Below, piece after piece: positions 1-64,000 of a stretch of 64,000 bases of DNA. The translations under genes were made by a program, and so were the position numbers. The DNA lies in NCBI RefSeq assembly GCF_008362905.1, contig NZ_VFJB01000006.1:186001-250000 (forward strand), given 5' to 3'. A model generated the notes under the pieces. It saw only the letters and a list, made by a program, of their open reading frames with translations, was not told the origin of the DNA and did not search any database. Position 1 is the stretch's first letter. The number at the start of each line of letters is the position of its first letter. This stretch comes from Deferribacter autotrophicus. Lineage in GTDB: Bacteria; Chrysiogenota; Deferribacteres; Deferribacterales; Deferribacteraceae.

Positions 1-1
1 G

Positions 2-145
2 GTTGATATCTTGAAGAAAGAAGGTGTTAGTTTACCCATTGTTTTAATGACTGGTTATGCGACAGAGGAGTTCAAAGAAGGAAAAGTGTCAGTGCCTGTG
101 ATTTCTAAACCATTTAGTCTCAACAATCTGTTAGAATATTTGTAA
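2..145 (+). CDS. Response regulator receiver domain, C-terminal end (5' partial)
   Basis: The last 47 codons of a gene that begins before the window, read in the frame starting at base 2 and ending in TAA at 143-145. The peptide contains LPIVLMTGYAT, the conserved fourth beta strand and Thr/Ala region of CheY-like receivers, and VISKPFS with the conserved Lys-Pro that follows beta 5. The protein ends directly after the last helix of the receiver, so the domain lies at the C-terminus, either of a single-domain regulator or of a hybrid kinase. It converges with the cation ATPase gene on the other strand. The function beyond phosphorelay cannot be told. Confidence 0.75.
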   Translation, partial: VDILKKEGVSLPIVLMTGYATEEFKEGKVSVPVISKPFSLNNLLEYL

Positions 146-189
146 TAAAACTAAATCTCCATATTCTGCAATTAATTTTGCACATACAA

Positions 190-2277
190 TTAAGTTTTGT
201 AAGTAAAAATTCTTAATGAATTCAGTATTGCAAGGAGTGCTACACCCACATCAGCAAAGACTGCTTCCCACATTGTGGCAACACCAAATATTCCAAGGAT
301 GATGAAAATTCCTTTTACACTAAGAGAAAATATAATGTTTTCCTTTGCAATTTTTTTTGTATGTTTTGCTATTTTAATAGCTTTTGGAATAGCTAAAGGG
401 TTATCATCCATAATTACAATATCAGCAGCCTCAATAGCTGCATCTGAGCCCACTCCACCCATTGCGATACCGATATCGCTTAAGGCTATAACGGGAGCAT
501 CATTGATACCATCCCCTGCAAAAACCACTCGTTGTTTTTCAGACAGTTTGTCTTTTATCTCTTTTAATTTATCCACTTTATCTTGAGGTAGCAGACCTGC
601 ATAAAATTCATCTATATTCAGTTTGTCAGCAATTTTTTTCGCAGCGTTAAAATTGTCTCCAGTGAGCATTATGACTTTATTTACTCCTACCTGTTTAAGT
701 TTGTTTACAACCTGTAGAGATTCCTCTTTTATCTCATCATCGATGAGGATGTATCCTAAAAATTTACCATCCACAGCCACGTAAACTACAGAATGCTCTA
801 CGTCGCAATCATCATGAGGTATACCTTTCATATGCATCAATCCATCATTTCCCACCAGAATTGTTTTTCCGTTTACGACAGCTTTCAATCCATAACCTTT
901 TATTTCTTCAAATGATTCAATCTTTGATTTATCTATCGGCTGTCCAAATGATTTAACAATTACTTCTGCTACCGGGTGATTCGAATTTATTTCTGCATAA
1001 GCAGCATACTTTAAAATTTCATCTTCTGATGCTCCATTTTTTGTGACAATTCTGTTTATTTTAAATACCCCTTTTGTAAGTGTTCCAGTTTTATCAAATG
1101 CTACCACTTCAGTATCAGTAAGTGCTTCTAGGTAGTTGCTCCCTTTTACAAGAATACCATTTTTAGCAGATTTCCCAATTCCTGAGAAATAGGAGAGCGG
1201 GATAGAAATCACAAGAGCGCATGGACATGAAATGACAAGGAGTATCAGTGCGCGGTAAATCCAGTTTGCATAGGTTTGATTTGGAAGTATTATTGGGGGA
1301 ATAAAAGCTATGAAAAGTGCAGTAAAAACTACAAATGGTGTGTAGTATCTTGCAAATTTTGTGATGAACTGTTCAGTTTTTGACTTCCTGCTGGAAGCTT
1401 CTTCCACAAGTTCTAATATCTTTGCTATTGTGGAATCCTTGTATTCTTTTGTGACTTTTATTTTCAAAAGACCGCTTTCATTTATCATTCCTGATAAGAT
1501 GTCTTCCCCTGCCTTTACTCTTTTTGGAACAAATTCTCCTGTAAGTGCAGAAGTGTTCACGAAACTGCTTCCTTCTACAACCACTCCATCTAAAGGTATT
1601 TTTTCTCCTGGTTTTACAAGTATTATATCTCCTATTTTAACTTCTTCTGGGGTCACTGTAATATAAGTATCGTTTTTAATAATATTTACAGTTTCAGGTT
1701 TTAGATTGAGCAGGTTCTTAATAGATTTTCTTGATCTACCGACTGCTAAATTTTGAAGATATTCCCCTACGTTGTAAAAGAGCATTACTGCTACAGCTTC
1801 CGGTAATTCTTTAATGGCAATGGCACCGATTGTAGCTATCAAAATTAGAAAGTTTTCATCAAAAATCTGTTTGTTTTTAATATTTTTAGCTGCTTTGAGT
1901 ATTACAGGATAACCTATAATGAAGTAGGGGGTTAGAAAGGCTGTATATTCAAAGAGAGGATAAGCTGATAGTTTTGATTTGTAAAAAAGAGAGATTGTAA
2001 ATAGCATTAAAGCAATTAGAATTTTTGTGAACTCGAATTTAGTGTTAACAGAATCGTCAATATCTACTTCTTTTTTTGATAAATCAATCAACTCCACATC
2101 GGGGTCTAATTTTTTTATAATATGTTTTGCATCCTTATATTGTTCGCTTTTAAGAGTTACTGTTTTATAGGTAAAATTTATTGATATTGTTTCATCTGAA
2201 AGAGCAGTCTTTAAACCATTTTCAATTTTTATTGCACATGCTGGACAGTCGAGCCCTTTTAAAAAATATTTTTTCAT
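190..2277 (-). CDS. cadA: Zn/Cd/Pb-translocating P1B-type ATPase
   Basis: Inner-membrane ATPase that exports divalent soft metals. The 695-residue protein begins with one metal-binding domain (CPAC, residues 11-14), followed by membrane helices, the TGE actuator loop, the CPC metal-site helix (near 350), the phosphorylation motif DKTGTLTKG (near 394), the HP motif, GDGINDAP (near 589), and a last membrane helix containing DVG (near 674). CPC plus a DxG in the last helix is the P1B-2 (Zn/Cd/Pb) signature, unlike the copper type. The ATG at 2277 is chosen because GTAGGA lies just upstream; an ATG five codons earlier lies inside the end of the repressor gene. It follows the ArsR repressor with 7 bp between, so it is probably derepressed by metal. 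Confidence 0.93.
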   Translation of the reverse strand: MKKYFLKGLDCPACAIKIENGLKTALSDETISINFTYKTVTLKSEQYKDAKHIIKKLDPDVELIDLSKKEVDIDDSVNTKFEFTKILIALMLFTISLFYKSKLSAYPLFEYTAFLTPYFIIGYPVILKAAKNIKNKQIFDENFLILIATIGAIAIKELPEAVAVMLFYNVGEYLQNLAVGRSRKSIKNLLNLKPETVNIIKNDTYITVTPEEVKIGDIILVKPGEKIPLDGVVVEGSSFVNTSALTGEFVPKRVKAGEDILSGMINESGLLKIKVTKEYKDSTIAKILELVEEASSRKSKTEQFITKFARYYTPFVVFTALFIAFIPPIILPNQTYANWIYRALILLVISCPCALVISIPLSYFSGIGKSAKNGILVKGSNYLEALTDTEVVAFDKTGTLTKGVFKINRIVTKNGASEDEILKYAAYAEINSNHPVAEVIVKSFGQPIDKSKIESFEEIKGYGLKAVVNGKTILVGNDGLMHMKGIPHDDCDVEHSVVYVAVDGKFLGYILIDDEIKEESLQVVNKLKQVGVNKVIMLTGDNFNAAKKIADKLNIDEFYAGLLPQDKVDKLKEIKDKLSEKQRVVFAGDGINDAPVIALSDIGIAMGGVGSDAAIEAADIVIMDDNPLAIPKAIKIAKHTKKIAKENIIFSLSVKGIFIILGIFGVATMWEAVFADVGVALLAILNSLRIFTYKT

Positions 2278-2284
2278 GTTTTTC

Positions 2285-2581
2285 CTACCCATGTCTGATA
2301 TGTTCTAAAGCATTTTTGAAAAGAATATCAACGTGCTCATCATCTAATGAGTAATATATATTTTTCCCTTCTCTGCGACTTTTAATAAGTTTTGCAGTTT
2401 TAAGGGTATTAAGCTGGTGTGATATGGCAGATACTGAAAGATTTAATTTTTCTGTGATTTCATTAACACAGAGTTCATTATCCTTTAAAACACTCAAAAT
2501 TTTGATTCTTGTTGGGTCACCGAGGACTTTAAAAAGCCCTGAAAGTGCTTCAATATCTTTTTCGCTGATTATTTGTTTCAT
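2285..2581 (-). CDS. ArsR/SmtB-family metal-sensing repressor (CzrA-like)
   Basis: Winged-helix dimeric repressor of about 98 residues that should control the downstream ATPase. It shows the family core GDPTRIKILSVL, the recognition helix region VSAISHQLNTL and the wing RREGKNIYYSL. At the C-terminus the residues D, H (+2), H (+11) and H (+3) reproduce the spacing of the alpha-5 zinc site of SmtB and CzrA (CzrA uses D84, H86, H97, H100), so Zn is the likely inducer. A Cys is also present in ELCVNE, where CadC-type sensors hold a ligand. The ATG at 2581 is preferred because GAGGA sits 8 nt upstream; an in-frame ATG at 2596 would place the operator against the start codon. Confidence 0.9.
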   Translation of the reverse strand: MKQIISEKDIEALSGLFKVLGDPTRIKILSVLKDNELCVNEITEKLNLSVSAISHQLNTLKTAKLIKSRREGKNIYYSLDDEHVDILFKNALEHIRHG

Positions 2582-2594
2582 TTTATTTATCCTC

Positions 2595-2618
2595 ATATTT
2601 GTTCAATTGTTCAAATAT
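2595..2618. promoter_or_regulatory. Probable ArsR/SmtB operator
   Basis: Imperfect 24-bp palindrome (arms ATATTTG and CAAATAT around CAATTG) just upstream of the repressor start. Read on the minus strand it holds two tandem TTGAACAA units. Position, size and AT-rich dyad fit operators of SmtB/CzrA-type repressors. Binding is inferred. Confidence 0.6.
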
Positions 2619-2726
2619 AAAATAGAAGTATCAGGCTAATTTGTCAAGCAGTAAGTAAAAAATATTGATTTTTATGAACAAGGGACTAATATATATACTA
2701 TTACAGGGTATAAGTAGGAGATGGCG

Positions 2727-5102
2727 ATGAAAGAGGTTACTTTACCTGTTTCAGGTATGACATGTGCAGCATGTGCAAGTAGAATTGAAAGAAAATTAAG
2801 CAAAACTGAAGGAGTTATTTCTGCAAATGTTAATTTGAGCATGGAAAGGGCAAAAGTGGAATTTGACCCCCAGAAATTAAATATAGCTGACGTTATTAAA
2901 GTCATTGAGGATACAGGTTACAGTGTGCCGACGTCAGAAGTAGAGCTTGATATAATTGGTATGACATGCGCAGCATGTGCAAACAGAATTGAGAAGAAGC
3001 TTAAAAAGACAGAGGGAATTGTTGATGCGGTAATCAACCTTGCTACAGAGAAAGGTAAAGTAAAATTTATAAGCACAATTGTAGATGAATCTCAGATAAT
3101 TGATGTCATTAGAGGGATTGGCTATGATGCAAAGATAAGAAAAGATTCTTTAGAATCATTTTCCAAAGAAAAAGAGATTATCTCAAAAAGAAAAATGCTC
3201 ATTATTTCAGCACTTTTTTCTTTCCCTCTTCTTATTGGAATGTTTGTTCATTTTTTGAAAATAGAAAGTCTATCATTTTTGATTAATCCTTATTTGCAGT
3301 TATTGCTTGCATCAGTTGTGCAATTTTATCCAGGGATGCAGTTTTATAAAGGTGCATATCTAAGTCTCAAGGATAAATCAGCAAATATGGATGTGCTTGT
3401 TGCACTGGGTACGAGTGCAGCTTATATTTTCAGTTTCGTCAATGTATTTAGAGGTGGTGATCTCTATTTTGAAACTTCTGCTATTTTGATAACATTGATT
3501 CTTTTTGGGAAATATCTTGAAGCTGTGGCAAAGGGGCGTACTTCTGAAGCTATTAAAAAGCTGATGGAGTTGAAACCTGCCAGTGCAAGGGTAGTGAGAG
3601 ATGGTAAGGAGATTGAGGTCTCTGTGGATGACGTAAGGGTTGGGGAAATAGTGATTGTTAAACCGGGTGAAAAGATACCTCTTGATGGTGAAGTGGTTGA
3701 AGGTGCATCCTTTGTGGATGAATCTATGATGACCGGTGAAAGTGTGCCTGTAGAGAAGAAGGTTGGGGATGAGGTAATTGGTGCTACGATCAACAAGAAT
3801 GGTTATTTGAAAGTTAAAGTGACTAAAACTGGTAAGGATACATTTTTGTCGCAGATAATAAAAATTGTTGAAGAGGCACAGTCTTCGAAGGCTCCTATTC
3901 AGAGATTCGCAGACGTTGTTTCAGCATATTTTGTACCAACTGTTATTGGTATAGCTATTATTACATTTCTTTTGTGGTATTTTTGGTTAGATGCAGGGAA
4001 TTTTACGAGAGCACTTATTAATTTTACTGCTGTGATGGTTATTGCATGTCCATGTGCACTTGGACTTGCTACCCCTACATCCATTATGGTGGGCACGGGT
4101 AAAGGGGCTCAATTGGGTATCCTGTTTAAAGGTGGTGAGTATCTTGAAACAGCTCACAAGGTAAACGCTATTGTTTTTGATAAAACAGGGACACTTACAA
4201 AGGGCGAGTTTGAGGTGACAGACATTGTGTGCGCTGAAGGGGTGGATGAAGAATACCTTCTTATGATGGCAGCTTCTGCAGAGAAAATGAGTGAGCACCC
4301 CCTTGCTCAGGCAATCGTTAGGAAAGCTGAGAGTAGTAATGTACAGTTTAAAAATACTACCCATTTTGAAGTGCTCAGTGGTTTGGGTGTTGCTGCAGAG
4401 ATTGATGGCAAAAAAATAGTGATAGGTAATGAGAAATTAATGCAGGTTACAGGTGTGGATTGTTCTGTGCTTAAAAGTGTAAAAGAAGAACTTGACAGTG
4501 AAGGGAAAACCACTTTTTACGTAGCTGAAAATGAGAAGCTTCTGGGAATTGTATCTGTAGCAGATAGTGTAAAGGAGTATGCAAGGGAGACAATTGAAAA
4601 GCTTCATAAAATAGGTATTTCCGTTTATATGCTTACTGGGGATAATAAGATTACTGCAAAGGCAATAGCAAAGAAACTTAAAATTGAGAATGTGTTTGCC
4701 GAGGTTCTTCCTAATGAGAAAGCGGATAAAGTAAATGAGATTAAAAGTGCTGGTAAGATTGTTGCAATGGTAGGGGATGGGATAAATGATGCTCCTGCAC
4801 TTGCCACAGCAGATGTAGGTATTGCCATGGGTACTGGCACTGATGTGGCAATAGAGGCCGCTGATATCACTCTTGTGGCTGATGACTTGAGAAAAATTGT
4901 GGCTGCGCTGATGCTGAGCAGGGCTACCATGAGAAATATCAAGCAGAATTTATTTTGGGCATTGATTTACAATATTATTGGTATTCCAGTGGCTGCTGCG
5001 GGTTTTTTAAGTCCTATAATTGCTGGAGCTGCAATGGCCTTTAGTTCAGTTTCTGTAGTAACTAATGCTTTGCGTTTGAAAAAATGGGAGTTTAAGTTTT
5101 AG
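2727..5102 (+). CDS. copA: Copper-exporting P1B-1 ATPase
   Basis: Cu(I) exporter of the inner membrane, 791 residues. Two N-terminal metal-binding domains carry CAAC at residues 13-16 and about 81-84. Then come membrane helices, TGES, the CPC helix (near 441), DKTGTLTKG (near 484), the SEHPLA motif (near 523) and GDGINDAP (near 683). The C-terminal helices contain YNIIG and MAFSSVSV, features of the copper subgroup. The ATG at 2727 is chosen over the in-frame ATG at 2721 because AGGAG (2716-2720) abuts the earlier one and stands 6 nt from the later one. It is divergent from the Zn/Cd gene pair and 52 bp upstream of copZ, with which it probably forms an operon. No CueR- or CopY-type operator was recognised. 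Confidence 0.95.
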
Positions 5103-5154
5103 TTTAGAGCTTGAAGGTGAAGAGATTCATCATTAAATTTACAAGGAGGAAAGT

Positions 5155-5361
5155 ATGGCAAAAATTGTAATCGGTGTTGAAGGAATGAGTTGTCATCATT
5201 GTAAGATGGCTGTGGAAAAAGAACTGAAATCCCTTGATGGTGTGTTAAATGCAATTGTTAGTCTTGAGGCTAAGAATGTAGAAGTAGAATATGATGATGA
5301 AAAAGTGACTATTGAACAACTGAAAGAGGCAATCGAAGAAGCAGGTTACGAACCAAAATAG
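5155..5361 (+). CDS. copZ: Copper chaperone CopZ (HMA domain)
   Basis: A 68-residue single heavy-metal-associated domain of ferredoxin-like fold with the Cu(I) motif GMSCHHC (Cys13, Cys16). It should carry Cu(I) in the cytoplasm and hand it to the N-terminal domains of the CopA encoded just upstream. AAGGAGG stands close before the ATG. A hairpin terminator overlaps its stop codon, so the copA-copZ unit ends here. The CHHC form of the motif, with two His between the Cys, differs from the CAAC of the ATPase domains; His at this place occurs in other CopZ proteins. Confidence 0.92.
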   Translation: MAKIVIGVEGMSCHHCKMAVEKELKSLDGVLNAIVSLEAKNVEVEYDDEKVTIEQLKEAIEEAGYEPK

Positions 5362-5390
5362 TTAGCGCTTATCGGCGCTAACTGTCTTTT
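5360..5390 (+). terminator. Rho-independent terminator after copZ
   Basis: Perfect 9-bp stem AGTTAGCGC/GCGCTAACT (5360-5368 and 5375-5383) with a 6-nt loop, followed by GTCTTTTT. The left arm overlaps the copZ stop codon. Confidence 0.85.
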
Positions 5391-5410
5391 TGAGGAAAAT
5401 AGTAGAAATA

Positions 5411-5537
5411 GTTCAAGGTTCAACCCGTGTAATAGAGCTATCAACTAACTCAAGTGAGTCTGATAATATCAAGACAGCGAAGGCTATATTATGTTCATAT
5501 GTTTTTATTACACGGGTTCAAAGTTCAACGTTGAACG
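5411..5537. repeat. GTTCAAN heptads flanking a 13-bp inverted repeat
   Basis: Tandem 7-mers of the form GTTCAAN (5411-5424 and about 5516-5537) flank a perfect 13-bp inverted repeat, AACCCGTGTAATA at 5422-5434 and its complement at 5506-5518, 71 bp apart. No open frame of note. The stretch from here to 5684 also holds loosely 7-periodic sequence (5575-5625) and nothing that reads as a gene. Confidence 0.6.
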
Positions 5538-5684
5538 TTTGCATGTTCTAACGTTTTCTTAAGTCGTAAACCACAAACCGCATTACGTTATTACGCATCA
5601 CGTGTTACAGTGTTAAAGTGTTTTCTATCTGTATTTCTAAAACGTTATTTTGTAAATTTTATGGTGGTGTCGGTTATTTATTAT

Positions 5685-6095
5685 GGGGTCACCCCTTTTT
5701 TTAAGTTTTCAAATTTGTAATTAATTGGTATTAAAACGAAATATATGTTTTATTGAGAGAAAATGTGTCTGCTATTTTCTTGCTCATTCTCAAAAAACAT
5801 CCTGTTTTTTTCCGAGGTTGTCCCTCTAAAACCGCCATCCATAACGGGACTTAAAGGGGGTAAACCCCCTTTAAATCCCCCAAAAAGAGGATAAGACCGT
5901 AAATAAATGTTTTAGGAAATTAGTTTTCTTTTCAGAAAACTAATTTAGGGGGTAACCCCCCTTTAAAACCCCCCGAAAATAGGATAAAAATAGAAATTAT
6001 TATTTTTATAAATTTAATTTTCATAAATGAAAACTACGAAAAATGTTTCTCCATAAACTCATTAAAACAATGTTTTGCAAAAAATGGGGTGACTC
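5685..6095. repeat. MITE-like structured element, copy A (interrupted)
   Basis: Member of a four-copy family in this window. The outer inverted ends are GGGGTCACCCC near 5685 and GGGGTGACTCC ending near 6095. The internal hairpin AAAAAAC-ATCCT-GTTTTTT (5792-5810), then GAGG-TTGTC-CCTC and AAAACCGCCATCCAT, match the other copies. The inner right arm AAAAATGTTTCTCCATAAA (about 6038) is present. The element is interrupted by a separate C/G-rich repeat pair (5851-5990). Boundaries are approximate. Confidence 0.65.
5851..5990. repeat. Nested direct repeat with hairpins inside copy A
   Basis: Two near-identical units of about 42 bp (5856-5897 and 5948-5990), each starting GGGGGTAA and ending AGGATAA, flank a perfect 12-bp hairpin AAATTAGTTTTC/GAAAACTAATTT (5917-5928 and 5935-5946). 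The first unit begins with a 10-bp hairpin TTAAAGGGGG/CCCCCTTTAA (5851-5874). It appears inserted into the third hairpin of copy A, since the other three copies lack it. Confidence 0.6.
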
Positions 6096-6168
6096 CAGTT
6101 ATTTATTTTATTGCGATATTTAAAATATTTTGGTAATTTAAAAATAATTTTTATGTTTAGGAGGGAGA

Positions 6169-7176
6169 ATGTTTAACGATTTGATTTTAAGAGCATTAAA
6201 TGGTGAAAAGCTGGAGAGACCTCCGGTATGGTTGATGAGGCAGGCAGGTAGGTATATGGCAGAGTACAGAGAAGTACGAAGCAAGGTAACTTTCCTTGAG
6301 CTCTGCAAGACTCCTGAGCTTGCCTGTGAAGTTACTTTGCAGCCTATTAGAGCTTTTGGAATGGATGCGGCTATTCTTTTTTCTGATATTCTAGTCCCAA
6401 TTGAGCCTATGGGGGTTAACCTTGATTTCAATCCTGCGCCTGTAATCTCAAATCCAATCAGGACAAAGGAAGATGCTGAAAACTTGAGAGTTGTAGAGCC
6501 AGAAAAGGATCTGCCTTTTGTAATTGAAACAGTTAAGTTATTAGTGGAAAGACTGAATGTTCCATTAATAGGTTTTTCTGGCGCACCTTTTACTCTTGCC
6601 TGTTACATGGTTGAAGGTGGTGGTTCTAAAAATTTTGAAAATGTCAAAAGTTTTATGAGAAATGACGAGAAAGGTTTTGAAGTTTTAATGGAAAAATTAT
6701 CAGTTAGTACATTAAAATATCTTCAGGCTCAGGTAGATAATGGATGCAAGATTGTACAGATGTTTGATACATGGGCTGGTGTTGTGTCTCCTTATGATTA
6801 TGAAAAATACATATTCCCTTATGTGGATTATATTTTGAAAAATTTGAAGGGAGCAAAAACAATATATTTTGCTAAAAATGGAGCTACATTTTATAAATCT
6901 CTTAGAAAGTTAAACTGTGATGCTCTTGGAGTGGATTGGACAATAACCCTTGAAGATTTTTCCATGCTTACTGAGGATAAATTTGTGTTACAGGGGAATA
7001 TGGATCCAACTGTTCTTTTTGCAAATAAGGATGTTATCAAGGAGTATGCTTTGAAAATTATTAATGAGGGGCGTAAAATTAAGGGGCATATTTTCAACCT
7101 CGGGCATGGTATTTTACCAGGTACCCCTGTGGAAAATGTAAAATTCCTAGTGGATGTGATTAAAGGTGAGATTTGA
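6169..7176 (+). CDS. hemE: Uroporphyrinogen decarboxylase
   Basis: Cytoplasmic enzyme that decarboxylates the four acetate side chains of uroporphyrinogen III to give coproporphyrinogen III in haem synthesis. The 335-residue protein is of normal length and has the N-terminal signature PVWLMRQAGRYM, with Arg24 and Arg28 of the substrate site, and the catalytic Asp in LFSDILVP (near residue 73). Further conserved segments are GFSGAPFTLA and LGHGILPGTPVENV near the C-terminus. AGGAGGGAG precedes the ATG. It heads an eight-gene plus-strand run and its TGA overlaps the ATG of hemH, so the two are translationally coupled. Confidence 0.97.
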   Translation: MFNDLILRALNGEKLERPPVWLMRQAGRYMAEYREVRSKVTFLELCKTPELACEVTLQPIRAFGMDAAILFSDILVPIEPMGVNLDFNPAPVISNPIRTKEDAENLRVVEPEKDLPFVIETVKLLVERLNVPLIGFSGAPFTLACYMVEGGGSKNFENVKSFMRNDEKGFEVLMEKLSVSTLKYLQAQVDNGCKIVQMFDTWAGVVSPYDYEKYIFPYVDYILKNLKGAKTIYFAKNGATFYKSLRKLNCDALGVDWTITLEDFSMLTEDKFVLQGNMDPTVLFANKDVIKEYALKIINEGRKIKGHIFNLGHGILPGTPVENVKFLVDVIKGEI

Positions 7177-8123
7177 TGGATTTACTTTATGTGATGTACA
7201 TGGGAGGGCCTGATTCTTTAGAAGGTATTGAGGAGTTTCTTTATAATCTTTTTTCTGATAAGGATATAATAGATTTTAAAATTGGTAAACTGCAAAATTT
7301 TGTTGCGAAAATAATCGCAAAAAGAAGAAGTAAAAAAGTGATGCCTGATTATATCAAAATGGGGGGGAGTTCCCCCCAGATAAAACATCTGCAAAATTTA
7401 CTTCAAAAAGTTAAAGAAAAATATGAGACACATTATCAACGAGAACTCTGTACCGAAGTGGGGATGTGCTATTATAAACCTTTTATTGAGGAAACAGTAA
7501 AAACTTTACAAAACGAAAAGTTTGAAAAAATTTTTGTAATGACAATGTATCCTCAATATTCTTATACAACAAGTGGAGCCTGTTTCAAACGTTTTTATTC
7601 TGCAATAAATGTTATACCGCCAACTGGAAATTTTAAAATAATTCCCTACTGGTATAAGAATGAAAAATATAATAAGTGTATTGAAAAAAGAATCAAATAT
7701 GCTGCAAATGAGCTTAAAAAGGATTTAAGAGATTGTTATATTCTTTTTTCTGCCCACTCTTTGCCTGAATATACCCTGAAAAAAGGGGATGTATATGCCA
7801 GACAAATTCATGAACAGATAGATATAATTTTAAAAAATTTAGAAATTAAAGGGTATGAGCTTGCATTTCAAAGCAGGACTGGCCCAATAAAATGGTTAGG
7901 ACCAGAAACAAAAGATGTGATTGAGAAACTTTCTGAGAAAGGAATTGATAATGTGATTGTTGTGCCAATCTCTTTTGTATCAGACCATATTGAAACTTTG
8001 ATTGAACTTGATGAGCAGTATATAAAAAATGCAAAAGAAAAAGGTATAAATATAGTTAGAACCAGTAGTTTAAATGATTCTGATGACTTTGCTGAAGCTA
8101 TTATAAGTATATTGGAGGAGTGA
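7176..8123 (+). CDS. hemH: Ferrochelatase
   Basis: Inserts a divalent metal ion into the porphyrin, the last haem step (or the coproporphyrin step in that branch). The 315-residue protein has the catalytic His in SAHSLP (near 194) and the conserved Glu in SFVSDHIETL (near 272), plus MGGSSPQ near residue 67. The start is the ATG at 7176 that overlaps the hemE stop (TGATG); a TTG one codon earlier is unlikely. It lies next to hemE and two menaquinone-type genes, suited to an organism rich in c-type cytochromes. The sequence alone does not tell a protoporphyrin from a coproporphyrin ferrochelatase. Confidence 0.94.
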   Translation: MDLLYVMYMGGPDSLEGIEEFLYNLFSDKDIIDFKIGKLQNFVAKIIAKRRSKKVMPDYIKMGGSSPQIKHLQNLLQKVKEKYETHYQRELCTEVGMCYYKPFIEETVKTLQNEKFEKIFVMTMYPQYSYTTSGACFKRFYSAINVIPPTGNFKIIPYWYKNEKYNKCIEKRIKYAANELKKDLRDCYILFSAHSLPEYTLKKGDVYARQIHEQIDIILKNLEIKGYELAFQSRTGPIKWLGPETKDVIEKLSEKGIDNVIVVPISFVSDHIETLIELDEQYIKNAKEKGINIVRTSSLNDSDDFAEAIISILEE

Positions 8124-8124
8124 A

Positions 8125-8976
8125 TTGGATAAGGTATTGGCTTTTTTTAGGATGATAAAAATAGAGCATACCATTTTTGCCCTGCCATTTGCTTTTACTG
8201 GAGCAATAATTGCTGCAAAGGGTTTACCATCTTTGGACAAGATATTTTGGATAGCTGTGGCAATGTTTGGAGCAAGAACTGGGGCAATGGGTTTCAACAG
8301 GGTGGCCGATGCAGAAATAGATGCAAAAAATCCACGAACTGCAAATAGAGAAATACCAGCTGGTAAAATAAAAAAATGGGAAGCGATTCTTTATATTATC
8401 ATTGCCTTTTTAATCTATGAAATTGCAACATATAAATTGAACCCATTGTGTTTTAAGCTTTCCCCTATACCGATAGTTATTTTTATACTTTATTCTTATA
8501 CAAAGCGTTTTACTTTTTTATGCCATATTGTTCTTGGGGTTGCCCTTGGTCTTGCTCCCATGGGAGCATGGGTAGCAATCACTGGTAATATTGATTACAG
8601 AATAATTTGGTTAGGGGTAGGGGTAATGTTCTGGGTGGCTGGTTTTGACCTTATTTATGCCATTCAGGATATAGAGTTTGATAGAGAACATAATCTTTTT
8701 TCAATACCGAGATTTTTAGGGGTTGAAAAAACAATTTATCTTGCAAGATTTTTCCATATTATTGCTTTTATTCTTTTTTTATGGGCAAAATATCTTTTTG
8801 ATTTAGGCTTAGTGTATCTGTTTGGTGTGGTTATTTGTGGTATATTTATGATTTATGAACATAAATTGATAAAACCTCATGACCTTTCAAAACTTAATAT
8901 GGCATTTTTTAATCTCAATGCATACATTAGTCTTACGATTTTTGTTTTTACATTTTTAGATATAGTGGTGATTTGA
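8125..8976 (+). CDS. UbiA-family prenyltransferase (MqnP-like)
   Basis: Integral membrane prenyltransferase that attaches a polyprenyl chain to an aromatic carboxylate quinone precursor. The 283-residue protein has the first Asp-rich motif in FNRVADAEIDAKNPRTANRE and the second in YAIQDIEFDREH, with many hydrophobic helices between and after them. The NPRTANREIPAG form is typical of the UbiA subgroup found with UbiX and UbiD in futalosine-pathway bacteria (MqnP), so the product is more likely menaquinone than ubiquinone; that assignment is inference. The start is a TTG at 8125 with a strong GGAGGAG just upstream. The stop overlaps the ubiX ATG. Confidence 0.87.
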   Translation: MDKVLAFFRMIKIEHTIFALPFAFTGAIIAAKGLPSLDKIFWIAVAMFGARTGAMGFNRVADAEIDAKNPRTANREIPAGKIKKWEAILYIIIAFLIYEIATYKLNPLCFKLSPIPIVIFILYSYTKRFTFLCHIVLGVALGLAPMGAWVAITGNIDYRIIWLGVGVMFWVAGFDLIYAIQDIEFDREHNLFSIPRFLGVEKTIYLARFFHIIAFILFLWAKYLFDLGLVYLFGVVICGIFMIYEHKLIKPHDLSKLNMAFFNLNAYISLTIFVFTFLDIVVI

Positions 8977-9557
8977 TGAGGAGAGTATTCGTTGGAGTAA
9001 CTGGAGCAAGTGGCAGCATTTATGCAGGATATTTTTTAAAGCATCTTTCAAAAATGGATGATATTGAAATACACCTAACTATTACAGATGACGGATTAAA
9101 GAACATTATATATGAAAATAATGGTATTACTACTATAAATGATTTTTTAAAGCATTATGATGTTGAAACAGAAAAGGTGGTTTTACATGACTATAAAAAT
9201 ATGGCTGCGCCTGTTTCTAGTGGTTCGTTTAAAGTGAGTGATTATATTGTTATTCCTGCTTCTATGGGATGTGTTGGAAGAATTGCTGGGGGGATTAGTT
9301 CAAATTTAGTAGAAAGGTGTGCTGATGTCGCTTTAAAAGAAAGAAGACGGTTAATTGTGGTTTTTAGAGAAGCTCCGTTAAACAGTATTCATCTTGAAAA
9401 TTTATTGAAACTATCAAGAAATGGGGCAATTACTATTCCTGCTTCGCCTGCCTTTTATCATAATCCTGAAACCATAGAAGATTTAATTCTCTTTATTATC
9501 GGTAAAATTTTTGATATAATGAATATTGACACGGATCTTTTTAAAAGGTGGTCCTAA
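8976..9557 (+). CDS. ubiX: Flavin prenyltransferase UbiX
   Basis: Makes prenylated FMN, the cofactor of UbiD-type decarboxylases, from FMN and dimethylallyl phosphate. The 193-residue protein starts with the flavin-binding GVTGASGSIYAG and carries PASMGCVGRIAGGIS (near 92-107) and the late REAPLNSIHLENL and SPAFYHNPETIED motifs, all typical of the family. The ATG at 8976 overlaps the preceding stop (TGATG). With the UbiA homologue just upstream this gives two steps of quinone ring maturation; the matching UbiD is not in the window. Confidence 0.95.
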   Translation: MRRVFVGVTGASGSIYAGYFLKHLSKMDDIEIHLTITDDGLKNIIYENNGITTINDFLKHYDVETEKVVLHDYKNMAAPVSSGSFKVSDYIVIPASMGCVGRIAGGISSNLVERCADVALKERRRLIVVFREAPLNSIHLENLLKLSRNGAITIPASPAFYHNPETIEDLILFIIGKIFDIMNIDTDLFKRWS

Positions 9558-9572
9558 TAATAGGGGGATATA

Positions 9573-9974
9573 ATGCGCGCTATTTGTAAATCTTGTAATA
9601 CTTTTATTGATTTTAAAGAGAAAGGTACAACTGTATGTAAGTCTTGTGGTGCTGAATACAAATATAACAAGAAACCAAATGTTTTTGATGTGAAGCTATT
9701 AAATGGTTTGTTGCTTGAGAAACTATCTTTTAATGATGTTAAGGATGGTATTTTAAACAGTAAGTTTCTCTCAATGGATTATGTGGCTTATGAGTCAAGC
9801 CCGTGGATAAGAATTAAAGATTCTTTGTTCAATGTATTTTTTAAAGATTTACCAAAAATCTCTGGTGGTCAGAATTCTACTTTTTGGAAAATTTTGTTTT
9901 TTATTTCATTTATTTTAAATATAGGGATGTTAGCAGCGTTATATTTATTTAAAATAAAGTTCTTAGGAAATTAG
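9573..9974 (+). CDS. Zinc-ribbon protein with C-terminal membrane anchor
   Basis: A 133-residue protein of unknown function. The N-terminus has two CxxC pairs (CKSC at about 5-8 and CKSC at about 22-25), which should form a small zinc ribbon. A middle charged segment follows, and a single hydrophobic helix (about residues 104-126) lies close to the C-terminus, so the ribbon is probably held at the inner face of the membrane. It sits in the hem-ubi operon 15 bp after ubiX. Nothing links it clearly to haem or quinone synthesis. Confidence 0.75.
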   Translation: MRAICKSCNTFIDFKEKGTTVCKSCGAEYKYNKKPNVFDVKLLNGLLLEKLSFNDVKDGILNSKFLSMDYVAYESSPWIRIKDSLFNVFFKDLPKISGGQNSTFWKILFFISFILNIGMLAALYLFKIKFLGN

Positions 9975-9983
9975 GAGGATATG

Positions 9984-10451
9984 ATGAAGAATGATAAAAC
10001 ATTTGAGTGGTTAAAGGAAACATTTGAAAAAGGTAAATTAGAAGTATCGAAATTAACTAGGATTAGTAAGATCAGGATAGAAATTGCATCTTTGACTAAA
10101 AAAAAGGATGAGAGATTAAAACTATTAGGGAAAAAAGTAGTAGCACTATTGGATGAAGGGGAATTGGTCGAAGAGGAATTAATGGGTGAGTATGAAACCA
10201 TTAAAGAGATTGATGCGAAAATTGATGAGCTTAATGAGTTAGTAGAAGAGATAAAAGCTAAAAAGTATGAGGTGAAGAAAGAAGAGGTTGAAGATTTAGA
10301 AGAAGATATAGAGTATGAAACTGAGATAGAAGAGAGAGTTGAAGAGGAAAAAGGCCAAATAGAAGAATCTCAAATTAGTGAGGAAGAATCTAAAGAATTT
10401 GAAGAAACTGAAGAGGAGAAGAAGAAAAAGGTAAATAAAGATAATGAGTAG
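9984..10451 (+). CDS. Coiled-coil protein, very acidic C-terminus
   Basis: A 155-residue protein without a recognised domain family. Residues about 10-85 have heptad-like spacing of Leu, Ile and Val with many Lys and Glu, as in a coiled coil, and the last 60 residues are mostly Glu and Lys. The ATG at 9984 stands 5 nt after AGGAGG; the adjacent ATG at 9981 is almost on top of it. The 3' end overlaps the next gene by 8 bp. It may be a structural or adaptor protein for the HDOD protein; that is conjecture from position. Confidence 0.7.
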   Translation: MKNDKTFEWLKETFEKGKLEVSKLTRISKIRIEIASLTKKKDERLKLLGKKVVALLDEGELVEEELMGEYETIKEIDAKIDELNELVEEIKAKKYEVKKEEVEDLEEDIEYETEIEERVEEEKGQIEESQISEEESKEFEETEEEKKKKVNKDNE

Positions 10452-11280
10452 AGAGTTGTTGGAAAAGTTAGAGACAATTGAAGATTTGCCAACAATGCCA
10501 CAAACTGCAAAAAAAGTTTTGGATATTTTAAATAAACCGGATTTTTCTTTTGCAGAGTTAGTATCGGTAATATCAAAAGATATGAATATTACAGCTTCTA
10601 TTTTGCGCCTTGCAAATTCTGCTCTTTATTCTCCACGGAATGAAATTAAAAATTTAACTCAAGCCCTTAGTTTTTTAGGTGCTAATAATATAAAAAATTT
10701 AGTAGTAGCATTATCCACAAAAGCTTTATTTGAAAACTTTAAAGCAAGTTTACTTATTCACAAGGTGTGGGAGCATTCTGTGGCTGTAGCCATTTATGCC
10801 AGGATTATATCGTTAAAAACGAATAATAAAGTGAGTGAAGAGACTTTTCTGATAGGGATGTTGCATGATATTGGGGTAATTATAATGAACCAATATATTG
10901 ATAATTATGAGATAATGATAAGTGAAATTTATGGTAGCAATGAATCATTGTATGAAAAAGAGAAAGAGCTTTTTGGTCTTACCCATTCTGAAGTAGGTGC
11001 AAAGTTGGCTGAAATATGGAATCTGCCAGATATTTATTCAGATTCCATACTACATCATCATAATTATACAGAATCTGCACATAAAGATTACTGCATGTTT
11101 ATAGATTATGCTGATAATATAATTAGCAGGAAAGGGATAAATGTTGTAAGCTTTTTTGATGAAGATAAAATAGAGGAAATTGAAAAGTTATTAAATATAG
11201 ATGAAGAAACAGAGCTGGAAATAGAAAATATTTTTGAAGATATCTATGAAAGTGAAAAGGAGTTATTTGCTTTAAAATGA
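10444..11280 (+). CDS. HDOD-domain protein
   Basis: A 278-residue cytoplasmic protein made of an HDOD domain, a relative of HD phosphohydrolases that usually lacks phosphodiesterase activity and takes part in signalling. The typical start LPTMPQTAKKVLDIL, the region ILRLANSALYSP and the segment LHDIGVIIMNQY are present, and SDSILHHHNY matches the later conserved His. A negatively charged tail follows. It overlaps the genes on both sides (8 bp upstream, ATGA downstream), so it is part of the hemE operon. The substrate or signal is unknown. Confidence 0.88.
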   Translation: MSRELLEKLETIEDLPTMPQTAKKVLDILNKPDFSFAELVSVISKDMNITASILRLANSALYSPRNEIKNLTQALSFLGANNIKNLVVALSTKALFENFKASLLIHKVWEHSVAVAIYARIISLKTNNKVSEETFLIGMLHDIGVIIMNQYIDNYEIMISEIYGSNESLYEKEKELFGLTHSEVGAKLAEIWNLPDIYSDSILHHHNYTESAHKDYCMFIDYADNIISRKGINVVSFFDEDKIEEIEKLLNIDEETELEIENIFEDIYESEKELFALK

Positions 11281-11717
11281 AAAAAGTAGTTTTAATACTC
11301 TCATTAATTGCATTATTTGGCTGCACTGTCAGTTTTAATTTTAAAAGTAATAAAAATTTGACTAGAAATTATAATTATTCTCAAAAAAATGCTGACTTTA
11401 TAATTTATTACAATGTAAAAAGAGTTGGCGAGACAAAATCTGTGGAGATTGTATTAAAAAATAACAGAAACTATGTGATGAGTAACTTAAAATTAAGGGT
11501 TAGAGTTAGGAACATTTCTGATAAATATTTTTATATAAACAGGCTTAAGTCTTCGAATATTAAGAAGTTAGTCTTAAATATCCCCTCGGATGTGAAATAC
11601 GTAAATTTTGAGTATGAATACAGTTTAGAACATGATGATAGTTTCATTAATCCAGCTTATCGCATTGATAGGCGTGAATATATTTATAAAGGTAATTTTG
11701 AATTATTAATAAAATAG
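11277..11717 (+). CDS. Small putative lipoprotein
   Basis: A 146-residue exported protein. The N-terminus has a short hydrophobic signal ending in LIALFGC, a lipobox with Cys16 as the likely acylated residue. The rest is basic and rich in beta-strand-forming residues, with no recognised domain. The start codon overlaps the HDOD stop (ATGA), so it is the last gene of the operon. It has no visible terminator; the next 220 bp hold only repeat-like and pyrimidine-rich sequence. Confidence 0.72.
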   Translation: MKKVVLILSLIALFGCTVSFNFKSNKNLTRNYNYSQKNADFIIYYNVKRVGETKSVEIVLKNNRNYVMSNLKLRVRVRNISDKYFYINRLKSSNIKKLVLNIPSDVKYVNFEYEYSLEHDDSFINPAYRIDRREYIYKGNFELLIK

Positions 11718-11833
11718 CTATATAAATGTGAAGGTGAGAGTAAGGCGAGTAAGTAGAAAAAGTTCAAGATTCAAAATTCATCATTCATCATTTTCCTATT
11801 CTTCTCAACCTTAACCTCAGCCTATTTTAAACC

Positions 11834-11861
11834 TTGAACATTGAACTTTGAACCTTGAACA
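11834..11861. repeat. Four TTGAACN heptads
   Basis: Exactly four consecutive 7-mers, TTGAACA, TTGAACT, TTGAACC and TTGAACA, in a 224-bp intergenic stretch (11718-11941) that otherwise holds degenerate heptads (11760-11785) and a pyrimidine-rich tract. They are the reverse complement of the GTTCAAN repeats at 5411-5537 and 56984-57011. Confidence 0.7.
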
Positions 11862-11941
11862 TACCATATTTTCACTTTTTCCCTCTTTCCTATCTCCCTA
11901 TTTCTCTATTTCCTTACTTTTTTTATATTGTGTTATTTCGT

Positions 11942-12658
11942 TTATGGGACAAAAATATGTAAAGGCTCTATAACTTCTTTATCCTTTTCAAAGGCCATTT
12001 CTATATCCACAAACATTCTTCTTTTTAATTCGGCGTAAATACCTCTTGCTTTATTAAAAGATTTTGCAAATTCAAAAGTTAAACCCTTTAACTGCTCCAA
12101 GTTATCAGTAGCTTTATGAATAACACCCATTTCTTCAAGCTCTTTTGCAGTGTATCTATTTCCTGTAAAAACTATCTCTTGAAATTTTTGGTATGGAATG
12201 GCTTTTTTAGCAAAAGCAATCATAGAAGGTAGAAAAGGAATTTTTACATCTACTTCTGGAAAACAGAAAAATCCTCTATCATTTCTCATAAATCTAAAAT
12301 CACAGCAACATGAAAGGAGTGCACCGTTTCCAAAAGCATGACCTGTAATTTCGGCGATGGTGGGGATTGGATAGAAAATTATTTTTTTGAATACATCATT
12401 CATCGTATATAAAAATTGTTTCACAGAATTGTAATTTTTAGAAAAAAATTCTTTTTGTATCCATTCCACATGAACCCCTTGAGACCAGTTTTTTTCATCA
12501 CTTGAGGTTATTATTAAAGCTTTTACATTTACATCTTTTTCAACCTCTTCCAATGCCTGTAAAAACTGAGATGCAAATTCTAAGTCTTGTTTATTTTCAC
12601 CATTGTCCATAATTATATATGCAACAGTCTCTTTTTTTTCTATTTTAAATCTTTCCAT
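11942..12658 (-). CDS. Enoyl-CoA hydratase/isomerase family protein
   Basis: A 238-residue crotonase-fold protein acting on an acyl-CoA. The oxyanion-hole regions can be seen as NWSQGVHVEW (near 56-66) and ITGHAFGNGALLSCCCDFRF (near 103-122). The catalytic Glu pair of true hydratases is not evident; the arrangement resembles the delta3,delta2-enoyl-CoA isomerase branch. The substrate cannot be assigned. It follows the other crotonase gene by 2 bp, with AGGGGGTAAAG directly before the ATG, so both are cotranscribed. The pair may act in beta-oxidation or in degradation of an aromatic or branched acid. Confidence 0.82.
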   Translation of the reverse strand: MERFKIEKKETVAYIIMDNGENKQDLEFASQFLQALEEVEKDVNVKALIITSSDEKNWSQGVHVEWIQKEFFSKNYNSVKQFLYTMNDVFKKIIFYPIPTIAEITGHAFGNGALLSCCCDFRFMRNDRGFFCFPEVDVKIPFLPSMIAFAKKAIPYQKFQEIVFTGNRYTAKELEEMGVIHKATDNLEQLKGLTFEFAKSFNKARGIYAELKRRMFVDIEMAFEKDKEVIEPLHIFVP

Positions 12659-12660
12659 CT

Positions 12661-13458
12661 TTACCCCCTGTTCTTCAACATTTTTTGTAAGTTATTGTTT
12701 ACGTCAAGAAAATCTAAAAATGACGAATTGTGAGTTGCAATTGCGTCAAGCTCTCTTTCGATTATATGTTTATTAAGATTGTTTATGAATTTTTTGGAGC
12801 CTGAAACTGCATCTTTGGGATTATCTGCAATTGTTTTTGCTATATTAAAAACTTTCTTAAGCAGTTCTTCTTTGGAATCAAATACTTCATTTAACAGCTG
12901 TATATCTTTTGCTTTTGTAGCATCTATATCCATACCAGTATAGGCAAGATATTTTGTATTTCCAAAGCCAATGATATAGGGAAGTCTCTGAAGACTTCCT
13001 AAATCAGCAATAATCCCTAGCTTTGTTTCACGAAGTGAAAAAATAGCATCCTTAGAAGCAAATCTCAGATCACAGGCTGCAATAAAATCAAGGGCACCCC
13101 CTATACAGTATCCATTTACTGCAGCTATATATATATTCTTTCCATTTTCCATTAAATTCATGCCAATCTGCATTTCTTTGATTAAGTTGTATAGTTTTTC
13201 TCGTTTTGATTTAATGTCAGTATTCATTAAATCTGGAAAATTTGTAGCAAAATTAAAGATATCAAGTCCAATGGAAAAGTGTTTTCCTAAAGAGTAAAAG
13301 ACAACAGCAGCAATTGAAGAGTCATTTTCTGCCATATTCACAATTTCTGGCAATTCTTTGAAAAAATCCCATGTGAGAGCATTCATATTTTCATCGTTGT
13401 TGAAAAAAACTTTTAGTATTGCACTATCTTTTTCATATTTGAAAAATTTAAATTCCAT
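12661..13458 (-). CDS. Enoyl-CoA hydratase/isomerase, dienoyl-CoA isomerase-like
   Basis: A 265-residue crotonase-fold protein. The first oxyanion-hole segment is GKHFSIGLDIFNF (near 63-75) and the second is NGYCIGGALDFIAACDLRFA (near 108-127). The segment LGIIADLGSLQRLP (near 146-159) matches the family of delta3,5-delta2,4-dienoyl-CoA isomerases, whose catalytic Asp lies in AADVGTLQRLP, so double-bond shifting is a fair guess. The ATG follows AGGGG. It is the first gene of the pair. Upstream, 13459-13631 is intergenic and holds no gene. Confidence 0.85.
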   Translation of the reverse strand: MEFKFFKYEKDSAILKVFFNNDENMNALTWDFFKELPEIVNMAENDSSIAAVVFYSLGKHFSIGLDIFNFATNFPDLMNTDIKSKREKLYNLIKEMQIGMNLMENGKNIYIAAVNGYCIGGALDFIAACDLRFASKDAIFSLRETKLGIIADLGSLQRLPYIIGFGNTKYLAYTGMDIDATKAKDIQLLNEVFDSKEELLKKVFNIAKTIADNPKDAVSGSKKFINNLNKHIIERELDAIATHNSSFLDFLDVNNNLQKMLKNRG

Positions 13459-13631
13459 CGATAACCCCTGAATAATTGTTTAAGTTTTTAATAACCATGT
13501 TTTATTGCAAATAAAACAATATGTCAATCAGTATTTTCTTTTACGAGAAGGTTAATTGACTGATGTTTTTAAGGGTATTAAAGGTAATAAGGGTTGTATG
13601 GGTTATATAGGTATTAGGGGAGATATGGAAA

Positions 13632-15152
13632 TTATTTTATAGGCAGTTTGATTATGAAGAGTGTATATTTATTTTTTTCAGATTTGACAATTATTTCACC
13701 GTTTAGGTTATCTACGATTCTTTTGACTATACTTAATCCAAGACCAGAGCCAGGATATTGTCTTTTAATATCTGATATGCGGTAAAACCTTTTGAAAATA
13801 TTCTCAGTTTCGCCTTCAGGAATACCTATACCAGTATCTTTTACTGAGAGAATTAAATAGTCATCTTCAAACTTTGTTGATATCTCTATTGACCCATTTT
13901 CTTTATTATATTTAATAGCATTAGAAATGAGATTGGATAAAAGAAATTCCATTAGAGTAGGATCTGAGTAAAAGGTTTTAACATCTATGTTTTTAATAAT
14001 TTTTAACTGTTTATTTTCTATTTCCATTTTAAATTTTGATAATACGTATTCAATAAGATTTTCTACATCTACTTCATCATCCATAAAGTCGTAAGTTGCG
14101 TATTCTAATTTGTTCAAAAGGATAATTTTGTCAAAAAGGTCTTTTAAAATCCTAGAGTTTCTGAGAATTATTTCTAGACATCTTTCTATTTGTGCACTGT
14201 TCTGACTATTTTGGATAATATCTGTGCAGGAGATTAGTTTTGTAAGAGGAGTTCTTACTTCGTGGGCTAATGAATCAATAATATCCGATTTGAATTGATT
14301 CATTTTTTTAAGGTTTTCGTTAGTTTTTTTAAGTTCTTCTAGGGCTATGGCGTATTTACCTACCGCCTGATTTATTTTATATTTTAACTCATTTTCATGG
14401 CTTTTCAGCTCTTTTATCATCATATTAAAAGCTTTAGCCAAATCTTCAAATTCATCCTTGGTTTTTAAATCAACAAAAATATTAAAGTTACGTTTTTCTA
14501 CTTCTCTTGTGGCTTGTTCAAGAGATTTTAAAGGATTTAGAACACTTCTTTTTAACAGTACAATCAAGATGAAATTGAGAAAAAGATACATTGTTATTCC
14601 TGAAATAATAAAAAGGATAAGTTGCTGTCGTAGATTGAGAATTATATCTTTTAACGGGATAAAAACAGAGATTCCTCCTCGTAATTCACCTACTTTATAT
14701 CCTTGATAATGATGGCATTGTATGCAAGATTGATTAATATAAAGTGGAGCCATATAACGATAAACCTTACCGTATTCTTTATCAAATTCAATCCTTTCAA
14801 CTTCTTTCTTCCCTTCTTTAAAAAGTTTTAGTGCATATTTTTCAAATTCATCAGGTTTGTTTTGTGGATTAACCAATCTGTCACTGGTAATGTGAAATCT
14901 GAAATTGGACATTCTTTTAGCGTATTGTGAAAGTTCTTTTGTTGCCACTGCAGGAACAGGTTTAATTTTATCCCTATTTTCTGCAACCCATTGCCTGGTA
15001 ATAAGTATCATGTTAAACAGAGTTTTTGCCTGAATTTTTGCTTGTTTCATGATTAGCTGTTTCTGATTGTGCCATAAAATTAAATAAAAAGGGGCTAAAA
15101 TAAGTAAAATGGCAATATTAAGTGAAATGATGATTTTAGCAGTTATTTTCAT
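13632..15152 (-). CDS. Sensor histidine kinase with periplasmic c-type haem domain
   Basis: Inner-membrane sensor of 506 residues. After an N-terminal helix (about 9-27) comes a periplasmic domain of the Tll0287-like type (DUF3365) containing one haem motif, CIQCH (near residue 146). A second membrane helix (about 177-199), a HAMP domain, a coiled coil, a HisKA domain with LAHEVRTPLTKL, and a GHKL ATPase with N, G1 (DTGIGIP) and G2 (GSGLGLSIV) boxes follow. A bound haem suggests sensing of redox state, NO or another ligand. It follows the OmpR-type regulator by 12 bp and both are downstream of napH in the same orientation, so it is likely the sensor for nitrate/nitrite respiration. The signal is inferred. 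Confidence 0.9.
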   Translation of the reverse strand: MKITAKIIISLNIAILLILAPFYLILWHNQKQLIMKQAKIQAKTLFNMILITRQWVAENRDKIKPVPAVATKELSQYAKRMSNFRFHITSDRLVNPQNKPDEFEKYALKLFKEGKKEVERIEFDKEYGKVYRYMAPLYINQSCIQCHHYQGYKVGELRGGISVFIPLKDIILNLRQQLILFIISGITMYLFLNFILIVLLKRSVLNPLKSLEQATREVEKRNFNIFVDLKTKDEFEDLAKAFNMMIKELKSHENELKYKINQAVGKYAIALEELKKTNENLKKMNQFKSDIIDSLAHEVRTPLTKLISCTDIIQNSQNSAQIERCLEIILRNSRILKDLFDKIILLNKLEYATYDFMDDEVDVENLIEYVLSKFKMEIENKQLKIIKNIDVKTFYSDPTLMEFLLSNLISNAIKYNKENGSIEISTKFEDDYLILSVKDTGIGIPEGETENIFKRFYRISDIKRQYPGSGLGLSIVKRIVDNLNGEIIVKSEKNKYTLFIIKLPIK

Positions 15153-15164
15153 TTTATGTATATC

Positions 15165-15848
15165 TTAGCACTCAAATTTATAACCAACTCCAGGTACAGT
15201 TTTTATAAAATATGGCTTTTTAGGATTTTTTTCTATTTTTTGTCTCAAATGCTGAATATGAACGTCAAGGGTTCTTGACCAGCGATATAGGGAATCATCT
15301 CCCCAAATTTCTTTTATTATTTCATCTCTCTTTATATTTTTCCCTGCATTTTTTACAAGGAAACTTAAAATTTCCAGCTCTTTTTTGGTCAATTCGATAT
15401 GTTTCCCATCTTTAAAACATAACCCTTCTTCCAGATTTATTTCAAATGGGGGGTATGAAATTATCTTATCATTTATATTTGTGTTTTTCGCTCTTCTTAG
15501 TACCGCTTTTATTCTGGCTAATAATTCAATTTTTTCAAATGGTTTGGTAATGTAATCATCACAACCGTATTCAAAACAAAGGACTTTGTTAGAAACAGTT
15601 TCTTTTGCTGTTAAAACAATGATGGGGGTATCATATTTTTCTCTAATTTTTTTACATAGATGTTCGCCGTCAATGTCAGGTAAGCCTAAGTCTAATAGAA
15701 TCAAATCGTAGCAGTTGTTTTGGAGAAGATTAAAGCCAGTAATTCCATTTTGAGCAGTGACTACTTTAAAATCTTCCATTTCAAGAAAAAGCTTTAAAAT
15801 TTCAAGAATTTCAAGATCATCATCAATAATCAAAATTTTTTTCTTCAT
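15165..15848 (-). CDS. OmpR/PhoB-family response regulator
   Basis: A 227-residue DNA-binding regulator. The receiver has the acidic triad DDD at residues 9-11, the phosphoacceptor Asp53 in LLDLGLPD, and the conserved Thr (VLTAKE) and Lys (ITKPFE). The C-terminal winged helix is of the OmpR type, with ELTKKELEILSFL and RTLDVHIQHLRQKIE. It lies between napH and the haem-containing kinase, 43 bp after napH, probably in the nap operon. The GTAAA repeats with one-turn spacing in the nap-hao divergent promoter region are candidate binding sites, because OmpR-type proteins bind direct repeats of about 10 bp period. Confidence 0.92.
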   Translation of the reverse strand: MKKKILIIDDDLEILEILKLFLEMEDFKVVTAQNGITGFNLLQNNCYDLILLDLGLPDIDGEHLCKKIREKYDTPIIVLTAKETVSNKVLCFEYGCDDYITKPFEKIELLARIKAVLRRAKNTNINDKIISYPPFEINLEEGLCFKDGKHIELTKKELEILSFLVKNAGKNIKRDEIIKEIWGDDSLYRWSRTLDVHIQHLRQKIEKNPKKPYFIKTVPGVGYKFEC

Positions 15849-15891
15849 ACAGGTATTTTAGAAAATCAAATATTACTTATCAAGATTAAAT

Positions 15892-16701
15892 TTAAAAAAA
15901 TCTAAATTTTAATGTATCTTCTTTTTTATTATCCGGACACACATCTACACATTTACCGCAATTATGACAAAGATAATTATTTCCATCAGTCATAGGATTG
16001 ATACCCATAGGACAGCTTTTTATACATCTTAAACAATTGCTACAGCTTTCTTTTGTTTTTACTATATGAAGCCCTTTTTTGGTACGAAAAATAGATAAAA
16101 AAGTCCCGGTAGGGCAAAAGTATCTACACCAGAAAAAGTTTCCTAACAAAATTTCAATAATTAACAAAATGAGAATAAAGACTATTTCAAAGGTGAAATA
16201 ATGAAATTTTATTAAAACGAGGGCTTGGGATGAGATAATACCAGGCGCTGATATAAGATTTAATAAAGGGATTCCAACGACCCCTGTTATGAAAAGTCCG
16301 CTTATTAGAAAACTAAATCTAAAAATATTAACTTTATTGGTTTTGTTATAAGTTTTTAATTTATTTTTCTTTTTTATTCTTAATTTTATTCTTATGGAAT
16401 TTAAAAGTTCAACTAAAAAATGGTAAGGACACATCCAGCTACACCAAATTCTGCCTAAAATAAACATTAGAAGTACAGGTATTATGATAGAGACAAACAT
16501 GGTGAGTACAAAATGCTTAGAGACAAGAAAAGCTTGGAAGATGGCCAAAGGGTCAGCGATAGCGATATCTCCCACATCTAAAGAATAAAAAGTCCCCTTT
16601 ATAAAGTTGATTCCAATAATATTCAACATGGGGATTAAAAACATTAAGATAAAGACAAACGTTTGGGTTAATCGTCTATATTTTGTAATTTTATTTTTCA
16701 T
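15892..16701 (-). CDS. napH: NapH-type membrane iron-sulfur protein
   Basis: A 269-residue inner-membrane protein with about four hydrophobic helices, CSWMCPYHF and CRYFCPTG (CxxxCP motifs of NapH/NosR-type proteins), and two C-terminal 4Fe-4S clusters (CSNCLRCIKSCP and CHNCGKCVDVCP). In known systems NapH with NapG oxidises quinol and passes electrons to the periplasmic NapA. Since no napC is seen here, the NapGH route may be the only one. The start at 16701 overlaps the napG stop (ATGA). Confidence 0.92.
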   Translation of the reverse strand: MKNKITKYRRLTQTFVFILMFLIPMLNIIGINFIKGTFYSLDVGDIAIADPLAIFQAFLVSKHFVLTMFVSIIIPVLLMFILGRIWCSWMCPYHFLVELLNSIRIKLRIKKKNKLKTYNKTNKVNIFRFSFLISGLFITGVVGIPLLNLISAPGIISSQALVLIKFHYFTFEIVFILILLIIEILLGNFFWCRYFCPTGTFLSIFRTKKGLHIVKTKESCSNCLRCIKSCPMGINPMTDGNNYLCHNCGKCVDVCPDNKKEDTLKFRFF

Positions 16702-17462
16702 TCTTGTTCTTCCCATTCATCAATTGTTTCTTGAACATCAAAATTAGATTCAAAGGTAGGTTTTTCACCGAAAGAGGATATACTTTCTTTTTTTTTGACC
16801 TCTATTTCCGTTTTTTCTGCCATTGTATCTTTTATTGTTTTAGATCTCTTTTGAGCTTGGATCTTTAGTTTTCTATAATAGAATCCAGCCAATTCTTTTT
16901 CTTCCATCCCTTTTGGGATGATATTTACTGATTTTGGGGTTGTAGGGCATTTTTCCGTACAAACGCCACAACCAGTACAAGAATCAGTGATTACTGGTAA
17001 AATAAAATGTTCCATTACAATGGCAGTATCTCTGAGTGGGCATACATCATAACAGATACTACATAAAAGGGCATCTTCACTTACACCTTTTTCTTCATCA
17101 ATGAAATATTTGAAATTCAAACAGGTTTCCTGATTAATTATAGCAATCCCTATTTCTACCTGTTCAGGTTTTGTTATATTGTTATCCAAAGCACCAGTCG
17201 GACAAACTGTAGGGCATTTCATACAAAGATAACACCCTTTTTCTTCGGCGAAAATGTACGGGGTACCTATTTGTAATCTTTCAAAAACATCAGCTCTTTT
17301 AATGGAATCATATGGGCACACTTCTATACAACGTGCACATCTAATACATAATTCCATAAATTTGGATTCTTCTTGCGCACCTGGAGGGCGCATTCTATTT
17401 TTTTTAAAAAAACCTTTAAATGGATTACGGTTTAGGAAATTTTTTAAATCATCAATTTTCAT
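16698..17462 (-). CDS. napG: NapG-type ferredoxin
   Basis: A polyferredoxin of about 254 residues with four 4Fe-4S binding sites, in order CIRCARCIEVCP, CYLCMKCPTVCP, a Cys-rich variant around CSICYDVCP, and CTGCGVCTEKCP. It should carry electrons between the NapH membrane subunit and NapM/NapA. No twin-arginine signal is evident at the N-terminus, which is unusual since NapG is normally periplasmic; it may start further upstream or be carried by a partner. The tail after about 190 is charged. The ATG at 17462 overlaps the napD end; a GTG 21 bp earlier is an alternative and neither has a strong ribosome site. Confidence 0.88.
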   Translation of the reverse strand: MKIDDLKNFLNRNPFKGFFKKNRMRPPGAQEESKFMELCIRCARCIEVCPYDSIKRADVFERLQIGTPYIFAEEKGCYLCMKCPTVCPTGALDNNITKPEQVEIGIAIINQETCLNFKYFIDEEKGVSEDALLCSICYDVCPLRDTAIVMEHFILPVITDSCTGCGVCTEKCPTTPKSVNIIPKGMEEKELAGFYYRKLKIQAQKRSKTIKDTMAEKTEIEVKKKESISSFGEKPTFESNFDVQETIDEWEEQE

Positions 17463-17772
17463 TGGTCGTTTTTCTTCTTTCACTTTTTGAAAAACCTGAT
17501 AAATCAGGTTTTTCCCCTGTTTTCAAAATTCTTTCTACTTCTTCTTCAAAATGTAGATAATGTGGTGAAACATCAATTATATATTCATGCTGTTTTAATT
17601 CATTTATAAGCTTTTCTATCTGTTTATCAGTTTCAGCTTCAATGGTTACTACTATAAGTTGGTCATCATCTGATTTTGTGAATACGGTTATTTCTTTATA
17701 TTGTAAAATAAACTTTTCTACTTCTTTAATTTGTTTATCTTTTACAAAAATTATACATCCACAATATAGCAT
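17452..17772 (-). CDS. napD: NapD-type chaperone
   Basis: A 106-residue cytoplasmic chaperone that in other bacteria binds the Tat signal of NapA during cofactor insertion. The protein has a ferredoxin-like beta-alpha-beta pattern and the segments CGCIIFVKDK and LIVVTIEAETDKQIEKLIN. Its position between napA and napG supports the assignment. The ATG at 17772 has a strong GGGAGGA site just upstream; in-frame codons further upstream cover the hairpin between napA and napD and are unlikely to be translated. Confidence 0.8.
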   Translation of the reverse strand: MLYCGCIIFVKDKQIKEVEKFILQYKEITVFTKSDDDQLIVVTIEAETDKQIEKLINELKQHEYIIDVSPHYLHFEEEVERILKTGEKPDLSGFSKSERRKTTNEN

Positions 17773-17797
17773 ATTTAATTCCTCCCAAAATGGAAAA

Positions 17798-17815
17798 GGG
17801 CTCCATTTGGAGCCC
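17798..17815 (-). terminator. Intercistronic hairpin between napA and napD
   Basis: Perfect 8-bp stem GGGCTCCA/TGGAGCCC with a 2-nt loop, followed on the minus strand by TTTTCC. The T run is short, so it may be a partial terminator or an mRNA stabiliser that lowers expression of napDGH relative to napMA. Confidence 0.6.
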
Positions 17816-17823
17816 AATTTTAT

Positions 17824-20211
17824 TTAATAATAACTAGAATTAATATCAGAGATTATTACTTTCTCCTTCATCTGTATAGAGCCAGAGTATTTTCTAATTT
17901 TAACTGCAGCAATTTTAAACTCTGGTTCTTTTGATCCAGGGTCAACGGCATCGTTACATACAAAGTTAATCATTCTGCTGATTTCCTGATCGAACCAAGG
18001 TACAAAAAGCACGCCTGGCAATGAGTTCTTAGTGATTCTAGCAGGTAATATTGCTTTTCCTCTTCTGCTAATTACTTCAACTAAGTCACCTTCAAAAATG
18101 TTGTATTTTCTAGCATCATCAGGGTGTATTTCAATGTAAGCGTAAGGATAACTTCTTGCTATCTCAGGTATTCTCATTGTCATTGTACCGGTGTGCCAAT
18201 GAGCAATAACTCTACCTGTTGTGAGATAGAATGGATATTCTGCATCAGGCACCTCAGCTGGTCCTTTATAAGGTCTTAGCCAGATATTTGCTCTACCTTC
18301 ACCTTTTTTATCCATATAGAAGTAGATTTTGGCATCATCAGGTATCTTTTTACCAAAGAATCTCTTGAATTCTTCATGTTCAAACATTGGGTCCATACCG
18401 CGAACATATCTTTTATAAGTACCAGGATGTCCTGGATATGGACATGGCCATTGAATACCAGCTTTTTCTTTTTTGAGCCTATCGTAGGTTGCACCCCATA
18501 GAGAGTGGTCACTATCTTTTGTAACTGTGATGTAATCAGTCCATGCCATTTCATTTGCTTTCATTGAATCATCCATATTCCATGGGATAAGTTTTTCAAA
18601 TCCCATTCTTTTTGCGATTTGTGCTGCTATCCAGATATCAGGTTTTGCTTCTCCAGGAGGATTAACTGCTTTTTCTGTGAGCTGGCTTCTTCTTTCACTA
18701 CATCCGTAAACACCACCTTTTTCATAAAGGAACGCAGCAGGAAGAACTACATCTGCAAGCTGTGTTGTTTTAGTTGGGAAAATATCGAGTACAACCAGAA
18801 AAGCGTCTTTCATACCTTTTATGTATCTATTAAGGTTTGGTAACGATTGAGCTGGGTTTGTAGTGGATGTTAGCATTGCTTTTATAGGTTTATTTGGATC
18901 ATTTTCTCCACCAAGGGAATCGAACATTTTCATTGTATGAAATCCAGGTTTTGGATCAATGGTGCCTGGTTTAAGTCCCCAAACTTTTTCCACGTGAGTA
19001 CGCCATTTTTTATCTTTAACAGGTTTTGTTCCTGGTAATAGGTGACAAAGAGAACCAGTTTCTCTAACACCACCACAAGCGTTTGGTTGACCAGTAAGGG
19101 AGAATGAATCAGCTCCAGGCTTACAGATGTTACCTGTAATGAGGTGTAAGTTATGAATCAGGTTGTTTGCCCAAACACCCCTTGTTCTTTGGTTAAGTCC
19201 CATTGTCCAGAGAGTCATTGTGGCACCACTTGTGGCAAACCACTTAGCAGCTTTTCTGATATTTTCAGCAGGACATCTTGTAAGTTTTTCAACAACTTCA
19301 GGTTTAAACTGTTCAACAAACTCAACATATTTGTCGAATGAGTAAACATTTTTACCATCTGTAATACGTGTATGTGCATCAATGAATTTTTTATCATGCC
19401 AGTTGTTTTTAATAATTTCTCTAGCCATTGAGTGGAATACTGCGAGGTCTGTCCCAGGATCCACTGGTAGCCAAAGGTCTGCAATTTTTGCAGTATTGGT
19501 TTTCCTTGGTTCACAAACGATGATTTTTACATCAGGATTTCTAAGTTTATGTCTCATTATACGTCTGAAAATAATAGGGTGACATTCACTGGTATTTGAT
19601 CCAACAAGGAATATACATTTAGCATTTTCAATATCAGCGTAACTACCTACAGGTTCATCAGAACCAAAGGTTGTGATATATCCACCCACTGCACTTGCCA
19701 TACAGAGCCTTGGGTTACCTTCTACCATGTTACTTCTAAATCCACCTTTCCAAAGCTTGTTGAAGGTGTAACTTTCTTCTGTGGTACACTGACCAGAACC
19801 GTAGTAAGCTACAGAATCTTTTCCATATTTTTTGTGGAAATATTTAAATTTCTTAGCTACATAGTCAAGAGCTTCATCCCAGGAAACTCTTTTAAATTTT
19901 CCGTCTTTTTGCCTAATCATTGGATATTTAAGCCTGTCTGGGTGATACATACATTTGTAAGCAAGAAAACCTTTCACACAAAGGAAACCGAAATTTGTTT
20001 TAGCTTCAGGATTTCCTTTAATGGCAACAACTTTTCCATCTTTAACACCAACATAAACTCCGCAACCAGTTCCACAAAAACGGCATGTACCTTTAACCCA
20101 TTTATCAACAATTTCTTTTGATTCTACTTTTTTAGGTAATGAAAGACCTATAGAAGCAGCTGTGGCTGATGCTATGGATAGTTTAATAAAATCCCTTCTA
20201 CTTAATGACAT
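17824..20211 (-). CDS. napA: Periplasmic nitrate reductase catalytic subunit
   Basis: Molybdenum enzyme that reduces nitrate to nitrite in the periplasm. The 795-residue precursor begins with the Tat signal SRRDFIKLS followed by a hydrophobic stretch. The 4Fe-4S cluster Cys are at 43, 46, 50 and 78. The Mo ligand is probably Cys170 in GNPRLCMASAVGGY, as in NapA, not Asp as in NarG. The C-terminal molybdopterin region has TGRVIAHWHTGTMT. It follows napM by about 10 bp. The order napM-A-D-G-H matches the sulfate reducer Desulfovibrio desulfuricans (napC-M-A-D-G-H) with napC missing. Confidence 0.95.
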   Translation of the reverse strand: MSLSRRDFIKLSIASATAASIGLSLPKKVESKEIVDKWVKGTCRFCGTGCGVYVGVKDGKVVAIKGNPEAKTNFGFLCVKGFLAYKCMYHPDRLKYPMIRQKDGKFKRVSWDEALDYVAKKFKYFHKKYGKDSVAYYGSGQCTTEESYTFNKLWKGGFRSNMVEGNPRLCMASAVGGYITTFGSDEPVGSYADIENAKCIFLVGSNTSECHPIIFRRIMRHKLRNPDVKIIVCEPRKTNTAKIADLWLPVDPGTDLAVFHSMAREIIKNNWHDKKFIDAHTRITDGKNVYSFDKYVEFVEQFKPEVVEKLTRCPAENIRKAAKWFATSGATMTLWTMGLNQRTRGVWANNLIHNLHLITGNICKPGADSFSLTGQPNACGGVRETGSLCHLLPGTKPVKDKKWRTHVEKVWGLKPGTIDPKPGFHTMKMFDSLGGENDPNKPIKAMLTSTTNPAQSLPNLNRYIKGMKDAFLVVLDIFPTKTTQLADVVLPAAFLYEKGGVYGCSERRSQLTEKAVNPPGEAKPDIWIAAQIAKRMGFEKLIPWNMDDSMKANEMAWTDYITVTKDSDHSLWGATYDRLKKEKAGIQWPCPYPGHPGTYKRYVRGMDPMFEHEEFKRFFGKKIPDDAKIYFYMDKKGEGRANIWLRPYKGPAEVPDAEYPFYLTTGRVIAHWHTGTMTMRIPEIARSYPYAYIEIHPDDARKYNIFEGDLVEVISRRGKAILPARITKNSLPGVLFVPWFDQEISRMINFVCNDAVDPGSKEPEFKIAAVKIRKYSGSIQMKEKVIISDINSSYY

Positions 20212-20221
20212 AGTTTCCCTC

Positions 20222-20575
20222 CTATTTGTACTGATGAACTTTATGAACTGTAAAACTGTGAGCTATGTGGCAGCTTGAGCAGGATTTGTCTTTGGCGAGG
20301 TTATTTTCAACTTGAATGGAGTGACAGCCGATACATGTTTCGTCTGCAGGTTTGGCTTTGAAGTTCTTTTCATCTCCGTGGCATACACCACATTCTACTC
20401 CAACAAGCCCGTGAGCACTTTGATTCCACTGCTTAACCACATCCGGTGTTACATCGGTGTGGCAGCTCAAACAGGTGGAATCTGCCATATCTTCCGGGTG
20501 TTGGTCTGAATAAACATTAAATACTAGTAAAATGGTAATAAGTAAAAAGGTCAAAATAAACACTTTTGTTTTCAT
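20222..20575 (-). CDS. napM: Tetrahaem cytochrome c, NapM-like
   Basis: A 117-residue exported cytochrome with an N-terminal signal (about 1-23) and four CxxCH motifs: CLSCH, CGVCH, CIGCH and CSSCH. It likely carries electrons to NapA, as proposed for NapM in sulfate reducers. The ATG at 20575 is preferred, with GGAGGTG 3-4 nt upstream, over a TTG earlier. It is the first gene of the nap operon and its promoter lies in the 186 bp between it and the divergent hao gene. Confidence 0.88.
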   Translation of the reverse strand: MKTKVFILTFLLITILLVFNVYSDQHPEDMADSTCLSCHTDVTPDVVKQWNQSAHGLVGVECGVCHGDEKNFKAKPADETCIGCHSIQVENNLAKDKSCSSCHIAHSFTVHKVHQYK

Positions 20576-20619
20576 GGGCACCTCCAAATTAACGTTATTT
20601 GTAGTATGCTCTAAATGAA

Positions 20620-20705
20620 GTAAAAAAGAGTAAAAAGTGGTAAAGCTATTGTAAAAAATGTAAAGAAAAAATTTAATGTTTTTACAACGAAATGAGAACT
20701 TTTAC
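20620..20705. promoter_or_regulatory. GTAAA repeat array in the nap-hao divergent promoter region
   Basis: GTAAA occurs at 20620, 20630, 20640, 20651 and 20660, i.e. at steps of 10, 10, 11 and 9 bp. On the other strand GTAAA lies at 20681-20685 and 20701-20705, 20 bp apart. One-turn spacing of direct repeats is the hallmark of OmpR/PhoB-type regulator sites, and such a regulator is encoded in the nap operon. Binding is inferred. Confidence 0.55.
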
Positions 20706-20761
20706 ATTTTTTTTAGATGGTGAAAGATATATTTTGATTAGAATATTTTCAGGAGGTGTTT

Positions 20762-22357
20762 ATGCGTAAGTTAGTTCTTTTTTGTTTGTTTCTTTTATTT
20801 GTAAGTAGTGCCTTTGCCCTTGATATCAAAGGAATTAGCGTGGATGCTGAAAGTGCAAAGTGTATTACTTGTCACCAAGATATGAATATTGCCACAAAAG
20901 TTCATGATCAATGGGCAGAAAGTGCACACGCAAAGAACGGTGTTGGCTGTCTTGATTGTCACGAAGCTGAGCAGGGCGACTTTGATGCAATCAAACACTA
21001 TGGTCAATTTGTAGCGACTCATCCAACTCCAAAAGATTGTGCTAAGTGTCACGAAGAAGAAGTTGAGCAGAATACCAAGAGTAAGCACGCTTATCCTTTC
21101 TGGCTTTATGCTCCAGCTGACAGAGCTGTTTTCGAGCCAATTGTTGGTACAAAACAAGGTTGTGAACAGTGTCACAACGTATCAGCATTTTGGCCAGATG
21201 GTAGTGTGGGCGAGTGTGATGTATGTCACTCTAAACATACCTTCGATTTAGCTCAAGCTCACAATCCATATACTTGTGGTGAGTGTCACTTAGGTCCTGA
21301 CCATCCACAAATCGAGATTTATATTGAGTCTAAGCATGGTAACATTTTTACTACAAGAATGGCTCAAGGTAAGTTGAATTTGGATTATAACACCAAGAAA
21401 ACAGGTGATACTCCATTAGATTTCCCTGTATGTACAACATGTCATATGGATGCTATTAACGGATTGAACAGTACTCACAACGTAAGTGAAAGATTGTCCT
21501 GGGAATCTCAAGCACCATGGAGTTACAGAACAATCTGGTTTGAAGAAGAACTTGGTAGCTGGAAAGATAAGCAGGAAAGAATGAAAACTGCATGTAAAGC
21601 ATGTCACGCTCCAAACTTCGTGGAAGATTACTTCCTTGTATATGACCTTGTAAACCTTCAGTACAACGAAATCAGAAGAGCTTTTGTTTACTGGACAAAA
21701 CTTTACGAGAAAAAAGGTTTAATTAAGCCTCTTAAGGCTAAAACATCTAATGGTGATGTGAAAAAATTCTCTAATACTGTAATAAATGCTAGCTGGTATA
21801 CAACAGCATCTGAAATTATGTACAATTCATGGCATCATGAAGGTAGAAGATTTAGAATGGGTGCTGGTATGCAAGGTGCTGACTATGTTCAGTGGCATGG
21901 TATCTGGGAGTTGCAGCACAACTTACAAGAGATGATTGCTTGGGGTGCTGAGCATGGTGTAGAAGAGGCTAAGAAAATTTATGAAAGTGATAGCCCAACT
22001 AAATTCTATCCATACAAACTCTATGACTTCCCTGGTGGATTATACGGACTTTACACAGAAGAGCAGTATTCTGTTCCTGCGCTTTACAAACTTATTCCAA
22101 ATTATTGGGAAATGGTGAAGGCTAATGTTGAGCAAGCATACAAGAAAGGATTCTTGACTAAAGCAGAGTGGGAAAGATGGCTTGAAAGGTACAACAACAG
22201 AGATAAATATCTTGGTAAGAAATTCGGTAAGCATAAAATATTCGAAGATTACAAAAAGAGAAAGGCTAAAGAGCTTAATTTGAAAGATAAAAATTCTGCT
22301 CTTTACAAAACAATCAAAATAGGTTTACCTTCACCAGCAATAACTGATGTAAAATAA
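20762..22357 (+). CDS. Octahaem HAO-like cytochrome (putative nitrite/hydroxylamine enzyme)
   Basis: A 531-residue soluble periplasmic cytochrome after signal cleavage (about residue 19). Eight CxxCH motifs are present in order: CITCH, CLDCH, CAKCH, CEQCH, CDVCH, CGECH, CTTCH and CKACH. No CxxCK occurs, so it is not NrfA. Length, haem number and the conserved region GADYVQWHGIWELQHNL place it with hydroxylamine-oxidoreductase-like proteins (the epsilon-Hao type), thought to run in reverse and reduce nitrite to hydroxylamine or ammonium. The haem-crosslinking Tyr of nitrifier HAO could not be assigned without an alignment. AGGAGGTG precedes the ATG at 20762. It is divergent from napM and followed by hcp, so it probably receives nitrite from Nap. 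Confidence 0.9.
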   Translation: MRKLVLFCLFLLFVSSAFALDIKGISVDAESAKCITCHQDMNIATKVHDQWAESAHAKNGVGCLDCHEAEQGDFDAIKHYGQFVATHPTPKDCAKCHEEEVEQNTKSKHAYPFWLYAPADRAVFEPIVGTKQGCEQCHNVSAFWPDGSVGECDVCHSKHTFDLAQAHNPYTCGECHLGPDHPQIEIYIESKHGNIFTTRMAQGKLNLDYNTKKTGDTPLDFPVCTTCHMDAINGLNSTHNVSERLSWESQAPWSYRTIWFEEELGSWKDKQERMKTACKACHAPNFVEDYFLVYDLVNLQYNEIRRAFVYWTKLYEKKGLIKPLKAKTSNGDVKKFSNTVINASWYTTASEIMYNSWHHEGRRFRMGAGMQGADYVQWHGIWELQHNLQEMIAWGAEHGVEEAKKIYESDSPTKFYPYKLYDFPGGLYGLYTEEQYSVPALYKLIPNYWEMVKANVEQAYKKGFLTKAEWERWLERYNNRDKYLGKKFGKHKIFEDYKKRKAKELNLKDKNSALYKTIKIGLPSPAITDVK

Positions 22358-22419
22358 GAGATTTAGGGGAGAGCTGATGCTCTCCCTATTTTTATGATTA
22401 ACTGATTAAAGGTGTGAAA

Positions 22420-22923
22420 ATGAGAAAAAAATTTTTTTATATTTGTTTAGCTCTTTTAATTTTTAGTGTTAATTTATTTGCTCAGGTAGTGGCAAAAATT
22501 GATGACTTTAAGATTACTGATGATGTTTTGAAAAAATATGTAGATGAAGTTGCAGGGGAAAAATATAAGAATTATTTGAAGTCTGATTCCGGTAAAAGAA
22601 AGTTAGCAGAATATTATATCAATAGGTATGTGTTATTAAAATATGCAAAAGAAATTTATAAAGAGGAAGATTTAAAGAAATTAAAGCAATCTCATCCAGA
22701 ACTTGATACTGATACACTTTACTTATTACATCTTATAGATGAAAAGATTAACAAACAGATAAAAATCGATGATAAAGAATTGGAAAAATTTATGAAATCT
22801 AATGGCATAAGTAATAAAAACAGCGCTTATGCAAATTTGTTAACAATCAAAAGAAAGAAGATGCTGGATGATTTGTTGAATAAACTTAAACAAGAACATA
22901 ATATAGTTTTTAATATAAATTAA
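22420..22923 (+). CDS. Exported small SurA-N-like protein
   Basis: A 167-residue protein with an N-terminal signal peptide (about 1-20) and then a helical segment beginning VVAKIDDFKITDDVLKKYV, which resembles the N-terminal domain of SurA/PpiC-type folding factors. No prolyl isomerase domain follows. It lies 62 bp after the octahaem gene and before a terminator, so it is likely its cotranscribed folding helper; function is inferred only from position and shape. The ATG at 22420 has AAGGTG six bases upstream. Confidence 0.7.
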   Translation: MRKKFFYICLALLIFSVNLFAQVVAKIDDFKITDDVLKKYVDEVAGEKYKNYLKSDSGKRKLAEYYINRYVLLKYAKEIYKEEDLKKLKQSHPELDTDTLYLLHLIDEKINKQIKIDDKELEKFMKSNGISNKNSAYANLLTIKRKKMLDDLLNKLKQEHNIVFNIN

Positions 22924-22928
22924 TACAG

Positions 22929-22958
22929 CAAAAGCCGGGGTTTCCCCGGCTTTTTTTT
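22929..22958 (+). terminator. Rho-independent terminator
   Basis: Stem AAAGCCGGGG/CCCCGGCTTT (22931-22940 and 22944-22953) with a TTT loop and eight T's at 22951-22958. It ends the hao unit. Confidence 0.92.
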
Positions 22959-22988
22959 ATATTTAATCCGGAGAAAATTTATCTTTTT

Positions 22989-23019
22989 TTGACTCAAATC
23001 AATTATATTATGTTATAAT
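22989..23019 (+). promoter_or_regulatory. hcp promoter with FNR/HcpR-type box
   Basis: TTGACTCAAATCAA (22989-23002) fits the CRP/FNR-family pattern TTGA-N6-TCAA used by FNR, DNR and HcpR regulators. Downstream TGTTATAAT (23011-23019) is a perfect extended -10 element. If this -10 is used the box lies near -30; the weaker TATATA at 23024-23029 would place it near -41, the usual class II activator position. Confidence 0.6.
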
Positions 23020-23064
23020 TATCTATATATAAAATCATCAAAACTAAATAAGGAGGTAAAACGT

Positions 23065-24696
23065 ATGTTTTGTTATCAGTGTAGTGAGGCTTTGAAAAAT
23101 CAAGGTTGTACTGTAAGAGGTGTTTGTGGGAAGGATGATGAAGTAGCAAGTTTACAGGATCTTTTAATTTATTCTGCAAAAGGGTTAGGTTATCTTCTCA
23201 ATGAGGGAAGAAAAAAAGGTATTAAAAATGAGAAAGCTGATCTGTTTGTACTTGAAGCGCTTTTTGCTACAATTACTAATGTTAACTTTGATCCTCAGAG
23301 ATTTGTTGATTATGTCAATCAATCAATAGAAATCAGAAATGAATTGATTGATCAGATTAAACCTGAGGGTAATTTGCCAGATGCAGCTACATTCAAAGTA
23401 AATGGTAAAGAGGATATGCTTGCTAAAGCGGCTGCAGTTGGGATACTCTCAGAGGAGAATGAAGATATCAGATCTTTGAATGAACTTCTCATTTATGGTT
23501 TGAAAGGTATTGCAGCTTATGCTGATCATGCTTATGTGTTGAATCACAAAAGTGAAGAGATTTTTGAGTTCGTAGATTTTGCTCTTGCTGAAACGTTGAG
23601 AAAAGATATCTCTGCTGATGAACTTATCAATCTTGTTTTGAAAGCAGGTGATGTAGCAGTTAAGACGATGGAGTTGCTTGATAAAGCAAATACTTCAAGA
23701 TACGGCAACCCTGAAGTTACAAAAGTGTATACAGGACTTGAAGAAGGTCCAGCTATCCTTGTAAGTGGTCACGATTTGCTTGACCTTGAAGAGTTGCTCA
23801 AGCAAACAGAGGGTACAGGCGTAAATGTTTATACTCATGGTGAAATGCTTCCAGCCCATGCTTATCCTGAGTTTAAAAAGTATAAACATCTTAAAGGAAA
23901 CTTTGGTACAGCCTGGTTTAATCAGATTCATGAGTTTCCTGAATTTAACGGTGCAATTCTTTTCACAACAAACTGTATTGTTCCACCAAAGGATTCTTAT
24001 TTTGACAGACTTTTCACAACAGGGCTTGTGGGCTGGCCAGGTGTGCCACACATCCCAAACAGAACAGATGGAAAACCTAAAGATTTTACACCTGTAATTG
24101 AAAAGGCAAAAGCTCTTGGCGGATTGAAGCCGAAAGAAGGTAAATATATAACAATTGGTTTTGCTCATGAACAGGTAATGCAAGTTGCTGATAAAGTAAT
24201 TGAAGCAGTTAAATCTGGTAAGATTAAGAGATTTATAGTTATGGCAGGTTGTGACGGTAGACTTAAAAAGCGTGAGTATTACACTGAAGTTGCTAAAAAA
24301 TTGCCTCAAGATACTGTAATCTTGACAGCTGGTTGTGCTAAATACAGATATAATATGCTGGATCTTGGTGATATTGATGGTATTCCAAGAATTCTTGATG
24401 CTGGTCAGTGTAATGATAGTTATTCTTTGGCTTATATTGCATTGAAGTTGAAAGAAGCTTTTGGACTTGATGATATAAATGATTTACCAATTTCTTACGA
24501 TATTGCATGGTATGAGCAGAAGGCTGTGGCTGTGCTTCTTGCACTTCTTGCTCTTGGTGTAAAAGGTATCAGGCTTGGGCCAGTTCTTCCTGCGTTCCTT
24601 TCACCAAATGTAGCTAAGGTACTTGTGGAAAACTTTGATATCAAACCAATAGGTGATGTAGATTCAGATATTGAAGCAATGCTTCAAGGAAAATAA
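23065..24696 (+). CDS. hcp: Hybrid cluster protein (hydroxylamine reductase)
   Basis: A 543-residue cytoplasmic iron-sulfur protein able to reduce hydroxylamine to ammonium and, in E. coli, NO to N2O. The N-terminal Cys3, Cys6, Cys15 and Cys21 match the class I spacing known from Desulfovibrio, not the class II spacing of enterobacteria. The hybrid-cluster ligands can be placed at [41 protein letters not shown] and the late [14 protein letters not shown] precedes the ATG. Between two terminators, it is a single-gene unit with its own FNR-type box. No hcr reductase gene is seen. It may remove hydroxylamine or NO formed by the nap-hao route. Confidence 0.96.
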
Positions 24697-24721
24697 AAAA
24701 GCGGGGAATTTCCCCGCTTTT
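24697..24721. terminator. Bidirectional terminator between hcp and the multihaem gene
   Basis: Stem AAAAGCGGGGA/TCCCCGCTTTT (24697-24707 and 24711-24721), 3-nt loop, with A's before and T's after, so it can work for both converging genes. Confidence 0.9.
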
Positions 24722-26643
24722 TATTTGAATGATTCTAATAATTTTTTTGCCGTTTCAATATTGTGAGGAAGAATTTTTCTAATTTTCTCTAATTCAGAGA
24801 CTTTAGTTTTATCTTTCTTGAATTTCATTTTTAATGTGTGAATTTTTGCATATAGTAGATTATATTCATTGAGAGTATTTTCATATTTTTGCTCATCAAA
24901 AGGTATTGAAAAATCTATTCCTTTTACATCCCAAGCATTTTTCACATAAACAAAAGGTGCAAAATCATCTATATGTCTACCTTTTACAGGAATAATCTCA
25001 CTATATTTAAAATCGCCAAACTCTATCCCATTTTTACCAGCTTTGATAACATAAGAGCCATAGAAAGGTTTTTTTACATCTGTTTTTACAGTGTAGGCAA
25101 ACCAACTTGTTGCAATTTGTTCATGGCTTGAATGACAACTGTTGCAATTTCTCCCTTTACCTATTGCATGTGACATTTTATCCATTTGAATCCAAGCAAG
25201 CATATTATCGTTGTTTTTTAATCCCTTAAAAATTCCTGTTATTATATACATATCATTAACTTCATCAGGTTTTCTTTCTATTACAAATTCTTTAGGTTCA
25301 CCAATTTCTGTTTTACCTTTAACAATAGTTTTTTTGATTTCTCTGACCATGAGTCCAGTTTTTTCTACATTACCTTTAATGTTCATAACAGCCATAGGGT
25401 ATGGTTTGACAGGAATCCATTTTCCAGTAGCCGGATGCTTAACTAAGGTTGGTATACTTCTTACGCCATAGTACTGTTTATGTTTTGCAAAGTAATTGAA
25501 CTGACCTTCTGAAATACCGGGGCCCCAGAAAGTAAACTGATAAGCACCTACTTCTTGAATATGACAGGATGAACAGTCAACATTTTTATGGTTATTACTT
25601 GTTTTTACTGCCTCAACAATTTCAGCGTGGCATTTTGAACATGATTCTTTAGCATCAATTGAAGCCAAATGCCCATAGCTATGATTTTTCATCTTATGAC
25701 AGTCTGTACAGTTTATATTATTCTTAGAATGAACATCAGCAGGTAATTCTCCATATGGAAATGCAAATTCTTCACGCATATACCCAGCTCCCCTTCTTCG
25801 ATCCATAGGCCCAGCATGACAAATTGTTCCTTTCCCGCTACCGTAACAACTTAGATTTTCTACTTTCTTAGTGAAAATGTGTCTCGCTTTAGATTTTTTA
25901 TAACCTTCATAGTGACAATCATTACAACTTGCGTGACATTTATTGCACCCTCTATTTTTCCCATCATTCATCAATTGGGTAAAATCTTTTGTACATTCAT
26001 TTTTTATCTGTTCATAATTGTCTCCCCACCATACTCCGCAATTTTGTGGCCCAGGAGGATTTTTTCTCCAGTTTGTAAAAGCTCTCTGATATTTATTTAA
26101 TCCCATTCCAGATTTATTATAGTCAGTAAATTCCTGTTCATGGCATTTTCCACAAGTTTCTTTAGCAATTTTAGGTGAATAAGCAAAAGTTTTTGGATCG
26201 TGATCGTGATAGAAAAGTTGCATTAATTTTTTAATTCCATATTTTTGCTTAGCTTCATTAGTTGGTTTTCTCAGTAATAGTTTTGTCCTATTTTTACCTT
26301 TTGGTTGGATAGGATCATAATTTGTTACTTCTCTTCCTATTGCTTCATATTTGTGTTTTTTTCCGATTGCAGCATAAAATGGTCTTGGCATACCTTTATG
26401 GGCTTCATTTTTATCCATAGTTTGATTGTTACCCAGGTGGCAATCAACACATGTTGGGGCACCTTCCATATTTACTTCTTTGTCAACTTCTACCGGATCA
26501 AGATACATTTGGGGAGATCCAAGTTTTTCTAACAATTTCTTGTCTGAATGACATTTAACACAGGTAGAATCTGGATCGTAACCATATGATAATGTGGCAA
26601 AAGTTACAATAAATAAAATTAAAAAAAACAACGATTTCTTCAT
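24721..26643 (-). CDS. Nine-haem periplasmic cytochrome c (possible tenth atypical haem site)
   Basis: A 640-residue exported protein with a signal peptide (about 1-21). Nine CxxCH motifs are visible: CVKCH, CVDCH, CGKCH, CNKCH, CNDCH, CTDCH, CSKCH, CSSCH and CNSCH. In addition CYGSGKGTICH has the form C-X8-CH, which could be an unusual extra haem site like the extended motifs known in MccA-type proteins. The C-terminal ~200 residues hold one haem and a helical tail. The precise enzyme family was not recognised; a respiratory reductase or electron carrier is likely. AGGAGG precedes the ATG. Its promoter is of the sigma-54 type with two activator sites, and the activator gene lies just upstream on the same strand. 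Confidence 0.82.
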   Translation of the reverse strand: MKKSLFFLILFIVTFATLSYGYDPDSTCVKCHSDKKLLEKLGSPQMYLDPVEVDKEVNMEGAPTCVDCHLGNNQTMDKNEAHKGMPRPFYAAIGKKHKYEAIGREVTNYDPIQPKGKNRTKLLLRKPTNEAKQKYGIKKLMQLFYHDHDPKTFAYSPKIAKETCGKCHEQEFTDYNKSGMGLNKYQRAFTNWRKNPPGPQNCGVWWGDNYEQIKNECTKDFTQLMNDGKNRGCNKCHASCNDCHYEGYKKSKARHIFTKKVENLSCYGSGKGTICHAGPMDRRRGAGYMREEFAFPYGELPADVHSKNNINCTDCHKMKNHSYGHLASIDAKESCSKCHAEIVEAVKTSNNHKNVDCSSCHIQEVGAYQFTFWGPGISEGQFNYFAKHKQYYGVRSIPTLVKHPATGKWIPVKPYPMAVMNIKGNVEKTGLMVREIKKTIVKGKTEIGEPKEFVIERKPDEVNDMYIITGIFKGLKNNDNMLAWIQMDKMSHAIGKGRNCNSCHSSHEQIATSWFAYTVKTDVKKPFYGSYVIKAGKNGIEFGDFKYSEIIPVKGRHIDDFAPFVYVKNAWDVKGIDFSIPFDEQKYENTLNEYNLLYAKIHTLKMKFKKDKTKVSELEKIRKILPHNIETAKKLLESFK

Positions 26644-26681
26644 AATAATTTACCTCCTTTCAAATTAATTTATCTTTTTAA

Positions 26682-26697
26682 AGCAATAAAAATGCCA
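26682..26697 (-). promoter_or_regulatory. Sigma-54 promoter of the multihaem cytochrome
   Basis: On the minus strand TGGCAT-TTTTA-TTGCT, i.e. -24 GG and -12 GC elements at exact sigma-54 spacing, 39 bp before the start codon. Strong match to TGGCAY-N5-TTGCW. Confidence 0.85.
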
Positions 26698-26775
26698 TAT
26701 TGATTTTTATTTTGAAATTTAGAAAGTTAATAATGACAACAAGTTATAAGAGGTGGATTTTGGTGTTGTTATTTT

Positions 26776-26815
26776 GTGTTGCAATTTGCAAAATGAGTGT
26801 TGCAAATTGCAACAC
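26776..26815. promoter_or_regulatory. Two tandem palindromes, probable activator sites
   Basis: Site 2 (26797-26815) is a perfect palindrome GTGTTGCAA-A-TTGCAACAC. Site 1 (26776-26793) is GTGTTGCAA-T-TTGCAAAA, the same but for a decayed end. Centres lie 21 bp apart (two helical turns) and about 80-120 bp upstream of the sigma-54 element, as for upstream activating sites of NtrC-type proteins. Confidence 0.7.
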
Positions 26816-26826
26816 AAAGAATAAGT

Positions 26827-28119
26827 TTAAATTATTTTATATTCTTTTAGTTTTCTATAGAGTGTTGATCTATCTATTTTTAATATCTCAGATGCCTTTT
26901 TTTTATCAAAATTAGTATATTGTAATACTTTCAAAATATGTTCTTTAATTACTTCATCTAGATCTTTCATGTCATTATTTGAAGAACGTTTTTCAATAAT
27001 TATAGATGAATCCGTTATATATGAACTTGTTTCAATAATCATTGCTCTTTCTATCAAATTTGAAAGTTCTCGGACGTTACCAGGATAATCATATGCCAAT
27101 AAAGATTTTTTTGCTTCATCGGTAAAGTCAATGATTTTGCTATTTAAAAGTTTATATTTTTCTAAAAAATAATAAGCTAAAGGTATAATATCCTCTTTGC
27201 GTTCTCTTAATGGTGGGATCTTAATATTTATAACATTTATTCTATAAAAAAGATCTTGACGAAATTTATTTTCAGCAATGAGCTTTTCAAGGTTTTTGTT
27301 TGTTGCAGCTATTATTCTTACGTCACTTGTTTCACAACATTCACTTCCAAGAGGAAAGAATTCTTTACTTTCTATAAAACGTAGAAGTTTTGCTTGTATA
27401 CTTAGTGGCACTTCACCTATTTCATCAAGAAAAAGTGTGCCACCGTTAGCTAATGCAATTAAACCTTTTTTATTTTTATCTGCTCCGGTAAAAGCTCCCT
27501 TTTTATAGCCGAATAGCTCACTTTCAAATACGGTTTCTTGTAAATTTGCACAATTAATAGAAATCAGTGGTTTTTTGTTTCTCCTACTATTTTCGTGAAT
27601 ATACCTAGTGATCAACTCTTTTCCAGTTCCGGTTTCACCACTTATTAGAACAGTAGAATCAGAAGATGCGACTTTTTTGGCAAAATTTAATGTTTCTTCC
27701 ATTACTTTTGAAACAAAAACTATTTTATCTTTATCAGTTTGTGAGTGTATTTTTTGCTTAATATTTATTGTATCTTCTATTTGTTTTAATTTTATTTTAA
27801 GAATTTCTGTATCAATTGGTTTGAGCATATAATCGGAGGCGCCTAATTTTATTGCTTCTACAGCTTCTTCCACAGTACCATACCCTGTAATCAATAAAAT
27901 AAATGTATCGTTTGATATTTTTTTTATTTTTTTCAAAAGTTCCATTCCTGATATTTTTGGAAGTTTGATATCTGAGATTACAACATCAACGAAATTATTT
28001 TCAATATATCGTAAAGCAATTTCAGGGTCATAAAAACCTTTTATATCAAATAGATCGTTTAAGCTGCGTATCAAGGTACTATTTAATACTTTGTTATCTT
28101 CAATCAGAACTATTTTCAT
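26827..28119 (-). CDS. NtrC-family sigma-54 response regulator
   Basis: A 430-residue activator with a receiver domain (acidic residues near 8-9, phosphoacceptor Asp in VVISDIKLP near residue 54), an AAA+ domain with Walker A GETGTGKE, the sigma-54 contact loop GAFTGA and Walker B LFLDEIGE, and a Fis-type helix-turn-helix at the end (KKASEILKIDRSTLYRKL). It likely binds the two palindromes just after its own stop codon and drives the nine-haem cytochrome from the sigma-54 promoter. The gene overlaps the 3' end of the adjacent histidine kinase by 20 bp, so the two are a two-component pair; the kinase is frameshifted. Confidence 0.94.
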   Translation of the reverse strand: MKIVLIEDNKVLNSTLIRSLNDLFDIKGFYDPEIALRYIENNFVDVVISDIKLPKISGMELLKKIKKISNDTFILLITGYGTVEEAVEAIKLGASDYMLKPIDTEILKIKLKQIEDTINIKQKIHSQTDKDKIVFVSKVMEETLNFAKKVASSDSTVLISGETGTGKELITRYIHENSRRNKKPLISINCANLQETVFESELFGYKKGAFTGADKNKKGLIALANGGTLFLDEIGEVPLSIQAKLLRFIESKEFFPLGSECCETSDVRIIAATNKNLEKLIAENKFRQDLFYRINVINIKIPPLRERKEDIIPLAYYFLEKYKLLNSKIIDFTDEAKKSLLAYDYPGNVRELSNLIERAMIIETSSYITDSSIIIEKRSSNNDMKDLDEVIKEHILKVLQYTNFDKKKASEILKIDRSTLYRKLKEYKII

Positions 28120-29698
28120 AATGTCTAAACCTTATTATAAATTTTGTCCCAACATTTTTTTTAGATTGTATATCTATTTTTCCATTGTGGTCATTTATTA
28201 TTTTATAAACTAAAGAAAGACCAAGACCTGTTCCTTTTTCAGGAGATTTTGTAGTGTAAAACGGATCAAATATTTTATCCAATATCGATTCATCTATGCC
28301 TTCACCATTGTCTTCTATTTCTAATATTATCATATCATTATCTCTTTTTAAATTAATTTTTATTTCTCCATAATCTTTAATTGCATCAATGGAATTTAAT
28401 ACAATATTAAGTATTGCTTGTTGGATTAGTGTGCGATTTCCTATGAGTTTGCAACTTTCTAAATCCAACTTAAAGTTAATTTTGCTGGAGTCTTCCTGCA
28501 AATAAGTTACTATTTTTTCAATAACATCTTTAAGATCAATTACATCTCTAATATCGCTACTTGTATATTTTGGGTCTAATAATTTTAGATTGTTTATTAT
28601 TTCTACGCATTTTTTTGCTTCCTCTTTAATTGTTTTTATATCGTCAATATTTATGGTACCATTATTGTTAAAATCTTTTAACAGAAGGTCGCAAAGTAGC
28701 AGTATTGAATTTAATGGTGAATTAAGTTCATGGCTAATTCCTGCAGATAATAATCCAATGGAACTGAGTCTGTTTAAAAGTTCCATTTTTCTCTGTTTAT
28801 CTTGAAGTTCGTTAATATAACCTTTTAGTGACTGAGCCATGTTCTGAATAGAAACAGCAATTTCCGTTAATTCATTACTCATATTTTTGGTATCTATATG
28901 AAAATCCAAATTACCAGAGCCGTAAATGTTTAAAGCGTCTTTTATATATTTTATAGGTTTTAGAAATCTAGAGCTAAAAATTATTGAAACTAAAATACTA
29001 AGAAAAATAGAAAAAGATAATATGGCAAATAAATTCTTTTTTAGAACATTTAAAATATTGAAATAAATCAAAAGCCATAATATTACCATTAATATTTATG
29101 ATTCCAGATTTTTTCTCTTTTATAATATTAAAGTATTTATCTCCATAAATATTTTGAAAATAATATTTTGTGTTGTATTGGTTTGCAAATTCATAATATT
29201 TATTTTTATGAAACAAAAATATTCCGTTTCTTTTACTATCTTTTGAATTAATTTCCACTAAAAATGCAAAACCTTTTTTAGGATTAATTTTGCTTATGAA
29301 CTCACCAAGCTTCAATCCCCAAAAATTTATTATTAAGTAACCTTTTTTTTGTTTATCTATAGGGATTGGAATCATTGTTCTTATCATAGCAGGACAAAAC
29401 TTAGTTGTTTCAGGAAGTTTGCCTCTTTCGAAATTGGATAAAAGAATATCATTTACGTTTGATTTAGATATTTTTTTAAAAAAATGTTTTTGTGATATGT
29501 TTATTGTTGATAAGTAATATCTTTAATGTTTTTTAAAAAGGCATTAATCGATTTTTTAGATTCTGAAGTTAGGATTTTTGCCTGATTATTTATTTCCTGT
29601 TCAATAATTATTTTTGAATGATAATAATTAAAATAAGTGGATAATAACAAGGTTACTGTAATTAATGAAATAATATATAAAGAAAGTTTTAATTTCAT
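28100..29698 (-). pseudogene. Histidine kinase broken by two compensating frameshifts
   Basis: Three frame segments make up a kinase of about 530 residues: a start with a membrane helix (29698 to 29501), a periplasmic sensor region (about 29510 to 29060), and a second helix, HAMP, HisKA (LSAGISHELNSPLN) and GHKL ATPase (29089 to 28100). The first junction lies between 29501 and 29523: upstream of it the second frame has a TAA and downstream the first frame stops. The second lies between 28998 and 29098. The two shifts cancel, and the sensor reads through with sensible sequence (NDILLSNFERGKL before MIRTMIPIPID). Either a decaying gene or two sequencing indels. The catalytic part alone (from 29089) might still be made. 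Confidence 0.75.
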
Positions 29699-29745
29699 CT
29701 TCGTTATTAAAAGGTGTTTTTATAAAAATGTCAATAAATTGGTTT

Positions 29746-30486
29746 TTAAACGGTTTCAATATGATGAATAATCTTTTTCGATAGATAAATTAATATTAAT
29801 ATAATTAGGAACATATATAATAAGTTAGATATATTGATAGAGCCTTGTAAAAGTGAGCTTCTAATCAGTTTTGTGGAATAAGTAAGAGGGAAGATATAAG
29901 CAATATATTTTACAAACAAAGGCATTTTATCCACAGGGTAAAATGTACCTGAGAGAAATATCATTGGAGTGATTACAAAGGTATTTACACTAAATTGGTC
30001 ACCATGGTTCTTAACAATTAAAGCTACGATAAATCCTAAAAGGGAAAATGCAGTGAGATGCAGTAAAATTGAGATCATAAACAGAATGTTTATATTCAGA
30101 TTCACGCCAATTACAAACCCATAGATGATTACTATCACCGTCGGGATTAATCCTTTTGTAATGCCATATAAGGTTTCACCTGCAACAATTTGCCATTTGG
30201 GGATTGGAGCAAGCAGATATTCATCAAATACTTTAAAGTAGAATCTTGAAATATTGATTTCTGTAGAAATTCCATAAGCTTGGTTCATAGAGCTCATTGT
30301 AATAAGACCGGGTATTAAAAAAGTGATATAATTATAACCATCAATTTGAGAATTTCTGCCTACACCAAAACCGAATGCTAGAAGGAACAAAAGGGGTGAT
30401 ATGGAGCTTGAAAGAATCACTTTCCAAAATCTGGATTTTAAAATAAAAAGTTCTCTTAAGTAAACTCCTATGACCCCATTTATCAT
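29746..30486 (-). CDS. ABC-2 type transporter permease
   Basis: A 246-residue integral membrane protein with six predicted hydrophobic stretches and the ABC-2 family feature PMIFLSGTFYPVDKMP (near 170-185). Together with the ATPase, which it overlaps by 4 bp, it forms an exporter of the DrrAB/NodIJ type. The substrate is unknown. The gene ends 48 bp before the broken kinase and has no evident link to it. Confidence 0.88.
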   Translation of the reverse strand: MINGVIGVYLRELFILKSRFWKVILSSSISPLLFLLAFGFGVGRNSQIDGYNYITFLIPGLITMSSMNQAYGISTEINISRFYFKVFDEYLLAPIPKWQIVAGETLYGITKGLIPTVIVIIYGFVIGVNLNINILFMISILLHLTAFSLLGFIVALIVKNHGDQFSVNTFVITPMIFLSGTFYPVDKMPLFVKYIAYIFPLTYSTKLIRSSLLQGSINISNLLYMFLIILILIYLSKKIIHHIETV

Positions 30487-31334
30487 ATTTCTATTTTTCT
30501 CCCGGTTAGCTTTAAGTATACATCTTCAAGGTTTACTTCTCGAATTTTTGCAGAGTAGACGCCGTTTAAACTGTTTAATCTTTCAAGAGCTTCTTTTTTA
30601 CTGTTAAAATACTCTTCTACTGTTTTGTTATCTTTGAAGATTTCAAGGGTGTATTTTCCAACTTCGTTTTTCAACGATTCAGGCTCACCTTCTTTTATTA
30701 TTTTACCGTTGTCAATGAAATATACATAGTTTGATAAAGTCTCGGCTTCTTCAATGTAGTGGGTCGTTAAAATAATGGTGCAACCTAGTTTTATATTAAT
30801 ACTTTTTATAAAATCCCACAAATGCCTTCGCGTGGCAGGATCTAATCCCACAGTCGGCTCATCAAGAAACAGAATTTTTGGTTCATGCAGGAGCGCTCTT
30901 CCAATTACAAGTCTCCGCTTCATCCCTCCTGAAAGCTTTCCTGCCTTTTTATCTTTATGTTTAGAAAGCCCGGTAAAATGAAGCATTTCGTTTATTTTAT
31001 TTATTCTTTTTTCCTTGTTTATCCCATAAAGGATTGAGTGTACTAGCCAGTTTTCAACCACTGTGAGGTCTCTATCCACATTGTTGTGCTGAGGAACAAC
31101 ACCAATCAATTTTTTGATTTTGTTATTTTTAGGGGTAAAAGGGGTTTTATCGTAGAATATCTCTCCTCTATCTTGCTTTAACAATCCTGTAAGAATGTTT
31201 ATTGCTGTAGTCTTACCTGCTCCATTTGGTCCAAGTAAGGCTGTGATGGAGTTATGTTTTACAGTGAAGCTAACACCTTTTAATGCTTTGGTGTTTCCAA
31301 AACTTTTTTCAAGATTTATCACTTCTATTTGCAT
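30483..31334 (-). CDS. ABC transporter ATP-binding protein (ABC-2 exporter)
   Basis: A 283-residue ATPase with Walker A GPNGAGKT (near 37), the signature LSGGMKRR (near 131) and Walker B ILFLDEPTVGLDP, followed by the H-loop TTHYIEE. The C-terminal extension resembles the DrrA/NodI group. The start is taken at MQIEVINLEKSFG; in-frame codons further upstream would add a hydrophobic stretch untypical of such ATPases. It is divergent from the B12 riboswitch, which lies about 80 bp away and belongs to the other strand. Confidence 0.9.
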   Translation of the reverse strand: MQIEVINLEKSFGNTKALKGVSFTVKHNSITALLGPNGAGKTTAINILTGLLKQDRGEIFYDKTPFTPKNNKIKKLIGVVPQHNNVDRDLTVVENWLVHSILYGINKEKRINKINEMLHFTGLSKHKDKKAGKLSGGMKRRLVIGRALLHEPKILFLDEPTVGLDPATRRHLWDFIKSINIKLGCTIILTTHYIEEAETLSNYVYFIDNGKIIKEGEPESLKNEVGKYTLEIFKDNKTVEEYFNSKKEALERLNSLNGVYSAKIREVNLEDVYLKLTGRKIEI

Positions 31335-31414
31335 AGGGTTGAAAATAAATAAAATAATTCTAAGTTGCAAGAAAATAATTGCAAAAACCACCATTTTATT
31401 TTATGATTTTTTTA

Positions 31415-31553
31415 GGCACAAGGGAAGTCCGGTGAAAATCCGGCGCTGTACCCGCAGCTGTGAGCTGGACGAAAGCCCTTTATGCCACTGCCAGTCCGTG
31501 GGCTGGTGGGAAGGCGGGCGAGTAGGATGAAGGCGAGCCAGAAGACCTGTGCC
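31415..31553 (+). promoter_or_regulatory. Cobalamin riboswitch 1 (before cbiA)
   Basis: The B12-riboswitch core is clear: GGGAAGTCCGGTGAAAATCC, GCTGTACCCGCAGCTGTGA, GACGAAAGCCC..GCCACTG, GGGAAGGCGGGCGAGTAGGA and GAAGGCGAGCCAGAAGACC. The closing stem is GGCACA (31415-31420) with TGTGCC (31548-31553). It lies in the leader of the cbiA-cbiK-importer-cobA block and should lower expression when adenosylcobalamin is present. Confidence 0.95.
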
Positions 31554-31594
31554 TCACCCGGCCATAGTCGGGTGTGAGCGTCCCCGGGTATTGG

Positions 31595-31656
31595 GACCGG
31601 AGCGCTTGAACTTTCCTGTTAACGGCTCTCCGGTCTCAATTTATGAGACTGGAGAG
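31595..31656 (+). promoter_or_regulatory. SD-sequestering expression platform of riboswitch 1
   Basis: CTCTCCGGTCTCA (31626-31638) can form a 13-bp stem with TGAGACTGGAGAG (31644-31656), which buries GGAGAG, the ribosome site of cbiA. Upstream GACCGGAG (31595-31602) is the exact complement of CTCCGGTC (31628-31635), so an alternative stem would free the site. This points to translational control by mutually exclusive stems. Confidence 0.7.
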
Positions 31657-31660
31657 TGTG

Positions 31661-32995
31661 ATGGATAAAAAAGCAGTTGTCATATCATCTGATAGAAGCG
31701 GTTCCGGTAAAAGTAGTTTTTCCATATTTTTATCCAGATTTTTTTCCAATCAACAATTAAAAGTTATCCCTTTTAAATGTGGACCGGATTATATTGATAC
31801 GTTGCATTTAAAGTATGCTTCAAAGAACTATGCCTACAATCTTGATACGGTTTTGATGAATCGTGAAAAGCTGAAGTACAGTTTTACCAAAAAATTACTT
31901 GAAAATGACGTGGCCGTTGTTGAAGGGGTCATGGGTTTTTATGATGGTGTGGATTTTAAAAGCTTTTACGGAAGTACATATGACATAACTAAAACACTAG
32001 GTTTGCCTGTAATTTTTATACTTGATGTTTCGTCAACTTCATATACCGCCTCTGCAAGATTAAAAGGACTAGTTTCATTGGTAGATAATATAAATGTGGT
32101 CGGCGTTATTTTAAACAAAGTAGGTTCCACAAGGCATGAGTCAATGGTTAGAAATGCTGTCGAATATCATACAGGTGTGGAAGTCCTAGGTGCTGTTCCT
32201 AAACTAAAAGAGATAGAAATAGCATCGAGACATCTTGGTATAAAAACTGCCATAGAGATGGAGAAAGATTTTTATGAAAAACTTGTGGGAGAATACATTA
32301 AATATGTAAATGTGGATAAGATAGTTGATAAAATTAGTTATATTCCAGAACAAATTAATATTCATGATTTTACCTATAACAAGCAAAAGAAAGTTGCCTA
32401 TGTTGCTTATGATGAAGCTTTTAATTTTTATTATCATGACAATCTTGATTATTTGGAAAATAATGGATTTAAAATTAAGTTTTTTTCACCTTTAGAGAAC
32501 GAAGTCCCTGACAATCCGGATTTTATCTATATTGGTGGTGGATATCCCGAACTTTTTGCTAAAGGGTTGGCAAAATGTATAGAAGTGAAAGAAGCTATTA
32601 GTTTATTTGCAAAAAGTGGTGTCCCCATTTTAGCTGAGTGTGGTGGGATGATGTATTTATCAAAAGGGATTTTTACGGATGACGGTTTTTATGAAATGTG
32701 TAATCTGTTTGATTTTACTGTGGAGATGACGAAGAAAAGACAATCCCTTGGTTACGTAAAAGTAAAAGCAATGATTGATACCTATTACTTTGAACAAGGG
32801 GAAGAGTTTGTTGGGCATGAATTTCATTATTCCAGAATTAAAGAGAGTAAAGAGGATTTTGTGTTTGAAGTTCACAAACTGACAGGGGAAGAGAGGTCTT
32901 TTGACGGATTTTACAGGGGTAATGCCCTTGCATGTTATACACATTTTCACTTTTTAAGTGAAAACAGTATAGTAAAAAATTTAATAAGGGAGTAG
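31661..32995 (+). CDS. cbiA: Cobyrinate a,c-diamide synthase
   Basis: Glutamine-dependent enzyme that amidates the a and c carboxylates of cobyrinate. The 444-residue protein starts with an ATPase fold (SDRSGSGKSS) and ends with a class I glutamine amidotransferase domain containing the nucleophile Cys in LAECGGMMYLSKG (near 326) and the conserved His at the end (ACYTHFHF). The ATG at 31661 is chosen because GGAGAG stands 4 nt upstream; the in-frame ATG at 31643 lies inside the loop of the leader hairpin. It is first in its riboswitch-controlled block. Confidence 0.95.
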   Translation: MDKKAVVISSDRSGSGKSSFSIFLSRFFSNQQLKVIPFKCGPDYIDTLHLKYASKNYAYNLDTVLMNREKLKYSFTKKLLENDVAVVEGVMGFYDGVDFKSFYGSTYDITKTLGLPVIFILDVSSTSYTASARLKGLVSLVDNINVVGVILNKVGSTRHESMVRNAVEYHTGVEVLGAVPKLKEIEIASRHLGIKTAIEMEKDFYEKLVGEYIKYVNVDKIVDKISYIPEQINIHDFTYNKQKKVAYVAYDEAFNFYYHDNLDYLENNGFKIKFFSPLENEVPDNPDFIYIGGGYPELFAKGLAKCIEVKEAISLFAKSGVPILAECGGMMYLSKGIFTDDGFYEMCNLFDFTVEMTKKRQSLGYVKVKAMIDTYYFEQGEEFVGHEFHYSRIKESKEDFVFEVHKLTGEERSFDGFYRGNALACYTHFHFLSENSIVKNLIRE

Positions 32996-32999
32996 TTTT

Positions 33000-33968
33000 A
33001 TGAGAAAGTTTTTGGTTTTTATGTTATTAATTTTCTTTTCAGGAGTTTGTATGGCAGGTATGGGGGCAAAAAAAGAGGATAAAACAGCAATTGTAATTGC
33101 AAGTTTTGGTACCACTTATCCATCAGGACTTAAGTCTATTATCAATATCTTAGACATTGTAAGGGAAGAATTTCCAAATACCGAACTGAGAGTAACTTTT
33201 ACGTCCAATATTATCAGAAAAAAATGGCAAGAAAGAAGTAAAAATCCTAAAAAGTGGCTAGAGCAGGGAGTGCCTGCAGAAATCATAAATGTAAAAGGAA
33301 TTGTGGCAACATTGGGACAACTATCTGATGAAGGATATAAAAATATAGTTATTCAACCTACACACATATTCCATGGAGAAGAGTTTTCAGATGTTCTTGA
33401 ATATGCAAGAGGGTTAAATTCCATTAAAACAATTAAAGAGAGATGGAAACCTTTTAATAAAATTGTAGTGGGTAGACCTGCTTTAGGTACTTATGGTGAT
33501 AAGTATGATTATCATGAGGATATTAAAGAGGTTGTAAAAGCATTGAGACCGGATATCGAGCTTGCAAGAAAGTATGATGCCGCCCTTGTGTATATGGGGC
33601 ATGGGAATGAATATTATTCCACAGGTGCATATATTGAAACAGAAGAGATGTTTAATGAGATGTATCCTGATGTGAAAACTTTTATTGGGGTTGTTGAAGG
33701 ATATCCTTCTCTGGAGATTGTTCTTAGAAAATTGAAACAGAGTGGTAAAAAGAAGGTGGTTTTAAAGCCTTTTATGGTGGTGGCAGGTGATCATGCCAGC
33801 AATGATATGGCAGGAGACGAGCCTGATTCCTGGAAAAATATATTGCAGAGAGAAGGGTATAAAGTGATACCTGTTATTGAAGGGCTTGGTTCTAATGATG
33901 CCTTTGCAAGAATTTTTGTAGAGCATCTTAAAGATGCTGCAAGGGATGGTGGAATTATTCTTAAATGA
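33000..33968 (+). CDS. cbiK: Exported anaerobic cobalt chelatase CbiK
   Basis: Sirohydrochlorin cobaltochelatase of the CbiK type, 322 residues. An N-terminal signal peptide (about 1-19, ending MLLIFFSGVCMAG) places it in the periplasm, like CbiKP of Desulfovibrio vulgaris and unlike the cytoplasmic Salmonella enzyme. The family signs IASFGTTYPSGL (near 33), QPTHIFHGEEF (near 118) and MGHGNEYYSTG (near 200), with metal-binding His and Glu, are visible. It is followed at once by an importer of BtuCD type (permease ATG overlaps its stop), so the two act together, perhaps in handling of cobalt or a tetrapyrrole outside the membrane. That role is inference. Confidence 0.92.
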   Translation: MRKFLVFMLLIFFSGVCMAGMGAKKEDKTAIVIASFGTTYPSGLKSIINILDIVREEFPNTELRVTFTSNIIRKKWQERSKNPKKWLEQGVPAEIINVKGIVATLGQLSDEGYKNIVIQPTHIFHGEEFSDVLEYARGLNSIKTIKERWKPFNKIVVGRPALGTYGDKYDYHEDIKEVVKALRPDIELARKYDAALVYMGHGNEYYSTGAYIETEEMFNEMYPDVKTFIGVVEGYPSLEIVLRKLKQSGKKKVVLKPFMVVAGDHASNDMAGDEPDSWKNILQREGYKVIPVIEGLGSNDAFARIFVEHLKDAARDGGIILK

Positions 33969-34903
33969 GAAGAACATTGGTTACTCTGTTTTTGACAGTT
34001 GTAATTGTTATTTTTGCTCTTACAAATGGGGCTGTTAAGCTTAATGATATGAATCTTAATTTAATGTTAAATATAAGATTGCCGAGAGTTTTAATGGCAT
34101 TTTTGGTGGGAGCCATGCTTGCGCAAAGCGGTTCCCTCTTGCAACTATTATTGAGAAATCCTCTTGCCGACGGATTTACTACAGGTATTTCATCGGCTGC
34201 AGCATTGGGTGCAGTTACAGCCATAGCGTTAGGATTTAACTTTTTTTTTATCCCTTTTGTTTCTCTTTTTTTTGCTATTGTAGGTTTAATGATTGTTTTT
34301 AAGGTGGGTAGCAGTGACAAATCTTTTCATTTTACCACAATTATTCTGGCAGGGATTGTGTTGAATATCATATGTTCTTCATTTATCAGCTTTTTGAAAT
34401 ACTATTTTGATGAATCTATTGGTACAGTGGTTTTCTGGTTGATGGGTGGTTTTTACGGTGTAACATATTCTAAAATAACTATTCTAGCTTTTGTTACGAT
34501 TGTTCTTTTCTTTTTGAGCTATAAAAGTGCTTATAAATTGAATATTCTTGCTTTTGACGACCTTACGGCAAATTCCCTTGGGGTAAATGTGAAAGGGATG
34601 AGAAAAAAGTTTTTTGTAGTTGCAGCCATGTTGACTGCAGTGGCAGTTAGTTTTAGCGGTATCATAGGTTTTGTGGGATTAATTGTACCTCATATTGTAA
34701 GAGGTATTTTCGGTGGAGATATGAAAACCAATATTTTGTATTCCACGCTGTTTGGAGCAAATTTTCTGCTTTTTGCAGATACAATTAGCAGGATAATTAT
34801 TCCTTCAGGTGCCGAATTGCCTGTGGGGGTGGTGACTTCATTTCTTGGCGGACTTTTTTTCATATTTCTACTCAAATATAAATTGAAGCGGGTTTGGTAC
34901 TAG
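33965..34903 (+). CDS. FecCD/BtuC-family ABC permease
   Basis: A 312-residue permease with about nine hydrophobic helices and the family features IRLPRVLMAFLVGAMLAQSG (near 38-57), NPLADGFTTGISSAAALGAV, and near the end GFVGLIVPHIVRGIFG, which contacts the ATPase. This family imports cobalamin, haem or iron chelates. Its place between cbiK and the two partner genes suggests a corrinoid or cobalt-tetrapyrrole. The ATG overlaps the cbiK stop (ATGA). Confidence 0.9.
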   Translation: MRRTLVTLFLTVVIVIFALTNGAVKLNDMNLNLMLNIRLPRVLMAFLVGAMLAQSGSLLQLLLRNPLADGFTTGISSAAALGAVTAIALGFNFFFIPFVSLFFAIVGLMIVFKVGSSDKSFHFTTIILAGIVLNIICSSFISFLKYYFDESIGTVVFWLMGGFYGVTYSKITILAFVTIVLFFLSYKSAYKLNILAFDDLTANSLGVNVKGMRKKFFVVAAMLTAVAVSFSGIIGFVGLIVPHIVRGIFGGDMKTNILYSTLFGANFLLFADTISRIIIPSGAELPVGVVTSFLGGLFFIFLLKYKLKRVWY

Positions 34904-35023
34904 ATGAGTGTAGATATTATTTCAGAATTACTATTTGCGGTTGTTAATTGGTTATCTGTAAAAGTTGAAGTGATTGTAGGGGTTTGAGGTGATAACTTTA
35001 CAGCAAAAAATGGTGTTATCAAG

Positions 35024-35755
35024 ATGAATGTTATTGATGTTAAGAATTTGAATTTTGTACAAGGTGAATTTTATCTTAAAATTAAGCACTTGGAGATTAA
35101 AAAGGGTGAAAAAGTGGCTTTACTTGGTGAAAACGGAGCGGGTAAAAGTACATTTTTTAATCTTATTTCAGGTATTTATGATAATTACGAAGGTGAAATT
35201 GATATAAACGGTAAAAATATTAAAGATTATTCCAGTTTGGAGCTTGCAAAAGCGATTTCCTATTTACCTCAGTTTTCAGAGATAATTTTCGGATTTAGTG
35301 TATTTGAGACGGTTTTATTTGGGAGATATCCGAAAACAGGGGGGAATTACGGCAAAAAAGATTATGAATTGACGGAGCAATGGTTAGAAAAGCTAGAATT
35401 GAAAGATTTGAGAAATAGAAAGTTTAGAGAACTTTCGGGTGGGGAAAAGAGAAGAGTAATGCTGGCAAGGGTTTTTAATCAGGATAGTGATGTGGTTGTT
35501 CTCGATGAGCCTTTTTCAATGATTGATGTCAAGTTTATTAAAACTATCAGGGGATTACTTGATGAATTGGATAAGACAGTAATTTGTTCTGTCCATGACA
35601 TAAATCAGGTGAGGGGCGTTTGCGATAGAGTGGTGTTTTTGAAAAAAGGTGAAATAGCCAAATCTTTGAAGATGGATGAAGTAACCAGGGAGGTCTTGAG
35701 TGAGATTTTTGAAGTCGATTTTAATAATATTAACGGTTATTTTCTGGCTGTGTAA
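35024..35755 (+). CDS. ABC importer ATPase (BtuD/FecE type)
   Basis: A 243-residue ATP-binding subunit with Walker A GENGAGKS (near 36), signature LSGGEKRR (near 140) and Walker B VVVLDEPFSMID. It serves the permease just upstream, from which it is separated by 120 bp with no good gene and a weak TGATAAC/GTTATCA dyad. The 3' end overlaps the start of the binding-protein gene by 56 bp. Confidence 0.92.
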   Translation: MNVIDVKNLNFVQGEFYLKIKHLEIKKGEKVALLGENGAGKSTFFNLISGIYDNYEGEIDINGKNIKDYSSLELAKAISYLPQFSEIIFGFSVFETVLFGRYPKTGGNYGKKDYELTEQWLEKLELKDLRNRKFRELSGGEKRRVMLARVFNQDSDVVVLDEPFSMIDVKFIKTIRGLLDELDKTVICSVHDINQVRGVCDRVVFLKKGEIAKSLKMDEVTREVLSEIFEVDFNNINGYFLAV

Positions 35756-36497
35756 ATACAGTTTTGCCTATGATAGAGTTGTCATTTTGTCTCCGGCTGC
35801 TGTTGATATCTTTTCAAAACTCGGATTGGATGACAGTATAGTCGGAGTTACGAGACATATAAAAGAGTTTAAAAAAGCGAGGAAAGTTGGATCTCATATA
35901 AAACCTAATATTGAGATTATTGCATCATTAAATCCTGATTTGATAGTCTATTCCAATGAAAAATATTTTCCAAAGCTGCTCAAATCAAAAGTAGATGCAA
36001 AATTTTATAGATATGATCCAAGAACCGTGGAAGAGATTTTTGAAAAAATTCTGGAGATTTCAAAGATGATGGATGTACCCCAAAAAGGGGTACGGCTAGT
36101 TGATGACCTTAAAGTGAAATTGAAGAAGGTTAAAAAGTTAAGAAAAATACCGAAGGTTGTTTATGAAGTTATGTATGTGCCATATATGGTGGCAGGTGAA
36201 AAGAATATTGTCTCGGATGTGATCAGGAAAGCAGGTGGTATCAATCTTGTAAAAATTAATAGAAAACTTGTGAGGTATTCTTTAGAGAAGGTGTTGGCTT
36301 TAAATCCAGATATATACATATATCAAGTTGGACCTATGAATAAAAAGGCTGTGGCACCTGAAAAAAGGTTGGAGTTTAAAAGTTTGAAATCCAAATTTGT
36401 GGAAGTGGATGAGCTCCTTTTTTCTAGGGGGAACAGCCACACTATAGATGCCATTTTGCAGTTAAACGAAATTTTTTATAGATGGAGTAATGAATGA
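35700..36497 (+). CDS. Periplasmic binding protein of the BtuF/FepB type
   Basis: A 265-residue exported binding protein with a signal peptide (about 1-23, WLCKYSFA at its end). The mature part begins YDRVVILSPAAVDIFSKL, as in the BtuF/FhuD family, with the linker-helix fold of type III binding proteins. The GTG at 35700 has GGGAGGT about 6 nt upstream, which supports this start in spite of the long overlap with the ATPase gene. Signal peptide and start agree. The ligand is likely a corrinoid or other tetrapyrrole, by context. Confidence 0.86.
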   Translation: MRFLKSILIILTVIFWLCKYSFAYDRVVILSPAAVDIFSKLGLDDSIVGVTRHIKEFKKARKVGSHIKPNIEIIASLNPDLIVYSNEKYFPKLLKSKVDAKFYRYDPRTVEEIFEKILEISKMMDVPQKGVRLVDDLKVKLKKVKKLRKIPKVVYEVMYVPYMVAGEKNIVSDVIRKAGGINLVKINRKLVRYSLEKVLALNPDIYIYQVGPMNKKAVAPEKRLEFKSLKSKFVEVDELLFSRGNSHTIDAILQLNEIFYRWSNE

Positions 36498-37267
36498 GAA
36501 AATTGGTAATTGTAGGAGCGGGAGTAGGCAAAGATTTAATTACGGTAAAGGGGTTAGAGAAGCTAAAAGAAGCTGATGTTATTTTATATGATAGACTTGT
36601 GGATGAGAAGATTCTGCAAGATTTGAATTGTAAAAAGATTTTTGTGGGTAAAACTCCATATAAACCGAGCTGTAGTCAATGTCAGATTAATAGTTTGATT
36701 GAAAAGTATCTGATGGAAGATAAAACCGTTTTACGTATAAAAAGTGGTGATGCGTCCATATATTCAAGAAGCCTTGAAGAGATTGATGTGGCAAGGGGGT
36801 GTGAGGCTGCTATTGAGATCATTCCTGGAGTAACTACTGTTTCTCATCTGGTAGCAAAAATTGAGACTGCTCTTACTGCAAGAGATGTTTCATCTGGAGT
36901 GATTTTTATCACAGGACATAAAAAAGAGGGGGAGCTTGAGCAGGCTTACAACTGGAAGGCGTTGGTGGATTTAAACATGAGTATTGTGGTATATATGGGG
37001 GTAAAAAACTTTTTGACTATATTGAAAAAACTTGTTGAAAACGGATTGAAAGAAACTACCCCTGTTGCCATAGGTGAGAAACTTGAATATCCCGATGAGA
37101 AGATTTTAATTTCCACAGTGGGTGATGTTTTAAAGGGTGGGTTCAAAATAAGCTATCCCTCCATAATGCTTATTGGAGAAGTAGTAGGTTATTCCAACCG
37201 GTTTTTAAAAGAAATGAGGCGAAAAGGTGAGGTGTGTAACAAATGCAAAGAAGGATTTATGCCCTAG
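36494..37267 (+). CDS. cobA: Uroporphyrinogen-III C-methyltransferase (SUMT)
   Basis: S-adenosylmethionine-dependent enzyme that makes precorrin-2 from uroporphyrinogen III, the branch point to cobalamin and sirohaem. The 257-residue protein has the P-loop VGAGVGKDLITVKG, DRLV (near 36), the Gly-rich GDASIYSR (near 85), the IPGVTTVSHLVA segment and FITGHKKEG. GDASIYSR departs from the usual GDPFVFGRG of SUMT, and a C-terminal extension rich in charged residues carries CNKC. The stop of the binding protein and this ATG overlap (ATGA). Confidence 0.88.
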   Translation: MRKLVIVGAGVGKDLITVKGLEKLKEADVILYDRLVDEKILQDLNCKKIFVGKTPYKPSCSQCQINSLIEKYLMEDKTVLRIKSGDASIYSRSLEEIDVARGCEAAIEIIPGVTTVSHLVAKIETALTARDVSSGVIFITGHKKEGELEQAYNWKALVDLNMSIVVYMGVKNFLTILKKLVENGLKETTPVAIGEKLEYPDEKILISTVGDVLKGGFKISYPSIMLIGEVVGYSNRFLKEMRRKGEVCNKCKEGFMP

Positions 37268-37944
37268 GATTGGGGCCTGGGGATTCCGAATACATCAGTG
37301 TCAAAGGGGTAAATGTTTTAAAATCATGCGATTTGGTGGTGGTGCCACAATCGGATAAAACGGGTAGAAGTGTTGCAAAGGAGATTGTGAAGCAATACGT
37401 AAGTGATGAAAAGATTTTTATGTATTTCTTTCCGATGAATAATGATAAAGAGCTCCTTGATAGAAGATATTCTGAATTGGCTGAAAAGATAGAGCAGTTT
37501 TTGAATGAGGGCAAAAAAGTATGTTATGTGACAATCGGTGATTTATCCATTTACAGTACTTTTAATTATCTTTATGAAAAGCTGAAAGAAAAAGAGATTA
37601 AAGTTGAAAAAATAGCAGGCATTCCTTCTTTTATTGCAGCGGCAAACAGGATAGATGAGAATATAGTGATTAAAGGGGAGTCTTTTTGCGTTGTTGAGAT
37701 GGAGAGAGATGGCAGGATGCTGGAAAAAGTTGTGAGTCTTTTTGATACAGTGATTGTTATGAAGGTGCATAAGAGATTGAAATTTTTAATAGAGTTTGTA
37801 CGAGAAAATAAAATGGTGGAAAAAGCTTATCTTGTGGAGCGATGTACTTTGGATGGTGAAAGGGTTTTTGATCTTTTAACTGATGAGGTTCCTGAAAATG
37901 CTGGATATTTATCCACAGCTATTTTGTACAGGAGAAAAGGATGA
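37243..37944 (+). CDS. cbiL: Cobalt-precorrin-2 C20-methyltransferase
   Basis: Adds the C20 methyl group in the anaerobic pathway. The 233-residue protein begins RRIYALGLGPGDSEYISVKG, as usual in CbiL/CobI, and has VTIGDLSIYSTFNYL (near 96-110) and the AGIPSFIAAANR region. It overlaps cobA by 25 bp and cbiC by 4 bp. Confidence 0.93.
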   Translation: MQRRIYALGLGPGDSEYISVKGVNVLKSCDLVVVPQSDKTGRSVAKEIVKQYVSDEKIFMYFFPMNNDKELLDRRYSELAEKIEQFLNEGKKVCYVTIGDLSIYSTFNYLYEKLKEKEIKVEKIAGIPSFIAAANRIDENIVIKGESFCVVEMERDGRMLEKVVSLFDTVIVMKVHKRLKFLIEFVRENKMVEKAYLVERCTLDGERVFDLLTDEVPENAGYLSTAILYRRKG

Positions 37945-38558
37945 AAAAAGGGGAAATGATTGAGAAGGAGAGTTTTGATATTATAGAACAGAATGTGGAT
38001 CTTTCAAATTTTAGTGAAGAAGAGAAAGTGGTAGTAAAAAGAGTTATACATGCTTCTGGAGACTTTGAGTTTGCAAAATTGATATATTTTTCAAAAGAGT
38101 GGTTAACAGATTTTAAAAATATTCTGGGAAAAAAGCCTTCTGTGATTTGTGATGTGAATATGGTAAAATCAGGTATTACGGAAAAGTATCTAAGAGTTAG
38201 CGGACTGAAAACTTATTGCTTTATTTCTGATGACGAAGTTATTAGGAGAGCTAAGGAGCTTAATAAAACTCGGGCTGAGATTTCAATGGAATATGCCTTT
38301 GATAGGTTTGAGAATATAATTTTTGTAATCGGCAATGCTCCTACCGCTTTGTTGAAAGTAATTGAGATGAGCAAAGATAGAGATGATAAAGCTGTATTTG
38401 TGGTCGGTATGCCTGTGGGGTTTGTAAAAGCTGCAGAATCTAAAAAAATGCTTGCAGAATCTCCTATTCCTTGCATTACAAATTTCGGGACAAAGGGTGG
38501 TAGCGGTATTGCCGCTGCTGCATTCAACGCTTTGATAAAGGTATGCTATCATGTTTGA
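37941..38558 (+). CDS. cbiC: Cobalt-precorrin-8 methylmutase
   Basis: Moves a methyl group from C11 to C12 to give cobyrinate. The 205-residue protein has the active-site His in VVKRVIHASGDFEFAKLI (near 37) and the late motifs GNAPTALLKVIEM and GMPVGFVKAAESK, typical of CbiC/CobH. It lies between cbiL and cobK with overlaps on both sides. Confidence 0.95.
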   Translation: MKKGEMIEKESFDIIEQNVDLSNFSEEEKVVVKRVIHASGDFEFAKLIYFSKEWLTDFKNILGKKPSVICDVNMVKSGITEKYLRVSGLKTYCFISDDEVIRRAKELNKTRAEISMEYAFDRFENIIFVIGNAPTALLKVIEMSKDRDDKAVFVVGMPVGFVKAAESKKMLAESPIPCITNFGTKGGSGIAAAAFNALIKVCYHV

Positions 38559-39246
38559 TAAATTACTGATTTTAGGTGGGACTTCTGATACTCATAGGTT
38601 TTTAAATTCATTAGAAAGTGATAATTTCATTATAACTGTGGCAACCGAATATGGATATGAGCAGTTTTCAAAAAAATATGGTAAAGATAAGGTATTGTTA
38701 ATAAAATTTGATGAGGCAAGTTTAGAAAAGTTTATCAAAGAAAATAAAATTACTAAAATTATTGATACCACGCATCCTTACGCAAAAGTGATAACAGAAA
38801 CAGCTTTGAATGTGTCAAAGAAGTTGAATATAGAGTATCTGTCGTATGTTAGAGATGATGATATTAATGTTGATTATGAAAAAGCTATATTTTTTAGTAA
38901 TATTAAAGAAGTGATAACTTTTTTAAAAGAAAAGGATTTTAGGAGAATTTTATTTACAATTGGAAGTAAAATGATGAAAGATTTTGCATTTTTAAAAGAT
39001 AAAGCTTATGTGCGTGTTTTACCTTTTGAAAATTCCATCTACGAAGTGAGAAAATATGGATTTGATTATGATAAAATTATTGCCATGCAGGGACCGTTTT
39101 CAAAGGATTTTAATGTGGCACTGATTAAAGAGCTTAAAATAGATCTTCTTATTACGAAAAAGAGTGGAAAGGCCGGTGGTTTTGAAGAGAAAATAGAGGC
39201 TTGCGAAGAAACCGGAATTTATTGTATTGTAATTGATAATGAATAA
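38551..39246 (+). CDS. cobK: Precorrin-6A reductase (CobK/CbiJ)
   Basis: NAD(P)H-dependent reductase of the corrin ring, 231 residues. The start LLILGGTSDTHRFLNSL and the motifs DTTHPYAKVITETALNVS (near 69-86) and MQGPFSKDFNVALI (near 174-187), then TKKSGKAGGFEEKIEA, are those of the CobK/CbiJ family. It overlaps cbiC and the larE-like gene by 8 bp each. Confidence 0.94.
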   Translation: MFDKLLILGGTSDTHRFLNSLESDNFIITVATEYGYEQFSKKYGKDKVLLIKFDEASLEKFIKENKITKIIDTTHPYAKVITETALNVSKKLNIEYLSYVRDDDINVDYEKAIFFSNIKEVITFLKEKDFRRILFTIGSKMMKDFAFLKDKAYVRVLPFENSIYEVRKYGFDYDKIIAMQGPFSKDFNVALIKELKIDLLITKKSGKAGGFEEKIEACEETGIYCIVIDNE

Positions 39247-39973
39247 TAAGCTAAAGGAATATTTTAAAAATTTTAAAACTGCTATTGTTGCCTTAAGTGG
39301 TGGTGCCGATAGTTCTGCGGTTTTAAAATTGGCTACAGATTACTTAGGAAAAGAGAATGTTCTAGCGGCAACTTGTGTTAATTTTAATATGTTTGTTTAT
39401 GAGATAAATTTTGCCTATAAAGTAGCCGATCTGCTGAATGTGGCATGGAAACCTTTTTATGCAAAACTTGCCAATGAGCTTTTTACAGATGATAGGGATA
39501 AATGTTTTTATTGTAAAAAAAATATCTTGGGAGAACTGGTCAAAATAAAAAAGGAATTCGGGATTGATGTTATTTTTGACGGATCAAACACTGATGATTT
39601 AGCTGATTATAGACCTGGAATGAAAGCAATAGAGATGTTTAATATTAAATCCCCGTTGTTGGAAAATGAGCTTGGAAAAGAATATGTTTCTGAAGTTATT
39701 AAAAATTCTGTTTTGAATACACTCTCATTTCATACTCAATCATGTATTGCTACGAGAATTAAAATGAAGAATGCCACAGTGGAGGATATGAGAAGGATTG
39801 AACTTGCAGAAGATAAATTAAGAGAGAAGTTTCCTGATATAAGAGTGAGATATTTTGGTGATTATTTAAAAGTGGAATTTAAAAGAGATCGTATAATCGG
39901 TGGGTTTGATAGACGCTTTATTTTTGAAGTTTTAGAAAAAATTTTTGGCGAAAAGATAAAGATAACAATTTGA
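39239..39973 (+). CDS. larE: LarE-like ATP-dependent sulfur transferase (PP-loop)
   Basis: A 244-residue PP-loop protein. The ATP motif SGGADSS (near 20), CFYCKKN (near 84), FDGSNTDDLADYRPGMKA and SPLLENELGK match LarE, which gives up a Cys sulfur to build the nickel-pincer cofactor. The late CIATRIK corresponds to the sacrificial-Cys segment (CLASRI in the best-studied LarE), and its Cys is present. LarB and LarC are not in the window. Why it sits at the end of a cobalamin block is unknown; a related sulfur transferase role cannot be ruled out. The ATG at 39239 is preferred to a TTG at 39233. Confidence 0.85.
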   Translation: MNNKLKEYFKNFKTAIVALSGGADSSAVLKLATDYLGKENVLAATCVNFNMFVYEINFAYKVADLLNVAWKPFYAKLANELFTDDRDKCFYCKKNILGELVKIKKEFGIDVIFDGSNTDDLADYRPGMKAIEMFNIKSPLLENELGKEYVSEVIKNSVLNTLSFHTQSCIATRIKMKNATVEDMRRIELAEDKLREKFPDIRVRYFGDYLKVEFKRDRIIGGFDRRFIFEVLEKIFGEKIKITI

Positions 39974-40185
39974 AAAATTAAAAGTTTTTCCAATAACATT
40001 TTCAACATTTCTGTTTTCAATCAGGCTTTCTGTAAATAATGGTTATAGCAATGTATAAAAAAGCACCATCAATAGATTAAAAAATAGACATGTTATTGAA
40101 TATGATAATAACATAAATCACTAATCTTAATAATATAATTTGATAACTATTTGATATTAAAGTGGTTTGGAAAAACCATAAATGT

Positions 40186-40201
40186 TGGCATGTGTGTTGC
40201 T
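40186..40201 (+). promoter_or_regulatory. Sigma-54 promoter of glnK-amtB
   Basis: TGGCAT-GTGTG-TTGCT, an exact sigma-54 pattern, 25 bp before the glnK start. A GCACCA half-site of NtrC type lies about 120 bp upstream (40063-40068). The rest of 39974-40225 holds no gene. Confidence 0.85.
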
Positions 40202-40207
40202 TGTTGA

Positions 40208-40564
<357 letters not shown>

Positions 40565-40573
40565 GAGGTAATT

Positions 40574-41881
40574 ATGAAAAGAATATTTTTCTCAATAATT
40601 TTTATACTATCTTATAGCATTTTGTTTGGTGCAGATGATGCTATAGATGCAAAGCAAGTACAGACAAATCTTGACTGGTTGTGGACTTTAATTGCTGCAT
40701 TTCTTGTATTCTTTATGCAGCTTGGATTTGCGATGGTAGAAACAGGTTTTACCAGAGCTAAAAATGCTGTGAATATTATTATGAAAAACCTAATGGATTT
40801 TTCTATGGGAGTTTTAGGATTTTTTGCCGTTGGATTTGCTTTAATGTTTGGTAAAAGTTATGGTGGCTTGATTGGTACAGAAGGTTTTTTCCTGCTAAAC
40901 TGGGGTCCTGGCGATAACTGGACACTAGCATTCTTTTTGTTTCAAGCAATGTTTTGTGCTACAGCTGCAACGATAGTTTCTGGAGCAATTGCAGAAAGAG
41001 CGAATTTTAAAGCATATCTTATTTTTAGTTTTCTTATGTCGGCGATAGTTTATCCTATTTTTGGTAGCTGGGCATGGGGTAGTCTATTCCATGGTAATGG
41101 GTGGCTTGAGAAATTAGGATTTATAGATTTTGCTGGTTCCACTGTAGTTCACTCGATAGGTGGTTGGGCAGCCCTTGCAGGAGCCATTGTTTTAGGACCA
41201 AGAGTTGGAAAATATTCAGCAGATGGTAAAATCAGAGCTATTCCAGGGCACAATATACCACTTGCTACTATTGGAGTTTTTATCCTTTGGTTTGGATGGT
41301 ATGGCTTTAATGTGGGTAGTGAAACTGCTGCTGATGCCGCTTTACCATTAATTGCTCTTAATACAACACTAGCACCTGCAGCTAGCTCCATTACAGCGCT
41401 GGTGGTTACGTATAACAGGTATAAAAAATTTGATGCAGGTATGGCTTTAAACGGTGTTTTGTCTGGACTTGTTGGGATAACAGCTGGTTGTGCCAATGTG
41501 ACTCCATTTGCTGCCATTTTGATAGGGGTTGTTTCAGGGGTTGTTGTTGTATATTCAGTACTCTTTTTTGAAAAAATCAAGGTTGATGATCCTGTGGGTG
41601 CTATATCTGTACATGGCGTCTGCGGAGCTTGGGGGACAATCGCAGCCGGACTGTTTAATTATAACTTTGAACAAAGAGCATGGGAGCCGGTATTTCTATC
41701 TCAAATTATAGGGGTTGTGGTGGCTTTTATATGGGGTTTTGTAATAAGCTTTATACTTTTTAAAGTGATAGATAAAATAAACAAATTTAGAGTATCAGAA
41801 GAAGAAGAATTTCTAGGACTTGATTTATATGAGCATGGAATAAAGGCATATCCGGAATTTCCTATAAGTCATATAAAATAA
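40574..41881 (+). CDS. amtB: Ammonium transporter
   Basis: A 435-residue ammonium channel with an N-terminal signal-like stretch (about 1-20) and eleven membrane helices. The family motifs FFMQLGFAMVETGFTRAKN (near 44-62), DFAGSTVVHSIGGWAALAG (near 184-202) and ISVHGVCGAWGT (near 343) contain the pore His. It should take up ammonium under limitation and be blocked by GlnK. AGGAGG precedes the ATG. Confidence 0.97.
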   Translation: MKRIFFSIIFILSYSILFGADDAIDAKQVQTNLDWLWTLIAAFLVFFMQLGFAMVETGFTRAKNAVNIIMKNLMDFSMGVLGFFAVGFALMFGKSYGGLIGTEGFFLLNWGPGDNWTLAFFLFQAMFCATAATIVSGAIAERANFKAYLIFSFLMSAIVYPIFGSWAWGSLFHGNGWLEKLGFIDFAGSTVVHSIGGWAALAGAIVLGPRVGKYSADGKIRAIPGHNIPLATIGVFILWFGWYGFNVGSETAADAALPLIALNTTLAPAASSITALVVTYNRYKKFDAGMALNGVLSGLVGITAGCANVTPFAAILIGVVSGVVVVYSVLFFEKIKVDDPVGAISVHGVCGAWGTIAAGLFNYNFEQRAWEPVFLSQIIGVVVAFIWGFVISFILFKVIDKINKFRVSEEEEFLGLDLYEHGIKAYPEFPISHIK

Positions 41882-41891
41882 AATTTAAGTA

Positions 41892-41908
41892 AGGGGGGAA
41901 TCCCCCCT
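41892..41908 (+). terminator. Weak terminator-like hairpin after amtB
   Basis: Stem AGGGGGG/CCCCCCT with a 3-nt loop (41892-41908), followed only by ATTTCT. A hairpin of good stability, but a poor T run. Confidence 0.55.
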
Positions 41909-41981
41909 ATTTCTAAAAAATACCAACTTCATAATTTTCATTATTACATAATGAGTACTGAAAAATAAATATATGAACTAA

Positions 41982-42218
41982 CTGGAATCATCCTGATTTT
42001 TTATGAGCAGGAGAATTATTTTTTGGGTTATCAATTAGTTAATCTGCAAGAAATTGAGGAAATACATTTTTTTTATTCTCACAAAACATCCAGTTTTGCT
42101 GTGAGGCAAATGCCTCTAAAACCGCCGTCTGTGGCAGTTTTATGGGCATTTGAACCAGAAAAATGTTTTTCCTAAATTTATATAAATGAGGTTTTTTACA
42201 AAAATGAGGTGACACCAG
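41982..42218. repeat. MITE-like structured element, copy B
   Basis: Outer ends CTGGAATCATCCTGATTTTT (41982 on) and AAAAATGAGGTGACACCAG (to 42218). Inside lie the inner arms GGAAATACATTTTTTTT and AAAAATGTTTTTCC, the hairpin CAAAAC-ATCCA-GTTTTG (42082-42098), then GAGGC-AAAT-GCCTC and AAAACCGCC-GTCTGT-GGCAGTTTT. It stands between amtB and riboswitch 2. Confidence 0.7.
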
Positions 42219-42265
42219 AAATCATATCACTTCCAAAATTTCAAATTTTGTGTTATTATATAACT

Positions 42266-42407
42266 GCAGGTTACGGGAAGTCCGGTGAGAATCCGGCGCT
42301 GCCCCCGCAACTGTGAGCCTGACGAAAGCCCATTAAGCCACTGTCCGGCTGTGGTCGGATGGGAAGGCGGGCGAGTAGGATGAAGGCGAGCCAGGAGACC
42401 GGCCTGC
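42266..42407 (+). promoter_or_regulatory. Cobalamin riboswitch 2 (before nrdD)
   Basis: Same core as riboswitch 1: GGGAAGTCCGGTGAGAATCC, CTGCCCCCGCAACTGTGA, GACGAAAGCCC..GCCACTG, GGGAAGGCGGGCGAGTAGGA, and GAAGGCGAGCCAGGAGACC. Closing stem GCAGG (42266-42270) with CCTGC (42403-42407). A small hairpin CCTAC/GTAGG follows (42415-42429). B12 should repress the B12-independent class III reductase and possibly the cobalamin genes after it. Confidence 0.94.
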
Positions 42408-42498
42408 TAAAAAACCTACGGAGGGTAGGATGAGTGTTTTCTCTCGTTTCTCTTAAGTCCTGATTTTTACCCCCTTAAAATTTAATCTGGAGGTTAAT

Positions 42499-44532
42499 GT
42501 GATAGAAAAAGTTGTAAAGCGTGACGGTCGTATTGTGCCTTTTGACTATGAAAGGATTGCAAATGCCATTTTTAAGGCTGCAAAGGCGGTTGGTGGTGAA
42601 GATAGAAATATAGCCAACAGACTAGCTATCGAAGTTTCAAAGATTGTGGAGGAAAAATATGGAAATATAGGCGTGGCCACTGTGGAAGAAATCCAGGATA
42701 TCGTGGAAAAAGTGCTAATTGAAAATGGTCATGCCAAAACGGCAAAAGCTTATATTTTATATCGTAAGAAAAGATCGGATATGCGAGAATTAAAAAATGC
42801 AATGGATGATGCCTTTGATTTAATAGATGAGTATATTGGAAATGCCGATTGGCGAGTAAAAGAGAATAGTAATACGACGTATTCATTACAGGGGTTGAAT
42901 AATTACATCTCATCTACAATTACTGCAAAATATTGGCTCAATAAAATTTATCCGGAAGAGATAAAAGTAGCTCACGAAAATGGTGATTTTCATATTCATG
43001 ATCTAGGAATGCTTTCGGTTTATTGCTGTGGTTGGGATTTGAGAGATTTGTTGTTGAAAGGATTTAAAGGTGTGGAAGGGAAGATTGAAAGCGCACCTCC
43101 AAAGCATTTTAGAAGTGCTCTTGGGCAAATTGTAAACTTTTTTTACACTTTGCAGGGGGAAGCTGCAGGTGCCCAGGCCTTTGCAAATTTTGATACGCTT
43201 CTAGCCCCATTTGTATATTATGATAAGCTGAGTTACAAAGACGTGAAGCAGTGTATTCAGGAGTTTGTATTTAATCTTAATATTCCAACAAGGGTAGGAT
43301 TTCAAACCCCTTTTACCAATCTGACTTTTGACTTAAAAGTGCCATCAATATATGAGAATGAAGCAGTGGTAGTGGGGGGAGAATTAAAAGATAAGACATA
43401 TGCCGAATTTCAAAAAGAGATGGATATGATCAACAAAGCGTTTATCGAGGTGATGTGTGAAGGGGATGCTAAGGGGAGAATTTTTACCTTTCCAATTCCT
43501 ACTTATAATATCACAAAAGATTTTGACTGGGATAGCGAAATCATTACAGAACTGATGAAAATGACAGGGAAGTACGGTATCCCTTATTTTGCAAATTTTG
43601 TAAATAGCGATATGAGTCCAGATGATGCTAGAAGTATGTGTTGTAGGCTTCGACTTGATAACAGAGAGTTGAGAAAAAGAGGAGGTGGATTGTTCGGTGC
43701 AAACCCGCTAACAGGCTCCATTGGGGTTGTGACCATAAATCTTCCAAGAATTGGGTATCTTGCTACAAATGAGGATGATTACTTCAAAAGACTAAGCGTG
43801 CTGCTTGAGCTAGCTAGAGAAAGTTTGAAGATTAAGAGAAAAACTTTAGAGAATTTAACTGAAAAGGGGCTTTACCCCTATGCAAAATTTTATCTTGCAG
43901 AAATCAAAGAAAGGTTTGGTCAGTACTGGAAAAATCATTTTAATACCATTGGAATTGTGGGGATGAATGAATCTTTGCAGAATTTTATTGGTGTGGATAT
44001 TGTTCATGAAGAAGGGGTGGAGTTTGCCATTAAGGTATTAAATTTTATAAATGAAAAGATTTCGGAATTTCAAATGGAAGATGATATGCTTTACAATCTA
44101 GAAGCAACACCAGCTGAAAGTACAAGTTATCGTCTTGCTAAAATTGATAAAAGCAATTTTCCAGATATTGTGACAAGTGGTAAGGAGAAACCTTATTATA
44201 CAAATTCCACACAATTACCCGTGAACTATAAACTGGATATGTTTACAGCTTTAAAACATCAGGACAGATTACAAACACTTTATACCGGTGGAACGGTATT
44301 TCATCTTTTTTTAGGTGAGTCTGTGGAAGATCCTGATTCTTTGAAACAGCTTGTTAAAAAGATAGCTTCTCAGTTCAGGTTACCTTATTTTACGATAACT
44401 CCGACATTTTCAGTATGTCCGATACACGGGTATATATCCGGAAGACATTTTGAATGTCCTAAATGTAAAGAGGAAAAAATGTATGAAATAATGAGTGAAA
44501 TAGAAAGATTAAAGTCATTACTGGAGAACTGA
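42499..44532 (+). CDS. nrdD: Class III (anaerobic) ribonucleotide reductase lacking its glycyl-radical domain
   Basis: A 677-residue reductase for ribonucleotides. It begins with an ATP-cone (about residues 1-95, KRDGRIVPFDYERI), followed by the catalytic barrel (FHIHDLGMLSVYCCGWDL, SMCCRLRLDNRELRKRGGG) and the C-terminal zinc-binding segment (CPIHGYISGRHFECPKC). After this it ends in a charged, coiled-coil-like tail, EEKMYEIMSEIERLKSLLEN. The glycyl-radical motif RVxGYxRPVQNWNxGK that should follow is absent here and is found in the 59-residue gene at 45052. The GTG at 42499 stands 4 nt after GGAGGT. Transcription is behind riboswitch 2. Confidence 0.93.
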   Translation: MIEKVVKRDGRIVPFDYERIANAIFKAAKAVGGEDRNIANRLAIEVSKIVEEKYGNIGVATVEEIQDIVEKVLIENGHAKTAKAYILYRKKRSDMRELKNAMDDAFDLIDEYIGNADWRVKENSNTTYSLQGLNNYISSTITAKYWLNKIYPEEIKVAHENGDFHIHDLGMLSVYCCGWDLRDLLLKGFKGVEGKIESAPPKHFRSALGQIVNFFYTLQGEAAGAQAFANFDTLLAPFVYYDKLSYKDVKQCIQEFVFNLNIPTRVGFQTPFTNLTFDLKVPSIYENEAVVVGGELKDKTYAEFQKEMDMINKAFIEVMCEGDAKGRIFTFPIPTYNITKDFDWDSEIITELMKMTGKYGIPYFANFVNSDMSPDDARSMCCRLRLDNRELRKRGGGLFGANPLTGSIGVVTINLPRIGYLATNEDDYFKRLSVLLELARESLKIKRKTLENLTEKGLYPYAKFYLAEIKERFGQYWKNHFNTIGIVGMNESLQNFIGVDIVHEEGVEFAIKVLNFINEKISEFQMEDDMLYNLEATPAESTSYRLAKIDKSNFPDIVTSGKEKPYYTNSTQLPVNYKLDMFTALKHQDRLQTLYTGGTVFHLFLGESVEDPDSLKQLVKKIASQFRLPYFTITPTFSVCPIHGYISGRHFECPKCKEEKMYEIMSEIERLKSLLEN

Positions 44533-44584
44533 TGGAAGTAAGAATTAAATTCTTTGCTAACGCTCACAATAACAACATGTGGTG

Positions 44585-44917
44585 CTGGCGTCACCCATTT
44601 TTTATGAAAGAGCAGTAATTTTATGTATATTATTAGTAGATTACGTAGTAAAAACAGAGGAAAAACATTGTTCTCATTCTCGTGGCACATCCAGTGCCAC
44701 TTGCGAGGCAGGTTTCGGGGAATTCGCCATCCATGGCAATTTTTTGGAAACCTTCAGGGTGTTGCACATAGTGTTGGGATACATCCTGTGAGCTATTTTA
44801 GCAGTTATTATTTGTTATTTTAAAAGCTGATGTTTATTTTTTGTGCTACACCCTGAACCCGAAAAATGTTTTTCCTCTGTATTTTAGCGTTATTTTGTAA
44901 ATTTTGGGGTGACGCTA
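44585..44917. repeat. MITE-like structured element, copy C
   Basis: Outer ends CTGGCGTCACCCATTTTTT (44585 on) and TTTTGGGGTGACGCTAG (to 44917). Inner arms GGAAAAACATTG (44659 on) and AAAAATGTTTTTCC, hairpin GTGGCAC-ATCCA-GTGCCAC (44682-44700) and AATTCGCC-ATCCAT-GGCAATTT. TGTGGTG occurs directly left and 2 bp right of the ends, a possible target duplication. An internal extra segment of about 100 bp sets it apart from copies B and D. It lies between the two halves of the ribonucleotide reductase. Confidence 0.7.
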
Positions 44918-45051
44918 GTGTGTGGTGTCATTGTGAGACTGAGCACATTGGTGTAAGACTTTGTGATTTGTAAAAATTTAGCAAGCAGTGATAAAATCGT
45001 GCGAGATGTTTGGGACAAAGCAATATTGTAAAAAGTAATAGGAGGATTGTT

Positions 45052-45231
45052 ATGAAAAAGGAAGAAATTTTGAAAAAAATAACTGAGCTGGAAAGTAAAC
45101 TCAAAGATATTAAAGGTGAGAAGTGTGAGGTTTATTCAAGAGTGGTGGGGTATCATAGACCTGTTCAAAACTGGAATGAAGGTAAGCAGGAAGAATTTGG
45201 AGAAAGGTTTGAGTACGGATTTGAACAATGA
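45052..45231 (+). CDS. Separate glycyl-radical domain of class III ribonucleotide reductase
   Basis: A 59-residue protein holding only the C-terminal part of NrdD: YSRVVGYHRPVQNWNEGKQE with the radical glycine at position 33, preceded by a Lys/Glu-rich helix (residues about 2-22). The ATG at 45052 has a strong AGGAGG site 6 nt upstream, so it is made on its own and is not a mere remnant. It overlaps the nrdG start (ATGA), suggesting coupled translation with its activase. It should be activated by NrdG and dock on NrdD (ending at 44532), like GrcA/YfiD does on pyruvate formate-lyase. The helical parts at the end of NrdD and the start of this protein resemble each other and may pair. Confidence 0.85.
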   Translation: MKKEEILKKITELESKLKDIKGEKCEVYSRVVGYHRPVQNWNEGKQEEFGERFEYGFEQ

Positions 45232-45914
45232 TTGTGGCAGATTTCGAACCTGTCTCACTAAATGATTTCCCAGGTAGAATTGCAACCGTGGTATTTATCC
45301 ACGGATGCAATCTGTTGTGTAGATTTTGTTATAATAGAGAGTTGGTATTAAAAAATTTTGCATATGTGGATAAAACGAAAGAATTTTTTAAATTTCTCAA
45401 AGAGAACGGTATCAAAAGTGTGGCTATAACGGGGGGAGAGCCACTGTTTCACCCAAATATTTTTGAGTTTTTATACGAGCTAAAGGGAGATGGAATAGAA
45501 ACAAAACTTGATACAAACGGCTTTTCGTCAAAAAAATTAAAAATAGCCCTGGACGAAAAGCTGTTGGATTATGTGGCTGTGGATGTTAAGGGTTTTTCGG
45601 ATGAAGAGATAAAATATATTACAAGATGTAATTTAAAATTCAGGTATTTTGCTGATACTTACAGATTGCTGAAAAAATATGGTGTACCGTTTGAATTGAG
45701 AATAACTGTCTGGAGAGATTTTCAGAAGGAAACTTTGAAGAATTTTTTTATGCTGATTGACAGTAATGATAAGGTGGTCTTACAAAAGCCCATTGTTGAT
45801 AAACCTTTACTTGATAAAAGGTTTGAGTCTCAATTAAAAAGAATTGATTTCGAAAGGAACGTGGAAGTTTTTATGTCTTATTTTCCAAAAACAAAGGTGA
45901 GAAATATTTTGTGA
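45228..45914 (+). CDS. nrdG: Anaerobic ribonucleotide reductase activating protein
   Basis: Radical-SAM activase, 228 residues, with the iron-sulfur motif CNLLCRFC (near 27-34), the SAM-binding ITGGEPLFHP and the LDTNGF strand. It makes the glycyl radical, here on the free 59-residue domain encoded just before it. Its ATG overlaps the stop of that gene. The N-terminal SLNDFPGRIATVVFIHGCN is typical of NrdG of the Thermotoga type. Confidence 0.93.
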   Translation: MIVADFEPVSLNDFPGRIATVVFIHGCNLLCRFCYNRELVLKNFAYVDKTKEFFKFLKENGIKSVAITGGEPLFHPNIFEFLYELKGDGIETKLDTNGFSSKKLKIALDEKLLDYVAVDVKGFSDEEIKYITRCNLKFRYFADTYRLLKKYGVPFELRITVWRDFQKETLKNFFMLIDSNDKVVLQKPIVDKPLLDKRFESQLKRIDFERNVEVFMSYFPKTKVRNIL

Positions 45915-46624
45915 AAGAGATACCACTTTTGGCAACAACCTCTTTTATTTATTGCGATACAAGGGTGATGAATGTTTTAAGATTAATGCATCTGTTTGAT
46001 GAAATAGAGCTATTGTATTTTGAAAGCAGGAGAATGTTTGATGGAATTGATGAAAACGAGCTTTTATTGCTAAAAAAATTAAATATCAGGTATTGTCCTC
46101 ATCTTCCTTATGATAGGGATTTAAGTCGAAAAAGTGATTATGAAGTAATAACCGATTTTGTAGGAAATCTTACGAAACTACCTGTTTCATTTTTCTTTCT
46201 ACATTCAAACGGAAAAGATTATAAAAATATAGAAGTTTTGGCAGAAAAGTGTCCAATGGTCTTGGTGGAAAATGTCAAAAATACTAAGATTTTTGAAGAT
46301 TTGTTTGATACGAAAATAAATTACTGCCTTGATATTGGGCACCTACTGACGGTAGGTGAAAATCCTTTTGAGATTATTAAAAAGTATGGAGAAAAAATTA
46401 AATATATCCATTTACATGGGGTTAAAAATGGGGTTGATCATCTGGAACTGTATCATCTGGATGAAAAATTATTATTATACATTATTGATTTTGCTATAGA
46501 GAAAAAGATTGGTATTAGTCTGGAGTTGTTCGGTTTTAAAAGGTTGCTGGATAGTTTAAACTATTTATTGGAGGTTTTTGAAAAGCATGGTTACGCTTAT
46601 CACAGGTGGTATCAAAAGTGGTAA
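45911..46624 (+). CDS. TIM-barrel AP-endonuclease-like protein, CbiR candidate
   Basis: A 237-residue protein with the xylose-isomerase/AP-endonuclease-2 fold, shown by metal-site strands VLVENVKN (near 117), YCLDIGHLL (near 139), YIHLHGVKN (near 161) and SLELFGF (near 200). In Akkermansia and Rhodobacter a protein of this fold, CbiR, cuts cobamides for remodelling. Its place directly before cobU and cobT makes CbiR the best guess, but a sugar-phosphate isomerase cannot be excluded. The GTG start overlaps the nrdG stop. Confidence 0.68.
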   Translation: MKEIPLLATTSFIYCDTRVMNVLRLMHLFDEIELLYFESRRMFDGIDENELLLLKKLNIRYCPHLPYDRDLSRKSDYEVITDFVGNLTKLPVSFFFLHSNGKDYKNIEVLAEKCPMVLVENVKNTKIFEDLFDTKINYCLDIGHLLTVGENPFEIIKKYGEKIKYIHLHGVKNGVDHLELYHLDEKLLLYIIDFAIEKKIGISLELFGFKRLLDSLNYLLEVFEKHGYAYHRWYQKW

Positions 46625-47093
46625 AACTTCTTATGCAATAAAACTTGCTTTGACTTATGAGAAGAGGATTTATCTTGCCACAGCAGAGCCTTTCGATGAA
46701 GAGATGAAGAAGAAGATAGAGAGGCATAGGGCAGAAAGAGAAAATAGATTTGATACAATTGAAGAACCTGTTGAGATTGTAAAGGTGCTGGGAAGTATTA
46801 AAGATTGTGATGTTGTTGTTTTGGATTGTTTAACAACCTGGGTTAATAACTTGATGTATTATAAAAGAGATGTTGATAACTATTTCAAAGAATTGACAAA
46901 TTTACTGCCTGAAATTTCTTATAATTTAATAATAATTACAAATGAAGTTGGATTGGGAATTGTGCCTGCCGGGCAAGAGACAAGAAGATATGTAAATTTT
47001 CTAGGTATTATTAATCAAAAAGTGGCAGCGGTTGCAAATAATTGTATTCTGATGGTATCAGGAATACCGGTGAAAATAAAGGAGGAGATATGA
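46587..47093 (+). CDS. cobU: Adenosylcobinamide kinase / phosphate guanylyltransferase
   Basis: Bifunctional enzyme of nucleotide-loop assembly, 168 residues. It begins VTLITGGIKSGKTSYA (P-loop), with RHRAERENRFDTIEEP (the guanylylated His) and LDCLTTWVNNLM and TNEVGLGIVPAGQETR. The ATG at 46587 fits the family N-terminus; a TTG at 46578 is nearer to GGAGGT and is a possible alternative. It overlaps the CbiR-like gene by 38 bp and cobT by 4 bp. Confidence 0.93.
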   Translation: MVTLITGGIKSGKTSYAIKLALTYEKRIYLATAEPFDEEMKKKIERHRAERENRFDTIEEPVEIVKVLGSIKDCDVVVLDCLTTWVNNLMYYKRDVDNYFKELTNLLPEISYNLIIITNEVGLGIVPAGQETRRYVNFLGIINQKVAAVANNCILMVSGIPVKIKEEI

Positions 47094-48163
47094 CACTACA
47101 AGAGATTATTTCAAAAATTGAATCGGTTGATAGTGAAATTTTTGAAAAGGCAAAAGAAAGGACTTCGCAGTTAATTATGCCACCAAGGGCAATGGGGGTG
47201 TTGAACGATATTTCTGAAAAGCTTTGTGCCATTGCATCAAACATGAAGCCTGAGGTGGACAGAAGGGCTGTATTCGTGATGGCAGGCGATCACGGAATTG
47301 TGGAAGAAGGGGTAAGTGCATTTCCGCAGCAGGTTACCTGTGAGATGATCAAAGCTTTTGTAAACGGTATTGCTACCATAACTGTTCTTGCAAGGCAAAA
47401 TAACTGTGCTGTGGTAGTGGCTGATGTGGGTTCTAAATGTAAGATAGATGAGAAAGAACTATCCGGAAAAAATAAATTTATTGTAAGAAAGGTTAAGTTT
47501 GGTACGAACAATTTTACAAAAGAGCCTGCTATGACAAGAGATGAGGCTATTCAATCAATACTGGCAGGTTTTGAAATCGCTTCCAGAGAGATTGAAAAAC
47601 AAAACCTTAATGTGATAGCAACAGGTGATATGGGGATTGGTAATACTACTCCATCTTCAGCTATTGGTGTTGTGATTACTGGAAACAGGGTGGAAGAGAT
47701 GACCGGCAATGGTACAGGTATCCCTTCTGAGATGTTAAAAAAGAAGATTGAAGTAATAAAGAAGGGTATTGAGCTTCACAAACCAAATCCTGAGGATGGC
47801 ATAGATGTGCTCTCAAAGGTCGGTGGTATTGAGATTGGAGCAATAGCAGGGGTTATACTTGCTGCTGCATATCACAGAATTCCTGTTATAATCGATGGTA
47901 TTATATCTACAGCTGGTGCTCTTATTGCTTACAAACTTTGTCCTACCGTGTTAGAATATATGTTTGCAGGACACAAGTCTGAAGAGCCGGGGCATATAAA
48001 AATGCTTGATTATTTAGGTTTGAAACCATTATTACAGCTCAATATGAGGCTTGGCGAGGGTACTGGAGCAGTTCTTGCAATGCATATACTTGATGCTGCA
48101 GCAAGAATCATAAAAGAAGTGGCAACTTTTAGTGAGGCAGGGGTAAGTGAAAGCAAAGTGTAA
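47090..48163 (+). CDS. cobT: Nicotinate-nucleotide:DMB phosphoribosyltransferase
   Basis: Makes the alpha-ribazole phosphate of the lower ligand. The 357-residue protein carries FVMAGDHGIVEEGVSAFPQQ (near 65-84), IATGDMGIGNTTPSSA (near 180-195) and the late HKSEEPGHIKMLDYLGLKPLL with LRLGEGTGA. GGAGGAG precedes the ATG at 47090. The 95 bp to cobS holds only 7-periodic low-complexity sequence. Confidence 0.95.
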   Translation: MTLQEIISKIESVDSEIFEKAKERTSQLIMPPRAMGVLNDISEKLCAIASNMKPEVDRRAVFVMAGDHGIVEEGVSAFPQQVTCEMIKAFVNGIATITVLARQNNCAVVVADVGSKCKIDEKELSGKNKFIVRKVKFGTNNFTKEPAMTRDEAIQSILAGFEIASREIEKQNLNVIATGDMGIGNTTPSSAIGVVITGNRVEEMTGNGTGIPSEMLKKKIEVIKKGIELHKPNPEDGIDVLSKVGGIEIGAIAGVILAAAYHRIPVIIDGIISTAGALIAYKLCPTVLEYMFAGHKSEEPGHIKMLDYLGLKPLLQLNMRLGEGTGAVLAMHILDAAARIIKEVATFSEAGVSESKV

Positions 48164-48258
48164 TAGTAGTGACAAGTGTTAAGTGATAAGTAACGAGTGA
48201 CGATTAACAGATTACAATGTGTGAGGAACGTATAACGCGAGAGAGGTTATGAAAGATA

Positions 48259-48957
48259 ATGTTAGCTGATTTTAAAAATGCAATATCCTTTTTGACCATT
48301 GTGAGATTGAAAAGTGATGATTTTGATGCAAAAGGTGCTTTGCGTTTTTTCCCTCTTGTTGGATTTTTGATTGGTTTTTTGGTATTTTTAATCAGTTTGT
48401 TTAATACACCCATTACTCCAATTTTGATGATTATATTTAGTGTAGTTATTACGGGTGGACTTCATCTGGACGGACTTGCTGATACAGCTGATGCTTACTT
48501 TTCTGGTCGCTCTAAAGATGCAATGCTTAAGATTATGAAAGATAGTAGAATTGGAACGATGGGAGTACTTGCTTTAATACTTATTTTGATATCAAAACTT
48601 TATGCCTTTGAAAGCATAAAGGAGGGGATGGCTATCATACTTCCTTTTGCCTATGCTAGAGCCGGCATGCTTCATCTTATTCATAACTTAAAATATTTAA
48701 GAGATGATGGGACAGGAAAATCTTTCTTTGGTAGGTTAGAAACAAAAGATTTCAATTTGGCATATATTATTTATTTTTTATCAATTTTTGGGGGATTTGG
48801 ATTTTTTATTATTTTCAACATTGTTTATTTTATATTGCTTATTTTGTTGAAGAATTATCATTTGAAAAAAATAGGTGGTGCAACCGGTGATATCATCGGA
48901 GCATCATGTGAAGTAATTGAAACGGTTTTACTTTTAACAGGAGTGTTCATTGCTTGA
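48259..48957 (+). CDS. cobS: Cobalamin synthase (adenosylcobinamide-GDP ribazoletransferase)
   Basis: Membrane enzyme that joins adenosylcobinamide-GDP and alpha-ribazole. The 232-residue protein has several membrane helices and the family motifs ALRFFPLVGFLIG (near 29-41) and GGLHLDGLADTADAYFSGRS (near 68-87), plus RIGTMGVLAL and the C-terminal GGATGDIIGASCEVIE. It overlaps cobD by 8 bp. Confidence 0.94.
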   Translation: MLADFKNAISFLTIVRLKSDDFDAKGALRFFPLVGFLIGFLVFLISLFNTPITPILMIIFSVVITGGLHLDGLADTADAYFSGRSKDAMLKIMKDSRIGTMGVLALILILISKLYAFESIKEGMAIILPFAYARAGMLHLIHNLKYLRDDGTGKSFFGRLETKDFNLAYIIYFLSIFGGFGFFIIFNIVYFILLILLKNYHLKKIGGATGDIIGASCEVIETVLLLTGVFIA

Positions 48958-50005
48958 TTTTTCACATGGCGGAAATGTGTATCTCTTTGCAGAAAAACTG
49001 GGATGTAAGCCTGAAGATTTAATTGATTTGAGTAGTAATATTTCGCCATTTATCGATAAATTTATTCTAAAAGAGACCCAGAACTATTTCAAATTTTTTC
49101 AATTTCTCCCAAGTTCTCATGGGTATTTACTAAAGAAGGAAGTGGCAAGACAGTATGATATATCATCGGACCAAGTGGTTTTAGGAGTTGGAACGAGTGA
49201 ATTAATAAAAAATATTTGTTTTCTGTATAAAAACAGGAAATGCTTGATATTCCCACCCACTTATATCGATTATGAAAAATACGCTACCATTTATTCCTTG
49301 GATATTAATTTTTATTATCTGAAAGAAGAGGATGAATTTGAATTACATTGGGAGAAGATAGATTTTTCAAAATATGAACTGGTTTTCATATGTAATCCTA
49401 ACAATCCCACAGGAAAAGTTATTCGCAAAGATGAGCTAATTAAAGTTGTGAGTTTGTATCCTGATACTTTGTTTGTGGTAGACGAATCTTACCTTCCTTT
49501 TTTGATAAATGAAGATGAAATGACTCTGTTGGGTACGGAATATAACAATTTATTAGTTCTAAGGTCTTTTTCAAAGATTTATGGTATGGCAGGAATTCGA
49601 GTGGGGTTTGCGTATTCTAAAAACGCCGGGTTAATTAAAAATATTGAGCGATATAATCTTGAGTGGGGGATAAGCTCCATTTCAGAGCAGATAGGGATGA
49701 AACTTTTGTCGATAGATACAAAAAAAATTGCTAAACAAATAGATGAGATAAAACGTAAATTTTTTGAGAGATTGATGCAGCTTGATGGTATCAAAGTTTA
49801 TCCTTCAGATACAAATTTTTTACTTATTAAACTGTTAGAAAAAGATAGCGATTATGTTATCAATGAATTGTTAAAGGAAAAAATTCTTGTTAGAAACTGC
49901 AAAAATATCAGAGGGCTTGATGATACTTTTATCCGCATATCTGTAAAGGAAGAAGAAAAGATGGATTATTTTATTAAGGTTTTTGAAAGGGTTTTAAATG
50001 GGTAA
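48950..50005 (+). CDS. cobD: Threonine-phosphate decarboxylase
   Basis: PLP enzyme of the aspartate aminotransferase fold making aminopropanol phosphate for the nucleotide loop. The 351-residue protein begins with the HGGN motif typical of CobD (DFSHGGNVYLFAE), has CNPNNPTGKVI (near 145) and the PLP Lys in LRSFSKIYGMAGIRVGFA (near 208). The TTG at 48950 has AGGAG 6 nt upstream. Its place between cobS and cbiP separates it from histidinol-phosphate aminotransferases. Confidence 0.92.
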   Translation: MLDFSHGGNVYLFAEKLGCKPEDLIDLSSNISPFIDKFILKETQNYFKFFQFLPSSHGYLLKKEVARQYDISSDQVVLGVGTSELIKNICFLYKNRKCLIFPPTYIDYEKYATIYSLDINFYYLKEEDEFELHWEKIDFSKYELVFICNPNNPTGKVIRKDELIKVVSLYPDTLFVVDESYLPFLINEDEMTLLGTEYNNLLVLRSFSKIYGMAGIRVGFAYSKNAGLIKNIERYNLEWGISSISEQIGMKLLSIDTKKIAKQIDEIKRKFFERLMQLDGIKVYPSDTNFLLIKLLEKDSDYVINELLKEKILVRNCKNIRGLDDTFIRISVKEEEKMDYFIKVFERVLNG

Positions 50006-51440
50006 GAAGAAGCATATAATGATTCAGGGGACAGGTTCTGGTGTAGGCAAAAGTATTTTGGTTGCAGGGCTTTGCAGACTGCTTACAAATAAAGGATATA
50101 AAGTGGCACCTTTCAAAGCTCAAAATATGGCGCTCAATTCTGGAGTAACTTTTGACGGGCTTGAAATGGGAAGAGCACAAATTTTGCAGGCTGAAGCGTG
50201 TAAAATGTTGCCTGATGTCAGAATGAATCCTATCCTTTTGAAGCCTACCGGTAAAGGGATGTCTCAGATCATTAGACTGGGTAAACCTTACAAAACTGTT
50301 TCTTATAGGGATTATTACAAATTGTATAATGAGAATTTGCAGGTTGTAAAAGAAGCATTTGAATCATTGGAAAGGGAAAACGATTTTTTGGTCATTGAAG
50401 GGGCGGGTTCACCTGCTGAAATAAATCTTCAAAAATATGATATTGTGAATATGAAAATGGCAGAGATTGCTGATGCAAAGGTTTATATTGTGGGTGACAT
50501 TGATAGAGGAGGGATCTTTGCTTCTTTCAAGGGTACTTATGATTTAATTGAGGAAAAGTATAAAAATTATATTAAAGGGTTTGTTATTAATAAGTTTAGG
50601 GGGGATTCGTCCCTTCTTGAGCCAGCATTTGGACTTTTTAAATCATATTGTCCCATACCGATTAAAGGGGTAATCCCTTATTTTGAGCATTGTTTAGAAG
50701 ATGAAGATTCTCAAGGGTTGAAAAATAGTGTTGATAAGAAAAGTGCCGAAATAAAGATTGGTGTCATAAAATTGAAATATTTATCAAACTTTACTGATTT
50801 TTTACCTTTACAGATTCTGGATAATGTAATGTTGAAATATACGGATGATCCTGATGATCTTGATAGCTTCGATGCCATCATAATTCCTGGCTCGAAAAAT
50901 AGTATCCTTGATATGAAATTTTTAAAGAAAAAAGGGCTTTTTGAGAAGATAAAATCATTATACGGGAAGAAACTGATTATGGGGATTTGTGGTGGATTTC
51001 AGATGTTGGGAGATGAGATTATTGATGAAGATGGTGTAGAAGATGCTGGGAATATGGATGGTTTCGGATTCGTGCATATGAAAACTTTATTTGATAGAGA
51101 AAAGATTTTGAGAAGAAAAGAGTATATAGCATCAGGTGATTATTTCACTGGGAAGATTTCGGGTTATGAAATTCACCATGGTAGAAGTATAATACATGAT
51201 GATCGTGTGGAAAATTTATTAATCGAAAATGGGTTGCTTATTTATGATAGGGAAAATAGAGTTATCGGCACTTATCTGCATGGGATTTTTGAAAATGCAG
51301 ATTTTATAAAGTTCTTTTTTAAGCTTTTAAATAAAAATGTGGAAATTTCCAAAACATATTTTGAGCTGAAAGAGGAGTCTCTTGAGAAGCTTGCATCAAT
51401 GCTAGAAGAAAATTTGTGGAAAAATATAAAAAATGATTGA
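49998..51440 (+). CDS. cbiP: Cobyric acid synthase
   Basis: Glutamine-dependent amidation of the b, d, e and g carboxylates. The 480-residue protein begins IMIQGTGSGVGKSILVAG (ATPase fold) with APFKAQNMALNSGVT, and ends with the amidotransferase part where LIMGICGGFQMLG carries the nucleophile Cys (near 332) and YEIHHGRS (near 392) the family marker. It overlaps cobD and cbiB by 8 bp each. Confidence 0.96.
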   Translation: MGKKKHIMIQGTGSGVGKSILVAGLCRLLTNKGYKVAPFKAQNMALNSGVTFDGLEMGRAQILQAEACKMLPDVRMNPILLKPTGKGMSQIIRLGKPYKTVSYRDYYKLYNENLQVVKEAFESLERENDFLVIEGAGSPAEINLQKYDIVNMKMAEIADAKVYIVGDIDRGGIFASFKGTYDLIEEKYKNYIKGFVINKFRGDSSLLEPAFGLFKSYCPIPIKGVIPYFEHCLEDEDSQGLKNSVDKKSAEIKIGVIKLKYLSNFTDFLPLQILDNVMLKYTDDPDDLDSFDAIIIPGSKNSILDMKFLKKKGLFEKIKSLYGKKLIMGICGGFQMLGDEIIDEDGVEDAGNMDGFGFVHMKTLFDREKILRRKEYIASGDYFTGKISGYEIHHGRSIIHDDRVENLLIENGLLIYDRENRVIGTYLHGIFENADFIKFFFKLLNKNVEISKTYFELKEESLEKLASMLEENLWKNIKND

Positions 51441-52362
51441 TCCTCTAATTTTAGCGGTATTACTGGATATTATCTTCGGAGAATTACCAAACAGGTTTCA
51501 CCCTGTGGCTTTAAACGGGAGAATGATCTCGTATTATGAAAAGATTTTTTATAAAGTAGAAAATAGAGTTTTTGGTGGTACTTTTCTTTTCATTGCATCC
51601 CAATTAACCGTTTTGTCAGTGATATATTTGCTTTCAAAGATGTTTAAAGGAAATCAGTTTCTTCTTTTTTCTTTCAAGACATTTGTTTTTTACTCATTTT
51701 TATCAATAAAGGGGATGAAAGATCATGCAATGGAAATTTTTTATCTCTTGTTTCATGATGTAGAAGAAGCAAAAAAGAGATTGAAATATATTGTGAGCAG
51801 GGATGTGGATGGGATGGATGAGGAAAAGATAGTAAAATCAGTGGTGGAATCTGTGGGGGAAAATTTTAATGATGCCTTTTTTGCTCCAATTATATATGCA
51901 GCTGTTTTTGGAGTTTATGGCATTGCATTTTATAGAGTAGCCAATACACTTGATGCGATGGTAGGATATAGAAATGAAAAGTATGAAAAATTTGGTAAAT
52001 TTTCGGCTAAGATGGATGATATTTTAAACTATGTTTCGGCAAGACTGCAGGTTGTACCACTCATTTTATCGGCAGGATTGCTTTTTAAAAGGAGTAAAGA
52101 GGCGTTTAATGCTTTTTTAAAATTTAGAAATGCTTTATCAAGTCCGAATGCAGGGTGTGGTATTTCCATATTTGCCGGTGCCCTCAATATTACACTAGGT
52201 GGAGATACCTATTATTTTGGGAAACTCATTAAAAAACCTGATATTGTGGGTGGAGATGAGAAAGTAACTCCTTTTAAAATTTTAGATGCGGTGGAATTGT
52301 ATTTTTCCGCTGCAATATTGACTTTAATATTTTATGCAGTTTTGAAGTTGCTATGTGTATAA
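51433..52362 (+). CDS. cbiB: Adenosylcobinamide-phosphate synthase
   Basis: Membrane enzyme that attaches aminopropanol (phosphate) to adenosylcobyric acid. The 309-residue protein has several membrane helices and the family motifs AVLLDIIFGELPNRFHPVAL (near 4-23), VSRDVDGMDEEKIVKSVVES (near 119-138), ENFNDAFFAPIIY and LSSPNAGCGISIFAGALN (near 236-253). It is the last gene before a structured repeat. Confidence 0.94.
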   Translation: MIDPLILAVLLDIIFGELPNRFHPVALNGRMISYYEKIFYKVENRVFGGTFLFIASQLTVLSVIYLLSKMFKGNQFLLFSFKTFVFYSFLSIKGMKDHAMEIFYLLFHDVEEAKKRLKYIVSRDVDGMDEEKIVKSVVESVGENFNDAFFAPIIYAAVFGVYGIAFYRVANTLDAMVGYRNEKYEKFGKFSAKMDDILNYVSARLQVVPLILSAGLLFKRSKEAFNAFLKFRNALSSPNAGCGISIFAGALNITLGGDTYYFGKLIKKPDIVGGDEKVTPFKILDAVELYFSAAILTLIFYAVLKLLCV

Positions 52363-52393
52363 TAGAAATTAAAATGATTAATGAGAAAAGGTG

Positions 52394-52625
52394 TTGGTAT
52401 CATCACATTTTTTGATAGTTATTTAAAATATTATTATGTATCAAATGATTATGTTGAAGTGTTTATGGAAAAACATTTTTTTCATTCTCGCAAAACGTCC
52501 AGTTTTGCTCCGAGGCAAGCTCCTCTAAAACTGCCGTCCATGGCGGTTTTATGGGAACTTGAACCCAAAAAATGTTTTTCCATAAACACAAATTTAAAAC
52601 TGTGTAAAAAAATAGGATGCACCAG
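52394..52625. repeat. MITE-like structured element, copy D (best preserved)
   Basis: Outer ends TTGGTATCATCACATTTTTT (52394 on) and AAAATAGGATGCACCAG (to 52625). The inner inverted repeat is perfect over 23 bp (52459-52481 and 52567-52589), containing GGAAAAACATTTTTT. Between the arms stand three hairpins: GCAAAAC-GTCCA-GTTTTGC (52490-52508), GAGG-CAAGCT-CCTC, and AAAACTGCC-GTCCAT-GGCGGTTTT. It fills the 310 bp between cbiB and sirC. Confidence 0.78.
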
Positions 52626-52672
52626 GAAAAAATATTGTTGTATGAGTAAAAAATAGGTAGGTATGAGTTTGT

Positions 52673-53128
52673 ATGTATCCGTTGATGTTTAAATTAACTG
52701 GGAAAAAAGTGGTTTTTGTGGGCGGGGGAAAGGTGGCCAGTAGAAAAATCAGATCTCTGCTTACACTCTCAATGCCTGCAATTACGGTTGTTTCTGATAG
52801 CATTGATGATAGTTTAAAAAAACTCTGTGATGAAGATAAGATTTATTGGATACAATCAAAATTTGATGAAAATGTTATAGATGAAAAATTTGATTTTGCC
52901 TTTATTTGTACAAATGATAAAGAGACTAATGAAAGGGCAGCTGATTTTTTTATAAAAAAAGGAATTCCTGTAAATGTCTGTGATGATAAGGAACTTTCAA
53001 CATTTTTCATGCCTGCAGTGTTTGAAGAGAAAGATTTTGTAGTTGCGATTTCTACAAAAGGTAAATCCCCTACTGATTCTAAAGAAGTAAAGGAGCTATT
53101 AAAAAATTGTCTGAAGAAAAGAAGTTGA
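52673..53128 (+). CDS. Precorrin-2 dehydrogenase (SirC/CysG N-terminal type)
   Basis: A 151-residue NAD-dependent dehydrogenase that makes sirohydrochlorin from precorrin-2, linking CobA to CbiK. It shows the Rossmann start KKVVFVGGGKVASRKIRSL, the segment FAFICTNDKETNERAADFF and STKGKSPTDSKEVKELL of Met8/SirC proteins. The length suits the single-domain form without ferrochelatase part. It overlaps cbiD by 22 bp. Confidence 0.9.
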   Translation: MYPLMFKLTGKKVVFVGGGKVASRKIRSLLTLSMPAITVVSDSIDDSLKKLCDEDKIYWIQSKFDENVIDEKFDFAFICTNDKETNERAADFFIKKGIPVNVCDDKELSTFFMPAVFEEKDFVVAISTKGKSPTDSKEVKELLKNCLKKRS

Positions 53129-54102
53129 AAACTGGGATTACAACAGGCACGGCTGCCACAGCAGCAGCAAAAGGAGCTTTAATAAAAATTTTGAAAGGTG
53201 TGATTCCTGATAAGGTGGATGTTGTTTTGCCTGATAAAAGAATTTTGGAAATTCCGTTGATTTTGAAGAATGATATGGTAGGTGTAAAGAAGTGGAGTGG
53301 GGATGATCCTGATGTGACGGATGGAATTGAAATATTTGCAAAGGTGGATTTCACTAAAGATGATGGTGTGGTTCAGATAAAAGGTGGAGAAGGTGTAGGG
53401 GTGGTAACTAAACCGGGCTTGCAGATAAAAGTTGGAGAGGCTGCCATAAACCCTGTACCAAGGCGAATGATTGAAGAGAACTTGAAGCCTCTTTTACCAG
53501 AAGGGGTTGGGGTAGAAGTAACCATCATAGTACCTGATGGTGTCAAAATAGCTGAGAAGACATTTAATAGCAGACTGGGAATTGTGGGTGGGATTTCGAT
53601 AATAGGTACTACAGGGATTGTAAAGCCTATGAGTTTAGAAGCTTTAATCCAGACAATAAAATGCGAGATAGATGTTTTGCTTGCCTCAAAAGTAAAGGAT
53701 ATCTGGTTGGTGCCTGGAAATATTGGGGAAAAGTGTTTAAAAGCTTTTATGGATGTAGAGACAGTTATTGTAAGCAATTATTTTGAGGATGCATTAAATT
53801 ATTTAAGAGAGAGGCAGGTTGAAAAAGTTGGTGTGGCAGGTCATCCAGGGAAAATTGCAAAACTTGCCATGGGTTATTTCAATACTCATTCAAAAAATTC
53901 ACCTCAGGCAAATAGTTATATAAAAAAAGTTTTAAATGTAGACGACGATTTTAATACTGTGGAAGAGATTTGCGGCAAGTACTGTTTTGATAAAATAGCT
54001 GAAGAAGTTAGTAAAAAAGTGAAAGAGCGTTATGGGTTTTCAAAAGTGGATGTGGTACTTTTTGATATGAAATGCAGGTTGGTGGGGAAATTCTATGATT
54101 AA
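53107..54102 (+). CDS. cbiD: Cobalt-precorrin-5B C1-methyltransferase
   Basis: Adds the C1 methyl group in the anaerobic pathway, a family absent from the aerobic route. The 331-residue protein begins LKTGITTGTAATAAAKGAL and has INPVPRRMIEENL (near 115-127), GIVGGISIIGTTGIVKPMS (near 158-176) and GVAGHPGKIAKLAMGYFNTH (near 243-262). The start is a TTG. It overlaps cbiE by 8 bp. Confidence 0.95.
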   Translation: MSEEKKLKTGITTGTAATAAAKGALIKILKGVIPDKVDVVLPDKRILEIPLILKNDMVGVKKWSGDDPDVTDGIEIFAKVDFTKDDGVVQIKGGEGVGVVTKPGLQIKVGEAAINPVPRRMIEENLKPLLPEGVGVEVTIIVPDGVKIAEKTFNSRLGIVGGISIIGTTGIVKPMSLEALIQTIKCEIDVLLASKVKDIWLVPGNIGEKCLKAFMDVETVIVSNYFEDALNYLRERQVEKVGVAGHPGKIAKLAMGYFNTHSKNSPQANSYIKKVLNVDDDFNTVEEICGKYCFDKIAEEVSKKVKERYGFSKVDVVLFDMKCRLVGKFYD

Positions 54103-54733
54103 AAAAAATATTTATATCATTTCTGCCGGATGTGGAGATAAGGAATATCTTACTTTGAAGGCGGTTAGAATTGTAGAAAAAATGGATTATCTTATAGGAC
54201 CTGAAAGGTTTAAAGATTTTTTTCCACAGAAAAAATATATTGTTACCAAAAGAGTTGTGGAAGATACTGTTAAAATTATAGAAAATGATGTAGAAAACCT
54301 GGTTGGTGTGGTGGTGTCCGGTGATGCAGGTTTTTTTTCCTTAGCAAAAATTCTATATAAAAAATTTAGTGGACGTATTGCTGAGGTAGTGCCTGGGATA
54401 TCCAGTATGCAAGCAGCCATGGCAAGACTTTGTAAATCCTATGAGAATGTGGAATTTTTTTCTATACATGGGAGAGACAATGATACTTGGGAGTTGTTGA
54501 AGGAGAAAATATCATTTTGCCTAAATTTTAATCACAACCTTTACATCCTTTGTGATAACAGCAATTCCGCTTTGGAAATATTGAAGAAAAATATATATCT
54601 TATTGATAAATTTAGAGTATTTGTTGTTAATGATGTAGGGATGGATACGGAGAAGATTGTAGAAGTGGATTCTTTGGAGAGAATTAAACAAGAATCCTTG
54701 AATCTTCATGCACTGTATTTGGAGGTAAAATGA
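54095..54733 (+). CDS. cbiE: Cobalt-precorrin-7 C5-methyltransferase
   Basis: A 212-residue tetrapyrrole methylase of the CbiE type: IYIISAGCGDKEYLTLKAV at the start, the VSGDAGFFSLAKIL (near 73-86) and VPGISSMQAAMARLCKSYEN (near 98-117) segments and FFSIHGRD. The C15-methylating decarboxylase CbiT, often fused to or next to CbiE, is not found here or elsewhere in the window. Confidence 0.9.
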   Translation: MIKKNIYIISAGCGDKEYLTLKAVRIVEKMDYLIGPERFKDFFPQKKYIVTKRVVEDTVKIIENDVENLVGVVVSGDAGFFSLAKILYKKFSGRIAEVVPGISSMQAAMARLCKSYENVEFFSIHGRDNDTWELLKEKISFCLNFNHNLYILCDNSNSALEILKKNIYLIDKFRVFVVNDVGMDTEKIVEVDSLERIKQESLNLHALYLEVK

Positions 54734-55518
54734 TAGATAAAAAGGTATATTTCATCGGAGCAGGCCCGGGGGATGCAGAGCTGATTACATTAAAGGGGTA
54801 TAATATATTGAAACATGCAGATGTTGTGATTTATGCAGGTTCCCTTGTGAATAAAGAGATTTTAAAATATGCCCCTGCTAATGCCGAGTTTTTTGACTCT
54901 TCATCCATGAATCTGGATGAAATTGTGGATAAAATGTATAAATCTTTTAAAACCGGTAAAATTGTTGTTCGTTTGCATACCGGTGATCCATCCATATATG
55001 GTGCTACTTACGAGCAAATGATAGAGCTTGATAAATTGGGGGTACCGTATGAAGTAGTACCCGGAGTTACTTCTCTTTTTGCTGCTGCGGCTAAGTTGAA
55101 AGTCGAATTAACAGCACCAGATATATCTCAGACTATTGTTATTAGTAGAGTGGAAGGAAGAACTGGAGTACCGGAAAATGAGGCTCTTGACAGGCTTCTT
55201 TCTCACGGTGGAACTTTTGTGTTTTATCTTTCAGCTAAAAATGTGGAAAAGATTAAAGATAAGTTTTTGGAAAAAGGGTGGAGTAATGATACACCTGTGG
55301 CCATATGCTACAAGGTAAGCTGGGATGATGAAAAAATAATAAATTGCACGATAGAGAATTTGCCTGACAAAATGGAAAAAGAAGGTATTCGTAAGCATGC
55401 CTTAATAATTGTGGGAAATGTTTTGGATAAATCTTTGATTAAACAATATTCAAAACTTTATGATAAGGATTTTGAACATGAATACAGAAAAAAAGGTAGC
55501 CGTAATAGCGATAACTAA
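54730..55518 (+). CDS. cbiF: Cobalt-precorrin-4 C11-methyltransferase
   Basis: A 262-residue methylase with VYFIGAGPGDAELITLKG, YAGSLVNKEIL (near 36), HTGDPSIYGATYEQM (near 84-98), VPGVTSLFAAAAKLKVELT and IVISRVEGRTGVPE, all typical of CbiF/CobM. ATGA overlap with cbiE; 41-bp overlap with cbiG. Confidence 0.95.
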   Translation: MIDKKVYFIGAGPGDAELITLKGYNILKHADVVIYAGSLVNKEILKYAPANAEFFDSSSMNLDEIVDKMYKSFKTGKIVVRLHTGDPSIYGATYEQMIELDKLGVPYEVVPGVTSLFAAAAKLKVELTAPDISQTIVISRVEGRTGVPENEALDRLLSHGGTFVFYLSAKNVEKIKDKFLEKGWSNDTPVAICYKVSWDDEKIINCTIENLPDKMEKEGIRKHALIIVGNVLDKSLIKQYSKLYDKDFEHEYRKKGSRNSDN

Positions 55519-56263
55519 AAAAGGGTGTATTCTTGGAAGGTTGATTAGTTTACAACTTAAAGCAGATTTTTTTGTGCCTGAAAAATTCTTCCCTGAATTT
55601 GGTGATAAATCTTTTGATTCTCTAAAAGAGGTATTTGCACACTGTTTTAGTTATTATGAGGGAGTCGTGGCTGTTATGGCACAGGGGATTGTTTCCAGGA
55701 TGATAGATGGTTTATTAAAAGATAAATTCAGTGATCCTGCGGTGGTTGTTTGTGATGAGGTTGGCAGGTTTGCTATCAGCATGTTATCAGGACATGAGGG
55801 TGGAGCAAATGAACTCACTTTTCTGGTTAGTTCCATAACGGGAGCTGAGCCTGTGATAACAACAGCCAGTGAGGCTAATAAGATTTATGTGGCAGGTGTG
55901 GGGTGTAGAAAAGGGGTATCCAAAGAAAAAGTGATAGATGCCATTAAAGAAGCGGCAAAGCTTGCCAATATAAACTTGAGTGATTTAAGGGTTATAGCAT
56001 CCTGCTGGCATAAGATAAATGAGGAGGGATTATTAGAAGCTGCAGAGGAGCTTGGGTGTTATATCCGTTTTCTACCTAAACATTTATATGAGAACGATCT
56101 GTACAATTTTAAAGAGAGTAGTGCAAATAAATATCTGGGGATAAAAGGTGTGGCAGAGCCTTCTGCACTGCTATCAGCAAGAAATCCGGAGCTTGTTTTG
56201 AGAAAGACCATTTTTGATAAGGTCACAGTGGCCATTGTGAAAGAGAGGTTGATAAATGGGTAA
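55478..56263 (+). CDS. cbiG: Cobalt-precorrin-5A hydrolase
   Basis: Opens the ring delta-lactone and releases acetaldehyde in the anaerobic pathway. The 261-residue protein has VAVIAITKKGCILGRLI at the start, VAVMAQGIVSRMIDGLLKDK (near 61-80), DEVGRFAISMLSGHEGGANE (near 88-107) and the C-terminal CbiG domain with GVGCRKGVSKEKVIDAI. The ATG at 55478 has AAGGA 8 nt upstream. Confidence 0.94.
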   Translation: MNTEKKVAVIAITKKGCILGRLISLQLKADFFVPEKFFPEFGDKSFDSLKEVFAHCFSYYEGVVAVMAQGIVSRMIDGLLKDKFSDPAVVVCDEVGRFAISMLSGHEGGANELTFLVSSITGAEPVITTASEANKIYVAGVGCRKGVSKEKVIDAIKEAAKLANINLSDLRVIASCWHKINEEGLLEAAEELGCYIRFLPKHLYENDLYNFKESSANKYLGIKGVAEPSALLSARNPELVLRKTIFDKVTVAIVKERLING

Positions 56264-57017
56264 GCTGTTTGTGGTAGGTGTAGGACCAGGCGGTATTGAT
56301 TTGATAAGTGAAAGAGGTGTTCTTGCAATAAAGAAAAGTAATTTGATTTGTGGCTACAAAAGATATGTGGAGTTGATTACAGATTTAATTAATGGGAAGG
56401 AAATTTTCACAAATAGTATGAAAGGTGAAATGGAAAGAGTAAAATTTGCCATAAATAGAGCGAAAAGGGGTGATACCGTTTCTCTTGTTTGTGGTGGTGA
56501 TGCATCTTTGTATTCTTTGGCTTCTCTTGTTTTTGAGATGAGCGATGGTTTTGAAAATATTGAGGTTATACCAGGGATAACTGCTGCAATGGCAGCTAGT
56601 GCGAAGCTTGGTGCACCCATTTGTGAAGATATTGTGTTTTTATCCCTTTCAGATCTCTTAACCCCCTGGAAGGTAATAGAAAAAAGAGTGGATGCCATCA
56701 ATTTTGGAGACTTTGTTACTGCTATTTACAATCCCAGAAGTAAAAAACGAAAAGATTATTTAAAATTTGTATTGGAAAAGTTTTATCAAGAGAGAGGAGA
56801 TTTGATTTGTGGAGTGGTGAAAAATTGTGAAAGAGAAGATGAAGAAGTTAAGATTTGGCGTATTAGTGAATTTGAATACGATTTTGTTGATATGTCAACC
56901 ATCATTATTGTAGGTAACACTAAGACTTATCTTGAAAATGATAAAATGATTACTCCCAGAGGTTATTTGGATAAATACAAAGAGTTCAATGTTCAAAGTT
57001 CAGGGTTCAAAGTTTAA
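56256..57017 (+). CDS. cbiH: Cobalt-precorrin-3 C17-methyltransferase
   Basis: Ring-contraction methylase, 253 residues, with LFVVGVGPGGIDLISERGV, ICGYKRYVELI (near 33), LVCGGDASLYSLASLVFEM (near 78-96), IPGITAAMAASAKLGAPICED and FVTAIYNPRSKKRKDYL. The last twelve codons are made of GTTCAAN heptads (56984-57011) and give the tail EFNVQSSGFKV, so the original 3' end has probably been changed by the repeat. It is the last gene of the cobalamin block. Confidence 0.94.
   Translation: MGKLFVVGVGPGGIDLISERGVLAIKKSNLICGYKRYVELITDLINGKEIFTNSMKGEMERVKFAINRAKRGDTVSLVCGGDASLYSLASLVFEMSDGFENIEVIPGITAAMAASAKLGAPICEDIVFLSLSDLLTPWKVIEKRVDAINFGDFVTAIYNPRSKKRKDYLKFVLEKFYQERGDLICGVVKNCEREDEEVKIWRISEFEYDFVDMSTIIIVGNTKTYLENDKMITPRGYLDKYKEFNVQSSGFKV
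56984..57011. repeat. Four GTTCA-type heptads inside the end of cbiH
   Basis: GTTCAAT, GTTCAAA, GTTCAGG and GTTCAAA in a row, read in frame as part of CbiH and followed by GTTTAA, which supplies the stop. Same family as 5411-5537 and (inverted) 11834-11861. Confidence 0.7.
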
Positions 57018-57033
57018 TTTCGTGTAAGTGGAG

Positions 57034-57069
57034 GTGTAGGTGAAAGTGAGCATGCATCCACACCTACAC
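57034..57069. repeat. 9-bp inverted repeat after cbiH
   Basis: GTGTAGGTG (57034-57042) and CACCTACAC (57061-57069), 18 bp apart. No T run follows, so a normal terminator is not supported. Confidence 0.5.
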
Positions 57070-57074
57070 GCCTT

Positions 57075-57245
57075 GAGGTTGTTGCACAATGAAATTGCTA
57101 AATCTAAAACTCACTGATAGATAATAGACTTTTAATTTTTGCACTCTCAGAATAACAACCTTTTCGTCATTCTGAGGGTTAGCGAAGAATCTGTAAAATA
57201 TCAATTAGTTGTGTTTTACTAAAATGAAACTATGCAACACCCTCT
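57075..57245. repeat. Second MITE-like element
   Basis: Imperfect inverted ends: GAGGTTGTTGCACAATGAAA on the left and the complement of GAGGGTGTTGCATAGTTTCA on the right, about 170 bp apart. It contains GTCATTCTGAGGG and GCGAAGAATCT, a motif seen in dispersed repeats of many bacteria. No gene inside. It fills the gap between cbiH and the converging kinase gene. Confidence 0.55.
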
Positions 57246-57247
57246 AT

Positions 57248-59473
57248 CTATAATTTTTTGATAGGAAATGATAATCTAAACGTAGTACCTAAACCTAGTT
57301 TTGATTTAAAAGTGATGCTTCCTCCTATTTCATTTATAAAAATTTTTACTGCATAAAGTCCTAATCCAGTTCCTTTTTCACCCTTTGTAGTGAAAAATGG
57401 TTCAAAAATTTTATTCTGTAAATCTTCAGGAATACCTTTACCTGTATCAGAGATTTCAATTATAAGTTTGTCATTTTTTATATATTTTTTCAGTGTGATT
57501 TCACCACTATCTTCTATGGCATCTCTTGCATTTAAAATAAGATTCAGTAAAGTCTGAGTAAATCTTTCCTCATTTAACTCAATTGCTACACCTTTGTCAT
57601 GTAGAATCATGTTAAATTTAATATTTTTTCCTACTATTTGAGAGAAAAATTCTTTTTTGCTTGTTAGAAAGTTGTCGATAAAAATAAGTTTTTTCCCATT
57701 TGAAATTCTTGAAATGTTTAGCAATGATTTTAAAAATGTAGAAGATTCTTCAGAGACCTTAATTATTTTTTTGATTATATCTTTTTGTTCTTCTTTTAGA
57801 GTATTATCTATTTTCAAAATAGAAGCATAATTAATAATTACACTTAAGATATTGTTCATATCATGAACCACACTGTTTACAATATTTGAAACAATCTCAT
57901 CCTTTTGTATTTCATTAATGATCCTTTGCTGCTTAACTTTTAATGTATTATCTAAAAATAATGCTACATAGCATGTTTTGTCAGTTAGAATGATTTTTTT
58001 TAGATAAATATCCAGGATTTTATTATCAATCAAATTATCCATATCAAAGAACGATTCTGACATATTGTTACTTTGCATAAAATTGGTTATGAGATCTTTT
58101 ATTTTAGAATCTAAATTGTTTAACTGCATGACTTTGTAATCGTATCCTAACCAGTTTTGAAGTGTTTTATTGATAAAAACAGTTTTTTCATCAATCATGA
58201 GGATGCCGTTTGGTGAGTTTTCCACTACAGTAAAATATAGATTTTCGTAAAGGAGTTTAGAATTTATTGATTGAATTGTTTCTGTAAGATCAAGTCCAAA
58301 AAATAAACATTGTGTTTCTGAATTAAATACGGGATAAATATCAAAAAGGATAGTTTTGAAACCACTTTTCGTTTTAATGTTAATTATATTGTCTTCCATA
58401 GGATTTGAAAATTTTATGCAATTATCTAAAAGGGCTACAATGTCATCTTCTATTAAAGAGTTTATGTCGTGGATATCTGTTATGCTAAATCCCGTTATAA
58501 GCTCTGCGCCTTTGTTCCAAAATCTAATTTCTTTGTTTTTATTCACTGTAAAGATTAAAAAGGAGGGGATGTCAATCATTGCTTTTAAAAGTGAATTGTA
58601 GCCTCTGAGTTTTTTATTTGTTCGAATAGTTATAAAGAAAACTAATATAAAGAATATGAGAGATGCAACTAATACTGTGATAATTATTATAATACTTATA
58701 TAGTCTGATAAAGACACAGGTTTTGTTATGTAAAACCATTTGTCTATTAAATTATCTAATTCTCCTGATGTTTTAAGTTTTAATATATGGAGATCTAGTA
58801 GTTTTTTTAAATCTTTATTCTTTTTAGGAATAAAAAAAGCTATTTCTGCTTTTTTAAAGAATAAAGGTTTGTTCTTTACTGAGATAATCTTAAACTTTCC
58901 TCTGAATTTTGTATAAATCAGGTTGAGTGAATTGAAATAATCATTTAAAAGCCAATCTATATGGTCATATTCAAGTGCCTTGAATGAGTTAAGTGTGCTA
59001 TCAAATACGTTTATTTCAAGGTATGGGTGTCTTTTTGAAAGTTTTAACACAAATTCATGTCCAGTTGCATTTCTTTTAACACCTACTTTTTTGTTATATA
59101 ACTCATTTATACTACCGTTAAAATTGTAAGGGACTACAGCCACTATTCCTGTTTCTAAATAAGGTGTAGAAAATAATCCAATTTGTTCTCTTTCTTTAGT
59201 TTTATAAAGTGCTCCTACTGATAAATCACAGTAACCATATTTTACAGCATTGATTAAACCTGAGAAGGTGCTTTCAATGAAAGAGCAATTTAAGTTATTT
59301 GCTTTGCAAAAGCTTGAAATAATATCATACTCTAATCCGCGTAATTCACCTGTATAATCTCTGAAAATAAACGGTTCATAATCTGTATAATATATTTTTA
59401 ATTCTTTAGCCAATAATATTGAGGGGAATAAAATTAGTATAAAGATTAAATAACGACATAACCTAATGTTCAT
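57248..59473 (-). CDS. Hybrid sensor kinase: periplasmic binding domain, two PAS, HisKA/GHKL
   Basis: A 741-residue membrane sensor. After a signal sequence (about 1-22) comes an amino-acid-type solute-binding domain (SBP_bac_3, KELKIYYTDYEPFIFRDYTG to about 250), one membrane helix (about 256-284), two PAS-like domains (about 295-410 and 415-520), a phosphoacceptor region with VVHDMNNILSVIINYASIL (His near 540) and a GHKL ATPase (DTGKGIPE, GEKGTGLGLYAVK). It should sense an amino acid or other small solute. No regulator gene lies next to it; it converges with cbiH across the 57.07-57.25 kb element. Confidence 0.9.
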   Translation of the reverse strand: MNIRLCRYLIFILILFPSILLAKELKIYYTDYEPFIFRDYTGELRGLEYDIISSFCKANNLNCSFIESTFSGLINAVKYGYCDLSVGALYKTKEREQIGLFSTPYLETGIVAVVPYNFNGSINELYNKKVGVKRNATGHEFVLKLSKRHPYLEINVFDSTLNSFKALEYDHIDWLLNDYFNSLNLIYTKFRGKFKIISVKNKPLFFKKAEIAFFIPKKNKDLKKLLDLHILKLKTSGELDNLIDKWFYITKPVSLSDYISIIIIITVLVASLIFFILVFFITIRTNKKLRGYNSLLKAMIDIPSFLIFTVNKNKEIRFWNKGAELITGFSITDIHDINSLIEDDIVALLDNCIKFSNPMEDNIINIKTKSGFKTILFDIYPVFNSETQCLFFGLDLTETIQSINSKLLYENLYFTVVENSPNGILMIDEKTVFINKTLQNWLGYDYKVMQLNNLDSKIKDLITNFMQSNNMSESFFDMDNLIDNKILDIYLKKIILTDKTCYVALFLDNTLKVKQQRIINEIQKDEIVSNIVNSVVHDMNNILSVIINYASILKIDNTLKEEQKDIIKKIIKVSEESSTFLKSLLNISRISNGKKLIFIDNFLTSKKEFFSQIVGKNIKFNMILHDKGVAIELNEERFTQTLLNLILNARDAIEDSGEITLKKYIKNDKLIIEISDTGKGIPEDLQNKIFEPFFTTKGEKGTGLGLYAVKIFINEIGGSITFKSKLGLGTTFRLSFPIKKL

Positions 59474-59541
59474 AAAGAAAATATATCATATACAAAAAGA
59501 TATTCAACAAAATCTCTAAAAACTTTTTCCATGAAATTTCC

Positions 59542-59612
59542 TTGACAGGTATGGTATAGGTCGTGTATTATTTGTTATGAAATGGTATAAATTGGAATAA
59601 AATGTTATGAAA
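59542..59612 (+). promoter_or_regulatory. mraZ promoter and MraZ-type repeat boxes
   Basis: TTGACA (59542-59547) and TATTAT (59566-59571), 18 bp apart, form a good sigma-70 promoter. Downstream lie four 10-bp units, TGTTATGAAA, TGGTATAAAT, TGGAATAAAA and TGTTATGAAA (59573-59612), the last covering the start codon. MraZ binds TGGNN repeats with 10-bp period before its own gene, so autoregulation is likely. Confidence 0.7.
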
Positions 59613-60071
59613 GTTGCTAGCAGCTTCAAAGGGAAATCGATTCATACCATAAACGACTCGGGTCGAATCAGTATTCCTGCGAAGTTTCGCGATGTTTTAA
59701 AATCTAAATACAATGATGATTCTTTAGTTTTGGTTAATTTGGGGAAATATTTAGCAGCATATCCGTTAAAAGAATGGGAAAAGGTAGAAGAAAAATTTGA
59801 AGAAAATCCACCTAAGAATAAGCAAGCTGCTAAATTAATGAGAAAGCTGTTTTCCACTGCTGAAGATTGTGCTCTTGATAAGTTGGGCAGGATATTGATC
59901 CCTCCCCACTTAAGAAGTGATGTTGGCTTAAATGGGGAGTGTGTAATTGTGGGGATGATGAACAAAATTGAGATATGGCCAAAAGATGTATGGGAGAAAG
60001 AAGTTGAAGATGTGGATATGAGCTCTCTTATGGATGAGATGGGCGACATTTATCCAGAAATAACGTTGTAG
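59607..60071 (+). CDS. mraZ: Transcriptional regulator MraZ
   Basis: A 154-residue DNA-binding protein with two SpoVT/AbrB-type repeats, seen as INDSGRISIPAKFRD (near 17-31) and LDKLGRILIPPHLRS (near 89-103). It is the first gene of the division and cell-wall cluster and probably represses its own operon. The ATG lies inside the repeat boxes; the ribosome site is weak. Confidence 0.95.
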   Translation: MKVASSFKGKSIHTINDSGRISIPAKFRDVLKSKYNDDSLVLVNLGKYLAAYPLKEWEKVEEKFEENPPKNKQAAKLMRKLFSTAEDCALDKLGRILIPPHLRSDVGLNGECVIVGMMNKIEIWPKDVWEKEVEDVDMSSLMDEMGDIYPEITL

Positions 60072-60075
60072 ACCT

Positions 60076-60996
60076 ATGCACAAGCCTGTTTTATATAACG
60101 AGTTGATTGATTTTTTTAGGGGTTTTGAGGGGAAAGTCATTGTGGATTGTACCGGAGGCGGTGGTGGACACGCTTCAGGTATTTTAGAGAAAATTAAACC
60201 AGAAAAACTTATAGTTTTAGATAAGGATGAGGATGCTATTTTGAGATTACAGGAAAAATTTAAAAATGATAATAGAGTAACTATAGTGAAGAGCGATTTT
60301 ATTGATGTTGATAGTGTGTTGCAGAATCTTGGTATAGAAAGTGTGGATGGATTGTATGCTGATTTTGGTATTTCTTATTATCATGTCCTTGATGCAGAAC
60401 GTGGATTTTCTTTTAGAAAAAGCGGTCCTTTAGATATGAGAATGGATAAAGATAATCCAATTACTGCTGAAAAGATTGTTAATGAGTATTCACAGGAGAC
60501 GTTAAAAAATATTTTTGAAAAATACGGTGAAGAAAGGTTTGCTAGTAAAATTGCCAGACTGATAGTTCAAAAAAGAGCAATTAAAAAAATTACTACCACT
60601 TTAGAACTTGCTGAAATAGTTAAAGAGGCAATACCTAGGAAATTTCACAAAAGTGGCGTTCATCCGGCAACAAAAGTTTTTATGGCACTTCGTATTTTTG
60701 TAAATAAGGAACTAGACTCCATAGAAGGTCTTATGAAAAAGTTGCCAAAGATTGTATCAAAAGGCGGAAGAGCTGCATTTATCTCTTTTCATTCTTTAGA
60801 GGACAGACTAGTGAAAGAGTATTTGCAATATTATGAGAAAGAGTGTATTTGCCCACCTGAATATCCTGTCTGTAGATGTGATAAAGTTAGAGAGTTCAAA
60901 ATCCTGACGAAGAAGCCAATAGTACCTTCGGATAAAGAGGTTAGGGAAAATCCTTTAAGTCGAAGTGCAAAATTGAGAGTAGCAGAAAGGGTATGA
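60076..60996 (+). CDS. rsmH: 16S rRNA (cytosine1402-N4)-methyltransferase
   Basis: A 306-residue methyltransferase that acts on C1402 of 16S rRNA. The start HKPVLYNELIDFF, the SAM-binding VDCTGGGGGHASGILEKI (near 22-39) and the later DFGISYYHVLDAERGFSFR, MALRIFVNKELDSIEGL and SFHSLEDRLVKEYL are typical of RsmH/MraW. It lies 4 bp after mraZ. Confidence 0.96.
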   Translation: MHKPVLYNELIDFFRGFEGKVIVDCTGGGGGHASGILEKIKPEKLIVLDKDEDAILRLQEKFKNDNRVTIVKSDFIDVDSVLQNLGIESVDGLYADFGISYYHVLDAERGFSFRKSGPLDMRMDKDNPITAEKIVNEYSQETLKNIFEKYGEERFASKIARLIVQKRAIKKITTTLELAEIVKEAIPRKFHKSGVHPATKVFMALRIFVNKELDSIEGLMKKLPKIVSKGGRAAFISFHSLEDRLVKEYLQYYEKECICPPEYPVCRCDKVREFKILTKKPIVPSDKEVRENPLSRSAKLRVAERV

Positions 60997-61289
60997 GTAA
61001 GATTATAGTATTAACATATAAAACATTTGAAGAGATTTTTTTGAAAAAGTATTTGATAGGAGTATTTGTGATAAGTCTTGTTTTCGGTGTTATTACAGTA
61101 AAAGTGAAAAATATAGAGCTTGGTTATGAAATAAATAGATTAAAAAAGGAAAGCCTTGAGAAAGAAATAAAAATTGAGAGTCTTGAGAGAAAGATTTCAA
61201 AAATTAAAAGTACAGCTAATCTTTTGAAAAAAAGTAAAGAGTTAAACTTGGAATTACCTGAGTTTAATCGGGTTTTTTATGTTGAGTGA
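60993..61289 (+). CDS. ftsL: Cell division protein FtsL
   Basis: A 98-residue bitopic protein with one membrane helix (about 19-36) and a periplasmic coiled coil (about 45-80). Sequence similarity of FtsL is always low; the call rests on topology and place between rsmH and the penicillin-binding protein. It overlaps both neighbours (ATGA-type at the 5' end, 11 bp at the 3' end). Confidence 0.82.
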   Translation: MSKIIVLTYKTFEEIFLKKYLIGVFVISLVFGVITVKVKNIELGYEINRLKKESLEKEIKIESLERKISKIKSTANLLKKSKELNLELPEFNRVFYVE

Positions 61290-62955
61290 AAGGGGTAAAA
61301 TTGGTTTTGTCAGTTTTGTTGTAATTTTGTTATGCGCAGTAATTGTTGTGCGATTAGTTTATTTGCAGATGTACAAGCACGATTATTATGAGGATATTGT
61401 GAAAAGACAATCATTTAAGGAGATTAAAATAAAAACGGAAAGAGGAAAGATTTACGACACAAACGGAGTGTTGCTTGCAAAAGAGAATAATGTAGCTTCG
61501 GTTTTCGTTTATGGTTTGGATAAAAAAGAAGTTAACTATATTAAAAAAAGATTGAAAAAATTTGGAGTTAGAAAAAAAATAAGAGATGGAAATTTTCACT
61601 GGTTAGCCAGGAATATCGGAATCGATACTGCTAGAAAAATTAGTGCTATATCAAGCAATATTAACTATGTGATAACAAAACACAGATTCTATCCTTTTGG
61701 CACTAGTTTTTCTCAGATTATTGGTTTTACAGGAGTTGATAATCAAGGGCTATCCGGTGTTGAGGGTATTTACGAAAAATATTTAAAGGGTAATGATATT
61801 TCTTTTACTTTTTTAAAAGATAGTAGGAATAGACTCATTATGAATAGTGATTATAGGGATGATATTCAAAATAATCGTTACATTAAACTTACTGTTGATT
61901 CAAAATTACAAAGAATGAGTGAAGCTGTTCTTATTGAAGACTTAGAGAAGTTTAGAGCAAAAAGAGGCATTGTCTTAGTAATTGATGTAAAAAGTGGTGA
62001 AATAGTTGTTTCTGTTTCGAAACCTGATTTTGACCCAAATGAATTTAAAAGATTCGATAAAGAGACATGGAAAAATTATGCAACTCAATACACTTTTGAA
62101 CCTGGATCAATTTTCAAACCTGTTACATTTTCATATCTTTTGAACAATTATAAGCTAAATCTGAATAAAACTATTGATTGTGAGAATGGTAGATATAGAG
62201 TGTATGGTCATGTTTACAATGATGTCCATAGATATGACAAAATTAAAATTTCAGAAGTTTTAATTCATTCCAGCAACGTCGGAACAATAAAGTTAATGGA
62301 AAAAGTAAGTGACTCAAAATTTTACAATTATTTAAGAAAGCTTGGTTTTGGTAAGAAGGTAAATGTAGTTGGAGCACTTGAAGAACGAGGTATTTTAAGG
62401 GACTATAAGAGTTGGTCTAAACTTTCGAAATATTCAATCTCTATAGGCCAGGAGATTTATGTTACACCTATTCAAATGATCAGATTTTATGCCGCTGTGG
62501 CAAATGGAGGCTATTATATAAAGCCGACATTCATCAAGGAAATCTATTATGGTGATGGATTTTTAAAAGTAAAATCTGATATTGTAAGAGTTTTTGATGA
62601 AAGAGTTGCAAAAAAGTTGCAGCACCTTCTGAGAATGGTTGTAATTGAGGGGACAGGGCAGAATGCAAATAGTGATTATGTAGCTATTGCTGGAAAAACC
62701 GGGACTGCTCAGAAATTTGATAAGTTGAAGGGAAGTTACTCAACTAAAGATTATGTAGCAAGTTTTGCAGGCTTTTTCCCTTATGATAAGCCTAAATATG
62801 CAATGATAGTAATTTACGATAGTCCAAGAAAAAGCATTTATGGTGGATCAACAGCTGCTTTAACTTTTAAAAGAATTGCTGAGCAAATTATGCTGCTAAA
62901 TGGTGAAAAAATTAGAATTTACAGGGTGAGTGATGAGAGTAAAAGAGCTGCTTAA
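61279..62955 (+). CDS. ftsI: Division-specific transpeptidase FtsI (PBP3-type)
   Basis: A 558-residue class B penicillin-binding protein. An N-terminal membrane anchor (about 8-30) is followed by the PBP dimer domain (ERGKIYDTNGVLLA) and the transpeptidase domain with SIFK (active Ser near 275), SSN (near 333) and KTGT (near 473). It crosslinks septal peptidoglycan. It overlaps murE by 23 bp. There is no C-terminal PASTA domain. Confidence 0.95.
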   Translation: MLSERGKIGFVSFVVILLCAVIVVRLVYLQMYKHDYYEDIVKRQSFKEIKIKTERGKIYDTNGVLLAKENNVASVFVYGLDKKEVNYIKKRLKKFGVRKKIRDGNFHWLARNIGIDTARKISAISSNINYVITKHRFYPFGTSFSQIIGFTGVDNQGLSGVEGIYEKYLKGNDISFTFLKDSRNRLIMNSDYRDDIQNNRYIKLTVDSKLQRMSEAVLIEDLEKFRAKRGIVLVIDVKSGEIVVSVSKPDFDPNEFKRFDKETWKNYATQYTFEPGSIFKPVTFSYLLNNYKLNLNKTIDCENGRYRVYGHVYNDVHRYDKIKISEVLIHSSNVGTIKLMEKVSDSKFYNYLRKLGFGKKVNVVGALEERGILRDYKSWSKLSKYSISIGQEIYVTPIQMIRFYAAVANGGYYIKPTFIKEIYYGDGFLKVKSDIVRVFDERVAKKLQHLLRMVVIEGTGQNANSDYVAIAGKTGTAQKFDKLKGSYSTKDYVASFAGFFPYDKPKYAMIVIYDSPRKSIYGGSTAALTFKRIAEQIMLLNGEKIRIYRVSDESKRAA

Positions 62956-64000
62956 AGGGGTTGATTTTCTGTGTAAAAACAGAAAACTGCTTGATGTTGA
63001 ATTAGCAAATATCTCTTTCGATAGTCGTAATATAAAAGATAATTCCCTTTTTATTGCATACAAAGGGACAAATTATGATAGCCATAAGGATCTGAAAAGA
63101 TTAAAAAATGAAAAAAAGATCAAAGTATTTATTACTGAAAAAAAGATAGAAGATGTTGATTCAATTATTGTTGAGGATGGAAGGAAAACCCTGTCTCTTA
63201 TCTGCAAAAACTTCTTTGTTAATAATAATGAATTTAAAACCATAGGGATTACAGGGACAAATGGTAAAACGACTACGTTGTATCTTATCGATCATATTTT
63301 AAATTGTGCAGGTTTGAAAACAATAAGGATCGGCACGGTAAATTATAAAATTGATGATGAATTGTTTGATGCGGATAATACTACTCCGAATCCTTATGAT
63401 TTTTATAAATTTATTGGAATGGGATTGGAAAAGGGTTGCAAATGCGTTGTTACAGAAGTATCTTCCCATGCTCTTGATCAGGATAGAATTTACGGATTAA
63501 AATTCGATTATGCAGTTTTTACGAATTTAAGTGGTGATCATCTTGATTATCATCAGGACCTGGAAAGCTATTTTGCTTCCAAAAGAAAGCTTTTTACTGA
63601 AAAATATTTGAAAGGGGTTTCTGTAGTCAATTTTGATGATGATTATGGTAAGAAGTTAATAAATGAGCAGTTTGATCATATAAGTTATGCCATTGAAAAT
63701 AAGAAAGCGGATGTTCATATAGAGAGCTATGAATCAAGCCTTAGCGGTTCGATATTTACAGTGAATCTGTTTGGCAAGACATTGACTTTTAAATCAATGT
63801 TGGTGGGTAAGCATAATATTTATAATATACTGGCGGCAATTTCAGTTTGCTCACATTTTGGGATTGATAATGAGTTATTGGTAAAAGCTATAGAAAGCTT
63901 TGAGAATGTACCCGGACGCCTTGAGAAAATTTCCTGGGAAGGAAGATATTTTTTTGTGGATTATGCTCATACAGATGACGCATTGAGAAATGTTTTGGAG
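62933..64000 (+). CDS. murE: UDP-MurNAc-tripeptide ligase MurE (3' partial)
   Basis: The first 356 codons of a Mur ligase; the gene runs off the window end. SFDSRNIKDNSLFIAYKG near residue 30 and the P-loop GITGTNGKTTTLY (near 104-116) are clear, then TEVSSHALDQDRIYGLKFDY and FTNLSGDHLDYHQD, all typical of MurE. The amino-acid-specifying C-terminal motif (DNPR for meso-diaminopimelate) lies beyond the window. The ATG at 62933 lies inside the end of ftsI. Confidence 0.95.
   Translation, partial: MRVKELLKGVDFLCKNRKLLDVELANISFDSRNIKDNSLFIAYKGTNYDSHKDLKRLKNEKKIKVFITEKKIEDVDSIIVEDGRKTLSLICKNFFVNNNEFKTIGITGTNGKTTTLYLIDHILNCAGLKTIRIGTVNYKIDDELFDADNTTPNPYDFYKFIGMGLEKGCKCVVTEVSSHALDQDRIYGLKFDYAVFTNLSGDHLDYHQDLESYFASKRKLFTEKYLKGVSVVNFDDDYGKKLINEQFDHISYAIENKKADVHIESYESSLSGSIFTVNLFGKTLTFKSMLVGKHNIYNILAAISVCSHFGIDNELLVKAIESFENVPGRLEKISWEGRYFFVDYAHTDDALRNVLE

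Follow-up and report, generated by a model that had tools for sequence, protein, structure and literature searches.

Response regulators of the OmpR/PhoB type have as their signature head-to-tail repeats at 9-11 bp, and in pho-box promoters the direct repeats bound by PhoB replace the -35 element, end about 10-11 bp upstream of the -10 and serve to recruit RNA polymerase. In Escherichia coli and its relatives, the CpxR box has the form GTAAA-N4-8-GTAAA (PMC5063474), while nap and nrf are under two-component control by the NarXL and NarQP systems in E. coli (PMC12285233). A gene cluster combining nap and hao is known from Deferribacter autotrophicus (PMC6896113) and from the genus (PMC13186404), and the accessible parts of both papers propose hao as a replacement for NrfA on gene content alone. 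A signalling-type sCache_heme domain of another bacterium is described, in the accessible part of a preprint, as binding NO tightly with a slow off-rate and forming no stable O2 complex (PMC12889525).

We focused on the gap between napM and hao in a 64,000-nucleotide stretch of D. autotrophicus DNA (referred to as the window here; all positions are counted in it). The genes of this locus are as follows.

13632-15152, minus strand: sensor histidine kinase with a CXXCH-bearing Tll0287/sCache_heme domain, HAMP, HisKA and HATPase
15165-15848, minus strand: OmpR-type response regulator (receiver and Trans_reg_C), candidate binder of the arrays described below
15892-20211, minus strand: napA, napD, napG and napH, following napM
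20222-20575, minus strand: napM, encoding a tetrahaem cytochrome c and opening the nap operon (NapM in PMC6896113)
20762-22357, plus strand: hao, octahaem cytochrome of the hydroxylamine oxidoreductase family, predicted target of the second array

Beyond hao lie the hybrid cluster protein gene hcp (23065-24696) and a convergent multihaem cytochrome gene (24721-26643), both within the published nine-gene cluster; the latter is adjoined by an NtrC-type response regulator gene overlapping a histidine kinase gene (26827-29089).

Between the ATG of napM (20575, minus strand) and that of hao (20762, plus strand) lies a gap of 186 bp with a G+C content of 26%. Five GTAAA repeats start at 20620, 20630, 20640, 20651 and 20660 (steps of 10, 10, 11 and 9 bp), and the same pentamer on the opposite strand, TTTAC, starts at 20681 and, 20 bp further on, at 20701. 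A first-pass annotation of this DNA had reported both sets of boxes, and every coordinate was reproduced. At such a base composition, the repeats might be a product of chance or of neutral similarity among AT-rich intergenic sequences. However, a GTAAA/TTTAC chain of five at 9-11 bp steps never arose when the gap was shuffled 20,000 times with its dinucleotide composition preserved; the longest shuffled chain had 3 members (2 cases in 20,000) versus the 5 observed. Chains of five of any pentamer were absent both from 3,000 gap shuffles and from the other 186-bp stretches of the window. Moreover, the exact pattern GTAAA-N5-GTAAA-N5-GTAAA has a single occurrence in the 2.54-Mb genome. Head-to-tail arrangement, a period near 10-11 bp and retention in relatives (see below) are as expected of tandem direct-repeat operators of the OmpR/PhoB family.

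Alignment with relatives led us to read the gap as two separate five-box arrays of identical geometry, which abut head to head and would together form a bidirectional promoter. Toward each gene, TTTAC boxes follow a common grammar of offsets 0, 9, ~20, ~30 and 40. In the aligned relatives, the nap promoters have boxes at 0, 9, 20, 30 and 40 and the hao promoters at 0, 9, about 20, 29 and 40, each with a hexamer at 56 (TAnnnT in the case of nap), and in both alignments 11 bp separate the last box from this -10 hexamer. TTTAC at 20681 and 20701 correspond to boxes 2 and 4 of the hao-facing array and are its two best; boxes 1, 3 and 5 are weaker here than in relatives. The first-pass annotation had taken all repeats for the site cluster of an OmpR-type regulator controlling nap and hao; the comparative evidence for this kind of control is strong, but there are two arrays rather than one cluster. 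Their elements are listed here.

20620-20664, minus strand: nap array, five boxes
20660-20664, minus strand: nap box P1, TTTAC, aligned with 21 other nap promoters
20651-20655, minus strand: nap box P2, 9 bp from P1; P1-P2 is the strongest conserved pair
20640-20644, minus strand: nap box P3, with TTACA/TTGCA variants in relatives
20630-20634, minus strand: nap box P4, with TTAA variants in relatives
20620-20624, minus strand: nap box P5, 11 bp upstream of the predicted -10
20603-20608, minus strand: predicted nap -10, CATACT, at a fixed alignment position; weak here, TAnnnT in most relatives
20672-20716, plus strand: hao array, five boxes
20672-20676, plus strand: hao box P1, TTTAA, from the alignment of relatives and sequence
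20681-20685, plus strand: hao box P2, TTTAC, from the alignment of relatives
20691-20696, plus strand: hao position P3, degenerate here and placed by spacing; AACA/AACT in relatives
20701-20705, plus strand: hao box P4, TTTAC, from the alignment of relatives
20712-20716, plus strand: hao box P5, TTTAG, 11 bp upstream of the -10
20728-20733, plus strand: predicted hao -10, TATATT, from alignment and sequence

No -35 element was found before nap, hao or ONR (octahaem nitrite reductase, a proven type of nitrite reductase, see below), given that matches to TTGACA at the appropriate distance reached 2.3-2.45 compared to 2.59 at random. With no usable -35 and the last repeat 11 bp upstream of the -10, these promoters have the layout of the PhoB class, suggesting a promoter type that needs an OmpR/PhoB-type activator. 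From box position and the missing -35 we infer activation. With boxes taking up all the room between the two -10 hexamers, polymerase could be occluded, so that the arrays might instead repress or the regulator act as a dual switch. We consider this quite unlikely, since the boxes leave the -10 free, the last one ends where an activator usually sits, and the -35 is missing.

To compare the arrays among relatives, we used the orthologous gaps together with the napM upstream regions in 30 genomes. The same grammar was present at nap in 22 genomes and at hao in 10, although the conservation values are somewhat inflated because anchor positions in the alignments were picked by score. Before both genes, the grammar recurs in most Deferribacterales, and the abutting pair of arrays was also found in G001, G003, G008, G010 and G015 as well as in several genomes of family f7, where ONR replaces hao. 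When positions were ranked by spacing only, the two window arrays came first and second of 127,872, which is a consistency check and not an independent test, given that the grammar was partly derived from these sites. Several repeats of the window contain A runs (GTAAAAAAG, GTAAAAAG, GTAAAAAAT) in helical phase, and as phased A-tracts they could bend DNA intrinsically with no specific protein reader. In relatives, however, runs of at least 4 identical A/T bases are few (19 of 110 nap, 15 of 50 hao and 3 of 55 ONR boxes), and no column is better conserved than the C of TTTAC, which 94 of 110 nap boxes retain. Since curvature would not need a conserved C, we rejected A-tract bending as highly improbable.

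We scanned 50 relatives with R1, a model of the nap and hao arrays based on sequence only; within the window, R1 matches 20602-20669 on the minus strand and 20668-20736 on the plus strand. Its third-ranked genome matches (~17 bits), at genes for a chemoreceptor, an oligopeptide-binding protein and a GGDEF protein, were rejected as regulon members because the sites lie inside coding sequence, and the next-best genome matches inspected are mostly within unrelated coding sequence too. Weak matches in G015:C6, G001:C1:2076531, G002:C2:665929, G022:C58, G017:C83 and G042:C13 were set aside, being inside coding sequence or not before nitrogen genes. The nap promoters of family f4 (G004 and G018) score at background level, although the regulator is present. 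A second model (R2), built from the nap promoters of other genera alone with the window's genus left out, fails to make the window arrays stand out: it puts the nap array at rank 14 with 11.5 bits and does not list the hao array, a result that on its own would favor chance similarity. The boxes of this species fit R2, while the linkers do not.

In each of ten hao-less genomes (G002, G006, G009, G013, G016, G019, G027, G029, G036 and G038), R1 identified one strong site on which it had not been trained, and all ten lie just upstream of ONR; a weaker array site precedes ONR in an eleventh genome, G030. The gene after each untrained site encodes a multihaem cytochrome with seven CXXCH/CXXCK motifs, and the G002 protein, used as the query, matches solved octahaem nitrite reductases at 1e-137 to 1e-142. 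Of the 11 ONR promoters in families f2 and f6, 10 score above the 99th percentile of control windows. These untrained sites, together with the shuffling results and the conservation of spacing in several families, leave chance similarity hardly credible as an explanation.

Orthologous hao never occurs together with ONR (none of the ten hao genomes has ONR), and in families f4 and f7 ONR is divergent from nap, at the position that hao holds in f1, f3 and f8. Given that the array precedes ONR in hao-less genomes and that ONR occupies the slot of hao, the array follows function and not a particular gene; judged by this distribution, it is a putative mark of nap and the local nitrite reductase, be it hao or ONR. 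In the comparison with relatives that the first-pass annotation had called for, the spacing grammar thus recurs before nap, hao and ONR. The annotation's claim that both units are jointly controlled is supported, with the amendment that the predicted regulon consists of nap and the local nitrite reductase rather than of two units brought together by accident of position.

That hao sits in the same regulatory slot as ONR supports the view that it acts as a nitrite reductase here. Sharing this slot with a proven nitrite reductase type, and never coexisting with it, provides independent evidence for the proposed role of hao and bears on how Deferribacter and its relatives convert nitrite to ammonium without NrfA. 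Hao-family proteins do occur beside ONR in non-orthologous form: the ONR genome G013 also encodes a distant hao-like octahaem cytochrome of 38% identity (G013:C7:91719-93044, L073). We would give about even odds to a wider scenario in which hao and ONR replaced each other as the nitrite reductase gene on more than one occasion, with the promoter retained or rebuilt, the arrays form a minimal two-promoter regulon, governed through the fixed five-box grammar by a dedicated and old haem/NO two-component system found in both Deferribacterota and Nitrospirota-type genomes, and hao is identified as the working nitrite reductase.

Which protein reads the arrays? The first-pass annotation had placed an OmpR-type regulator and a c-haem sensor kinase at the end of the nap operon, and our gene reading and domain searches agree (PF00072 at 5e-29 and PF00486 at 4e-26 for the regulator; PF11845 at 1e-23 for the Tll0287 domain of the kinase). 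The kinase joins a CXXCH-bearing Tll0287 domain to a signalling module, the composition of an sCache_heme sensor, and the CXXCH is kept in 30 of 30 kinase orthologues. Both proteins are conserved through the order, including the recognition helix SR[ST][LI]DVH of the regulator, whose closest solved relatives are RegX3 and RpaA. The pair is found at the end of nap or beside hao in families f1, f3 and f8 and in part of f6 but is unlinked to nap in several families. Genomes of family f7 (e.g., G007, G014, G031 and G042) show an unusual split of the two-component pair, with the haem kinase beside napGH and the regulator gene elsewhere.

In outgroups and other phyla, presence of the array was compared with that of the regulator. 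The two outgroup nap genomes without the regulator, G048 and G049, show no array (15.2 and 15.5 versus a control mean of 16.1). Among hao loci of other phyla, boxes P2-P5 are present in 4 of 5 with an adjacent relative of the regulator and array boxes in 0 of 17 without one, a result that is suggestive and not final because the cut-off was chosen once the first case had been seen, the four loci are not independent of one another by descent, and part of the contigs are short. The four, L013, L019, L022 and L027, come from Nitrospirota-type MAGs and carry four TTWACA boxes (steps of 11, 10 and 10) between the regulator and hao, upstream of which relatives of the regulator (43-46% identity) and of the haem kinase (30-32%) are encoded. 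The remaining locus, L008, has the regulator pair beside hao and no clear array. The regulatory unit may be common to different phyla.

Taken together, the linked OmpR-type regulator is the best candidate and very probably the binder of the arrays, as judged from its domains, location and co-occurrence. The arrays might also be genuine operators of a different protein (PhoB, or one of the CRP/FNR, NarL or NtrC type), with the OmpR-type neighbor controlling something else: gene neighborhood does not prove binding, the unlinked pairs fit this possibility, and the genome encodes further regulators, e.g., the NtrC-type protein at 26827-28119. We regard this as unlikely but by no means negligible, since the 9-11 bp head-to-tail spacing carries the OmpR/PhoB signature and only two Trans_reg_C proteins were found in the genome, the other being PhoB-like and encoded beside pstB, phoU and phoR-like genes. 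Linkage of the pair to nap or hao also recurs in several families, and in the Nitrospirota-type MAGs the array goes with the regulator. Positive feedback on the sensor genes, a further first-pass claim, could operate in this genus, whose nap operon closes with the regulator genes. As a conserved feature, autoregulation was rejected: in several families the pair lies elsewhere, with no obvious array upstream of it in f2, f4, f6 (g6 and g10) and f7.

With the linked regulator as the reader, the kinase would sense its signal through the periplasmic c-type haem domain and phosphorylate the response regulator from the end of the nap operon. The phosphorylated regulator would then fill each array as head-to-tail dimers and recruit RNA polymerase at the promoter-proximal box, similarly to PhoB-class activators, so that nitrate reductase and the nitrite-to-ammonium enzyme would be switched on together. 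We assign a probability of about 0.77 to this explanation as a whole (two arrays, binding by the regulator and joint activation), based on the repeats, their grammar and conservation, the recurrence before ONR, the missing -35 and the co-occurrence with the regulator. Five boxes are an odd number for a dimeric regulator, which counts against it. Given that an sCache_heme domain of another bacterium holds NO, NO arising from nitrite reduction is a reasonable signal; we consider it the most likely one, with a chance of being correct close to one-half, and nitrite, nitrate or redox state are possible alternatives. In Deferrivibrio metallireducens, napA expression increases about six-fold with nitrate (PMC11896075).

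Compared to known systems, the arrays resemble the CpxR box in the pentamer, the head-to-tail spacing of ~10 bp and the OmpR-family reader proposed here, and the 9-11 bp steps correspond to N4-N6 within GTAAA-N4-8-GTAAA. They differ in the number of boxes (five, not two) and in their fixed positions, and they precede nitrate and nitrite reductase genes instead of envelope stress genes. The regulator does not appear to be a CpxR ortholog with a CpxA-type partner, since its kinase has a Tll0287 haem domain and CpxR is absent among its best solved relatives. With the pho box, the arrays share the layout of repeats in place of a -35, but the box is TTTAC and not TGTCA, the spacing is 9/11/10/10, the targets concern nitrogen oxides, and the genome has a separate PhoB-like protein. 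NarXL/NarQP likewise coregulates nitrate reductase and an ammonium-forming nitrite reductase, whereas NarL and NarP are LuxR-type proteins with heptamer sites, in contrast to the OmpR-type regulator, five-box arrays and haem sensor proposed here. A search of the open-licence literature returned no earlier description of the arrays or the regulon: the accessible parts of PMC6896113 and PMC13186404 contain the same gene cluster and do not describe its regulation, the arrays or the exchange with ONR. The kinase shares its domain and CXXCH with the sCache_heme (DUF3365/Tll0287) sensors of PMC12889525, in the accessible part of which no DNA target or regulon is named; we propose the connection with nap, hao and ONR. 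This would give the sCache_heme sensor family a concrete candidate DNA target and regulon, in an order with little known transcription control.
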